Positions 1 through 45,087 of a stretch of DNA of 45,087 nt are shown here, in pieces. Positions within the stretch are counted from its first letter, which is position 1; each line of letters starts with the position of its first letter. Location: NCBI GenBank assembly GCA_023247085.1, contig JAHFHC010000008.1, positions 1 to 45,087 of the forward strand, written 5' to 3'. A model generated the notes under the pieces. The model was given only the letters and a program-made list of their open reading frames with translations. It was not told where the DNA came from and did no database searches. Both the position numbers and the translations under genes were made by a program. This DNA is from Microcaldota archaeon (lineage in GTDB: Archaea; Micrarchaeota; Micrarchaeia; Norongarragalinales; UBA8480).

Positions 1-615
1 AATTTCATGGGCTATTTTATCCGCTTCTTCCATATAGTGGGTTGTAAAGAATATGGTTGTCCCCTCTTCTTGATTGAGTTTTTTAATATAGCTCCAGATG
101 TGATTTCTGGTTTGTGGATCCAATCCAATGGTAGGCTCATCTAGAAAAAGTATTTTTGGGTGGTGCAACAGCCCCCGCGCGATTTCTAATCTTCTCTTCA
201 TGCCGCCTGAAAAATGCTTAACTAAATCGTCTTTGCGATCCCATAATTCTACAAATTTCAATAATTGTTCTATCCTGGTTTTTCGAGTCTCGTCAGGTAC
301 TTTGTAAAGCACACCGTGCAATTCCATATTTTCGTATGTGGTTAACTCATCATCTAAACTAGGATCCTGAAATACGATGCCGAACGATCGCCGGACTTCA
401 TTTGGTGCTTGAACAGTGTCATGCCCATTAAGCTGAATCGAACCAGCAGTGGGTTGCATGAGTGTTGTCAGCATTTTAATTGTAGTTGTTTTTCCTGCAC
501 CATTTGGCCCGAGAAACGCGAATATATCTCCGGCGTTTACACTAAAACAAATATTCTTTACTGCACTAAATTCATTAAAATTTTTAGTCAGATTTTCAAC
601 TTTTATTATCTCCAT
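1..615 (-). CDS. ABC transporter ATP-binding protein (multidrug/daunorubicin type), C-terminus truncated by window edge
   Basis: Reverse-strand translation starting ATG at 615 gives MEIIKVENLTKNF..., Walker A FLGPNGAGKTT, signature HFSGGMKRRLEIARGL, Walker B KILFLDEPTIGLDP; open at window start so absent from ORF track. Confidence 0.93.
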   Translation of the reverse strand, partial: MEIIKVENLTKNFNEFSAVKNICFSVNAGDIFAFLGPNGAGKTTTIKMLTTLMQPTAGSIQLNGHDTVQAPNEVRRSFGIVFQDPSLDDELTTYENMELHGVLYKVPDETRKTRIEQLLKFVELWDRKDDLVKHFSGGMKRRLEIARGLLHHPKILFLDEPTIGLDPQTRNHIWSYIKKLNQEEGTTIFFTTHYMEEADKIAHEI

Positions 616-753
616 TACGGTATAATGTATTACAAATTTAAAAAACAAATGCCCGCCATATTATTTTTATCAGGCTCCATTGATGGCAATACGGTATGCT
701 CGCATAAGTCTCGCGATTGAATCAGTGGGGGTTATTGTAACCACGTTAGATGT

Positions 754-1422
754 TTAGCTATAATATAGCGAAATTGAGCTGGATATCAAGAGGCCCAAAA
801 TCATGTTAAATGCGATAAATGAGAGCGTTGCCATGGTGGCAGTTTTGCTGTCAACTGCGAGTTTAAACCCATTGTAAATTACGAACAGGCTATATCCTGT
901 GTAGGCTAAAGGCAATAATATTGCAAAAAAGTCCAGAAAGTCAAACAAAAGAACCGTTAACCCAACAATAAACGGGGCTGTAAACGCAGGAACTGTAAGC
1001 CCAGAGAGCACAACGTATCCTATTTTATCGTCTGCTGCTAATTTTGATTCCTTTTTTGTCATAAAGTGTACCCATTTTATTGCGAGGATCAACCATACTG
1101 GTGTTACAACTAATATTATTATTGACCTGATGAATGGTATGTCTGGCAACAGAAAATTATATTCAAGAATAAATATAGCTGCAAAAATAAGCGAGTAAAT
1201 AATAACTGTGAAAATTGACACTGGTTCTGGCTTTATGTTGGAGTAACTGCTTGGATTAACAAAAGCTTTCAAGCCGTCAGTAAATAATTTTACTATGCTC
1301 ACGGTATGCTTATTATTCCCAGATTTATAAATGTAATTTGTTATTTTTCTTGTAACGCTGTTGTTATTTTTGAAAATGCGGGTTTTGCTGCTTCTCGCGT
1401 AACTTTTTAGATTATTACGCAA
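754..1422 (-). CDS. Polytopic membrane protein, Yip1-like
   Basis: 222 aa, about 5 hydrophobic segments in the C-terminal two-thirds; layout resembles archaeal YIP1-domain proteins. Confidence 0.55.
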   Translation of the reverse strand: MRNNLKSYARSSKTRIFKNNNSVTRKITNYIYKSGNNKHTVSIVKLFTDGLKAFVNPSSYSNIKPEPVSIFTVIIYSLIFAAIFILEYNFLLPDIPFIRSIIILVVTPVWLILAIKWVHFMTKKESKLAADDKIGYVVLSGLTVPAFTAPFIVGLTVLLFDFLDFFAILLPLAYTGYSLFVIYNGFKLAVDSKTATMATLSFIAFNMILGLLISSSISLYYS

Positions 1423-1469
1423 ATTATTTTACCGGAGTTTTTTTCTCCAGTTTCAAGAATGCTGCGTAA

Positions 1470-3104
1470 TTACCAGTTCTGTACTGTTTCATGAAGTTCT
1501 GCTACGCGGCTATCATATGCTCTCTTGGCTTCTTCAATAGTTCTATATTTTTTTGTGAAGAGTCGGTTTGCTGCTGTTCTAACTAGCAGCGCGGTTTCTG
1601 GGTCTCCTCCAAAAACACGTGTAGCGTCTTTCAAGTGTTGGTCGTATGCTCTTTTGGCTTGTTCTATAGAATTATATTGTCTAGTGAAGAGTTGGATTGC
1701 TGCTGTTCTGACGAGTGGTGCGGTTTCTGGGTCTCCTCCAAAAACGCGTTTGGCGTCTTTGTAGTGTTTGTCGTATGTTCGTTTTGCTTGTTCAATGTTT
1801 TTGTATTGTTTGATGAAGAGCCGAAGTGCGGCGGTTCTGGCTAGTGGTTTTGCGCCTTTATCTCTTCCAAAAATACGTGTAGCGTCTTTGTAGTGTTGGT
1901 CATATGCTTGTTTAGCTTCTTCGATGCTTTTGTATTGTTTAGTGAAGAGTCGGTGTGCGGCTGTTCTAACTAGTAGCGCGGTTTCTGGGTTTGCTCCGAA
2001 GACGCGTGTAGCGTCTTTCAAGTGTTGGTCGTATACTTGTTTAGCTTCTTCGATGGTTGAGTATTTATTCATCAATAGATGAATAGCTGCTGTTCTGACG
2101 AGTGGTGCGGTTTCTGGGTCTCCTCCAAAAACGCGTTTGGCGTCTTTGTAGTGTTTGTCGTATGTTCGTTTGGCTTCTTCGATTGAATTGTATTTTTTGG
2201 TGAAGAGTTGGAGTGCAATGGTTTTTACTAGTGGTGCGGTTTCTGGGTTTGCTCCGAAGACGCGTTTGGCGTCTTTGTAGTGTTTGTCGTATGTTCGTTT
2301 AGCTTCTTCAATGTTTTTGTGTTTTTTCATGAAGAGTCGGAATGCAGCTGTTCTAACTAGTGTTCTAGAATCTTGATCTCCTCCGAAGATGCGTGTAGCG
2401 TCTTTGTAGTGTTTGTCATATGCTTGTTTGGCTTCTTCGATTGAATTGTATTTTTTGGTGAAGAGTTGGATTGCGGCGGTTCTGGCTAGTGGTGCTGATT
2501 CTGGGTCTCCTCCAAAAATACGTGTAGCGTCTTTATAAATTTGGTTTGCTTGGGAAATTGTAAATTGGTGGCCATGTTTTTTTATTATGTGTGGCGGTAC
2601 GTGTAGTTCTTTCATTAGTTGGTATTCTGTTGTAACGTGGTCTAGAACTGCTTCTGCTAGTAAAGTGTTTTGTTGTAATTCTTGTGCTGTGTGGCCTAGT
2701 GCGTGGAGGTTTAACGCCATTTTACGTAGGTAAGCTGCAAAAGTCGCATCTTTCATTAATTTGCTAGCTTGTTCGTGGGTGTGGGTGTATTTTTGGAGAG
2801 TTTGTTGTAGTTCGGCAACTGCGTGTGGTGGTTTGCCGCCTTTTCTTCTAATTCGGACGTCAAGTTTGTTTGCTATTGTTGCACCGTGTAGTGCTCTTTG
2901 TAGAAGTTGTAAAGCGGTGTTTGTGCCGTTGTGTTCTGGGATTTTGCCGCTTGCTATTCCAAAACGCAAAACGTGCTTTAAAGCTGGCATGTGTGTTAAG
3001 TGTGCTTTTATGCGGTTATCTTCACTTAAGTTGCTAACTGACTTTTCAATTCGGTGTTCTATGCCTTTTGAAAGAACGTGCATCAAAGCTTGTCTAGATT
3101 CCAT
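1470..3104 (-). CDS. Tandem-repeat protein with eight 43-aa units
   Basis: 544 aa; aa 191-534 are 8 contiguous 43-aa units of type KDATRVFGGDPETAPLVRTAAIQLFTKKYNSIEEAKRAYDKHY; no recognised family. Confidence 0.9.
   Translation of the reverse strand: MESRQALMHVLSKGIEHRIEKSVSNLSEDNRIKAHLTHMPALKHVLRFGIASGKIPEHNGTNTALQLLQRALHGATIANKLDVRIRRKGGKPPHAVAELQQTLQKYTHTHEQASKLMKDATFAAYLRKMALNLHALGHTAQELQQNTLLAEAVLDHVTTEYQLMKELHVPPHIIKKHGHQFTISQANQIYKDATRIFGGDPESAPLARTAAIQLFTKKYNSIEEAKQAYDKHYKDATRIFGGDQDSRTLVRTAAFRLFMKKHKNIEEAKRTYDKHYKDAKRVFGANPETAPLVKTIALQLFTKKYNSIEEAKRTYDKHYKDAKRVFGGDPETAPLVRTAAIHLLMNKYSTIEEAKQVYDQHLKDATRVFGANPETALLVRTAAHRLFTKQYKSIEEAKQAYDQHYKDATRIFGRDKGAKPLARTAALRLFIKQYKNIEQAKRTYDKHYKDAKRVFGGDPETAPLVRTAAIQLFTRQYNSIEQAKRAYDQHLKDATRVFGGDPETALLVRTAANRLFTKKYRTIEEAKRAYDSRVAELHETVQNW
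1503..2534 (-). repeat. Eight in-frame 129-bp tandem repeats within the CDS
   Basis: 8 x 129 bp = 1032 bp; e.g. GCGTCTTT at 1624 and 1753 is spaced exactly 129. Confidence 0.93.
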
Positions 3105-3206
3105 AGCCGCTAGTTATTTGGAAATCAGTAATTAAAATAGCGTGTATTTGAATTTCAGTTTAGCGCAAGACGATCGTTTTTTATTATACTGTTCGATAAG
3201 TTGTTT

Positions 3207-3779
3207 ATGAAACACTTGTTTTTATTTTCAGTATTAGTTTTGATGTCTACGGTTCTAGTGTCCGCGGATGTTGTATATCCTACTGTAACTAAAGTGTTTT
3301 TTGAAAAGTCTGGCCAACCGTACAATGAAAAAGTAAATTTTGCAATTAACTGTTATGGTCGGTATAACTATCCCAATTTGCCTGAGTTAAATGGCAATAA
3401 TTCCGAAATTTCAAAAGTATTTTCCTTCCACGGAACTGCTCCGCATTATGGTGCAGAAGTACGTGGTGATTATTATATGGACTATATTATAATTGATTAT
3501 TGCGATTTACAAGTACAAATCCCAGAAAGTAATTTTACAATTTCTAATTACTCGACTTCGCCAATCGATTTTTCCACTTGCATTGACGGCGGAAATATGG
3601 GATTCAACCAAGTTTGCGAATTTAGAGTTGACCTTGCCACAAAGAAACTGTTATCTGGAAAGAACCCCCGGAGCCCCGCGGTTGTTCCATACACTAAACC
3701 AGTATCGGTTTCAGGAGTAAAAGACTTTTTGGAAAATATATTTTGTTTATTAAAACTTTTATTTGGCGGAACTTGTTAA
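3207..3779 (+). CDS. Secreted/exported hypothetical protein
   Basis: N-terminal signal peptide MKHLFLFSVLVLMSTVLVSA; Cys-containing ectodomain; ATG at 3207 preferred over TTG at 3201. Confidence 0.7.
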   Translation: MKHLFLFSVLVLMSTVLVSADVVYPTVTKVFFEKSGQPYNEKVNFAINCYGRYNYPNLPELNGNNSEISKVFSFHGTAPHYGAEVRGDYYMDYIIIDYCDLQVQIPESNFTISNYSTSPIDFSTCIDGGNMGFNQVCEFRVDLATKKLLSGKNPRSPAVVPYTKPVSVSGVKDFLENIFCLLKLLFGGTC

Positions 3780-4128
3780 AATGCTATTAGAAATTAAATT
3801 TTTAATTGCGCTTCTCGTCACGCTAATTATAGAAACTGTTGTGGTTGTACTTTTAGCAAAATTTCTTTTTCGCCTAAAAGATATAAGTAACACTATTTTA
3901 ATTGCAATAATGGCTTCTGTTCTTACTTTGCCTTATTTGTGGTTTGTACTGCCGCCTTTTTTACCTGCCGAAAATTACTTGCTTTTCGGCGAAATACTAG
4001 TGATAATTGCAGAAGCTTTGATTTACTTGTCTTTTACTAAATTAAGCTGGAAACAATCATTGATAGCATCGCTAGCTGCAAATATAATTTCATTTTACCT
4101 TGGCGGCTTTATTGTAAGCCACCTTTAA
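3763..4128 (+). CDS. Small polytopic membrane protein
   Basis: 121 aa, 4 hydrophobic segments; overlaps the end of the upstream gene. Start may be ATG at 3781. Confidence 0.65.
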   Translation: MAELVKMLLEIKFLIALLVTLIIETVVVVLLAKFLFRLKDISNTILIAIMASVLTLPYLWFVLPPFLPAENYLLFGEILVIIAEALIYLSFTKLSWKQSLIASLAANIISFYLGGFIVSHL

Positions 4129-4150
4129 TTTGAAGAGATGCGTATTTTTT

Positions 4151-4504
4151 TTATTGTACGGTTATTTTTCCAGTCATGCTTTGGTGGAAGTTACAGTGAT
4201 AATTAAAACTCCCTATTTCGTTAAATGTGTGACTGTATGTTTGACCAGCGTTTAATGTTCCCGAGTCAAATGTACCGCCGGTTACCGCGTGTGGCGCAGC
4301 GTCTTTTTGCGTCCACGTTACAGTTGTTCCTTTAGCGATTGTTAATGTAGCCGGAGTAAATGCAAATCCACTTATTTCAACACTTGCCACGCTCGCTCCC
4401 GTTATTGTACCTGTAGAATTAGAGGTTGCTGGCGGTACGGTTTGACCGTAACATCCAGTTAGTAGAATAGTTGCAGCTAGAAATAACGCGATTGCTATTT
4501 TCAT
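4151..4504 (-). CDS. Cupredoxin (plastocyanin-like blue copper) lipoprotein
   Basis: Lipobox LLTGC; type-1 Cu ligands H (APHAV), C-H-M (YHCNFHQSM). Confidence 0.88.
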   Translation of the reverse strand: MKIAIALFLAATILLTGCYGQTVPPATSNSTGTITGASVASVEISGFAFTPATLTIAKGTTVTWTQKDAAPHAVTGGTFDSGTLNAGQTYSHTFNEIGSFNYHCNFHQSMTGKITVQ

Positions 4505-4558
4505 ATAGCATAGAAGACGTTCGTATAGTTTAAATAAGTTGTTGAACGAATTATTTTA

Positions 4559-5311
4559 ATGCAAATAGAGCAAGTTAAACAATTTTTTCAAGATCCGTAC
4601 AACGTAATGCTTGCGTCTGTGTTGCTGCTTGTTGCGTTTAATTTTAACTCTGTTGGCGGCATAAGTGTACTCACAAGCGTTTTTCTTGTTGTTCTCACTT
4701 CTGTTATTGTTGATAGCACAATTGGTTATTTGAAATTCAAGCGATTATACGTTTCGGAAACTGCGGTTATCAGTGGATTGGTGCTTTCTCTAGTTATATC
4801 GCCCCAAACGCCACTCATTTTCTTAATAGCTGCACCTGCAATTGCACAATTGTCAAAACACGTGATTCGGTACAAGAATAAACCAGTGTTTAACCCTGCC
4901 GGTTTAGGCATGTTTTTAGTATTTTTATTATTCCCAGCCGGAGAAGCATGGTGGGGAAATTCAATCACGCTGCTTGCTTTAATTTTAGGGATTTACATCT
5001 CTTACCGTATAGCTAGGTTATATGGGTCGATTTCTTTTCTATCGGCATTTGTTATTTTCAATGCTAGCTATAGCTTCTTGCAAAATGCAGCTTTCGGTTT
5101 TAATTCAGCGATTTCACTTATTGCATCGCAACTATTTTTAGCACTTTTCATGGTTATTGAGCCGAAGTCCACAACGCCGCGCGTAGATGGACAAATCGTT
5201 TTCGGAATAGTCGCAGCGTTAATTGCGGTTATAGGTTTTGCGCTGAACTTGCCAAAGCCACTGCTGCTTGGTTTACTTTGTGCTAATCTAGCTGCAACTC
5301 TATTTAAGTGA
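4559..5311 (+). CDS. RnfD/NqrB-family membrane protein
   Basis: Polytopic; KPVFNPAGLGMFLV and MVIEPKSTTPRVDGQIVFG resemble NQR2/RnfD family motifs. Confidence 0.78.
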   Translation: MQIEQVKQFFQDPYNVMLASVLLLVAFNFNSVGGISVLTSVFLVVLTSVIVDSTIGYLKFKRLYVSETAVISGLVLSLVISPQTPLIFLIAAPAIAQLSKHVIRYKNKPVFNPAGLGMFLVFLLFPAGEAWWGNSITLLALILGIYISYRIARLYGSISFLSAFVIFNASYSFLQNAAFGFNSAISLIASQLFLALFMVIEPKSTTPRVDGQIVFGIVAALIAVIGFALNLPKPLLLGLLCANLAATLFK

Positions 5312-5390
5312 GCAGAGAAAATTGCAATTGCTTTTTTTTAGATTATTGGCTGTTTTAAATATTTACTTGCGTTAAATTAGTTGATTTGAT

Positions 5391-6056
5391 ATGGTGCTTT
5401 CGGTTTCTCTGCGTGATATTAACATTTGGCTAGTGCAAAAAGCGCGCATGGTTGTTTACTTAATTGCGCTTCTGCTAGTTGTAGTTGTTTGGTTTTCTTT
5501 CAGCAAAAACGGCAGTGTCGATATGCCGATGTCGAACGCGTTTGGCTATTTGGCATTTTCTTTTCTTTCTTTAGCACTTATAGTTACTCCAATTCGTACG
5601 ATATGGCCCAGGTTTGAGCTAAACGCATCGCTTTACATGGCGAGGCGAGCAATTGGCGTATCTGCGTTTGTATTTGGGGCTTTTCATTACTTAATTCAAT
5701 TATCTGTAAATTTCAATAACGATATGCTCGCATTATTTTCACTTATGTTCACCGCTAATGGCACGTGGCTACTAGTTGGCTACATTGCGTTTGTTATTCT
5801 TTTCATTTTGTTCGCCACTTCTTTTGACTTGGCAGTGAAGAAGCTAGGCAACCATTGGTTTACATTGCACAAATTAGTGTACGTGGCGTATCTCTTCATT
5901 TTTCTCCACGCTTATAGTATTGGAGTTGATTTCGCAAACGGAATGCTGAACGCTTATTCTGGTTCTTTTGTAGCAATTGCAATCCTTACGCTAATACTTG
6001 AAGCTGTGCGTCTATACGTTGTTTATACTAAAAGAAAGCAAGAAGTCCCAATTTAA
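5391..6056 (+). CDS. Ferric-reductase-like transmembrane (cytochrome b type) protein
   Basis: Polytopic; FGAFHYLIQ and NHWFTLHKLVYVAYLFIFLHAY supply the heme-ligand type histidines of the FRD/MsrQ superfamily. Confidence 0.78.
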   Translation: MVLSVSLRDINIWLVQKARMVVYLIALLLVVVVWFSFSKNGSVDMPMSNAFGYLAFSFLSLALIVTPIRTIWPRFELNASLYMARRAIGVSAFVFGAFHYLIQLSVNFNNDMLALFSLMFTANGTWLLVGYIAFVILFILFATSFDLAVKKLGNHWFTLHKLVYVAYLFIFLHAYSIGVDFANGMLNAYSGSFVAIAILTLILEAVRLYVVYTKRKQEVPI

Positions 6057-6100
6057 TTTTTTTAGGTAGCTGGCGCTAATGGAAAAATATTTGGGTGCGT

Positions 6101-7243
6101 TTAGTACCTTGTTCTAGTGTGTATTCCGCGGTGTTGTGAGCGTCCGCCTCTTGGGTCGTATCTCCTCACGTGTCGCTTAAATGGTTGTCTTTGAACTTGG
6201 TCAGTTTCTACAAACGTTGTTGCTTTGCCGGTTTTACCCATTCTGCCAGTTCTACCTATTCGGTGTAAGTGAGTCTCTTTATCGCGTGCCTCGTCGTAAT
6301 TAATGATGTGTGCAACGTCTTCAATATGTAAACCACGTGCAGCTACGTCTGTTGCGACTAGTATTCTAAACCTGCCTTCGCTGAAATCACGCATTATGCG
6401 TTCACGTTTAGCTTGACGCATGCCGCCGTGTAAATAATTGCACTTTATTTTTTGATCCATTAGCTTACCGCCAATATATTCAGCTACTCGTTGAGTTGCT
6501 ACAAAAACAATGATGCGCGAATCAGGTTCACTGTGTATAATTTCTTTTAATTTATCAAACTTTTCTCTGCGAGTTAATCGAATCATGTTTTGCTCAATGC
6601 TGTTTTTTCTTTCAGCATCGCCAACTTCAATAAGCGTTGGGCTTTGCATGTATTCTTCAGCAATGTCTTGAATTTCGTGGCTAATAGTTGCTGAGAATAA
6701 CATCATTTGCCTATGGGAACTAACGCGAGAGAGTATGTTGCTAATATCTTCACGGAATCCCATGTCCAGCATACGATCAGCTTCGTCAAGCACAACTAAG
6801 TTGAATTTTGGCAAGTCAATTGTCTTGCGTTGAACGTGGTCAAGAAGCCGGCCAGGCGTTGCAACGATTATATCGTAGCCGTTCTTCAACACCCGAAATT
6901 GTCGGCCAATATCGTCCCCCCCATAAATAGCGTATATGCGTAAGTAGTGGTTAGTTGAAATTGCGCGTAAATCTTTTGTAATTTGAATAGCGAGTTCGCG
7001 CGTAGGCGCTAAAATTAGCCCTTTTTTGTTTTTATCTGCTATAATTTGTTCAATAATCGCAATGCCGAAAGCAGCTGTTTTACCAGTTCCAGTTTGGCTG
7101 CGTACAATTAGTTCATCTCCACTTAAAAGTAATGGAATTGTTTTTATTTGAACTTCTGTTGGTTCAAAAAAGTTTAGGGAGTCTAAAGCTGCCAACGTTT
7201 TCTCGTTGAGACTCATGTCGCTGAATTTCATTCTGTTAATCAC
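6101..7243 (-). CDS. DEAD-box RNA helicase
   Basis: SQTGTGKT, PTRELA, TPGRLLDH, VLDEADRMLDMGF, SAT, ATDVAARGLHI, HRIGRTGR. Likely start MKFSDMSLN at 7231. Confidence 0.96.
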   Translation of the reverse strand: MINRMKFSDMSLNEKTLAALDSLNFFEPTEVQIKTIPLLLSGDELIVRSQTGTGKTAAFGIAIIEQIIADKNKKGLILAPTRELAIQITKDLRAISTNHYLRIYAIYGGDDIGRQFRVLKNGYDIIVATPGRLLDHVQRKTIDLPKFNLVVLDEADRMLDMGFREDISNILSRVSSHRQMMLFSATISHEIQDIAEEYMQSPTLIEVGDAERKNSIEQNMIRLTRREKFDKLKEIIHSEPDSRIIVFVATQRVAEYIGGKLMDQKIKCNYLHGGMRQAKRERIMRDFSEGRFRILVATDVAARGLHIEDVAHIINYDEARDKETHLHRIGRTGRMGKTGKATTFVETDQVQRQPFKRHVRRYDPRGGRSQHRGIHTRTRY

Positions 7244-7440
7244 TCTCGTTTTATATTGCCAATATTGTAATCCGGTTTTTCTACGGTTACAAACGAAAGC
7301 GTCGCATCATGCAAAAAAGAGTAAACACTTTTACGCCCTGAAGAAAAATCAGATATCTATATTTATAAGAATTTCTAGGAAAAAAGGTACTGATAAGGCT
7401 TTGCCTTATGTGGATATTTGCATTCAGGTCAGTGCAGTGT

Positions 7441-7824
7441 TTAAAGCACAATAAGTTTAGCGACGTTTACTTTTGCTTTTTTCAATAGTTTCAACACTTG
7501 TTCAATTTTACGTGCTTCACCGCGCAAAATAAACATCTCCAAGCACTTATGTTCGTTTAAGTGGTAGTGCACTTGGCTTTTTATGAGCAATTGAAACTCG
7601 TGCATTATTTTGAACAATGCGGCTGTTTGCTTTTCTGGATGTGTAACTATGATTGCGGCGTCTATATTGCCAGTTAATTGTGTCAGTGTTTTTGATTCAT
7701 TTAAAAGCGAAAATACTGCAGAGCGGATAGTTTCACTTCTTCCGTTGAAACCGTATTCTGTTTGTAGTTTTTTCAATTCTTTCAAAGTAGATTCATCTAA
7801 AGATGCACTTATAATTTCAGTCAT
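7441..7824 (-). CDS. nikR: NikR-type nickel-responsive regulator (RHH domain + ACT-like metal domain)
   Basis: RHH N-terminus; MHEFQLLIKSQVHYHLNEHKCLEMF reproduces the H76/H87/H89/C95 spacing of the NikR nickel site. Confidence 0.88.
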   Translation of the reverse strand: MTEIISASLDESTLKELKKLQTEYGFNGRSETIRSAVFSLLNESKTLTQLTGNIDAAIIVTHPEKQTAALFKIMHEFQLLIKSQVHYHLNEHKCLEMFILRGEARKIEQVLKLLKKAKVNVAKLIVL

Positions 7825-7849
7825 TTTAATAACCTTTTAAAAAGGAAAC

Positions 7850-7893
7850 GAGATAAGTTATTAACAATTTGTTTATATATTATTAACTGTCTC
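7850..7893. promoter_or_regulatory. Candidate operator/TATA between nikR and ZIP gene
   Basis: TTATTAAC at 7858-7865 and 7880-7887 (22 bp apart) flank TATA-like TTTATATAT (7872-7880); imperfect inverted arms GAGATAAGTTA / TAACTGTCTC. Confidence 0.45.
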
Positions 7894-7914
7894 ATTTTGT
7901 TTGTATTGATAGAT

Positions 7915-8661
7915 ATGGTTCTTGAGTTTATACTTGCAGCTACGATTATCGTTAGTTTGCTTGCTTTTTCAGGTGTTTTCCTTCTCAAAATTAAGCGGAC
8001 GCACTTGGCAATTGTTTTGCCACTTGTAGTTAGTTTTGCAGCTGGAGTTATGCTTGGAGACGTGTTTATACACATTGCTCCTGAGTCCGCTGCTGCCCTT
8101 GGTGATACGGGGGTATTTTTCTACTTGCTTTTTGGCGTAGTGGCTTTTTTGATAATTGAAAAACTCTTATTGTGGCACCACCATAAGGGTGCTCATATTG
8201 ATGCGCACGAAGCGAAATTGACGCCCGCAATGGTCTTAATTGGAGATGGCGCACATAACTTTTTTGACGGCGTTATAATCGCGGCTAGTTTTCTAAATAA
8301 CTTTAACCTAGGAGTACTTTCTACATTTGCAATTATCTTGCACGAGATACCGCAGGAGATTGGCGACTTTGGCGTGTTACTTTCAACTGGGCTAAAACCA
8401 AAAAAAGTTATTTTGTACACTTTTGTTGCTCAATTGACCGCAATTGCCGGTGGATTAATAACCTACTTCTTTTTGACTAACCTGGCTCAGTTCACTCAAT
8501 TATTTTTGCCAATTGCAGGGGGTGGCCTATTGTACATAGCAACTTCTGACATTATTCCAGAATTAAATAAAGAAGTTAAACTAAAAGAAAATTTATTTCA
8601 AATAATTGCGCTTGTTCTTGGAATCACAGTTATGTACTACTTGAAGGTCTACACTGGTTAA
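7915..8661 (+). CDS. ZIP-family metal ion transporter
   Basis: DGAHNFFDGVIIAASF and HEIPQEIGDFGVLLSTG (ZIP TM4/TM5 metal motifs). ORF-track start is TTG 7897; ATG 7915 preferred. Confidence 0.92.
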   Translation: MVLEFILAATIIVSLLAFSGVFLLKIKRTHLAIVLPLVVSFAAGVMLGDVFIHIAPESAAALGDTGVFFYLLFGVVAFLIIEKLLLWHHHKGAHIDAHEAKLTPAMVLIGDGAHNFFDGVIIAASFLNNFNLGVLSTFAIILHEIPQEIGDFGVLLSTGLKPKKVILYTFVAQLTAIAGGLITYFFLTNLAQFTQLFLPIAGGGLLYIATSDIIPELNKEVKLKENLFQIIALVLGITVMYYLKVYTG

Positions 8662-8701
8662 ACTAAGCAAAGCTTAACTATTTCCACTGCTTAGTAATTT
8701 C

Positions 8702-8818
8702 ATGCACTTCTCTAAACGCAAAGCACAAGTTGGCGTAGAGTATCTGGCTTTATTTGCTCTTGTGTCGGTTGTACTTCTTTTTATGTCATCTACTTTATTA
8801 TATAATTTTATCCCCTAG
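8702..8818 (+). CDS. 38-aa type IV pilin-like (class III signal peptide) micro-protein
   Basis: MHFSKRKAQVGVEYLALFALVSVVLLFMSSTLLYNFIP*; charged N-term, Q-x-x-x-E-Y-L then hydrophobic stretch as in archaeal pilins; below the ORF-track size cutoff. Confidence 0.55.
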   Translation: MHFSKRKAQVGVEYLALFALVSVVLLFMSSTLLYNFIP

Positions 8819-8826
8819 AATTATTG

Positions 8827-9594
8827 ATGGATTTTAATCCTGAATTTGGCAAGAGCTTTGGAAAATTAAGCGAGTTGTACGATGCAGTTCGGCCAAGTTA
8901 TCCGAAAGAGTTATTTTCCAAGGTAATTGAGTTTACAAATCTTTCTCAATCTTCTAAGATTTTAGAAGTCGGCTGTGGTTCAGGCCAAGCTACGCTTCCA
9001 TTTGCAAAATTAGGGTGCGGCATAACCGCGCTTGACATAAGCGCCAATATGATCACTCTTGCGCGAAGGAAAACTTCAACTTTTTCGAACGTTGAATATG
9101 TTACCTTTTCTTTTGAGGCTGCGATTTTGCCGTCAAATTATTTTGATATGATATTTTCAGGAACTGCTTTTCATTGGGTAGATCCAGCTATGGCGCATAT
9201 CAAAGTCGCACGTTTGCTAAAAAGGGAGGGTGTATTAGCCCTTTTTTGGTATAATTTTGAACAAGTTGGCTTGAATCCGCCAGTAGCAAGTCTATTTCGT
9301 GAATATGGGTATGATTCAAAAACTGCGACAGGGTCTAAACAATATGTCTTAAGTGAAAAGCAGCGTATTGAAGATACGTTACTATTTGAACCAGTAGAAG
9401 TACATAATTTTCCAGTTAGTTTGACTTATTCTAAAGTAGATTATTTGAAATTTGTAAGTACCTTTTTTTGGGTAAGCACAATGCCGTTTGATCAAAAGCG
9501 AAAGTTTTTTACTGAATTAGAAAAATTGCTAATATTGCATGATGCCGTAACTTTTTTTTACCCGGTAGCACTACTGCTTACAAAAAAGAAATAA
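8827..9594 (+). CDS. Class I SAM-dependent methyltransferase
   Basis: ILEVGCGSGQATLPFA motif I, GITALDIS, FSGTAFHWVDP. TATA-like box about 26 nt upstream. Confidence 0.9.
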   Translation: MDFNPEFGKSFGKLSELYDAVRPSYPKELFSKVIEFTNLSQSSKILEVGCGSGQATLPFAKLGCGITALDISANMITLARRKTSTFSNVEYVTFSFEAAILPSNYFDMIFSGTAFHWVDPAMAHIKVARLLKREGVLALFWYNFEQVGLNPPVASLFREYGYDSKTATGSKQYVLSEKQRIEDTLLFEPVEVHNFPVSLTYSKVDYLKFVSTFFWVSTMPFDQKRKFFTELEKLLILHDAVTFFYPVALLLTKKK

Positions 9595-11037
9595 TTACGT
9601 TTTAACTAGATTTTCGCATAGTTTTACGAATAGCCTAACTCCAACGCCAGTTGCTCCTTTTACGAAGTAATCACGTTGGCTGGTTGTCCATGCTGTTCCA
9701 GCTACATCTAAGTGAACCCATGGCGTGTTTCCAACAAAGTGTTTGAGAAACGCAGCAGCGGTGAGCGCACCGCCTGCCCCTTCTGGAGCCCCCAAGTTTT
9801 TAATGTCAGCTACATCGCTTTTTATTTTATCGTCAAAATCAGTCCCAAGCGGTAGTTTCCAACACCGGTCGCCACTTTGTATTCCTGCTTCTAGCACACT
9901 TTCTGCAAATTTATCGTTGTTAGTTGTTAATCCACTAAAGCTATTGCCAAGAGCAACAACGCACGCGCCTGTAAGCGTAGCTATGTCAACAACGTAATCT
10001 GGTTTATAATTAGCAACCGTATAAGCCAAAGCATCTGCGAGCACGAGCCTGCCTTCAGCATCTGTGTTTAGTATCTCGATTGTTTTTCCATTGTATGCTT
10101 TAACTACGTCGCCTGGTTTCGACGCTGATCCGCTTGGCAAGTTTTCAGTTGCTGCAAAAACACCAACAACACGTATTGGCAGTTGTAATTCACTTATTGC
10201 CTTCACGCTTCCAATCACTGCGCATGCGCCGTTTTTATCAAACTTCATTTGATCCATATCTTTGCCTGGTTTAAGCGAGATCCCGCCGCTATCAAAGGTG
10301 ATTCCCTTTCCAACGAATGCAATTGTCTTGGAATACTTTGCTGGTTTATAGTCAAGGATAACCATTGCTGGTGGTTGTGTTGAACCAGCTGCAACTGAAA
10401 GCAACGAATTGCACCCTAGTTCTTCGAGTTTCTTTTTGTCAAGCACAGTGCAAGCGATGTTCTTGCTAGTTGTTGCAACTTGCTGGCCGGCCTTAGCTAA
10501 AAACGTCGGGGTAGCTACATTAGCTGGTTCATTTGACAAGTCCCGTACATAGTTAACTGTATTTGCAACAAGTAACGCGTGACCCGCTTCTTTTTCACTT
10601 GTGTTTTTTGGTTTGCTTGTAATAAGTGAAAGTTTTTCTAGTGTGGTTTTTTCTTTTTCATCAGTTGGCTTATACTTCAAAAATGAATACCCGGCTAAAA
10701 CAGTGCCTTCAACCACGCTTGCAACGTCATCAACTGCAGTGCAATCAATTGTCAATTCTTTTGCCTTATACTGGCCAGCACATGCAACAAATTTACCAAC
10801 TGCTTTTTTTAAAATTTCATTAGAATACTCTGCTTCTTTTCCAAGTCCAGCAAATATAATCGTTTTGTCTCCATCTATGGCTGCTACTTGGCATGCGTTT
10901 GCCTTTGCCTTAAAATCGCTTGTCTGTCGTATACAATAAGTTTTTGATATTTTTGCCTCTGTTCCTTCAAAAAGCACTACGCCGATTACGCCATTTTTGG
11001 CTTTGTCAATAAATTCTATCTTCATTGTCGATTCCAC
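9595..11037 (-). CDS. pepA: Leucyl aminopeptidase (M17, PepA)
   Basis: NTDAEGRLVLADAL signature; VGKGITFDSGGISLKPG; two-metal site residues. Confidence 0.96.
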   Translation of the reverse strand: MESTMKIEFIDKAKNGVIGVVLFEGTEAKISKTYCIRQTSDFKAKANACQVAAIDGDKTIIFAGLGKEAEYSNEILKKAVGKFVACAGQYKAKELTIDCTAVDDVASVVEGTVLAGYSFLKYKPTDEKEKTTLEKLSLITSKPKNTSEKEAGHALLVANTVNYVRDLSNEPANVATPTFLAKAGQQVATTSKNIACTVLDKKKLEELGCNSLLSVAAGSTQPPAMVILDYKPAKYSKTIAFVGKGITFDSGGISLKPGKDMDQMKFDKNGACAVIGSVKAISELQLPIRVVGVFAATENLPSGSASKPGDVVKAYNGKTIEILNTDAEGRLVLADALAYTVANYKPDYVVDIATLTGACVVALGNSFSGLTTNNDKFAESVLEAGIQSGDRCWKLPLGTDFDDKIKSDVADIKNLGAPEGAGGALTAAAFLKHFVGNTPWVHLDVAGTAWTTSQRDYFVKGATGVGVRLFVKLCENLVKT

Positions 11038-11130
11038 CCTCTTTTTTCTAATTCATTAATATGCGCTAAACTTATTATTTCTGTCTCTTTCACTCTTACT
11101 TAGTATTAATCTTTGCATATTCATTATACG

Positions 11131-11946
11131 ATGTCACTTCCATTCTCTCAAAAAACCAGGCAAATTCTCCTAACTTCAGATTTTGCCCTTAATTCAGATA
11201 CTTTGTCAATTGCAAAACGCTTTATAGAAAAAATATTAACGCGCCCCCAGTCGGTAACTGAAAGCGAGTTGGAAGACGCTAAACTACTCGCGACTTCTAA
11301 ACTTTTGCTATCTTTATCGCCATACCAACTAATTGCTCGCTTTTCTGGTAATTATTCTCGTTTATGGCGAAAGCGATTTGTTGAAAATTCAAGCGAAGCA
11401 AATGAATTCAGCGGCGAAGTTTTTCCGACTCTTGTTGCCAGCGAAAATGGCGTTTATTCCATAAACGTGTTTGACTACTTAGCAAGCGAAGAAAGCATCT
11501 CGTTTGTAGCGTTAAAAAGTGGAAATGTTACGTTGTCTTACGAAGATTTTCTAGATGCACTATGCCGCCAAGTCCGCAAAAAAACCTTGACAGTTCCGCA
11601 GTATGTAACCCCTCCGATTGAAGCAAGGCAATTTGCACAATCACTCGCAACTGAATTTGCCGCGTCTATTCCAAAAGGAAAGAAGTTCCTTGAAAAACCT
11701 GACATCAAGCAAATTCTGTTAGGCGTAGCTGAAGGTGGCAGGTTCTATGCATGCATGAAACTATGCCGCGCGTGCTTCAAAGATGGATTATCACTTGAAG
11801 AAGCCAAACAAATTATCCTGGGGTTTGTCAAAGCATGCCCGCCAAGTAAAAACCCATTCACTGAAAAAGAAGCATTAACGTGCCTTGAATGGCTATATAG
11901 AAAAGGTAACAAAACTGAATGGAGTGCAAATGGTGCCGTCCAATGA
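11131..11946 (+). CDS. priL: DNA primase large subunit PriL
   Basis: Cys residues in C-terminal domain typical of Fe-S PriL-CTD; stop overlaps start of priS (ATGA). Confidence 0.8.
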   Translation: MSLPFSQKTRQILLTSDFALNSDTLSIAKRFIEKILTRPQSVTESELEDAKLLATSKLLLSLSPYQLIARFSGNYSRLWRKRFVENSSEANEFSGEVFPTLVASENGVYSINVFDYLASEESISFVALKSGNVTLSYEDFLDALCRQVRKKTLTVPQYVTPPIEARQFAQSLATEFAASIPKGKKFLEKPDIKQILLGVAEGGRFYACMKLCRACFKDGLSLEEAKQIILGFVKACPPSKNPFTEKEALTCLEWLYRKGNKTEWSANGAVQ

Positions 11947-13049
11947 CCGAAATCGATGACCTCAATAATGTAAATCGCCTGAATTACTTGCAACTATTCA
12001 AAAAATTCTATGCTTCTAATGTCCAAATCAACGTTGACTCAATTGGCCAACGCGAGTTTGGAGTAGGAATAGACAAAAAAATTAATTTTCGCCACAAATC
12101 GTTTTCAACCCAACGCGAGTTTCAACAATTTCTTTCAAATGAAACGCCGAGGTTTGTATCGCATTCAGTTGGTCGCTTTGAATTTCCCTGGGTTCAGCCA
12201 ATGGAAAAAAAGACCCTATTGTCAGCCGACTTGATTTTTGACCTTGACTCAAAACCAGAAGAAGGACACAACCAAGCATTTTGTCACAATTGCGTTGATA
12301 AAACCAGGGGCGACACAATTAAACTAGTTGAAGATTTTCTACTGCGTGACTTTGGCTTATCGCAAAGCGATTTACTCATAGTATTCTCAGGGTCAAAAGG
12401 GTTCCACGTGCACGTACGCGCTGCGTCAGTTCAACAGCTATCTTCAGCCAGCAGGCGACTTCTTGTCGATTACATAACTGGACACGAGTTAACTGTTGAC
12501 AACCTAGTGACAAAGCGCGGCATTGGTAACCGCGCAACTACCTTGCACGGGCCAAGCGAATCCACAACTGGCTGGCGAGCCGAATTTCTCAATTGCGCAC
12601 TTGCCTACTTGAATAATCCATTTGAGTTACAAAAGAAAAAAGAAAATTATCTAAAAGCTCACTTAGCAGATGTAGTTCACTTATTGAAAAACGGAAACTG
12701 GGACTTCTTTCATGGTTCAGAAGAAGTTTTACAACTTATCCTCGAAAAAACAATTCAAACTCACGGGGTACAAGTTGACTCTCCAGTTACTTTTGATGTC
12801 CACCGTTTAATACGCGTACCCGGAACACTTCACGGCGACACTGGCTTCCTAGCTAAACCACTTTCAATGGCAAGCTTGTCAAACTTCGACGCTACTCGCG
12901 ATGCAACTGTATTCAAAGGAAAAACAAAAATAACCTTGCCGAGCTCACTCGCACTCAAGTTCGACAACGAATCACTCGAACTCCTAATCGGAGAAAATGA
13001 AGTTCCGTTGTCGCTTGCAGTGTTGCTAACTTGCCGCGGGATGGTTTAA
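11943..13049 (+). CDS. priS: DNA primase small subunit PriS
   Basis: ADLIFDLDSKP, IVFSGSKGFHVHV, VTFDVHRLIRVPGTLHGDTGF. Confidence 0.95.
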   Translation: MTEIDDLNNVNRLNYLQLFKKFYASNVQINVDSIGQREFGVGIDKKINFRHKSFSTQREFQQFLSNETPRFVSHSVGRFEFPWVQPMEKKTLLSADLIFDLDSKPEEGHNQAFCHNCVDKTRGDTIKLVEDFLLRDFGLSQSDLLIVFSGSKGFHVHVRAASVQQLSSASRRLLVDYITGHELTVDNLVTKRGIGNRATTLHGPSESTTGWRAEFLNCALAYLNNPFELQKKKENYLKAHLADVVHLLKNGNWDFFHGSEEVLQLILEKTIQTHGVQVDSPVTFDVHRLIRVPGTLHGDTGFLAKPLSMASLSNFDATRDATVFKGKTKITLPSSLALKFDNESLELLIGENEVPLSLAVLLTCRGMV

Positions 13050-13083
13050 AACCCTTTGAGCTACTAAGCTCATACAATCACAT

Positions 13084-13611
13084 ATGGACGAAATCAGTTT
13101 TGAAGAATTGCGCAAAGTACACTTGCAAGAGAAACACACTCCTACGCTTTTCCAACTAAACGAAGACTTTTACGACATTTATTTGAACTACATGGAAAAG
13201 TTTTACTCTGAATTAAAAGGCGATTTCTCAATTCAAAGCGCAAAAACATTTGAAAACTGCAAATCAGTCTTCTTAGAATTAACCAGATTACGTTGCCAAA
13301 AAATAATTCTCAAGGCATTTAAAGACTCAAAAGTCAACGCTTATTCAACTGAAGGCTTAACCCGCCAAGAAAAAATACTGTACGTGTCAATGATAAAAAC
13401 GTTCACAAATTACGACTCTATCTATTCTGGCCCAAAGCAAGCGAAACCGGATAATGTCGTAGAAGTAAAACTAGAGATTTTAACTGATTTACCTGAACTT
13501 GTCTCTCCCACTGGTAAAACGTTCGGGCCTTTTTCCAAAAATTCAGTAATAGAAGTTGATGAAGAGATTGCAAAGCTGCTAATTGAAAAAAACGCAGCAA
13601 GAGTGGTTTAG
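13084..13611 (+). CDS. Archaeal GINS complex subunit
   Basis: Helical N-domain with ELTRLRCQKII, C-terminal FGPFSKNSVIEVDEEIAKLLIEKNAARVV typical of the GINS B-domain. Confidence 0.8.
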   Translation: MDEISFEELRKVHLQEKHTPTLFQLNEDFYDIYLNYMEKFYSELKGDFSIQSAKTFENCKSVFLELTRLRCQKIILKAFKDSKVNAYSTEGLTRQEKILYVSMIKTFTNYDSIYSGPKQAKPDNVVEVKLEILTDLPELVSPTGKTFGPFSKNSVIEVDEEIAKLLIEKNAARVV

Positions 13612-13692
13612 ATCTTGGCGTTTGGCCATTGGTTAAAATAACTAAAGCTATTTTAAGTTAGCCTTTTCTAAATAAAAAAGGAGAAATTACAC

Positions 13693-13980
13693 ATGATTAT
13701 TCCAAAGCAGATAAACTCATATTGCCCGACTTGTAAAAAACACGGGGCACACAAAGTCAAAGTTACTACTAGTAAAATCAAACCCGGCCGCACACTAGCT
13801 TGGGGTTCACGCCGACACGAGAGAAAGTTGCGTGGTTACCACGGTAAAGTTAAAGGCAAAGCTAAAGTCAAAAAACAAGGTATTCGCAACAAGATTATGC
13901 TCGAGTGCTTGACATGCAAGAAAAAACATGAACGAGTCATCAGCGGCAGAATGAAGAAAAAAGCAGAAGCCAGCAAGTAG
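13693..13980 (+). CDS. rpl44e: 50S ribosomal protein eL44 (L44e)
   Basis: YCPTCKKHGAHKV...WGSRRHERKLRGYHGKV...LECLTCKKKH. Confidence 0.95.
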   Translation: MIIPKQINSYCPTCKKHGAHKVKVTTSKIKPGRTLAWGSRRHERKLRGYHGKVKGKAKVKKQGIRNKIMLECLTCKKKHERVISGRMKKKAEASK

Positions 13981-14085
13981 AAAATAATTTACGAGAAAGA
14001 AAGAGAAGAAAAACAGAAAGTAAAAACAAAAAAATCAAAAGAAAAATAAAAAAATAAAGCAAAAATGTTCGAGAGATAAATATTT

Positions 14086-14244
14086 ATGAGTAAATTTTTA
14101 AAAGTACAATGTGACTGTGGCAGCGAAAGCGTAGTATTTGGAGACTCAAAAAGCAAAGTAACTTGTTTTAATTGCAAGAAAGAACTCCTTTCACCTCGCG
14201 GTGGCAAAGCACAAGTCAATTGCAAAATCGTTGAAATCCTCTAA
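14086..14244 (+). CDS. rps27e: 30S ribosomal protein eS27 (S27e)
   Basis: Hand translation: MSKFLKVQCDCGSESVVFGDSKSKVTCFNCKKELLSPRGGKAQVNCKIVEIL*; four-Cys Zn ribbon; below ORF-track cutoff. Confidence 0.93.
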   Translation: MSKFLKVQCDCGSESVVFGDSKSKVTCFNCKKELLSPRGGKAQVNCKIVEIL

Positions 14245-14315
14245 AATCCTTCTTCACTTTTTTCAACTTTTCTTAAATTGAAAATTGAATCATTGCGACT
14301 GGAAAAATCTTTATA

Positions 14316-15110
14316 ATGGCAGACAATCCCTATCCACAACAAGGCGACATAGTAGTAGCTACTGTTAAGAAAACCACTGATTTTGGCGCATTTTGTTCCC
14401 TAGATGAGTTCACTGGCCAAGATGCTTTTATACACATTTCAGAAGTTTCTTCAGGCTGGGTGCGAAGCGTACGCGAACACGTAAAAGAAGGACAACGCAT
14501 AGTCGCACTTGTAATACGCGTTGACACACTAAAACGCCAAATTGACTTATCCTTAAAACGCATTAGCGAAGCTGAAAAAAAGCGCAAAATGGAAGCGTAC
14601 AATTTAGATAAACGCGCTGCAAAACTACTTGAACGAGTAGCACTTAAAATCAACAAAAATCCAGATGCTGCGACCGCTGCACTAAATGACATCAAGTCAA
14701 CCCTAAAAACAGAGTACGGCGACCTCTACACCGTTTTTGAATTAGCAAGCGAAGACAAAGAGCTTTCAAAAGCAATTCCAGCCGCTTGGGCAACTGGCAT
14801 AGCAACTGTTGCAAAAGTTGAGATTAAACAAAAACAAGTCACTCAGCGCACTGTATTGAAACTAAAATGCTACGCCTCCGACGGCGTTGAACAAATTAAA
14901 AAACTCTTAAAACTACTCGGAACCCTCTCTACAAACGAGACAAAAATAGAAGTACATTACCTAGGCGCTCCAAACTACTACGTTGACATAACTACAACTG
15001 ACTACAAAGCCGCTGAAAAAATACTCGCAAAAGCACAAGCTCTACTAACTGCTAATGCCCCTGACTCGGTTGATTTTCAAATCGCCAAAAAAGAAAACGC
15101 TTCAAAGTAA
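14316..15110 (+). CDS. eif2a: Translation initiation factor aIF2 alpha
   Basis: N-terminal S1 domain GDIVVATVKKTTDFGAFCSLDEF...AFIHISEVSSGWVR; aIF2-alpha C-domain. Confidence 0.95.
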   Translation: MADNPYPQQGDIVVATVKKTTDFGAFCSLDEFTGQDAFIHISEVSSGWVRSVREHVKEGQRIVALVIRVDTLKRQIDLSLKRISEAEKKRKMEAYNLDKRAAKLLERVALKINKNPDAATAALNDIKSTLKTEYGDLYTVFELASEDKELSKAIPAAWATGIATVAKVEIKQKQVTQRTVLKLKCYASDGVEQIKKLLKLLGTLSTNETKIEVHYLGAPNYYVDITTTDYKAAEKILAKAQALLTANAPDSVDFQIAKKENASK

Positions 15111-15132
15111 CTATTGAGCTGAAACCATTTAC

Positions 15133-15288
15133 ATGCTTTTCAAATGCAAACAATGCAATAAATACACTTTAACTGAACAATGCCTCGCATGCAAAACAAA
15201 TACTTCTCCAGCCCACCCGCCAAAGTACTCTAAAGAAGATAAGTACGCTATTTACCGGCGCAGAGAAAAATTTAGCTCGATAAATTAA
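15133..15288 (+). CDS. nop10: H/ACA RNP protein Nop10
   Basis: Hand translation: MLFKCKQCNKYTLTEQCLACKTNTSPAHPPKYSKEDKYAIYRRREKFSSIN*; canonical Nop10. Confidence 0.93.
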   Translation: MLFKCKQCNKYTLTEQCLACKTNTSPAHPPKYSKEDKYAIYRRREKFSSIN

Positions 15289-15353
15289 AATCCAACATAG
15301 CTTAATTAACTCCGTTTCTGTAACCTCTATTAAACTCGGGTGTTATAATTAAC

Positions 15354-16151
15354 TTGAAATTTCCGCAATTTACTGATTCATTCATACGCCAACATAAAGT
15401 TACCAAGTCAACCAATGGTATGTTATTCGTTGGGCTACCTGGCGTTGGATTTGCAAGTAAACTAGCCGTTGACCATTTAGTTAAACAACTTAAAGCACAG
15501 CGAATTGGAACCGTTTACTCCCCCCATTTTCCAAACCAAGTTATTGCAACTAACAAAGGCAACCTAAAAGCGTTTACATTAAAGTTTTATTACGTGAAAG
15601 TAAAGAACAAACACGTTTTTTTCCTTAAGGGAGACTTACAACCCTTAACTGTTGAAGGTCAATATGAAGTAACTGCAAAAGCGTTGCAATTCTTTAAAGA
15701 AGCTGGGGGACAAAACGTCTACGCAATGGCGGGTTTAGTGACTCACCCGGGTGAAAAAGACCGAGCTATATACGCTAGTTCAACTCACAAAAAACAATTA
15801 AAGGCGCTTAAGAAAACAATCGGGTCAAAAATACATAATAATTACGTTCCAATAATGGGCATGGCTGGACTTGTCCCAACCCTTTCGCCGCTATATGGCT
15901 TAACTGGCACTTGTCTGCTAGTTGAAACAACTGGTGAACCAATTGATTCAGTTGCAGCAAGCAAATTAGTTGAAGTAGTTGGTAAAATGATTGGAAAGAA
16001 GATTCCAATTGAACAACTTAAGAAAAAAGCAGAACAGGCAAAAGCTAATTTAGAGCAATTAAATAAACAACAAGCGCAAATGCAAGAACAACCGGCAATA
16101 CCCGGCGCAGCGCCAGTACTGCCAAAAGACTCACTAAGGTACATTCGTTAA
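15354..16151 (+). CDS. PAC2-family (proteasome assembly chaperone-like) protein
   Basis: MLFVGLPGVGFASKLAVDHLVKQLKAQRIGTVYSPHFPNQ; TTG start. Confidence 0.85.
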   Translation: MKFPQFTDSFIRQHKVTKSTNGMLFVGLPGVGFASKLAVDHLVKQLKAQRIGTVYSPHFPNQVIATNKGNLKAFTLKFYYVKVKNKHVFFLKGDLQPLTVEGQYEVTAKALQFFKEAGGQNVYAMAGLVTHPGEKDRAIYASSTHKKQLKALKKTIGSKIHNNYVPIMGMAGLVPTLSPLYGLTGTCLLVETTGEPIDSVAASKLVEVVGKMIGKKIPIEQLKKKAEQAKANLEQLNKQQAQMQEQPAIPGAAPVLPKDSLRYIR

Positions 16152-16160
16152 CGCGCTTAC

Positions 16161-17123
16161 TTATTTTCTGTTTTTGAGTTGCCCTTGTGGTGCATTTTTG
16201 AGCTCTTCAGTTAACAAGCACGCTTTACAATTCTCTCCAGAACATGGAGTCCCACATTTTGCACAGTGCTTCAATTCTTTTTCAGAAACAGGCGCTGCCA
16301 CCATTAATTCTTTTAATGACAAGAACGACTTAATGATGTTAAATTTACTCCCGGGGTGCTTTTCTTCCACGCTGTTCAAGAAATCTTTTAATTCTCCCCG
16401 AAAAGAATCAGAGCTATACGGGCACTCTTGCAAGTGAAAAGGCAAATCGCGCAACGTGCAGTAAATGGCGCACTCTCGTTCTGTCACATACATAAGTGGC
16501 TTTATTCGCATTACAAATTTATCCCGTTCAGTTATTCCACTAAAGGCACCAAAGCGCATGAACCTAGCTGGTTCGCTTTTGAGAAAATTCATCAAAATAG
16601 TTTGAGCCATGTCATCGGCATTATGCCCAATTGCAAGTTTATCGCACCCTAAGTCAAACGCTGCTTTGTTCAAAGCGTGCTTGCGAAAAACCCCGCAATA
16701 ACTACACGCGCCACGCCACTTGACTTTATCTCGCTTTTTAACTGTTTCATCCATTGAAATGCCAAAAACTTTCTTGTAAGAAAGCCGATGCAGTGTTAAC
16801 CCGAGCTTGTCGCACAACGCCTGCGCTTTTTCAGCAGCTTTATCCCTATAGCCAGTTATGCCTTCGTCAATGAGAATTGGGATTAGTTGTGCTCCAACGT
16901 GTTTAGTTAGTTTAGTTAACACGAACAGCAATGCTGCGCTATCTTTGCCGCCTGAAACCCCGACCCCTATTTTGTCGCCATGCTGTATGAGTTTAAATTC
17001 TCTATTTGTTTTGAAAACCCTGTGTTCAAAATAAGCGATAAAGCACGGCGAACACAAGTCACTTCCGGTATAGCCAAGATCAACTACTGCATCGCGTTTT
17101 TTACACTTAGTACAAGTAACCAC
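16161..17123 (-). CDS. ncsA: tRNA 2-thiolation protein NcsA/Ncs6 (TtcA superfamily)
   Basis: N- and C-terminal CxxC Zn motifs, VGVSGGKDSAALL PP-loop, CSYCGVFRK, GHNADDMAQT. Confidence 0.93.
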   Translation of the reverse strand: MVTCTKCKKRDAVVDLGYTGSDLCSPCFIAYFEHRVFKTNREFKLIQHGDKIGVGVSGGKDSAALLFVLTKLTKHVGAQLIPILIDEGITGYRDKAAEKAQALCDKLGLTLHRLSYKKVFGISMDETVKKRDKVKWRGACSYCGVFRKHALNKAAFDLGCDKLAIGHNADDMAQTILMNFLKSEPARFMRFGAFSGITERDKFVMRIKPLMYVTERECAIYCTLRDLPFHLQECPYSSDSFRGELKDFLNSVEEKHPGSKFNIIKSFLSLKELMVAAPVSEKELKHCAKCGTPCSGENCKACLLTEELKNAPQGQLKNRK

Positions 17124-17157
17124 TTTTTTTTGTTCCCCTTCTATTATTCTCTATTAA

Positions 17158-17358
17158 TTAGCCGCCGTAAATAATGTTGACAAACTCAAGTTTGTCGCCG
17201 TCTTTGAGTTCAGTTGTCGGGTGAGTTAATTTGCCATTTAATTTTATCAGACCGGTTTGCAAGTTGATTTTTTCTGCTTTAAGAATATCTGCCAATGTCG
17301 CGCCAGTTTTAGTTTGAATTTCCTTTGTTTTGCCATCAAGTGAAAAAATTACTTTCAT
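17158..17358 (-). CDS. Ubiquitin-like sulfur carrier (MoaD/ThiS/SAMP family)
   Basis: 66 aa beta-grasp-like MKVIFSLDGKTKEIQ... ending in VNIIYGG (C-terminal di-glycine); upstream of ncsA, same strand. Confidence 0.87.
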   Translation of the reverse strand: MKVIFSLDGKTKEIQTKTGATLADILKAEKINLQTGLIKLNGKLTHPTTELKDGDKLEFVNIIYGG

Positions 17359-17438
17359 TGCCCTCAGTCCCAAGCTTTTAAAAATACTGAACGTTCAATC
17401 TATTTTAACTAATTCGTATAACACGGTGAAAAATTTTA

Positions 17439-17843
17439 ATGTCATTATATAACTACGTCCGAAAAGCGTTTGTACAATCTTTCAAAACCCGCAATGAAGC
17501 GCTCAAGAAGAGAATTGAACACTGGAGAAAAACCCCGTCAGTTGTAAGAGTACTCAAACCACTTAATCCCTTGCGTGCACGTGCACTTGGCTACAAAGCC
17601 ACTCAAGACTACATTGTTGTACGTTCAAGAATTGCCAAGGGAAAACGCAGGAAACGCAGGCCAGACTTAGGCAGGAAGCCAGGCAAGAACCGCAAAACTG
17701 AACCACCTGGGTTACCCTTGCAAGAACTTGCACAAAGGCGCGCAGCAAAACACTTTTTGAACTTAACCCCAATTAATTCATATTTCGTCGGTGAAGACGG
17801 GCAGTATAAATTCTACGAAGTTATTTTCAGAAAATCACGCTAA
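17439..17843 (+). CDS. rpl15e: 50S ribosomal protein eL15 (L15e), C-terminally short
   Basis: RARALGYKATQDYIVVRSRIAKGKRRKRRPDLGRKP...NSYFVGEDGQYKFYEVIFRKSR*. Confidence 0.93.
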   Translation: MSLYNYVRKAFVQSFKTRNEALKKRIEHWRKTPSVVRVLKPLNPLRARALGYKATQDYIVVRSRIAKGKRRKRRPDLGRKPGKNRKTEPPGLPLQELAQRRAAKHFLNLTPINSYFVGEDGQYKFYEVIFRKSR

Positions 17844-17884
17844 GTTTTAATTTTATACTTGTACTGCGCTAATGTTTTCAAGAA

Positions 17885-18349
17885 ATGAAGAACTTCACAG
17901 ATGCAAATTTAGCTAATGCCGCTTTAAAGCCAAAAGTTATTTCACTTGGCTTTACAAACGTTCATGTTAATGCACCTAGCCTAGAAGCCGCCAATGTCGA
18001 CGCGCTTATAAAACAATGCAAGCGCAAAAATTCCCCTCAATTAGTTAACCCGCTTTCTGCAGTTGACTTTTATAAAAGCGCGGCATTAATAGAAGTTTGC
18101 CGAGAGCAAAATAAATGTTTTGAAATACCATTATCTTACATTTTAAAGTCAGATAACCAGAGTCTAATGTTCTTTCAACTGCGTATATTTCTTAAAAATT
18201 GTTTGCGCAGGCGAGTGCCGTTTTGCTTTTCAACACGCGCTCACAATGAATTTGAATTACGTTCTCCGCGCGAGTTAATTGCAATTGGTCAAACGCTTGG
18301 CTTAACATATGAACAAGCAGCAGCTGGCTTGAGGTCGAAATTAGAATAG
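17885..18349 (+). CDS. rnp3: RNase P protein component 3 (Rpp30-like), short form
   Basis: C-terminal ELRSPRELIAIGQTLGLTYEQAAAGLRSK typical of archaeal p30; precedes dITPase and Pop5 genes. Confidence 0.78.
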   Translation: MKNFTDANLANAALKPKVISLGFTNVHVNAPSLEAANVDALIKQCKRKNSPQLVNPLSAVDFYKSAALIEVCREQNKCFEIPLSYILKSDNQSLMFFQLRIFLKNCLRRRVPFCFSTRAHNEFELRSPRELIAIGQTLGLTYEQAAAGLRSKLE

Positions 18350-18369
18350 ATGAAAATAAAGAGCAAGAG

Positions 18370-18954
18370 ATGAGTACCGAACTTAAAATGAAAAAATTAT
18401 TATTCGTAACATCCAACTCGGGTAAACTACTGGAAGTGCAGAGTATTCTTCAACCACTTGGTTTCGCTGTTGATTCAATCAACTTGGAGCTAACCGAAAT
18501 ACAAGGAGATCAAGCTCAAGTTGCGAAGCACAAGGCACTTGAAGCCCGCAAAACAGTGTCTGATTCTCTTGTTGTGGAGGACACTGGCTGGTACTTTGAA
18601 GCGTACGGCAATTTTCCAGGCATATTAGCCAGACAAATGGCGCAATCAATTGGCATTGACGGCTTGCTTAAATTACTAGAGGAAAAAAGCCACTCGGCTT
18701 ATGTGCTTACAATCGCTGCTTTTCTTCCAGCTGGTGAAACCGAGCCATTACTTTTCACTGGCAAATGTAGTGGTCAAATAACTCAAAACAAAACTGAAGC
18801 GCATCCGCGTTTACCTTATGATTCGATCTTTATTCCAAATGGCGGTAATTGTACTTTTGGCCAAATGACTCAAGAGGAAATAAACAAGTATTCTGCCAGA
18901 CGCAAAGCTTTTGAAGAATTGGCTAATTACCTAATTAAACACAAAAAAGAGTAG
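18370..18954 (+). CDS. XTP/dITP diphosphatase (RdgB/HAM1 family)
   Basis: LLFVTSNSGKLLEVQSIL, VVEDTGWYFEAYGNFPGI; likely start MKKLLFV at 18391. Confidence 0.95.
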   Translation: MSTELKMKKLLFVTSNSGKLLEVQSILQPLGFAVDSINLELTEIQGDQAQVAKHKALEARKTVSDSLVVEDTGWYFEAYGNFPGILARQMAQSIGIDGLLKLLEEKSHSAYVLTIAAFLPAGETEPLLFTGKCSGQITQNKTEAHPRLPYDSIFIPNGGNCTFGQMTQEEINKYSARRKAFEELANYLIKHKKE

Positions 18955-18963
18955 AAAAAACAA

Positions 18964-19815
18964 ATGGAGCTTGCAAAAGTAAATCGCCCTGCGACTAACG
19001 AAAGAAAAAAGAGTTTTCCTTCTGTGCAATATGATGGCCGAGAGATTTACTTGTGCGGTTTTATGCATGGTGGCGGGGTTTACCGACCAGGAAAGGTTCC
19101 AATAGCGGCTACCCGCCATTTGTTCGCAACCGATTCGCCGTTTGTATTAATAGAAGGTAAAAAAACTCAACGAAAAGCAGCTAGAATTCTTAAACACGAG
19201 CAACTTTCAGAAGGTGAAGATATTGAAAGAGCGTTTTCTAATGTTTTAAAAAGACCATCAACTAAGCGAGAGCTTAAGCGTTTATTTGGGTTCAATTATT
19301 TAGTGCCCTTAAAAGCAATGGATGCGGCGGTTGTCTTAACCTCGCCATTTCTTTATCTGCGCAAAGATTCAAACAGGTTTAGAAATGATATTTACGAAGC
19401 ATTACCTCCGCGTGCATTGCAAGAGTTAGCTATGTACATGCTACATTATGCCAGAATTGCCTTTGCTGACCCGAAAGTTCCTCGGCATAAGAAACTTGAC
19501 TTTTTTATCGAACACTTCCGTAGTTTTTTAATGGCTGATGCAATTAAACAGCGTCATTCTGTTATTCCAAAAGAAATCCCATTTGCGCTATTCATGGGCG
19601 GCAATCATGCACCACAAGTGCACGCATTTCTTGAAAACCCTGCGCTTTCCGCAATATTTGAAAGAAAATTACCGCCCGCACTGATGAAAATCGTTAATGC
19701 GGTTAGGCGCATAAATGGACAGGCGATAAGGGCATATTCAGCTGAAAGCCAGCAGCCCCATTCTGGTTTACGTATGAGTAAACGCGCTGCTGTTGTGTTG
19801 GGGGAACGAAAATGA
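18964..19815 (+). CDS. Divergent TraB/TIKI-superfamily-like protein
   Basis: GFMH and GGNH (two GxxH motifs), FVLIEGKKTQRKA acidic motif; 283 aa. Confidence 0.45.
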   Translation: MELAKVNRPATNERKKSFPSVQYDGREIYLCGFMHGGGVYRPGKVPIAATRHLFATDSPFVLIEGKKTQRKAARILKHEQLSEGEDIERAFSNVLKRPSTKRELKRLFGFNYLVPLKAMDAAVVLTSPFLYLRKDSNRFRNDIYEALPPRALQELAMYMLHYARIAFADPKVPRHKKLDFFIEHFRSFLMADAIKQRHSVIPKEIPFALFMGGNHAPQVHAFLENPALSAIFERKLPPALMKIVNAVRRINGQAIRAYSAESQQPHSGLRMSKRAAVVLGERK

Positions 19816-20114
19816 AGGCGAAAAAGCGTTATTTATCTTATAAAATTGAAGGGCAGACCTTTGACGAAAAGACGTTGAAAACAGTGCTACGCAAAGCCGT
19901 GTCGCGCTTTATAGGCGAAATGGGGTCAAGCGAAGCAAATGCCAAGTTAATTGCATTCAATGCGCCAACCAACGAATTTGTCTTACGCTGTGCAACCGAC
20001 CAGCTTGAACAAGTAATCGCTGCAATTGCTCTCATAACTAGCTATAATTCTAAGCCTTTAGCACTGCGTTTACAAGGCATGAGTGGAAGCATCAAGCACG
20101 TTTGGAGCTACTAA
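19812..20114 (+). CDS. rnp2: RNase P protein component 2 (Pop5/Rpp14 family)
   Basis: RYLSYKIEG...FNAPTNEFVLRCATDQLEQVIAAIALI; 100 aa, in RNase P neighbourhood. Confidence 0.82.
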   Translation: MKAKKRYLSYKIEGQTFDEKTLKTVLRKAVSRFIGEMGSSEANAKLIAFNAPTNEFVLRCATDQLEQVIAAIALITSYNSKPLALRLQGMSGSIKHVWSY

Positions 20115-20274
20115 GCATAGTAATAAAAAGACGGTTTCCGCAAAGTAATTCTGAACAAAAGAAAAAAAATTAAAAAACGGGTTTTGTTACCAAAATCTGC
20201 TTAGTTTTTGAACTTAAACGTTGTAAACGTTTTTAATAAAAGAAAAGATTACCAAAAGGTGAACTTACGCATTT

Positions 20275-20988
20275 ATGTACCCTCCACAACAATCTGCATA
20301 CGATAGAGCAATCACAGTTTTCTCGCCAGATGGCAGGCTATTCCAGGTTGAATATGCGCGCGAAGCAGTGAAAACCGGCAGCACTTCAATTGGCATAGTG
20401 TGTCGAGACGGAGTAGCTTTAGTTGCCCACAAGCGAATTACTTCAAATTTAATTGTTGGCGATTCACATGAAAAAATCTTTCAAATCGACAAACACAGTG
20501 CAGCAGCTTCAAGTGGTTTAGTTGCAGATGCACGTAAGTTAGTTGACTTTGCTCGCCTCGAGTGCCAAAAACATCATCTTACTTACGATGAGTTCATTTC
20601 AGTTGAAATGCTTGCCAAGAAAATCGGCGACCATTTACAATTTTATACTCAACTAGGCGGCGTAAGGCCATATGGTGTTTCCTTGCTTGTTGCAGGGGTA
20701 AGCGATGGACAAGCACATTTATTTGAAACAGATCCAAGCGGCGCATTGTTTGAATACAAAGTAACTGCAATTGGCGCGGGTAAAAAGACAGTAGAAGAAT
20801 TAATGGAAAAAGAATACAAGGACAATTTGTCCGAACAAGATGCAGTTAAGCTTGCAATTAAAGCTTTAAAGAAAAGCTTATCGCAAGACGAGAAACTAAC
20901 TGCGTCATATGTGGATGTTATGTTCATTTCAAAAACAAGTGCAACTGGTCGTTCCTATTCAAAAGAAGAACTTGCAACATTAGTGTAA
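20275..20988 (+). CDS. psmA: Proteasome alpha subunit
   Basis: YDRAITVFSPDGRLFQVEYAREAVKTGSTSIGI signature. Confidence 0.97.
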   Translation: MYPPQQSAYDRAITVFSPDGRLFQVEYAREAVKTGSTSIGIVCRDGVALVAHKRITSNLIVGDSHEKIFQIDKHSAAASSGLVADARKLVDFARLECQKHHLTYDEFISVEMLAKKIGDHLQFYTQLGGVRPYGVSLLVAGVSDGQAHLFETDPSGALFEYKVTAIGAGKKTVEELMEKEYKDNLSEQDAVKLAIKALKKSLSQDEKLTASYVDVMFISKTSATGRSYSKEELATLV

Positions 20989-21020
20989 GAAGTAACACAT
21001 AAACATCGGCGTAATAAATT

Positions 21021-21710
21021 ATGTCTGGCATTGAGAACACGTTAATTGCTCGCTTGGAACGCAATGGCGAGCACTTTGAAATACTTGTTGACCCAAAAAA
21101 GTCATACGATTACAAGACTGGTGCCAAGAAAGATTTTGAAAACGTTTTAATGTTTGATGAAATTTTCAAAGACGCAAAAAAAGGCGAACGACAAACAACG
21201 CCAGCAATCCAAAAAGCATTTGGCACAACTGACCCAGTTGAAGTTGCTAAGTTGATAATGCGCGACGGGGATTTACAGTTAACAACCGACCAGCGCAGGA
21301 AAATACTTGAAGAAAAACGTTTGAAAATAATTGCGTTAATTGCGCGTAATTGTGTTGACCCGCGCGCAAAAACGCCTCATCCGCCACAACGCATTGAAGC
21401 GGCCATGGAACAAGCGCGCGTAAGTGTAGATGCGTTTAAACCAGCTGAAGAACAAATGCTCGCCATTATTGAAAAATTGCGGGAAATAATCCCCATTTCA
21501 ATGCAGCAAGCTAAAATAGCTGCTAAAATACCTGGGCAATTCGCTGCAAAAGCATATGGCGCATTGAAAGAATACGGGTTACAAAAAGAAGAGTGGGGCA
21601 ACGATGGTTCGCTCCTGATAGTGTGTGAAATGCCTGCTGGAATGCAAGGCGAGTTCTTTGACCGGTTAAACAAGCTCACATCTGGCCAAGCACAAACGAA
21701 AGTACTATAA
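21021..21710 (+). CDS. Ribosome maturation protein SBDS/Sdo1
   Basis: IARLERNGEHFEILVDP...VFKDAKKGE-type FYSH domain; precedes rrp4. Confidence 0.93.
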   Translation: MSGIENTLIARLERNGEHFEILVDPKKSYDYKTGAKKDFENVLMFDEIFKDAKKGERQTTPAIQKAFGTTDPVEVAKLIMRDGDLQLTTDQRRKILEEKRLKIIALIARNCVDPRAKTPHPPQRIEAAMEQARVSVDAFKPAEEQMLAIIEKLREIIPISMQQAKIAAKIPGQFAAKAYGALKEYGLQKEEWGNDGSLLIVCEMPAGMQGEFFDRLNKLTSGQAQTKVL

Positions 21711-21782
21711 CAAAATTTCAAAAATAAAATAGAATAAAATAAAACAAAATAAAATTTAACAGTTATATGGTGAAAAAAATAA

Positions 21783-22388
21783 ATGGAAAAAAAGTTAATT
21801 CTTCCAGGCGATGAAGTAGCAGATACGCCAAAGCGAATGGACGGCTGTTTTATAGACGGTGGCAAAACTTACGCTGCTGTTGTAAGCATGGGTCAAGATG
21901 AAAAAGTTGTTCCCCTCAAAGGCAAATACTTGCCAATTGCAGGCGACTACGTTGTAGGAGTTGTTTCAGAAGAGCGATTCTCTGGCTTCAACGTTGAAAT
22001 AAACTCTCCTTACGAAGGCCAATTATCCGCCCGCGATGTCCGCGACCCACTTCGAGTTGACGATGTAGTATTTGTCAAAATCGCATTTGTAGATGAAGTT
22101 AATGGCGCCACACTAGCTGACCCGCGTAGGTTAACTGGCGGCGAAATGCTTGAAATCGAACCAACAAAAGTTCCACGCGTAATCGGCAGGAACATGAGCA
22201 TGGTTACAATGATACGCGACCACAGTGCAACTGACATTTTTGTTGGCAAAAACGGCCGCATTTACCTAAAAGGCAACAACACGTCACTTGCAGTTGAAGC
22301 GATTTTAAAAATTTGTAGAGAGTCACACACTTCTGGTTTAACTGACCGAATAAAACAATTTCTTGAAAACGGAGGCAATTCACAATGA
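21783..22388 (+). CDS. rrp4: Exosome RNA-binding protein Rrp4
   Basis: ILPGDEVADT, S1-like and KH-like (IGRNMSMVTMI...IFVGKNGRIYLKG) regions. Confidence 0.94.
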   Translation: MEKKLILPGDEVADTPKRMDGCFIDGGKTYAAVVSMGQDEKVVPLKGKYLPIAGDYVVGVVSEERFSGFNVEINSPYEGQLSARDVRDPLRVDDVVFVKIAFVDEVNGATLADPRRLTGGEMLEIEPTKVPRVIGRNMSMVTMIRDHSATDIFVGKNGRIYLKGNNTSLAVEAILKICRESHTSGLTDRIKQFLENGGNSQ

Positions 22389-23140
22389 GCTCAAATAGTC
22401 CAGACAAACCACAATTAATCAAAAATGGAAAACGCTTAAGCGGCAGGTCATTCACTGACTTAAGGCCACTGAAAATCACTGCAGGCGTACTTAAACAAGC
22501 AGATGGCAGCGCAATGATTGAATGGGGTAAAAACCGAATCATCGCAGCTGTTTACGGTCCACACGAAGTGTTTCCAAAATTCTTAACTAACAACAAAAAA
22601 GCACTTGTGAGCGCGCGGTATGTAATGGCGCCTTTCTCTTCTCTTGAAGACCACGGCCGCAGTGGTCCAAACCGAAGGAGCATCGAGATAAGCAAAGTTG
22701 CCAAACACGTGTTTGAAAACGCGATTTTAACAAGCAGGTTTCCAAAAACAATAATCGACATTCACATGGATGTAGTACAATCAGATGGTGGAACACGCAT
22801 TGCCGCAATCACTGCGGCTTCAGTTGCACTTGCAGATGCAGGTATCCCAATGAAAGACCTCGTAGCTGGAGTTGCAGTTGGCAAAGTTGACGGTGAACTA
22901 GTTGTTGACCTTGACAAAACCGAAGACAATTATGGAGAAAGCGACGCCGCAGTTGTCATATCCCCCCGCACAGGCGACATCCTCCTCTTTCAAATGGAAG
23001 GTCTACTTACTCCAGAAGAAGTAAAGCGAACAGTTCGACTCGCAAAAGATGCAGCAGTACAAGTTCGCGAAGTACAAGTGGCTGCGTTGAAAAAACGCTA
23101 CGAACAAGTAGCAAGTGAATTAGGTGAACAAATAGCATGA
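22385..23140 (+). CDS. rrp41: Exosome complex exonuclease Rrp41
   Basis: RNase PH fold; LRPLKITAGVLKQADGSAMIEWGKNRIIAAVYGP, RSIEISK. Confidence 0.96.
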   Translation: MSSNSPDKPQLIKNGKRLSGRSFTDLRPLKITAGVLKQADGSAMIEWGKNRIIAAVYGPHEVFPKFLTNNKKALVSARYVMAPFSSLEDHGRSGPNRRSIEISKVAKHVFENAILTSRFPKTIIDIHMDVVQSDGGTRIAAITAASVALADAGIPMKDLVAGVAVGKVDGELVVDLDKTEDNYGESDAAVVISPRTGDILLFQMEGLLTPEEVKRTVRLAKDAAVQVREVQVAALKKRYEQVASELGEQIA

Positions 23141-23919
23141 TTTCTGACCAAATAAAAGCTCAATTTATAAAAGATTTAATAAAAGACAACAAGCGTGCCG
23201 ACGGCAGGGACTTCATGGCATACAGGCCAATTGAAATCGAAAAAAACGTTTTCGAAAACTGTGAAGGCAGCGCAATTTGCAAGATCGGCGACACAAAAGT
23301 ACTCGCGGGAGTTAAAATTGACTTAGCTACCCCGTTTCCAGACCGGCCAAACGAAGGGATGTTATCAGTTGGATGCGAATTCTCTCCAATTGCACACCCT
23401 TCTTTCCAAGCTGGCCCTCCAGATGAACGCTCAATTGAACTCGCACGAGTTGTTGACCGAGGCATACGCGCAGCAAACACAATTGACTTAACAAAACTCG
23501 TAGTTGCACCTGGAAAAGTAATGGGAGTCTTCATCGACCTCTACATCCTCGACTATAACGGCAACTTAACCGACGCCGCAGCAATGGCCGCAATGTCAGC
23601 TGTAAAAAACGCGATTGTACCAAAAGTTGAACAAGACGGAGAAGTGTACAAACTTAACCACGAAGAACGAAAACACCACTTGCCACTAGGAGAATCAGTA
23701 GTCACTTGCACATTTGAAAAAGTCAACGGGTCAATTTTACTAGATGCCAACATCGACGAAGAAAACGCATCAAGCGGCAGACTCACATTTGGAACAACTA
23801 CAACCGGCAAAATCTGCTCAGCCCAAAAGAGCGGCTTAGCTTCATTTACACTAGAACAATTCGATTCACTAATTGACATGAGCCTAGAACAACGCCATGC
23901 ATTAATGAAACTATTGTAA
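23137..23919 (+). CDS. rrp42: Exosome complex protein Rrp42
   Basis: RNase PH fold paralog; RADGRDFMAYRPIEIEKNVFENCEGSAICKIGDTKVLAGVK, overlaps rrp41. Confidence 0.96.
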   Translation: MISDQIKAQFIKDLIKDNKRADGRDFMAYRPIEIEKNVFENCEGSAICKIGDTKVLAGVKIDLATPFPDRPNEGMLSVGCEFSPIAHPSFQAGPPDERSIELARVVDRGIRAANTIDLTKLVVAPGKVMGVFIDLYILDYNGNLTDAAAMAAMSAVKNAIVPKVEQDGEVYKLNHEERKHHLPLGESVVTCTFEKVNGSILLDANIDEENASSGRLTFGTTTTGKICSAQKSGLASFTLEQFDSLIDMSLEQRHALMKLL

Positions 23920-23971
23920 ATACATGCATAGTAAACAGCAATAAATATTTGAAAGAGGTAAGAATTTAGTT

Positions 23972-24202
23972 ATGGGTTCAAGATACGGTAGAACTATACG
24001 CAAACGAGAAGAAAAAGTACTAGTTGTACAGCGAGCTAAACACGGTTGCCCAGTCTGCGGCAAGAAAAACGTTAAACGCAAAGCAAACGCGCTATGGATA
24101 TGCAATTCGTGCGGAGCAAAATTCGCAGGCGGCGCATACGCCCCAGAAACTGCAGTTGGCGAAACAGTACGCAAATTCCTAGAAGGACAACAAACTAAGT
24201 GA
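23972..24202 (+). CDS. rpl37ae: 50S ribosomal protein eL43 (L37Ae)
   Basis: GSRYGRTIRKREEKV...CPVCGKKNVKRKANALWICNSCGAKFAGGAY. Confidence 0.96.
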   Translation: MGSRYGRTIRKREEKVLVVQRAKHGCPVCGKKNVKRKANALWICNSCGAKFAGGAYAPETAVGETVRKFLEGQQTK

Positions 24203-24214
24203 TTAAACCAAAAC

Positions 24215-24997
24215 ATGGCTTTCGCATTATTCTCGGCAAACCTGCCAACAGCCAAATACGAAGCCAAGTTAGACAACCCATCTAAACCCCAATTGATTCA
24301 AGAAATCGCCAATTTCAGCCACGTCATCTCAGCAAACATATACGCTTATTCGCCAATCGACTACAAAAAAGTAGCTGCCGTTTGCCCCAAAATCACTACT
24401 CCCGCTAACCTCAAACAAACCCTCTCCACTCTTTCTCCAACCAAAATCTTTGAACTAGTTAAACCCGCAATTACACTTCAACTAGCTGAACCAACCGACG
24501 AATCACTATTAAAAAAGTTTAAAGAAAAACAAAAAGCACTTGCAGAAATCGCAGTAAGTGCCTTTATTCACGCTTTGTTTGTTCAAGTTTACCCACAAAA
24601 ATTCAGCCAAAACGGCTCGCCAACTAACAAAGAAGTGAGAATCGCTTCAAATTTACCCGAATGGTTCATTGTAAAAAAAGTCGATGTACAAAAAGCAGAA
24701 CCAAAAGAAGTACTAATGACCATGTCAAGCATGTACAACTCACTACACTCAAAATACGGCGACTTAACCCAACTATCATCAACTACCCCCGAACAAACCA
24801 GAAAATCATACGCAAACTTACTCACCGTACTATCCAACCTCCCAACTGGAACCGACTTCGAAAACGAATGGAAAACCTTTAGCTTGCTATCTAACTCAGG
24901 ATTCCCACCAATCCCATCAACAGTAACAATCGGAGAACTATACCCCGAAATAAAAATTCCAAAACCACGCGGCAACTTTGGCAAAAAGAAAAAGTAA
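24215..24997 (+). CDS. Conserved-context hypothetical protein downstream of exosome/eL43
   Basis: 260-aa ORF co-directional and 12 nt after rpl37ae; basic C-terminal tail KPRGNFGKKKK; no recognised family. Confidence 0.75.
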   Translation: MAFALFSANLPTAKYEAKLDNPSKPQLIQEIANFSHVISANIYAYSPIDYKKVAAVCPKITTPANLKQTLSTLSPTKIFELVKPAITLQLAEPTDESLLKKFKEKQKALAEIAVSAFIHALFVQVYPQKFSQNGSPTNKEVRIASNLPEWFIVKKVDVQKAEPKEVLMTMSSMYNSLHSKYGDLTQLSSTTPEQTRKSYANLLTVLSNLPTGTDFENEWKTFSLLSNSGFPPIPSTVTIGELYPEIKIPKPRGNFGKKKK

Positions 24998-25056
24998 CCA
25001 GCTCCGATAAAAGTCTTTTAATTCTAATACCACTCTAAAAAACTACAAGCCACAAT

Positions 25057-25253
25057 GGGGGATTGGGCTAGCCTGGCTATGCTTCCAGCTTTGGGAGAGC
25101 CTTTTCTTTTTTACAAAAAAGAAAAGCCTCGGGAAAAGAAAAAACCCGTACGCTCAAAAAAAGCTGGAGACCTGAGTCAACCTTTTCTTTTCAAAAAGAA
25201 AATGTTGATGAAAAGAAAAATAGGTTGCAGGTATTCGAATCTCAGATCCCCCA
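25057..25253 (+). tRNA. tRNA-Pro(TGG) with two introns: 25096-25161 (37/38) and 25177-25233 (T-stem/T-loop, 53/54)
   Basis: Acceptor GGGGGAT/ATCCCCC + A73; CCAGC-TTTGGG|A-GCTGG anticodon arm; CTGAG|TTCGAAT-CTCAG T-arm only contiguous after intron removal; intron 2 BHB: CCTG/CAGG helix, AGT and TAT bulges, inner CAACC/GGTTG; spliced length 74. Confidence 0.85.
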
Positions 25254-25267
25254 TTTATTTTTTTTGC

Positions 25268-25350
25268 AAAGAAAATGTGTATAGCTTTTTTAACATGGTT
25301 TATCCTATTTTTACTTGGAAAGTTCCCGCCTTAGCTCAACGGTAGAGCAC
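25268..25350 (+). repeat. Direct repeat copy 1: promoter region + tRNA-Tyr 5' half (tRNA part 25325-25349)
   Basis: AAAGAAAATGTGTATAGCTTTTTTAAC...CTATTTTTACTTGGAAAGTTCCCGCCTTAGCTCAACGGTAGAGCAC nearly identical to 25389-25471. Confidence 0.9.
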
Positions 25351-25388
25351 TCAACGCGCGCCTTTCTTTACAAAAGAAAGCCGCAGGG

Positions 25389-25471
25389 AAAGAAAGTGTG
25401 TATAGCTTTTTTAACGCTCTTTATCCTATTTTTACTTGGAAAGTTCCCGCCTTAGCTCAACGGTAGAGCAC
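25389..25471 (+). repeat. Direct repeat copy 2: promoter region + start of complete tRNA-Tyr
   Basis: 83-bp near-identical direct repeat, offset 121 bp from copy 1. Confidence 0.9.
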
Positions 25472-25553
25472 CCCGCTGTAGCACTGTAATCTCACTTTTA
25501 AAAGTGAGACAATAGAAACGGGGCGGTTGTTGGTTCAAATCCGACAGGCGGGA
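25446..25553 (+). tRNA. tRNA-Tyr(GTA) with 36-nt intron at 37/38 (25482-25517)
   Basis: CCCGCCT/AGGCGGG + A73 (C1-G72 as in archaeal tRNA-Tyr); CCCCG-CTGTAG|A-CGGGG; GTTGG-TTCAAAT-CCGAC; intron hairpin TCTCAC-TTTTAAAA-GTGAGA; relaxed BHB CTGT/ATAG. Confidence 0.92.
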
Positions 25554-25589
25554 CTATAGTTTTTTATTGAGCTTAGTGTTACTTTTTCT

Positions 25590-26438
25590 ATGCCAGAAAA
25601 AAGTCGCGCATTTGTAATCGTGCCTAGAAAACCGCTTGTTATTCCAAAGCCAGTTAAACCGGCACACGAAGAGGTTACTGCCGGGCACGAAGACTTCTTA
25701 AAAGAAGATCCAGGTGAAGCAATTGAAGTGGGGGGGTACCATTTTGTCCGTCCACAAGGAGAGCATTTCAGGCATAGCCGGCCAACTTTCTCATTTGGAT
25801 CTAAGGACATAAAAGGGCAGCTAAGCGAAAATAAGGGTGTAGTAGCCATTTACACCCACCGTGGAGTTTTTGTGGGCAGTCCACGCCGTGGCTTTAAGGA
25901 TGCAGCTGCAAAAGTGGGAGTACATTAGCTATACCATGGGTGGCCGATTTATAGTTGGCGGGATGGAGATCCAGATACCGCGTATGTTCCGCATTCAAAT
26001 TATAGTGACTCGCCGTGGTTGTTTGAAAGAATTGATATGCGCACTGGCCGGTTGAAGCCAGAGTTCAAGCATCTTCTTGGCGAGCATAGTAAAAAAGTGA
26101 ACGAACCTGCTGAGCCGATTCAGGCTTTAATATCTGGAATTAAAGACGACCATGCAGCATTTCACGCGGTTCATGAAAGAATAGATGATGAAATCGCTTC
26201 TGCTTTTACTGCAACTGAAGCCTACAAACCAAGTCCAGCGGTTCTTGGCTACGTGGTTAAAAAATTAGGCTTATCCGCCGCTTCTACTCCAGCAGGCGTA
26301 AGAAAAGATTTGCAAGCACTTGCCAAGCGTTTTCACACTGATCGTTTAAAGGGAATAGATGAGACAAAACATCGCCGAGTAGTGAACTTGATAAATTCCG
26401 CGCGCGACTTTTTAAAACACCTTAAAAGCTTCGACTAA
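25590..26438 (+). pseudogene. Single reading frame split by in-frame TAG (25926-25928); C-terminal half J-domain-like
   Basis: ORFs 25590-25928 and 26019-26438 share frame; translation after the TAG continues LYHGWPIYSWRDGDPDTAYVPHSNYSDSPWLFERIDMRTG; C-term LAKRFHTDRLKGIDETKHRRVVNLINSARDFLK resembles J-domain HPD region (HTD). Confidence 0.55.
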
Positions 26439-26462
26439 CTGTCTTGCTTTTTAAATTTAGGT

Positions 26463-27071
26463 TTGTTTACTTTTTCTATGGTTTCAAAGCAACGCATTCC
26501 TTTTCAATTCGTCGAACGCAAGGCTGGTTTTAGAATAATTGCTGGAAAACCCATTGACATTAAGGCAGCTCTCTCAAAAGATATTGCCCGAAGTGCAAAA
26601 GTGCCTCTTACTTATATTCAACCTACTGGTCAAGTTGGAACACATGGCGTAATTGACTTTAGTGTGAAACCTGCGAGGCATATGTTGTTGTGGATTATAC
26701 CTAAGTATATTATGAATCATGAATTGCGCTTCAGATTACTTGATGCAATTGCTGGAGAAGAACTAGTCGGCCACATTGAAGGGCGTGGAGTTCCGCTCGA
26801 ATATCAATCTCAGCCAGGACAATCTGCAGGTGAAAAGCTTAACATTGGAAAACGGTTATGGGGTAGGGCAATTCGCCACCTTCGCAAGCAAGGCGTTAAA
26901 CTCGTTTTTGCTTCAACTCAACATGATAACGCGCTTAAAAGCCAGCTTGACATGGGAATGCAAGTACTTTACCATGATCCTTCGGGGTTCTTTATAACTG
27001 CAATGCCATTAGATCGCCGCCCGCCTAAGGAACGCCGAGCAGTTTTACTTACCCGCGGTCAACCACGCTAA
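26463..27071 (+). CDS. Putative GNAT-like acetyltransferase
   Basis: LNIGKRLWGRAIRHLRKQGVKLVFASTQHDNALKSQLDMGMQ resembles a GNAT core; likely start at MVSKQR. Confidence 0.4.
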   Translation: MFTFSMVSKQRIPFQFVERKAGFRIIAGKPIDIKAALSKDIARSAKVPLTYIQPTGQVGTHGVIDFSVKPARHMLLWIIPKYIMNHELRFRLLDAIAGEELVGHIEGRGVPLEYQSQPGQSAGEKLNIGKRLWGRAIRHLRKQGVKLVFASTQHDNALKSQLDMGMQVLYHDPSGFFITAMPLDRRPPKERRAVLLTRGQPR

Positions 27072-27453
27072 AAGCTTTTTCAATCGTCCTTATCATTTCG
27101 ATTGTAGAAGCAATTTTTTCACCGTGTTGTAACCAGTGAAATTCGCTGTGTTCATTGCTTAAACGTAATCCGGAAATATCATTGCAAGTAACTAGGTAGT
27201 CAATCTCAATGCATTGCACTCCTCCGCTCATCCAACTCCACACGTTGAATGGTTGAAGCGCATTTATTTCAAGGCTAGTTTCTTCACGAAATTCGCGCTT
27301 CAAAGCAGTAACTGGATCTTCACCAAATTCAACTTTGCCGCCTGGAATTTCCCAAAAGCCGGGTAGAAACTTTTTTGACTCACTACGCTTTACTGTAAGT
27401 AACTTTCCACTTGCAAATAATGCACCGCCAACAAGTACGACAAACTCGCCCAT
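27049..27453 (-). CDS. NUDIX hydrolase (MutT-like)
   Basis: Nudix box GGKVEFGEDPVTALKREFREETSLEI. Confidence 0.94.
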   Translation of the reverse strand: MGEFVVLVGGALFASGKLLTVKRSESKKFLPGFWEIPGGKVEFGEDPVTALKREFREETSLEINALQPFNVWSWMSGGVQCIEIDYLVTCNDISGLRLSNEHSEFHWLQHGEKIASTIEMIRTIEKAFSVVDRG

Positions 27454-27597
27454 AATTACCCCTCAAAGCCTCACAGCGCCAACATATAAAAACTTCCGTT
27501 TGACAACTAATTCTATAATATCTAATTGTGACACAAATAGTGACAAAAACAAAATTGAACTAAACGTGACAAAATTAGTTAAATAGTGCATTTCAAT

Positions 27598-27670
27598 GCC
27601 TTGGTGGTGTAGTGGCCTAGCATTCAAGATTGTCACTCTTGCGACCCGGGTTCGATTCCCGGCCAAGGCG
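27598..27670 (+). tRNA. tRNA-Asp(GTC), intronless
   Basis: GCCTTGG/CCAAGGC + G73; CAAGA-TTGTCAC-TCTTG; CCGGG-TTCGATT-CCCGG. Confidence 0.97.
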
Positions 27671-27672
27671 CT

Positions 27673-29187
27673 TTATTCTTTTATTTTTTTGACTATTCCG
27701 TGGACTGCGTCTACTTGTACTTTATCTCCATCTTTTAACCACTTTGTGGATACTTTTGTTCCAATGATACATGGTTTTTGTAATTCTCTACTGACAATAG
27801 CGGCGTGACAGGTAATTCCGCCGTCATCTGTGATAATAGCTGATGCAATTTTCATTGCTGAAATTAGATTTGGGTTTGTTGCCCTAGATACGAGGACGTT
27901 GCCTGCAGAGAATTTAGCTAGATCGCTCGCTGAGTTAACTATTTTAACTTCTCCGAACGCAATGCCGGCAAAAGCAGTTGACCCCCGGATTTCGTTTTGT
28001 TCAAGTAGATTTGTAGTGCGTTCTGCAATATTCTCGCAGAGTTTTTTGGCGGTTTTTCCAGTGAAAAATACGGCGTCGTTTTCAAAAGTGGCTACGCAAA
28101 AACTAGCGCGTCGCGTAACTTCCTGAAGATCGATTTTTCCATTTATTGCGTTTGTAAGTTCTTGGATAGTCATGAACCTCGCTTGACGTGGTGAAGTTCC
28201 GATGCGTTTTGCAATTTCTTTTAAAACAGGATAATAATTGCAACTAGCTTCAAAAATAACTTCTTTTCTAAGCGCTTTCAAATATCCAAATGTCTTGGTA
28301 ACTTCTATCCAGTAAAGCTCCTCTTCAGTTAACTCTAAAATAGAAACTAGTCGTTTTTGTTCGGCAACTAGATTTTTTTCTGCTAGTTCGAGGCCGGCTA
28401 TTTTGTTGTATGGTTCTACTTTGCTTTTAGCTAATGCCGCAAGCGCTTCAATGAAGTATTCTTTCACCAGTACCATCGGTCCATCGTACTGGAATTGTAG
28501 CCACTTGTATTTTTCAACGTGCTTGTCTACTAAGTTTTGAATGTCTTTGAATTCGTGCAATCTGGTGGTGATCTCACTCAGTGGCCTGTTGAATAGTTTG
28601 CATGTTTCCTTTGACTTTTTAATGCTGGCTAAAATTGCGTATAGTTCAAAGTCTTGTTGTGCTAGTTTAGTGCGTTTGTTTGGTGTTGTTAATGTTGAAA
28701 AGGCAAAGGCTACTGAAACCTGCTTAGTTAGAACTGCTTTTTTACTTGCCAAGACCTTCATTATCTTGTTAGAAAGCGAAAAATGCTCGAAATCAATATG
28801 GTTAATGATATGCCCCCATTTGTTCATCTCGACCCATAGTAAAAACATTTTTTTGTAATAGCTTAACAATTCATCTGAAGGTGTTATTTTTACTTCAAGC
28901 GAATTCATTTTGTAGCCGTGTCCCTCGACTATTGCAATACTCCTCTCGCTTTTTGAAACTAAATTGTCGAAGAAATCCCGATCACCTAGTTTTTTCAATA
29001 CTGCTAAACCCGCGTTTTCATAATTTTCAAGCAAAGTAGCTGGCCTAGACTGCCTTTCGGCATATTGCACAATCCAGCGCTCCTTAACTCCAGTTACATC
29101 GTGTGCATTACAAGCTGCCGTGAAGTAAGCTGCGTCGTGAATAAACGGGCTCAGTTCGTCTACATCAATAATAGTCCACTTTTTCAT
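27673..29187 (-). CDS. PEP-utilizing enzyme mobile (phosphohistidine) domain protein with helical N-terminus, paralog A
   Basis: C-terminal GNVLVSRATNPNLISAMKIASAIITDDGGITCHAAIVSRELQKPCIIGT; homologous to 41578-43107. Confidence 0.85.
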   Translation of the reverse strand: MKKWTIIDVDELSPFIHDAAYFTAACNAHDVTGVKERWIVQYAERQSRPATLLENYENAGLAVLKKLGDRDFFDNLVSKSERSIAIVEGHGYKMNSLEVKITPSDELLSYYKKMFLLWVEMNKWGHIINHIDFEHFSLSNKIMKVLASKKAVLTKQVSVAFAFSTLTTPNKRTKLAQQDFELYAILASIKKSKETCKLFNRPLSEITTRLHEFKDIQNLVDKHVEKYKWLQFQYDGPMVLVKEYFIEALAALAKSKVEPYNKIAGLELAEKNLVAEQKRLVSILELTEEELYWIEVTKTFGYLKALRKEVIFEASCNYYPVLKEIAKRIGTSPRQARFMTIQELTNAINGKIDLQEVTRRASFCVATFENDAVFFTGKTAKKLCENIAERTTNLLEQNEIRGSTAFAGIAFGEVKIVNSASDLAKFSAGNVLVSRATNPNLISAMKIASAIITDDGGITCHAAIVSRELQKPCIIGTKVSTKWLKDGDKVQVDAVHGIVKKIKE

Positions 29188-29387
29188 TAGTTAATCCATA
29201 GCGCTGGCAGCTTTAAAATCACTTTTAATTATAGAATCTCTACTGCTTTTTTCTTCCACGGAGTTATCCTCATGTTTATTTTCTTTGTGCCAAAATGCCG
29301 TACTAACTAGTTCACAACCATTTTGTTCGCTTCGCCTTGGCGCTTTTTATTTTGTAACTTCGTACAACTTTCTGTGGATCTTTTGAA

Positions 29388-32069
29388 ATGAACAGTGTTG
29401 TGGAAAGTAAGGGTTTGCTTGGTTTGTCTTCAGCTGAGGCTTTTAGCAGGTTAAAGGAGTTTGGGTTGAATGAGTTGAAGGAGAGTAATCCTTTAACTGC
29501 TTTTGATATTTTGAAGCGCCAATTAGTTAGTCCAATGCTTTACATTTTACTAGTGGCTAGTATAGTGTCTTTTTGGCTCAATGAGTTAGTTAATTTTTTT
29601 GTTATTATTGCAATTATTTTAGTTGGGATAGTGCTTGGTTTTGTTCAGGAGTATCGTGCTGAAAAGGCAATGGCGGGTCTCAAGAAGTTAGTTCACCCGA
29701 TGGCTAAAACTTTTCGCGATTCAACAGTAACTTTAGTAAATTCTGTTGAGCTAGTGCCTGGTGATTTAGTGTTGTTGGAAACTGGAGATAGAGTTCCAGC
29801 TGATGCAAGAATTTTGGAGTCCACTTCACTCAAGGTAGATGAGAGTATTTTAACTGGTGAGAGCAATGCAGTTGAAAAAAACAATGGCGATGTTGTTTTT
29901 GCTGGTACGCAAATAGTGCGTGGAAAATGCAAGGCGCTTGTCACGGTGACTGGAATGAATACGAAGCTTGGACAAATTGCGGCGTTGATTCAAAGTATAG
30001 ATGAAAAAACTCCGCTGGAAAAACGTTTAAACAATGTTTCAAAGAATCTAGCGTTAGTTGCAGTGGCTGCGTGTATACTTATAATTCTAATTGGGTTATA
30101 CCGCGGTGCACCGTTTTTTGAATTGCTAGTAATTGCGCTTGCTCTTGCAGTTGCAGCTGTTCCAGAAGGTTTGCCTTTGACAATTACGCTTACGTTGGCT
30201 TATGGGATGAAACAAATGGCGCGGCATAATGCCATTATTAGGAAAATGTTGGCAGTTGAAACCCTGGGAAGTGTTACGGTTATATGCGCTGATAAAACAG
30301 GTACACTTACTCAGAATCAGATGACTGTTGAAAAAATTTATTCAAGCGGAAAAATATTTGAAGTTACTGGAACTGGTTACGATCCACGTGGAGAATTCAA
30401 GTTAAACGGAAAAACAGTTCAATTGCAAAATTCAAGTAATGCGGATGAAACGCTAGCGCGTTTACTTCAAGGTGCTGCGCTTTGCAATGACGCGATTGTA
30501 AAAGAAGCCGATGAAAAGTGGAGTGTGATAGGCGATCCAACTGAAGCTTCGCTTGTAGTGGTTGCTGCAAAGGCAGGTTACTGGAAAGATGAGTTAGAAA
30601 AGTCATTTCCTAGAATAGAGGAGATTTTATTCACTTCAGAACGCAAGTCAATGACTACTATCCACAAAAATGACGGGGTACCAAAAGAAGTAATTGCGTA
30701 TACAAAAGGCGCGCCTGAAACAGTCTTAGCGCATTGCGCTTACATTGAACAAAACAGCGTAATTGTCAAGCTCACTAAAAAACAAGCGGGTGAGATACTT
30801 CAGCGTAATAGCGAATTTGCAGCATCTGCTTATAGGACACTTGCAATTGCTTATCGCAAAGTAAAAAGTAAACAAGATCCAGAAGGCGAACTAGTGTTTT
30901 TGGGACTAGTTGCAATGCAAGATCCCCCGCGCGAAGAAGTCAAACAAGCAATTCAAACGTGCAAAAGCGCCGGAATAAAAGTATTGATGATTACTGGCGA
31001 CAATGAAGAAACCGCAAAGGCAATTGCAAAACAAATCGGCCTCTTTGATGAGCGAAATATAGATTTCGGTGACTTAAAAAATGAAAAAGTGAAGCGAATT
31101 GTAAGTGATGGCGCAATTACTGGTGCAGAGTTAGCTGAATTAACTGACGAAGAGTTTGAAACTGTTGTGGACCGCGTGCATGTTTACGCTCGAATAATGC
31201 CAGAACAGAAGCTCCGCATTGTAGATGCTTTGAAGAAAAAAGGGCATGTTGTTGCTATGACTGGTGATGGAGTGAACGATGCGCCGGCGTTGAAAAAAGC
31301 AGACATTGGCATTTCAATGGGCTTAACTGGAACTGAAGTGGCAAAAGAAGCTAGTTCAATGGTGTTACAAGATGACAACTTCGCTTCAATTGTAGAAGCA
31401 GTAAAACAAGGGAGAACAATTTACAATAACGTTGAAAAATTTCTCACTTATCTAACGTCACGCAACTTCACTGAAGTAATACTCTTGTTGTTAACCACTG
31501 CTATTCTTGGTTTTCAATACGCGCCATTATTAGCAATTCAAATTTTATTCATAAACACAATTGGTGAAACTCTGCCGTCAATTTCTCTTAGCCTTGACCC
31601 GAGCCGCGATTCAGTTATGAACAAAAAACCCCGTTCTCCAAACGAACAATTCTTCAAGCCGCGAAATGCATTTATAGTTGCGATGGTCGCATCGGTTATA
31701 GCGCTATGTGTTTTCTCGGTTTTCATGGCTAATAACCCAACGCAAGAATTAGACTCTGCAAGGACAATAACTTTTGTCACAATTGCATTGCTCAGTGCGG
31801 TGCTTCCATTTGCCTTTCGGTCACTTGACGAGCCACTATCACAAATTCCCATTGCGTCAAATAAACTAATGCTCGCAAGTGCGGGTGCAACCGTTGCAAT
31901 TATACTAGTCGTACTTAATTATAGTCCATTGCAAAGTATTTTTGGGTTAGTTTCACTTTCTTTGTCTGATTGGTTTTATCCTCTTGCTACAATTATAGTG
32001 ATAATTGCAACAGTTGAAATTGCCAAGTCACTGGCAAATAGATTCTTCACTGCTTCCAACGGAGTTTAG
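29388..32069 (+). CDS. P-type cation-transporting ATPase (P2-like, Ca2+/Na+/K+ type)
   Basis: CADKTGTLTQNQM, TGES, PEGLPLTITLTLA, MTGDGVNDAPALKKADIGISMG. Confidence 0.97.
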   Translation: MNSVVESKGLLGLSSAEAFSRLKEFGLNELKESNPLTAFDILKRQLVSPMLYILLVASIVSFWLNELVNFFVIIAIILVGIVLGFVQEYRAEKAMAGLKKLVHPMAKTFRDSTVTLVNSVELVPGDLVLLETGDRVPADARILESTSLKVDESILTGESNAVEKNNGDVVFAGTQIVRGKCKALVTVTGMNTKLGQIAALIQSIDEKTPLEKRLNNVSKNLALVAVAACILIILIGLYRGAPFFELLVIALALAVAAVPEGLPLTITLTLAYGMKQMARHNAIIRKMLAVETLGSVTVICADKTGTLTQNQMTVEKIYSSGKIFEVTGTGYDPRGEFKLNGKTVQLQNSSNADETLARLLQGAALCNDAIVKEADEKWSVIGDPTEASLVVVAAKAGYWKDELEKSFPRIEEILFTSERKSMTTIHKNDGVPKEVIAYTKGAPETVLAHCAYIEQNSVIVKLTKKQAGEILQRNSEFAASAYRTLAIAYRKVKSKQDPEGELVFLGLVAMQDPPREEVKQAIQTCKSAGIKVLMITGDNEETAKAIAKQIGLFDERNIDFGDLKNEKVKRIVSDGAITGAELAELTDEEFETVVDRVHVYARIMPEQKLRIVDALKKKGHVVAMTGDGVNDAPALKKADIGISMGLTGTEVAKEASSMVLQDDNFASIVEAVKQGRTIYNNVEKFLTYLTSRNFTEVILLLLTTAILGFQYAPLLAIQILFINTIGETLPSISLSLDPSRDSVMNKKPRSPNEQFFKPRNAFIVAMVASVIALCVFSVFMANNPTQELDSARTITFVTIALLSAVLPFAFRSLDEPLSQIPIASNKLMLASAGATVAIILVVLNYSPLQSIFGLVSLSLSDWFYPLATIIVIIATVEIAKSLANRFFTASNGV

Positions 32070-32074
32070 CAGAA

Positions 32075-32758
32075 TTAGTTTTTAATCAATGTCTTCGACA
32101 ATTTGGAATAATCCGACTTGTATTTTTCGATTGCAATTTGGCTGTTGCGGTCTAGTGAAGGTACAACTGTTGTCAGTGTTTCAGTTGCTATGAATAAATT
32201 TTCAACAAGCAAAATTGCTGCCCAGTTTTTTTGGAAATAACCACCGCGCGAAATCATTACATCTTCTCCACTTGCTTTTGACAACAAGAACCTAACTTTT
32301 GGGTACGGGTGCGCCATTTTAGACAAGTTACGGTAATGCTCGTGATATGCATTGAATTGTTTGGAGTCGCGCAGTGTTTTTCTAAGTAAAGGCATTACCT
32401 TGTCGGACTCGTAGTCAACGTCTTGCGACCATGCTTCGTCGGCATCGGCATCAATTGAATACGCTTTTAGAAAAACAGCCCCTTCAAAAGCCGAACGTAA
32501 ATTGGAAACACTTGCAGAGTAATTTCCTGCAAGAGTATTTTGAAACGCTGAAGTTAATTGTGCGGTGATCCACGTGAATAATAGCATCGACGTTGACTTC
32601 GCACTAGCTTCGCCTTGCTTTACAAGTTGCGGTACGATATCTTGCATCGAGGATAGCTCACTTTCAACTGCTTTGCACAGTGGTTTCAAGTCCGAATCTG
32701 CGATTGTAGTTGCTCGGCAGTTTGCTTCTCGTCCTTCAAGTGATCCAAAACTCGTCAT
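32075..32758 (-). CDS. Hypothetical helical protein (DUF5677-like appearance)
   Basis: 227 aa; SNLRSAFEGAVFLKAY ... YRNLSKMAHPYPKVRFLL. Confidence 0.5.
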   Translation of the reverse strand: MTSFGSLEGREANCRATTIADSDLKPLCKAVESELSSMQDIVPQLVKQGEASAKSTSMLLFTWITAQLTSAFQNTLAGNYSASVSNLRSAFEGAVFLKAYSIDADADEAWSQDVDYESDKVMPLLRKTLRDSKQFNAYHEHYRNLSKMAHPYPKVRFLLSKASGEDVMISRGGYFQKNWAAILLVENLFIATETLTTVVPSLDRNSQIAIEKYKSDYSKLSKTLIKN

Positions 32759-32991
32759 TTTGTATCGAACTTCGAAAAAGTTAAGCTAACTATAAGGTTT
32801 TTAAACTTTGGTATGCGTAAATTACTTTACCAAATTGCATTTTGGAAGTACTAGCGTATTTTATGCAAATTTGCGGGCGATCACGGGGCTTGAACTTAAT
32901 TTATCAGTAAACATAGTTGTTTTTCGTAGTCTACTATATTCTTTGCCTTCGATGATGTTCGCCTTATGGGCGTTTGGGTGTTTAGGTTAAA

Positions 32992-33300
32992 ATGGCTGAA
33001 AAAACAACTAAGACAATAAAGACAACGAAGAAAAAGTCAAAAGCCAAAGTTGAAGAGGTTATAAACTATACTCCTCTTGACCACGTGTTAGTTCCAAAAA
33101 CTGAACAAGCAACTGAAGATGAATTAAAAACCCTAGCCGGCAGCTTAGGTATTACTCGCGACAAATTACCTTTAATTAATTCAAAAGACGCTTCAATCGC
33201 TTATCTAAAATTACGACCCGGAGACGTAGTGAAATTCACTCGCAAGAGCTTAATCAACGCGTCTGAAAATCCTTATTATCGCCTAGTCATAGGGGAATAA
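32992..33300 (+). CDS. rpoH: RNA polymerase subunit H (Rpb5 C-domain)
   Basis: DHVLVPKTEQATEDELKTLAGSLGITRDKLPLINSKDASIAYLKLRPGDVVKFTRKS; precedes rpoB''. Confidence 0.95.
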   Translation: MAEKTTKTIKTTKKKSKAKVEEVINYTPLDHVLVPKTEQATEDELKTLAGSLGITRDKLPLINSKDASIAYLKLRPGDVVKFTRKSLINASENPYYRLVIGE

Positions 33301-33384
33301 GTTCAAAATATTTTTTTATTTAATTTAATGTGGTGTTGCTTTGCGCTGGTTTTATGCGCGTTAATAAATTGAGGGAATGAAAAT

Positions 33385-34860
33385 ATGATTAAATCTGCAG
33401 AATCTCAAATGATGGCGCTTTACTTAAAAGATAATAGTTTAGTAAAGCAGTTTATTGACTCTTATGTTAAGTTCATCGAAGAGGGAATGCAGAAGGTAAT
33501 CAACTCGCAGCCGCTTATTGAGCCGCAGATTCAAGGGATGCAATTAAAACTAGGCGGCATTCGCGTTGAGAAGCCAATGATCACTGAAGCAGATGGCTCT
33601 CGTAGACCGCTATATCCCATGGAAGCTCGCATGCGTGACTTGTCTTACACTGCGCCTGTTTTTCTAGAAATTACCCCAATCATCAAGGGGGTTGAAAAGA
33701 GAACCGAAGACGTGTTCATTGGCGAAATCCCAGTTATGCTTAAGAGTAAAATTTGTTATTTGTATGGAAAATCTCGGGAAGAGTTGATTAAACTTGGCGA
33801 GGATCCAATGGATCTTGGTGGTTACTTTATAATCAACGGCACTGAAAAAGCGCTGATGACTCTTGAGGACCTTGCTCCAAACCGAGTGCTTGTAAGCCGG
33901 GATAAGGCAAAAGAGTCAGTTGAGGCAAAAGTGTTTTCAACTCGCATGGGCTTCCGTGGCAGATGCACTGTTGAGCGCACTAATGAAGGCAAAATAAGCG
34001 TTTCAATGCCATCTTACAGTAAATCCCTTGAATTAATACTTGTTCTAAAAGCGCTTGGGTTTGACAAAACTGATAAAATCATTGAATCTTTCAGCGAAGA
34101 TCCCGAAGTGAAGAACGATGTTTTACTTAATCTTGAATTAGTTGAAGCAAAGAATAAGGCAGATGCATTAGAGACAATTGGTCGACGTGCGGCACCTGGT
34201 CAGCCAGTTGACTATCAAGTGCGCCGTGCTGAACTCCTCTTAGACCACTATTTATTCCCCCATATTGGAGTGGATTCATCTACTCGAACTGCAAAAGCTT
34301 TTTACTTATGTCGAATGAGCGAGCGAGCAATTAAAGTTGCATACGGTAAACGTGTAAGCGAGTCAAAAGATCACTATTCAAACAAGCGACTTAAGATTTC
34401 CGGTAAATTAATGGAAGAGTTATTCAAATACGCATTTCAATTTTTAATCAAGGACATCAGTTACCAAATTGAACGCGCTAATGTACGCGGCAGGAGACTT
34501 TCGATGTTCGTTGTTGTTAGGCCAGATGCATTAACTGACCGAATCAAGTATGCTTTTGCAACTGGAAACTGGGTTGGCGGGCACACTGGAGTTTGTCAGC
34601 CAATTGATAAGTATAACTACATTTCATCGGTTTCATTCTTGCGTCGTGTAACTAGCCCATTGGCAAAGAAGCACCCGCACCACAAGGCAAGAGATTTACA
34701 CGGTACTCACTTTGGCAGGCTTGACCCAAATGAAACTCCAGAAGGACCAAACTGTGGTTTAGTTAAAAACTTAGCTCTATTTTGCGAAGTTACAACTGGG
34801 TCATCTGAAAAAGGGGTTGAAGATGCTTTGAAACAACTCGGCGTATCGCCAAAACTTTAA
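33385..34860 (+). CDS. rpoB2: RNA polymerase subunit B''
   Basis: GYFIINGTEKALMTLEDLAPNRV; RDLHGTHFGRLDPNETPEGPNCGLVKNLAL; ends before B'. Confidence 0.97.
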   Translation: MIKSAESQMMALYLKDNSLVKQFIDSYVKFIEEGMQKVINSQPLIEPQIQGMQLKLGGIRVEKPMITEADGSRRPLYPMEARMRDLSYTAPVFLEITPIIKGVEKRTEDVFIGEIPVMLKSKICYLYGKSREELIKLGEDPMDLGGYFIINGTEKALMTLEDLAPNRVLVSRDKAKESVEAKVFSTRMGFRGRCTVERTNEGKISVSMPSYSKSLELILVLKALGFDKTDKIIESFSEDPEVKNDVLLNLELVEAKNKADALETIGRRAAPGQPVDYQVRRAELLLDHYLFPHIGVDSSTRTAKAFYLCRMSERAIKVAYGKRVSESKDHYSNKRLKISGKLMEELFKYAFQFLIKDISYQIERANVRGRRLSMFVVVRPDALTDRIKYAFATGNWVGGHTGVCQPIDKYNYISSVSFLRRVTSPLAKKHPHHKARDLHGTHFGRLDPNETPEGPNCGLVKNLALFCEVTTGSSEKGVEDALKQLGVSPKL

Positions 34861-34861
34861 G

Positions 34862-36694
34862 GTGTTGAAAAAAATGGAAAAAATTAGTGTTTATATAAAC
34901 GGGCGTTTTATTGGCTTCTCTGAAAACGGAGAAAAATTGGCAAAGGAATTACGCGAGAAGCGACGCCAAGGCCAATTAGAGTCAGATGTAAACGTAGCTT
35001 TTTTCCCACTAACAAGTGAATTATTCATCAACACTGACGAAGGCAGAGCAAGACGTCCATTACTAGTTGTCAAAGGCAATAAAACTGCATTGACTGAAGA
35101 TCATTTGAAGAAAATTGAAACTGGTGAAACTACTTGGAAGTCACTAGTTAAACAAGGGGTAATTGAATACCTCGATGCAGAAGAAGAGGAAAACGCTTTC
35201 ATTGCATTGAACTCAGAGCAATTAAAAAATGAAGAAAGGCAATACACTCATTTAGAAATCGACACCTCTTCAATACTCGGCTTTGCATCTAGTCAAGTTC
35301 CATTCACAGAGTACAACATGGCACCAAGAGTGCTAATGGCAAGCCAGCACACTAAACAAAGCCTTGGGCTATACGCTGCAAATTACAACTTACGTTCAGA
35401 AACACGTGGTTACTTACTTTACTACCCGCAGAGGCCAATTGTCCAAACTGACGTTTACAACAACTTAGGAGTTTACAAGCGCGCAAGCGGACAGAACTTT
35501 GTAGTCGCTGTACTTTCTTATGCTGGCCACAACATGAACGACGCTATTGTCATGAACCGTTCAGCAATTGACCGCGGACTCGGCAGAAGCGTCTTCCTAC
35601 GCACTTACAGTGCCGAAGAACGCAGGTACCCCGGAGGCCAAAAAGATAATTTTGAAACTCCACAAGAATACGTGCAAGGCTACTTAGGCCCAGAAGCATA
35701 TTCAAAAATTGATTCAAACGGGTTAATCTCGCCAGAAGAGCCAGTTGAAGCAAACTCTGTACTCGTTGGAAAATCCTCTCCACCTCGCTTCTTAAAAGAA
35801 ATAAGCGCCCTCGATGTAGAAACTGAAAAACGCAGGGAAAGTTCACTTACAGTTAGGTCAAACGAAGAAGGGATAGTTGACTCAGTTATGCTTTCTGAAA
35901 CCCTCTCTGGAAACAAAGTTGTTAAAATCAAAGTACGCAAAACAAACATTCCAGAAATCGGCGACAAATTCGCATCTCGATTTGGACAAAAAGGAGTAAT
36001 CGCACTACTTGCAGATCCAGTTGACTTACCATTTACAAAAGACGGAGTTGTACCCGATTTAATCATCAACCCCCATGCAATTCCTGGACGTATGACTGCA
36101 GGCCACTTGCTTGAAATGCTTGGCGCAAAAGCAGCTTGCCTTGACGGCGCACTCAAAGATGGAACTTCATTCCGTGGAGACAAACAAACTGATTTTGAAG
36201 CTTCACTAATTGAACAAGGATTCCACCCCGCTGGCCACGAGACAATGTACGATGGAAAAACTGGAAGAATGATGCACGCTAAGATTTTCATGGGCGTAAT
36301 TTACTACCAACGTTTACACCACTTAGTTTCACTAAAAATGCACGCGCGTTCACGCGGACCAGTGCAAATGTTAACCCACCAGCCAACTGAAGGACGAGCA
36401 CGCGAAGGTGGACTTCGATTAGGAGAAATGGAACGTGACTGTTTCATTGGCTACGGTGCAGCTTCATTGCTAAAAGAAAGAATGATTGACTCTTCAGATA
36501 AAACAACTGAACTCGTATGCGGTGACTGTGGTTCATTAGCTGTACATGACAAAGTTAAGAACAAACGCTTTTGTCCAGTATGTGAATCCGGCGAAGTACA
36601 CGAAGTACAAATGAGTTATGCGTTCAAGCTTTTACTTGACGAAATGAAAAGCATTGGAATATTTCCAAAGCTAAAACTAAAATCTCAAGCTTAA
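34862..36694 (+). CDS. rpoB1: RNA polymerase subunit B'
   Basis: GHNMNDAIVMNRSAIDRGLGRS, GDKFASRFGQKGVI, PGRMTAGHLLEMLGAK, C-terminal Zn motif. Confidence 0.97.
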   Translation: MLKKMEKISVYINGRFIGFSENGEKLAKELREKRRQGQLESDVNVAFFPLTSELFINTDEGRARRPLLVVKGNKTALTEDHLKKIETGETTWKSLVKQGVIEYLDAEEEENAFIALNSEQLKNEERQYTHLEIDTSSILGFASSQVPFTEYNMAPRVLMASQHTKQSLGLYAANYNLRSETRGYLLYYPQRPIVQTDVYNNLGVYKRASGQNFVVAVLSYAGHNMNDAIVMNRSAIDRGLGRSVFLRTYSAEERRYPGGQKDNFETPQEYVQGYLGPEAYSKIDSNGLISPEEPVEANSVLVGKSSPPRFLKEISALDVETEKRRESSLTVRSNEEGIVDSVMLSETLSGNKVVKIKVRKTNIPEIGDKFASRFGQKGVIALLADPVDLPFTKDGVVPDLIINPHAIPGRMTAGHLLEMLGAKAACLDGALKDGTSFRGDKQTDFEASLIEQGFHPAGHETMYDGKTGRMMHAKIFMGVIYYQRLHHLVSLKMHARSRGPVQMLTHQPTEGRAREGGLRLGEMERDCFIGYGAASLLKERMIDSSDKTTELVCGDCGSLAVHDKVKNKRFCPVCESGEVHEVQMSYAFKLLLDEMKSIGIFPKLKLKSQA

Positions 36695-36718
36695 TGACAG
36701 ATACTGGTGATATGAAAA

Positions 36719-39700
36719 ATGCGTTTAATTGATTCAATTGAATTTTCTCTCTTTTCTCCTGACCAAGTGCGGAAAATGAGTTCAGTGAAAATAACTGTTC
36801 CAGACACTTACGACGAAGACGGCTACCCAATTCAAGGCGGGTTAGCTGACCAGCGCCTTGGGGTAATTGACCCTGGGTTAAAATGCAAGTCATGCGGCGG
36901 TAGAATGAAATCTTGTGCAGGTCACTTTGGAAACATTGAACTTGTACGCCCAGTTATTCACGTTGGATTCGCCAAAACTGTTTACCAATTATTAAAAGCA
37001 GTTTGCCGAAAATGCTCTAGAGTAATGACAAATGCAACTGACTTAGATGCAGTTAAACGCGCAGCGCAATGTCCCCACTGTAACGAAAAACAAGTTGTCA
37101 TCAAATTCGTTAAACCAACAAACTACTATGAAGCTGACCGCAAATTATTACCCAATGAAATCCGCGAGCGCCTCGAACGCATACCTGACCAAGACTTACA
37201 ACAACTTGGTGTTAAAATAAGGCCAGAACTTGCAGTTCTAACTGTTCTACTTGTCCCGCCAGTTAATGTACGTCCATCAATTACACTTGAAACTGGCGAA
37301 CGCAGTGAAGATGACTTAACGCACAAGCTTGTCGACATCATTCGCATTAACCAACGCCTTGGTGAAAACATCGACGCAGGCGCACCACAATTAATCATCG
37401 AAGACTTATGGGAACTACTACAATACCATGTTGTTACTTACTATGATAATGAAACCGCTGGAATTCCTCCTGCTCGACACAGAAGCGGACGCCAACTCAA
37501 AACCTTATTCCAAAGACTAAAAGGAAAAGAAGGAAGATTCCGTTACAACTTAAGCGGAAAACGTGTTAACTTCTCAGCACGTACAGTTGTCTCTCCAGAC
37601 CCAGCGCTTTCAATTAACCAACTTGGAGTACCACAAGAAATTGCACAAGAATTAACAATTCCAGTAAGCGTAACTGAATGGAATCTCGATTCAATTAAAG
37701 AATTCGTGCGCTTGAACCCAGGAAAAATCAATTACGTAATTCGACCAGATGCACGCAGAAAGAAACTAACCGTTGCAAACCTCGACGAGATACTCAAAGA
37801 AATTACTCCTGGCTACCAAATCGAACGCCAGTTAATCGACGGCGACTTAGTTATATTCAACCGACAACCTTCACTGCACAGGGTTTCAATGATGTGCCAC
37901 GAAGTAGTTGTACTCCCAGGAAAAACATTTAGGTTCAACGTAGCAGACTGTTCTCCTTACAATGCCGATTATGATGGAGACGAAATGAACGTACACGTGC
38001 CACAAAACGAAGAGGCACAAAGCGAAGCAGAAATGCTAATGAAAGTTGAAGGCCAAATGCTATCACCACGAAACGGCATGCCGTTAATTACGCCGTCACT
38101 TGACCACATCAGTGGCTTATACGTAATGACTAATTTTGACTACGTATTCGACCGCCAACAAGCATGGGAAGTATTATCTCAAAGCAATATTGAAAAAGAA
38201 TTTTCACAAAACACAATAACTGGAAAAGAATTATTTTCTCTACTATTGCCAAGCGACTTTTCAGGCGAATACACAACTAAATCTAAAACCAAAACAATCA
38301 TCAAGAAAGGCAAACTCCTAGACGGCTACCTTGACAGCAAAGTGTCAACTGCAATTGTACGTGACTTATTCCTAAAACACGGGCCAACAGTTGCAGGCAA
38401 ATACGTCGACGAAGCAACTCGCTTATCTTCTACGGTTGTCAAAATGTTTGGTTTATCACTTTCACTTGAAGATTATGAATTAAACGAAACCGCTACAAAG
38501 CAACTTGCAGAAATAGTGAGGGAGTCAAGAAAACGCGTTAGATTCCTAGTTTCAAAATACCGCAAAAACACACTCGAGCGACAACCCGGCAAGACAATGA
38601 AAGAGACGCTTGAAGAACAAATAATGGACTGCCTTGAAGAAGCACGTTCAGCTTGCAATAGTGTAATTTCACAAAACATTAAAAATCGCCACGTGTCCTT
38701 CAACGACAAAACATTCCACGTTAACTCAGCGCTTATGATGGCATCTGCAGGTGCACGTGGAAGCAAAATCAACGTCATCCAAATGGCTGGGCTAGTAGGC
38801 CAACAAGCCATTAGAGGCAAGCGTCCAACATCAGGCTACAAAAACCGCTTGTTACCGCACTTTAAACGCGGAGACTTATCTGACGAAGCACGAGGGTTCG
38901 TTGACCGATCATTCAAAACCGGCTTAACTCCAGTTCAATATTTCTTCCACGGCGCAGGTGGACGAGACTCAGTAGTTGACAAAGGAGTTAACCCAGCTAA
39001 AACTGGTTACATGCAACGCAGGTTAGTTAATGCAATTCAAGACTTCATTGTCAAACCAGACTTATCCGTACGCGACGCAGAAGGCAGAATAGTTCAATTC
39101 AAATACGGTGACGACTCCCTTGACATTACGAATGGCAAACAAATCGCTTACGGTGAACCAGTCGGAGTAACCGCTGCACAAAGTATCGGCGAACCAGGCA
39201 CCCAAATGACTTTACGTACATTCCACTACGCTGGAGTAGCATCACTAGCACAACTTGGGTTCACGCGCCTAGTTGAAATCGTCGATGCACGCAAATCTCC
39301 AAAGAAACCAGTCATGGAAGTATATCTTCAAGCGCCGTTCAACAAAGACTATAATAAAGCTAAACAAATAGCAGCTGAAATTGAACAAGTTACACTAGAA
39401 AAAGTAGCTGAAGTTAACGAAGACTTTGAGAAAAAAGCAATTCAAATAAAATTCAACGAAGAAATGCTCAAAGAACACGCTTTAACAATAGACGCAGTTG
39501 TTGAAAAAATTAAAACCGTTGCACCATACGAAGGCCAAGGTGGAAAAACAATTACAATCAAGCCAAAAGTTGAAACACTCCGTAACGTACGCAAAATAAC
39601 CAACCGATTACGTGAAATGACACTAAAAGGAATTGAAGGAATCAGCAGAGCGATTATAATCGAAAAAGAAGGCAACGAATACACTCTCGCAACTGAAGGA

Positions 39701-40117
39701 AGCAACTTAGCAGAAGTTTTCAAAATCCAAGCAATTGACACCCGCAGGACAACCACCAACGACATCGTTGAAATCTGCCGCGTGCTTGGCGTTGAAGCTG
39801 CACGCAATGCAATAATAGTTGAACTACTCAAAGTCATGGAAGCACAAGATCTAGACGTTGACATGCGTCACATCATGTTAATCGCTGACTCAATGACAGT
39901 TGGCGGAGCAGTTGAAAGCATCGGGCGACACGGGCTAGCAGGCAAAAAAGCATCTGTGTTAGCACGAGCAGCTTTTGAAGAAACTTCAAAACACTTAATC
40001 AACGCAGTTGTCAAAGGCGAAAACGACAAACTCCGCGGAATAACCGAAAACATAATCATCGGTCAAACCATCCCATGCGGAACAGGCGAAGTCGACCTAG
40101 AAATGGCAGTTGAATAG
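36719..40117 (+). CDS. rpoA: RNA polymerase subunit A, A' and A'' fused in one ORF
   Basis: A' motifs CKSCGGRMKSCAGHFGNIEL and NADYDGDEMNVHVPQ plus A'' motifs GVTAAQSIGEPGTQMTLRTFHYAGVA and the C-terminal A'' domain in one 1132-aa ORF. Confidence 0.95.
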   Translation: MRLIDSIEFSLFSPDQVRKMSSVKITVPDTYDEDGYPIQGGLADQRLGVIDPGLKCKSCGGRMKSCAGHFGNIELVRPVIHVGFAKTVYQLLKAVCRKCSRVMTNATDLDAVKRAAQCPHCNEKQVVIKFVKPTNYYEADRKLLPNEIRERLERIPDQDLQQLGVKIRPELAVLTVLLVPPVNVRPSITLETGERSEDDLTHKLVDIIRINQRLGENIDAGAPQLIIEDLWELLQYHVVTYYDNETAGIPPARHRSGRQLKTLFQRLKGKEGRFRYNLSGKRVNFSARTVVSPDPALSINQLGVPQEIAQELTIPVSVTEWNLDSIKEFVRLNPGKINYVIRPDARRKKLTVANLDEILKEITPGYQIERQLIDGDLVIFNRQPSLHRVSMMCHEVVVLPGKTFRFNVADCSPYNADYDGDEMNVHVPQNEEAQSEAEMLMKVEGQMLSPRNGMPLITPSLDHISGLYVMTNFDYVFDRQQAWEVLSQSNIEKEFSQNTITGKELFSLLLPSDFSGEYTTKSKTKTIIKKGKLLDGYLDSKVSTAIVRDLFLKHGPTVAGKYVDEATRLSSTVVKMFGLSLSLEDYELNETATKQLAEIVRESRKRVRFLVSKYRKNTLERQPGKTMKETLEEQIMDCLEEARSACNSVISQNIKNRHVSFNDKTFHVNSALMMASAGARGSKINVIQMAGLVGQQAIRGKRPTSGYKNRLLPHFKRGDLSDEARGFVDRSFKTGLTPVQYFFHGAGGRDSVVDKGVNPAKTGYMQRRLVNAIQDFIVKPDLSVRDAEGRIVQFKYGDDSLDITNGKQIAYGEPVGVTAAQSIGEPGTQMTLRTFHYAGVASLAQLGFTRLVEIVDARKSPKKPVMEVYLQAPFNKDYNKAKQIAAEIEQVTLEKVAEVNEDFEKKAIQIKFNEEMLKEHALTIDAVVEKIKTVAPYEGQGGKTITIKPKVETLRNVRKITNRLREMTLKGIEGISRAIIIEKEGNEYTLATEGSNLAEVFKIQAIDTRRTTTNDIVEICRVLGVEAARNAIIVELLKVMEAQDLDVDMRHIMLIADSMTVGGAVESIGRHGLAGKKASVLARAAFEETSKHLINAVVKGENDKLRGITENIIIGQTIPCGTGEVDLEMAVE

Positions 40118-40245
40118 AAAACGCCCCTCTGCCCCACTTCTTTTTTTCTATTTTTATCTCTTCCTAGCGCAGGCATTCAAAGTATGTGCTAAAAGCTATA
40201 AGTTAACCGTAGAAGTTGAAAAAAAAAGATAATTATCGAGAGAAC

Positions 40246-40629
40246 CTAGCCTTGAATTCTCTTTCCGAGTATGACGTTCGGTTTTCCCTTGAAATCACTG
40301 TCACTGGTTAAAAGCTTTAAATCGTGGATTATTGCGGTTGCATAAATCAGGCTATCTGCAAATGACAAGCCAAACCGGTGAGATAGTTCTGCTGCCTTTT
40401 CACTTGTTTCTTTAGTTGCATCTATAATTTTATAGTTGTTAAGTTTTGTCTTAATGTTCTGCCATTCGGATGTTTTGCCGCGATTTAACAGGAATTTGTA
40501 GATTTCGCCGTAGGTAATTGCCGATATAACTAAATCGGCAGTGGCTAGAATTTCTTTTGTTTCCGGAGCACTATTTTGTTCAAAGAAATCTATCAAGGCT
40601 GAGGTGTCAATCAAAAGTTCGCCAGTCAT
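40246..40629 (-). CDS. VapC-type PIN-domain toxin
   Basis: LLIDTSALIDFFE, TYGEIYKFLL, SFADSLIYATAI acidic PIN motifs; overlaps upstream antitoxin. Confidence 0.9.
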   Translation of the reverse strand: MTGELLIDTSALIDFFEQNSAPETKEILATADLVISAITYGEIYKFLLNRGKTSEWQNIKTKLNNYKIIDATKETSEKAAELSHRFGLSFADSLIYATAIIHDLKLLTSDSDFKGKPNVILGKRIQG

Positions 40630-40810
40630 CCTTATCCCGCTTAAATGGAGGTAATCCTTTCAAACTGCCTTCTAGGTCTTTTATAAGTAAGAAACTGCGC
40701 GACTGTGCCAGCTTTTTTACTGTTTCATCATAGCTTTTTGTTTTGAACACTTCCCGAAACGCATCTAGCGTCTTCTTAGTGTCTTCTTTTACAGGTATAT
40801 TCACGTACAT
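40607..40810 (-). CDS. VapB-type antitoxin
   Basis: 67-aa MYVNIPVKEDTKKTLDAFREVFKTKSYDETVKKL; overlaps VapC by 23 nt. Confidence 0.85.
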   Translation of the reverse strand: MYVNIPVKEDTKKTLDAFREVFKTKSYDETVKKLAQSRSFLLIKDLEGSLKGLPPFKRDKDDWRTFD

Positions 40811-40915
40811 ATTGCAACACTTTATTACAATGAATTATTGCAATATTTAAAGCTTTTGTCATTTTCCGTAAGTGTTTTAGAAAAATCCCATGTACCTTTT
40901 TTTCTATTTGCTTAC

Positions 40916-41491
40916 TTATTTGGCTCTTTCTTCTTTTCCTGTCGCACGTTTTTCTCGTCTAACTCTTTCAATATAAGCGCGGACTTTGTCGCGGTAGTCA
41001 CACATTTTGTAAGGCTTTTTAACGTCTATACCCATACGCGTAAGTTGCTTTTTCCGTTCAGGACTAACCGAATCATGTACGTGGCTAATAGTGTAGTCTT
41101 TATATTGTTCTTTCAAATGTTTTACAATTGCGTAGTGTATTAAGTCACCAATTCCGATTCCAGTTGGACTCTTTACTGAAGTCCATTTGCGTTCAAATGG
41201 AACAAAGTCGCACCATATCACAAGTTTTTTATTAGGGTGAATCAATACAGATGCGTATCCAAAAGAGTTACCAGGCAAATCCTCAGGAAAGGCCATAGCA
41301 TGCATTTTATTAGTATATCCCGCAAGTCGACTAAGTTGTTGTTTTGAAAGTGGAATGTAAACACTATTTCTATTAATTGTCGGTAGTTTTTCGCGCCGGC
41401 GCCATTTAGCCTGCCGAAAAGTAAACCCTATAGCCGAACCTTTTGGAGTTTCTTCTGTCTTAATTCTGCCTATAATCCCGCGCTTAACCAT
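40916..41491 (-). CDS. Hypothetical basic protein, possible GNAT-like fold
   Basis: 191 aa; GIGIGDLIHYAIVKHLKEQYKDYTISHVHDSVSPERKKQLTRMGID; no firm family. Confidence 0.5.
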   Translation of the reverse strand: MVKRGIIGRIKTEETPKGSAIGFTFRQAKWRRREKLPTINRNSVYIPLSKQQLSRLAGYTNKMHAMAFPEDLPGNSFGYASVLIHPNKKLVIWCDFVPFERKWTSVKSPTGIGIGDLIHYAIVKHLKEQYKDYTISHVHDSVSPERKKQLTRMGIDVKKPYKMCDYRDKVRAYIERVRREKRATGKEERAK

Positions 41492-41577
41492 AAGAGTTTT
41501 TTCGTTGCAAGAAAATAAATAGCTGCGCAGTAACCACGTGCTATTGTTTTAATAACGTTTTTTGTCTAATTGCTTTT

Positions 41578-43107
41578 ATGAATCGTGCTAATCCCGAAGA
41601 GTGGAAAATAGTCGCGCGTGACCACGCTAGTGTTTACTTTCACATGGCTGCTTATTGCTTGGCTGAAACTTCTCGCTTGAGTGAAGTAATCGGCAAAAAT
41701 GACGATTTAATTTGCGATTGCAAAGGTGGAAGTTCGTGGCGTTGGAGCGAACACATTCGAGACTTTACTCACTTAGGTGAACTCACGTTAAAAAAACTCG
41801 AGGACAAGAAATTTTTCAAAACAGTTATTGACAAAAACGAATTAGCTATATTTGCAGTTCAGAAATTTGTCCACAAGCTTGAAAAAACTGATTTGTCAAA
41901 GAAGTCAAACCAAGACTTGGCAAAACTTTACGTTGATTTGTTTAACTTATGGGTTGAAATGAACTTATGGGGTCACGTAGTTAACCTAGCTGATTTTGAA
42001 CACTTTTTACTATCAACAAAAATAAACGCATTTCTCAAAAAGCGAATTGAAACTGCAAAGTTAAGTTATGCTGTTTCTGAAGTTTTTGGCGTGTTGGCAA
42101 CTCCAAACCAACGCAGCGAAGTACGCGTGCAAGATGTTGATTTATTGAAAATATTAGCCGAAATTGAAAAAGACAATCAATCAGTAAAAACTTTTCAAAA
42201 GCCCGTTGATGAAATCTTATCAAATTTGCCAAAATTTCCAAAACTTAAGAAACTCTTAAGTCAGCACGTTGCGTTGCACAAGTGGAGCCAGTTTCACTAC
42301 GATGGACCGACAGTTCTTGACGAACGTTATTTTGTTGAAAATCTTCGCGTTTTATTAAACGAAGGGGCAAAAGCTAGTGACAAGCTAGAGGAAATCTTGA
42401 AACACGAAGAGCAAATTAAAGAAAAACAAATTCAACTTACAAAGGAACTCAAGTTAACTCGAGAGGAACGGTATTGGATTGAAGTAGCTCAGCAATTTGG
42501 ATACGTAAAAGCGCTGCGTAAAGATATTGTTGCAGAAGCAAGTGGAATCGCGCATTTTTTAATCAAAGAAGTAGCAAAGCGGCTGCAGTTGACGCAAAAG
42601 CAAGTTAAGTTTTCAACACACTTAGAAATTGCAGACGCTTTACACGGTAAAGCATTTGACGTTGCTGAAGTTAATCGGAGAACTGAATATTGTGTTATCA
42701 CTGCAACTGACAAAGTTGAAATCTACACTGGGCAAAAAGCAGTTGAACTTGCCAAATTCATCCGCGAGTCAGAAACTTCAACTGACGTTAAGGAAATTCG
42801 GGGGTCTCCAGCATATCCGGGTAAAACTACTGGTGTTGTTAAAATCATTGCGCGTGTGGGTCACATGTCGAAGTTTCACAAAGGCGACATTTTAGTTTCT
42901 CCTGCAACTAATCCTAATTTGTTGTCAATCATGAAAATCGCTGGTGCAATTGTCACTGACGAAGGCGGAGTTACGTGTCATGCTGCAATTGTTTCTCGCG
43001 AATTGAAAATTCCGTGTGTTATTGGCACTAAAGTTGCAACAAAGTGGCTTAAAGATGGCGACGAAGTAGAAGTTGACGCCATCAACGGAGTTGTAACTAA
43101 ACTGTGA
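41578..43107 (+). CDS. PEP-utilizing enzyme mobile-domain protein, paralog B
   Basis: GDILVSPATNPNLLSIMKIAGAIVTDEGGVTCHAAIVSRELKIPCVIGTKVATKWLKDGD; near full-length homology to 27673-29187. Confidence 0.87.
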   Translation: MNRANPEEWKIVARDHASVYFHMAAYCLAETSRLSEVIGKNDDLICDCKGGSSWRWSEHIRDFTHLGELTLKKLEDKKFFKTVIDKNELAIFAVQKFVHKLEKTDLSKKSNQDLAKLYVDLFNLWVEMNLWGHVVNLADFEHFLLSTKINAFLKKRIETAKLSYAVSEVFGVLATPNQRSEVRVQDVDLLKILAEIEKDNQSVKTFQKPVDEILSNLPKFPKLKKLLSQHVALHKWSQFHYDGPTVLDERYFVENLRVLLNEGAKASDKLEEILKHEEQIKEKQIQLTKELKLTREERYWIEVAQQFGYVKALRKDIVAEASGIAHFLIKEVAKRLQLTQKQVKFSTHLEIADALHGKAFDVAEVNRRTEYCVITATDKVEIYTGQKAVELAKFIRESETSTDVKEIRGSPAYPGKTTGVVKIIARVGHMSKFHKGDILVSPATNPNLLSIMKIAGAIVTDEGGVTCHAAIVSRELKIPCVIGTKVATKWLKDGDEVEVDAINGVVTKL

Positions 43108-43400
43108 AAGTTTTTTCAGTTGTTAGTGGTGAAGTACAAGGGGTTGGGTTTCGTGCATTTGTTGCTAGATTAGCGCGAGAACTCAACTTAGCTGGCTTGA
43201 CAAAAAATCATCACGGTGGATCTGTGTTAGTTTTTCTCGATGGTAGCAAGAAAGACATTGACGAATTTCTTGAAATAATTAAGACGACGAAACAAGGGAG
43301 TTTCGGAATCCATGTTGAGCAAGTAAAAGTTTTTCAAGAAGGCGAAAAAGGCTTTGAACCACCTTGGCGCAAATATGTTGGTTTCCAAATCGATAGCTAA
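43104..43400 (+). CDS. Acylphosphatase
   Basis: VVSGEVQGVGFRAFVARLARELNLAGLTKNHHGGSVLVFLDG; GTG start overlapping previous stop. Confidence 0.92.
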   Translation: MKVFSVVSGEVQGVGFRAFVARLARELNLAGLTKNHHGGSVLVFLDGSKKDIDEFLEIIKTTKQGSFGIHVEQVKVFQEGEKGFEPPWRKYVGFQIDS

Positions 43401-43482
43401 ATTATATTCTAATGCCGCTTACTATTTTTTTATTAGCGATAACGCCAATAATTATATATAGGGCGGCAGCACGAGATGTTGT

Positions 43483-43920
43483 ATGAGCAAAAAAATAGTT
43501 GTAGCAGTAAGCGGCGGATTTGACCCAGTGCACATCGGACACGTTCGAATGTTCAACGAAGCAAAGAAATTGGGCGATAAACTAGTTGTTATATTAAATA
43601 ATGACAATTGGCTCCGCTTAAAGAAAGGGTTCGCGTTCATGCCAGAGGCGGAACGCAAAGAAATCATTGAATCATTTAGAGCTGTAGACGAAGTTCTAGT
43701 GACCTTTCACGAGAAAGGAACTACTGATTTATCTGTTTGTCGTGAACTTGAGTTCTTGAAACCCGATATATTTGCCAACGGTGGCGACAGGAAAGCTGAC
43801 AACATCCCCGAATACGAATTATGCAACCGTCTAGGCATCCGAATGGTGTTCAACATCGGCCCAGGCGGCAAAGTTCAAAGCTCAAGCGAACTGGTGAAAA
43901 AAGCCACCAAAGTTATGTAA
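43483..43920 (+). CDS. Cytidylyltransferase-like nucleotidyltransferase
   Basis: SGGFDPVHIGHVRMFNEAKKLGDKLVVILNND (HxGH motif) and SSSELV. Confidence 0.9.
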   Translation: MSKKIVVAVSGGFDPVHIGHVRMFNEAKKLGDKLVVILNNDNWLRLKKGFAFMPEAERKEIIESFRAVDEVLVTFHEKGTTDLSVCRELEFLKPDIFANGGDRKADNIPEYELCNRLGIRMVFNIGPGGKVQSSSELVKKATKVM

Positions 43921-43922
43921 GA

Positions 43923-44762
43923 CTATCTGCTAATTCGGTTTACTATTTGTTTTAATAGCGATGGCGTGCTTACTGCGACTATTGCATATGTTGCATTAAA
44001 GTCAAATTTTACGTTGTCAATTGGTTTACCTTTCAAATCGGTTATTGCACCGCCGGATTCTTTTACCAATAAATACCCCGCGCCTAGTTCATGCGCTTTT
44101 TGCCAAGCTAGGCTTACATATGCATCAAACATTCCACTACTAACTCCAGCTAGGTGAAAAGCGGCTGCGCCAAAATTTTTAACCCATGCATCGTGATGAA
44201 TACGCTTCAGTTTAACAACGTTCTTCTGCGCACCATAGTGGTCAACCGTGATTAATGACAATCGGTTAATTTTTTCGTTTTTCATTTTTATAATTTTCTT
44301 GCCATTAAAATAAGTTCCATTGCCTCGTATCGCAATCCAAGTATTTCCAGAATTATGTTCAATCACTCCCGCAGCAATTGCGTCTTTGAAACAAGGTGAA
44401 GTGGAATCAAAAATAGTAACTACTGTACAAAATGGTAAACTGCCATACCCGCGAAGATAATTCTCAGTCCCATCCAAATCATCAATAGCAATAGTATATA
44501 ATGGATTATTTGTTAAAGTCAATTTGCCAGTTTCTTCACTGTAAAGAATTGCTGGCAATTTACTATTTTTAAAAAATTTACAGAGCGCAGCTGAAATTAA
44601 CTTATCTGCGCGTGTGGCGATATTCAAATTTCCATTTGCAGATACTTTGGTTACGCCTTTTTTTCCAGCTAACTCTAGTGTTTTAGCAGATAATCTGAGT
44701 GCATCTAAACAAAGCGCACGTAATTTCTTTGTGCTAAATAGCGTCTGCGTTTTTTGTCCCAT
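43923..44762 (-). CDS. Inositol monophosphatase/FBPase family phosphatase
   Basis: YSEETGKL, IAIDDLDGTENYLRGYGSLPFC, AWQKAHELGAGYLLVKESGG. Confidence 0.9.
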   Translation of the reverse strand: MGQKTQTLFSTKKLRALCLDALRLSAKTLELAGKKGVTKVSANGNLNIATRADKLISAALCKFFKNSKLPAILYSEETGKLTLTNNPLYTIAIDDLDGTENYLRGYGSLPFCTVVTIFDSTSPCFKDAIAAGVIEHNSGNTWIAIRGNGTYFNGKKIIKMKNEKINRLSLITVDHYGAQKNVVKLKRIHHDAWVKNFGAAAFHLAGVSSGMFDAYVSLAWQKAHELGAGYLLVKESGGAITDLKGKPIDNVKFDFNATYAIVAVSTPSLLKQIVNRISR

Positions 44763-44796
44763 GTTATTTTTATACTTGTGCGACTTTTATGAGTAT

Positions 44797-45087
44797 ATGC
44801 TAGTTATAGCGTGTTCAAATGGCGGGGAAATTGGCAAAAAACTAGCCAAGCACCTCGGGGTAAAGTATTCTGAGTTGTGGAAAGAAGTTTTTCCAGATGG
44901 AGAATTACGCTTGCGTTTCAATGTTGACGTAAAGGGAAAACAAGTTGTGTTTGTGCAGGGTTTTTCTCCTTCTCCAAATGAGAGTTTACTTGAATTGTTA
45001 TTTGCTATTCGCACTGCAAAGGAATTAGGCGCCAAAAAAGTAACTGTTGTTGCACCTTATTTTGGGTACATGAGGCAAGACAGGCGA
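44797..45087 (+). CDS. prs: Ribose-phosphate pyrophosphokinase, N-terminal part (runs off window)
   Basis: Hand translation: MLVIACSNGGEIGKKLAKHLGVKYSELWKEVFPDGELRLRFNVDVKGKQVVFVQGFSPSPNESLLELLFAIRTAKELGAKKVTVVAPYFGYMRQDRR. Confidence 0.93.
   Translation, partial: MLVIACSNGGEIGKKLAKHLGVKYSELWKEVFPDGELRLRFNVDVKGKQVVFVQGFSPSPNESLLELLFAIRTAKELGAKKVTVVAPYFGYMRQDRR

Follow-up and report, generated by a model that had tools for sequence, protein, structure and literature searches.

We conclude that positions 25057-25253 of the window, by which we mean the whole 45,087-nucleotide stretch of DNA analysed here, hold a working tRNA-Pro(UGG) gene interrupted by two members of a family of mobile BHB introns. 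We give this reading, which is drawn from sequence and comparison, a probability of roughly three in four. Many introns of the family carry a core of three short strands (P1a, P1b and a third strand), and the family is phylum-wide and apparently undescribed.

The interrupted tRNA-Pro(UGG) gene

A preliminary description of the window had proposed a tRNA-Pro(UGG) with two introns, and both the isotype and the introns are supported by the acceptor arm, by a splice search and by intron-free orthologs. The acceptor stem is formed by GGGGGAT (25057-25063) and ATCCCCC (25246-25252), and A73 is at 25253. The features of the gene are as follows.

25057..25253, + strand: tRNA-Pro(UGG) gene; exons 25057-25095, 25162-25176 and 25234-25253
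25096..25161, + strand: intron 1, 66 nt, position 37/38, relaxed BHB (from sequence, fold and alignment with the G002 ortholog)
25101-25112, 25115-25126 and 25133-25144: core of intron 1 (P1a, P1b and third strand, the last within a CGGG/CCCG hairpin)
25177..25233, + strand: intron 2, 57 nt, position 53/54 (T-stem/T-loop joint), relaxed BHB
25183-25191, 25194-25202 and 25211-25219: core of intron 2 (P1a, P1b and third strand)

With the splice positions in the D, anticodon and T arms all left free, a search recovered the gene unguided and placed the T-arm intron at exactly 25177-25233. On tRNA score alone the anticodon-arm cut is ambiguous, because seven A's stand before GCTGG and several cuts are possible within this run; the BHB register picks 25096-25161, which yields T33, the anticodon UGG and G37. 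By eye and in the folds, both introns show a BHB or relaxed BHB at both junctions. That of intron 1 consists of the stem CCAGC/GCTGG, a centre TTTG/AAAA with one G.A mismatch, the bulges GG-A and AA-A (cut at the hyphen) and an inner GAGC/GCTC helix. Intron 2 had been called a textbook BHB. Its ACCUG/CAGGU pairing, AGU bulge and inner CAACC/GGUUG helix are all present in the unconstrained minimum-energy fold of the T-arm region (z -4.3), but its outer helix is weak (2 bp), and the motif is therefore relaxed rather than full. The minimum-energy fold of the whole pre-tRNA has a z of -5.3; the helices framing both introns are present there and in the T-arm region fold, and minimum-energy folding also yields the intron 1 P1 hairpin and the intron 2 BHB.

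Relatives carry the same gene in filled and empty states. Two genomes of the same order (G014 and G017) encode an uninterrupted tRNA-Pro(UGG) that reads CCAGC-TTTGGGA-(GC/GT)TGG and CTGAG-TTCGAAT-CTCAG, so that its anticodon loop and T-arm equal those of the predicted spliced product. Within the genus, G002 has both introns in a locus that is 93% identical, and G001 shares the exons but has a single intron (37/38); it reads CCTGAG-TTCGAATCTCAG with no insert in the T-arm, and intron 2 is thus precisely absent. The uninterrupted arms of the two more distant relatives and this empty site bear out both pairs of junctions. The T-arm intron is thus a gain or loss inside the genus, precise to a single base. 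The 37/38 intron of G001 (L139) is unlike that of G002 and of the genome under study (G000) at the same site, which indicates a replacement or an independent gain.

Removal of the introns restores a normal tRNA-Pro, as judged from the splice search, the intron-free orthologs and the empty site within the genus. As anticipated in the preliminary description, tRNA finders miss the gene: neither ARAGORN nor Rfam RF00005 reports it. The Rfam models of group I and group II introns do not match its introns. A second, intact tRNA-Pro(UGG), which that description had named as evidence against its reading, was not found in the genome (92% complete), nor was any similar copy.

The genome is a metagenome assembly of 892 kb in 36 contigs, and it encodes the enzymes that splicing would require. 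Its EndA is split into two frames where the assembly has a run of N (in most relatives it is a single frame of 380-430 aa), and the catalytic-plus-C-terminal part matches the epsilon2 enzyme of ARMAN-2 (4fz2, 9w2k) with E=3.7e-82, in keeping with an earlier prediction that a relaxed-specificity EndA would be encoded. Epsilon2-type EndA is known for its broad specificity (PMC6379350), and it is from ARMAN-2 that the specificity of the present enzyme for relaxed motifs is taken. The ligase RtcB is encoded as well (2e-172). The epsilon2 endonuclease would cut the relaxed BHB joints of pre-tRNA-Pro after transcription, and RtcB would then join the exons. A core element flanked by 29-nt direct repeats occupies the spacer immediately 3' of the gene for EndA (G000:C26:3846, L056).

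The intron family and its three-strand core

What goes beyond the preliminary description is that the two introns belong to a multi-copy, lineage-wide family with a three-strand core. The hairpin TTTCTTT...AAAGAAA occurs in 46 copies in the genome, against 7 for a reversed control. The window has three of these where 0.16 are expected, and all three fall within 25103-25395; chance or A-richness as its source is ruled out by the reversed-pattern control and by shuffles. A tRNA solver found, with good scores, 25 interrupted tRNA genes with 44 predicted introns (8 in the D-arm, 18 in the anticodon arm and 18 in the T-arm), the individual junctions of which are approximate. A general tRNA model places just 11 tRNAs above its cut-off in the same genome, next to these approximately 25 genes with predicted introns. 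The P1 hairpin is present in 24 of the 44 introns and is followed by a matching downstream purine strand in 23 of the 24; neither is found in the other 20. The 16S rRNA gene (L057 713-2267, minus strand) also holds a family member, near 1592. A 132-nt T-loop intron (L058, G000:C29 5266-5397) contains one sense and one antisense core.

Across the phylum, the full core pattern was detected in 64 of 296 genomes, against 8 for the reversed control; two large families of the phylum are almost entirely without it, and two Aenigmatarchaeota genomes have it. The same introns are also present in the named Micrarchaeota genomes nzgw34 and LacPavin, which suggests Candidatus Micrarchaeota as the lineage of the genome under study. 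No Rfam family matches these mini-introns, and we found no description of the family, or of a three-strand core in BHB introns, in the open literature.

The core consists of a pyrimidine strand (P1a), a tight loop of mostly 3-4 nt, a purine strand (P1b), a linker of 5-20 nt (most >6) and a second purine strand. In asymmetric copies this third strand complements P1a in parallel orientation and hence mirrors P1b, as illustrated by the multi-C examples TTTTTCTTTCTCC / AAAAAGAAAGAGG and TCTCTTTTCT / AGAGAAAAGA. The parallel match is perfect in 134 of 170 copies, against 29 for the antiparallel one and a permutation mean of 49 (maximum 59), although the copies are related by descent and the permutation test overstates their independence. 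In 178 copies selected for at most one mismatch, G stands opposite 247 of 257 C.G pairs and A opposite 1461 of 1469 T.A pairs, where G never occurs (T.A+A 1461, T.A+G 0, C.G+G 247, C.G+A 8); this selection inflates the counts, and the loci were partly fetched with core-favouring patterns. In an orthologous intron pair of G000 and G002 all three strands differ in concert. A mirror image is not made by any copying process, and the pattern is therefore most naturally read as the result of selection on a three-strand fold.

Two other pairings were considered. An alternative duplex, with the third strand antiparallel to P1a, is possible just for symmetric copies such as that of intron 2 and was rejected for asymmetric ones. 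An A-minor triple in the minor groove is disfavoured, since G and not A faces the C.G pairs. The Y-R-R order with a mirror third strand is that of a class II intrastrand triplex, and purine-motif triplexes of this class, with the same code, have been described in bacterial DNA (PMC4666352). The core falls outside the ITxF loop rule (1-6 nt), which belongs to the search program and not to the chemistry. We infer that the core can form such a triplex and that it may be conserved for this ability.

Where the core acts is a separate question. It is probably needless for splicing, because nearly half of the introns lack it yet leave well-formed tRNAs. Most likely it would help the cassette to propagate in the form of folded single-stranded DNA, which is the weakest step of the proposed mechanism. 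Alternatively, the core could act in RNA, as a rod with a triple-strand clamp that presents the BHB to EndA or guards the excised intron, with the spread of copies being secondary. The introns within tRNAs are nearly universally in sense orientation, a bias that a purely DNA-level role of the core does not explain by itself; the outer helix covaries (copies of G058 show compensatory changes), and the minimum-energy folds include both the P1 hairpin (intron 1) and the BHB (intron 2). However, purine-motif triplexes are said to be unable to form in RNA (PMC4666352), 20 of the 44 introns do without the core, and some copies are found next to tRNAs or within spacers, and we consider a role in RNA unlikely. 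A lone antisense copy (L069, G043:C39) is found inside a 122-nt anticodon-arm intron, where, as RNA, its order would be that of the pyrimidine motif.

Proposed spread of the introns and the search for a mover

Within a single genome, different tRNAs can carry near-identical introns. Many tRNAs of G058 have one and the same intron in the T-loop, and four tRNAs of G012 share one cassette at T-loop and anticodon sites. Other copies, outside intact tRNAs, are located at the joints of direct repeats of 17-75 nt, and the left repeat copy usually ends approximately 5 nt before P1a. The window offers an example: a third core copy lies approximately 100 bp downstream of tRNA-Pro, at the joint of a duplicated 5' half of tRNA-Tyr.

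25268..25350, + strand: left copy of an 83-nt direct repeat (leader and tRNA-Tyr 5' half), adjoining the third element
25362..25395, + strand: third core element, outside an intact tRNA; P1a 25362-25369, P1b 25373-25380, third strand 25388-25395
25389..25471, + strand: right copy of the 83-nt direct repeat, continuing into the complete tRNA-Tyr
25446..25553, + strand: tRNA-Tyr(GUA), with a 36-nt anticodon-loop intron that has no three-strand core

The two repeat copies are 94% identical. The tRNA-Tyr half copy is retained in G002, although the repeat there aligns over no more than 27 nt. At L075 (G025:C30) an element lies at the joint of the duplicated 5' end of a gene for an alpha-NAC-like protein.

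Because of the filled and empty sites, the near-identical copies in different tRNAs and the flanking repeats, we infer that the family spreads. It would do so by copying a cassette of 55-70 nt into tRNA genes, mostly at the T-loop and at 37/38, and sometimes by inserting it in rRNA or beside genes with a long target duplication. The best reading is that these are mobile BHB introns ("archaeal introners") that may spread through tRNA genes and be rendered harmless by EndA and RtcB. The fuller proposal, in which such introns are propagated phylum-wide via an intrastrand triple helix kept by three-way covariation, is tentative and falls somewhat short of even odds.

No recombinase could be linked to the family. 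The IS200/IS605 Y1 transposase TnpA was absent from G000, G001, G002, G012, G018, G028, G040 and G058, and an IS200/IS605-derived MITE is disfavoured, since the motif-rich genomes have no TnpA and its occurrence does not correlate with the motif. A different route would be homing, in which conserved arms of the tRNA genes are cut by an endonuclease and the intron is copied in during repair. This would suit the same T-loop intron in many tRNAs of G058, and a lead is given by a free-standing LAGLIDADG_3 protein of 221 aa (G000:C16:11082-11747), found in a search of G000 alone, whose gene has a tRNA interrupted in the T-loop on one side and an intact tRNA-Val on the other. Nevertheless, insertion also takes place at 37/38 and in the D-loop, where the sites are unlike in sequence, and homing alone does not make long target duplications, which leaves this route improbable and behind a role of the core in RNA. 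Two more LAGLIDADG matches fall within very long frames at C3 and C20 and are likely inteins.

That the tRNA-Pro locus is a pseudogene, a chance fold or an assembly artefact is hardly credible: the assembly is a draft from a metagenome with a run of N within its EndA gene, but G002 holds the same locus, G001 shares the exons and has one intron, the exon sequences are identical to those of intact orthologs, and the hairpin occurs in the window far above expectation.

Relation to known systems and significance

The mobile BHB introns proposed here resemble known archaeal BHB tRNA introns processed by EndA and RtcB in their relaxed joints, in the presence of several introns per tRNA, in their T- and D-loop sites and in the broad-specificity EndA. 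They differ in a core common to unlike sites across the phylum and in the 53/54 site in tRNA-Pro. Earlier work (PMC4033280, PMC6379350, PMC8450103 and PMC4090602) already describes tRNAs with several introns, introns in the T-loop, epsilon2 EndA and the transposition of introns. Transposition of tRNA introns in Thermoproteales (Fujishima 2010, as cited in PMC4033280 and PMC4090602) likewise yields near-identical introns in different tRNAs of one genome, but it concerns another phylum, and the review descriptions in these two sources mention no such structural signature; PMC4090602 calls the mechanism of transposition unknown.

The TMECO/BoxC elements of E. coli (PMC4666352) share the 5'-Y-R-R-3' order, the A.A-T / G.G-C code and the multi-copy nature of the core. 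TMECO is G/C-rich and bacterial, whereas the core is A/T-rich, has a longer second loop (5-20 nt) and resides in archaeal tRNA introns. Eukaryotic introners, which are mobile spliceosomal introns, are also intron cassettes that spread and are removed by host splicing; in contrast, the present family would be removed by EndA and RtcB and targets tRNA and rRNA, and no homology is implied.

Since one phylum combines a structural signature with young multi-copy families and with both filled and empty sites, intron gain becomes accessible to direct study. Sequence-level evidence that a triple helix is under selection is rare, and the three-way covariation supplies such a case. Should the triplex form in RNA instead, it would represent an extended purine-motif triple helix in natural RNA, of a kind that the cited literature deems impossible (PMC4666352).

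What the first reader, a model, noticed from the sequence alone, without database searches (positions are those of the whole stretch)
25325..25388. Orphan 5' half of tRNA-Tyr with its own promoter, ahead of the complete gene
25268-25350 and 25389-25471 are an 83-bp near-identical direct repeat carrying the upstream region plus tRNA-Tyr nucleotides 1-26. Copy 1 then diverges into CTCAACGCGCG plus a hairpin and has no 3' half before copy 2 starts. It could be an incomplete tandem duplication (pseudo-tRNA), a transcribed tRNA fragment, or one half of a trans-spliced (split) tRNA of the kind known in Nanoarchaeum and some Crenarchaeota. The GC-rich CGCGCG tail directly after the half is the position where split-tRNA halves carry pairing tails.
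Basis: partly seen in the sequence, partly recalled or inferred. Interest (0 to 1): 0.72.

Follow-up and report, generated by a model that had tools for sequence, protein, structure and literature searches.

The report
tRNA-Tyr fragment left by intron-type insertion
Next to an intact tyrosine tRNA gene, a tiny archaeon carries a broken copy that ends in a small, peculiarly symmetric RNA element; the same element sits in dozens of this organism's tRNA introns and in ribosomal RNA, and in relatives it also leaves broken gene starts in front of intact genes, so this looks like a scar of that element rather than half of a split tRNA.

Summary
The duplication is real: 25268-25350 and 25389-25471 match at 78 of 83 positions, carry promoter plus tRNA-Tyr nt 1-27, and copy 1 has no 3' half. 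The split-tRNA reading is not supported: the only AGGCGGG 3' half with a T-arm in the 92%-complete genome belongs to the adjacent intact gene, no 3' half with a complementary tail was found, and three relatives have one ordinary tRNA-Tyr. The 'pairing tail' is one copy of an element found ~38 times in this Micrarchaeota genome (control 3), mostly in tRNA introns, once in 16S rRNA, with matches in 52 of 196 genomes of the phylum. Its layout: short outer helix, pyrimidine strand Y, its complement R1, then R2, the mirror image of R1 (mirror better 107, direct better 8), as for a three-stranded fold. The arrangement 'gene start - element - complete gene' recurs in relatives (several tRNAs, GAPDH, NAC): 11 of 145 copies against 17 of 4540 control positions. 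Best reading: a pseudo-tRNA left when this intron-associated, probably mobile element went into tRNA-Tyr with duplication of 83 bp. The fragment is ordinary; the element and the recurrent duplication are, as far as I could find, undescribed. No RNA or read data were available.

The parts
25268..25350 (+). repeat copy 1: leader/promoter plus tRNA-Tyr nt 1-27 (left copy of the duplicated segment)
25286..25293 (+). TATA-like TTTTTTAA of copy 1, 39 nt upstream of tRNA nt 1; a T/A-rich box at about the same distance precedes the sister's gene
   Evidence: assignment by position, inferred
25325..25350 (+). orphan 5' part of tRNA-Tyr (acceptor 5' strand, D-arm, A26, C27)
25351..25388 (+). 38-bp insert between the two copies
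25358..25395 (+). element: outer helix GCG/CGC (25358-25360 with 25382-25384), Y TTTCTTT 25363-25369, loop ACA, R1 AAAGAAA 25373-25379, linker GC-CGC-AGGG, R2 AAAGAAA 25389-25395
25389..25471 (+). repeat copy 2: leader/promoter plus nt 1-27 of the complete gene
25407..25414 (+). TATA-like TTTTTTAA of copy 2
25446..25553 (+). complete tRNA-Tyr(GTA); exons 25446-25481 and 25518-25553
   Evidence: Rfam RF00005 54.9 bits; fold z-score -4.5
25482..25517 (+). canonical 37/38 intron of tRNA-Tyr (no Y-R1-R2 element)
   Evidence: boundaries by convention
25057..25253 (+). tRNA-Pro(TGG), missed by ARAGORN and Rfam, with two introns that hold the same element
   Evidence: sister copy has the first intron only
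25097..25141 (+). element copy in the anticodon-loop intron of tRNA-Pro
25177..25233 (+). T-arm intron of tRNA-Pro with element copy; exon ACCTG (25170-25174) complementary to intron CAGGT (25228-25232), as expected of a BHB junction; absent from the sister

Best explanation
Copy 1 is a tRNA-Tyr pseudogene fragment produced by an intron-associated, probably mobile element. The element (core about 38 nt) lies inside BHB-type introns of many tRNA genes and of 16S rRNA in this Micrarchaeota genome. It went into the tRNA-Tyr gene just after position 27, and the event duplicated the 83 bp to its left (promoter plus nt 1-27), so that a complete gene remained downstream while the upstream copy kept only the 5' part capped by the element. 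Shown: duplication; identity of the tail with the element family; recurrence of gene-start/element/complete-gene in relatives; single tRNA-Tyr in relatives; no 3' half found elsewhere. Inferred: that insertion caused the duplication; that the element is mobile; that copy 1 has no function; that the element folds as a three-stranded structure.
For: Element family: the pattern occurs 38 times in the genome against 3 for the reversed control; most own copies are in tRNA T-loops, anticodon loops or D-loops. The tail of copy 1 has every part of it (outer helix GCG/CGC, Y/R1 stem, mirror R2 8/8). Recurrence: 11 of 145 element copies have a direct repeat whose left copy ends 0-11 nt before the element and whose right copy follows it, against 17 of 4540 control positions (Fisher p 2e-10); the neighbouring genes that stay complete include tRNAs (L164, L229, L233, L220), GAPDH (L223) and NAC (L230), the last two confirmed by Pfam; in L220 two successive 5' fragments of one tRNA, each ending in an element, precede the complete gene. 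Relatives: single tRNA-Tyr in L079 (same genus), L237 and L238 (same family). The family changes on a short time scale: the T-arm intron of tRNA-Pro is present here and absent in the sister.
Against: In several relatives the duplicated segment starts at or just before the likely RNA start, whereas here it starts 57 nt upstream and includes the TATA-like box; the mechanism may differ. Only 2 of about 38 own copies show the duplication. No transposase or homing gene was tied to the element. The 11 cases include orthologous insertions (L164 and L229), so independent events are fewer, and they concentrate in one genus (G017, G024).
Confidence: 0.58

Rival explanations
1. Copy 1 is what is left of a second, complete tandem tRNA-Tyr gene that carried an intron of this family near position 27/28; a deletion between AAAGAAA in the intron (R2) and AAAGAAA upstream of copy 2's promoter removed the rest of the intron, the 3' half and the spacer.
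For: The junction falls exactly in a 7-nt microhomology: R2 at 25389-25395 equals the AAAGAAA at the left end of copy 1, 25268-25274; introns of this family sit at several tRNA positions.
Against: Needs three steps (duplication, intron gain in one copy, deletion) and does not explain why gene-start/element/gene recurs in unrelated genes of relatives. No intron at 27/28 is seen in tRNA-Tyr of three relatives.
Confidence: 0.25
2. Copy 1 is the 5' half of a split tRNA joined in trans to a 3' half elsewhere.
For: Own promoter-like box, tRNA 5' part, GC-rich tail; the genome has intron-rich tRNAs and a splicing endonuclease gene with two Pfam matches, and split tRNAs are known in other archaea (PMC3218864, PMC4033280).
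Against: No other AGGCGGG next to a T-arm; no 3' half among the best sites complementary to the tail; the same tRNA is encoded intact next door; the GC tail pairs in cis.
Confidence: 0.03
3. The fragment plus element is a retained functional leader or small RNA, transcribed from its own promoter, perhaps stabilised by a three-stranded fold.
For: The tRNA part is unchanged (0 differences in 26) while the upstream part has 5 in 57; promoter-like box kept; orthologous fragment-element-tRNA arrangements are kept in two species of one genus (L164, L229).
Against: The 0/26 versus 5/57 contrast is not significant (p 0.32); some of the other fragments have lost D-arm pairing, as expected of decaying copies.
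Confidence: 0.09
4. Assembly artefact in a metagenome-assembled genome.
For: Only one assembly of the species was available, in 36 contigs.
Against: The copies differ at five positions and the junction is a 7-nt match, too short to make an assembler join wrongly (inference); the arrangement recurs in other assemblies.
Confidence: 0.04
5. Cis-spliced intron: the 121-nt segment between equivalent points of the two copies is an intron, so the transcript from promoter 1 also gives mature tRNA-Tyr.
For: Removal of 121 nt in any register within the tRNA part of the repeat gives the same tRNA.
Against: No register offers a canonical BHB (best: 4 of 4 central and 2 of 3 exon-helix pairs, inside the D-arm, a simplified test).
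Confidence: 0.01

Closest known systems
tRNA-Thr 5' fragment upstream of the complete, intron-bearing tRNA-Thr in Caldiarchaeum subterraneum (Sugahara et al. 2012, PMC3293823)
   Same: A 5' tRNA fragment as a direct repeat upstream of a complete gene, linked to intron gain and to an inserted element.
   Different: There 1.8 kb with a recombinase gene lies between and a pNOB8-type integrase is proposed; here 38 bp with no gene, and the insert is an intron-type structured element.
Archaeal BHB tRNA introns with repeated sequences in Thermoproteales (reviewed in PMC4033280: similar introns in diverse tRNAs, taken as large-scale intron transposition)
   Same: One intron family spread over many tRNA genes; exon-intron complementarity at the junction (tRNA-Pro T-arm: ACCTG/CAGGT).
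   Different: The element here has a purine-mirror third strand and a covarying outer helix, occurs in Micrarchaeota and in rRNA, and is also found outside introns with flanking gene-start duplications. I did not compare it with Thermoproteales introns.
Split and permuted tRNAs (Nanoarchaeum, Caldivirga, Desulfurococcales, Thermofilum; PMC3218864, PMC4033280)
   Same: A separate 5' tRNA part behind its own promoter-like box.
   Different: No 3' half, no complementary tail on another half, intact gene present.
Group I introns of Micrarchaeota rRNA (PMC6125680)
   Same: Introns in rRNA of the same phylum.
   Different: Those listed there are catalytic introns of about 250-750 nt; the element here is about 40 nt and matches no Rfam family.
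RNA three-strand folds (from general knowledge, not tested)
   Same: Y-R1 duplex followed by a strand of the right symmetry to lie along it.
   Different: The well-known cellular RNA triple helices mostly use a U-rich third strand; here it is A/G-rich and antiparallel to R1.

Membership tests
split tRNA | separately encoded 3' half whose acceptor strand pairs with the 5' half | tested here: not met
   CNNNNAGGCGGG occurs 9 times; only 25541-25552 (the intact Tyr gene) is preceded by a T-arm; genome about 92% complete, so about 8% is unseen, and acceptors with G-U pairs were not searched
split tRNA | complementary tails on the two halves forming a BHB | tested here: not met
   five sites with one mismatch to GCGCGCGTTGAG, none followed within 220 nt by a T-loop or AGGCGGG; the many two-mismatch sites (total 64 against 54 in the control) were not inspected
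split tRNA | own promoter of the half | tested here: inconclusive
   TATA-like TTTTTTAA at 25286-25293 by position; transcription not testable
permuted tRNA | 3' half upstream of the 5' half in one transcript | tested here: not met
   upstream lies tRNA-Pro 25057-25253 and no AGGCGGG
archaeal BHB intron (the insert in copy 1) | both splice sites with exon-intron complementarity | tested here: not met
   no 3' exon of its own and no canonical BHB in any 121-nt register
archaeal BHB intron (another member, tRNA-Pro T-arm) | exon-intron complementarity at the junction and clean exons when removed | tested here: met
   ACCTG/CAGGT; removal restores the sister's sequence
Y-R1-R2 element family | Y/R1 stem, outer helix, R2 as mirror of R1 | tested here: met
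   GCG/CGC outer helix and 8/8 mirror in copy 1
integrase-generated tRNA fragment (pNOB8/SSV type) | integrase or recombinase gene between the fragment and the complete gene | tested here: not met
   38 bp between the copies
known Rfam family | match above gathering score in the element | tested here: not met
   only tRNA and rRNA families reach it

The most novel reading that the evidence does not exclude
Micrarchaeota carry an undescribed small mobile RNA element whose core folds as an intramolecular pyrimidine-purine-purine triple strand; it spreads through tRNA and rRNA genes as BHB introns and, where it is not spliced, inserts with duplication of the start (or end) of the target gene, so that essential genes survive. 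The tRNA-Tyr fragment is one such scar, and the process is a direct route to tRNA halves.
Probability: 0.35. Interest if true: 0.85.

Novelty: new variant of a known kind. Interest (0 to 1): 0.6.

Why it matters
How tRNA genes become broken into introns and halves in archaea is an open question. A family of short elements that can be seen both as spliceable introns and as insertions flanked by duplicated gene starts gives a concrete, testable intermediate between intact, intron-bearing and fragmented tRNA genes. The mirror-symmetric third strand, kept with covariation across a phylum, is also a candidate for a purine-rich RNA triple helix in cells. It helps to explain why standard tRNA finders miss many tRNA genes of such genomes (one of at least three in the window; 11 above cut-off in the genome).

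Tried and rejected
Split tRNA (the first pattern had one base too many and missed even the known 3' half; repeated correctly). Cis-splicing of the 121-nt segment by BHB. Group I intron or other Rfam family in the tail. Alternative anticodon arm in copy 1: CTCAACGCGC offers no T33 (by inspection). R2 as a simple second copy of R1 for alternative pairing: direct repeat better in 8, mirror better in 107. Selection on the tRNA part of copy 1: not significant. A first control for the flanking repeats was faulty because its windows overlapped the same repeats; a script error stopped the next; one search is the valid control. Literature searches for a three-stranded motif in tRNA introns, for Micrarchaeota with split tRNA and for structured RNA in Micrarchaeota found no description; only open-licence papers are held, so this is weak evidence of novelty.

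Full report
What was claimed and what is there. This is correct. The copies match at 78 of 83 positions; four of the five differences form one block (ATGG/GCTC). The complete tRNA-Tyr(GTA) at 25446-25553 scores 54.9 bits and has an ordinary 37/38 intron. Upstream, at 25057-25253, is a tRNA-Pro(TGG) that ARAGORN and Rfam both miss; it has two introns.

Organism. The window is a contig of a 0.89-Mb, 92%-complete genome; the nearest named genome with the same operon (exosome genes, L37Ae, tRNA-Pro, tRNA-Tyr) is Candidatus Micrarchaeota archaeon C4_metabat.bin.26.

Is it a split tRNA? A partner would need a T-arm followed by AGGCGGG. With the right spacing and up to two mismatches, the only full match is the intact gene itself. 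Of all nine CNNNNAGGCGGG sites only that one has a T-arm; this looser pattern was chosen so that a T-loop intron in the 3' half would not hide it. The five closest sites complementary to the supposed tail are not followed by tRNA sequence. The same tRNA is intact next door. Relatives have one tRNA-Tyr: L079 in the genus, L237 and L238 in the family. So the split-tRNA reading is rejected as far as 92% of the genome allows.

What the tail is. CGCGCGCC-TTTCTTT-ACA-AAAGAAA-GCCGCAGGG-AAAGAAA resembles stretches in both introns of tRNA-Pro. A pattern for it occurs 38 times in the genome, the reversed control 3 times. By a simple signature 15 of 37 distinct own copies are in tRNA T-loops and 8 elsewhere in tRNA bodies; among the other 14 are the tRNA-Pro T-arm intron, the finding itself, a 16S rRNA insertion (recognised by eye in L107), a tRNA trailer and a few copies outside tRNA genes. 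Relatives have it too: 44 matches in G009 and 56 in G039 (the latter include overlapping matches), control 0 in both. Over a sample of the phylum 52 of 196 genomes have at least one match, in a patchy way. In G009 several copies lie within the spans of SSU and LSU rRNA. No Rfam family covers the element.

Anatomy of the element. From 146 non-overlapping copies: a short outer helix; a pyrimidine strand Y; a short loop, mostly 2-4 nt; R1, the reverse complement of Y; a linker that holds the 3' strand of the outer helix; and R2. R2 is the mirror image of R1, not a copy of it: among 136 copies with an asymmetric R1 the mirror fits better in 107, the direct repeat in 8, with 21 ties; 75 mirrors are perfect against 5 direct; a shuffled R1 does as well in 15 on average. 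The search pattern does not favour mirror over direct. G outside the fixed seed is mirrored by G in 60 of 84 cases, A by A in 296 of 305. In the best-defined class the outer helix pairs in 95 of 96 cells, against 41 (maximum 59) when partners are shuffled. R2 runs parallel to Y and antiparallel to R1, which is the geometry of an intramolecular Y-R1-R2 triple strand. This fold is inferred from symmetry and covariation; it was not measured. Many copies are related, so the counts are not independent events.

Copy 1 belongs to the family. Its outer helix is GCG (25358-25360) with CGC (25382-25384), Y 25363-25369, R1 25373-25379, R2 25389-25395. R2 coincides with the left end of repeat copy 2.

The arrangement recurs. 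For each copy I asked for a direct repeat whose left member ends next to the element and whose right member follows it. The window's case scores highest; ten more are found among 145 copies. Random positions away from elements give 17 of 4540 (Fisher p 2e-10), and flanks swapped between copies 8 of 2912. The ten include 5' parts of tRNAs ahead of the complete tRNA (L164, L229, L233, and L220 with two successive fragments), the start of a GAPDH gene (L223) and of a NAC gene (L230) ahead of the complete genes, and a 3' tRNA fragment after a complete tRNA (L166). L218 shows a shorter case. In these a gene that the insert would have broken survives because its start (or end) is duplicated. A tandem duplicate truncated by chance would not predict this; insertion with duplication does. 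Caveats: L164 and L229 are orthologous, most cases come from one genus, and elsewhere the duplicated segment starts at about the likely RNA start, whereas here it starts 57 nt upstream and includes the TATA-like box.

Recent change. The sister's tRNA-Pro has the anticodon-loop intron but not the T-arm intron; removing the latter restores the sister's sequence, and exon ACCTG is complementary to intron CAGGT as in a BHB. Gain here or loss there cannot be told apart with two genomes. The genome encodes a splicing endonuclease with two tRNA_int_endo matches; the enzyme of ARMAN-1 and -2 has been reported to cleave non-canonical introns (PMC4033280).

Most likely history. The element entered tRNA-Tyr after position 27 with duplication of 83 bp; the upstream copy is a remnant. 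A rival with the same end product is a complete tandem duplicate with an intron, cut back at the shared AAAGAAA. Both make copy 1 a pseudo-tRNA. Whether it is transcribed is not testable here.

Novelty. 5' tRNA fragments ahead of a complete gene are known (Caldiarchaeum, PMC3293823), and intron families spreading among tRNAs are known (PMC4033280). Direct repeats near intron borders have been taken as marks of insertion (PMC11782384). What I did not find described is the mirror-symmetric element, its spread over Micrarchaeota, and the recurrent duplication of gene starts. Only open-licence papers could be searched.

Noticed in passing
G000 genome, e.g. L089-L118: Many tRNA genes of this genome are interrupted by one or more introns, very often in the T-loop, so only 11 reach the Rfam cut-off and ARAGORN finds one in the window.
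   Followed up: partly
L177 (G009:C63:4100-11200): rRNA operon with many insertions: the SSU match spans 2.9 kb for a 1.48-kb model, with several element copies inside SSU and LSU rRNA and one in the tRNA between them.
   Followed up: partly
L217-L233 (G017, G024): Many element copies of this genus share a similar tail after R2, about TTTAGTTTGCGAATCA, as a repeated mobile element would.
   Followed up: no
L223, L230, L222: The ORF that starts in the duplicated gene start reads through the element and stops just before the start codon of the complete gene (GAPDH: TGA-ATG).
   Followed up: no
25295-25298 and 25416-25419: Only clustered difference between the two repeat copies, ATGG against GCTC; GCTCT in copy 2 is complementary to AGAGC of copy 1. 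Unexplained.
   Followed up: partly
1513-2534: Tandem array with a 129-bp period, units about 76-82% identical, unrelated to this finding.
   Followed up: no
25254-25325 against L079:8080-10748: In the sister, an asparagine synthase-like gene and a further gene lie between tRNA-Pro and tRNA-Tyr; here they are missing from this place.
   Followed up: no
L103 (G000:C26:3846-3879): Second own-genome copy flanked by a direct repeat, between the splicing endonuclease gene and the next gene, antisense to both.
   Followed up: partly
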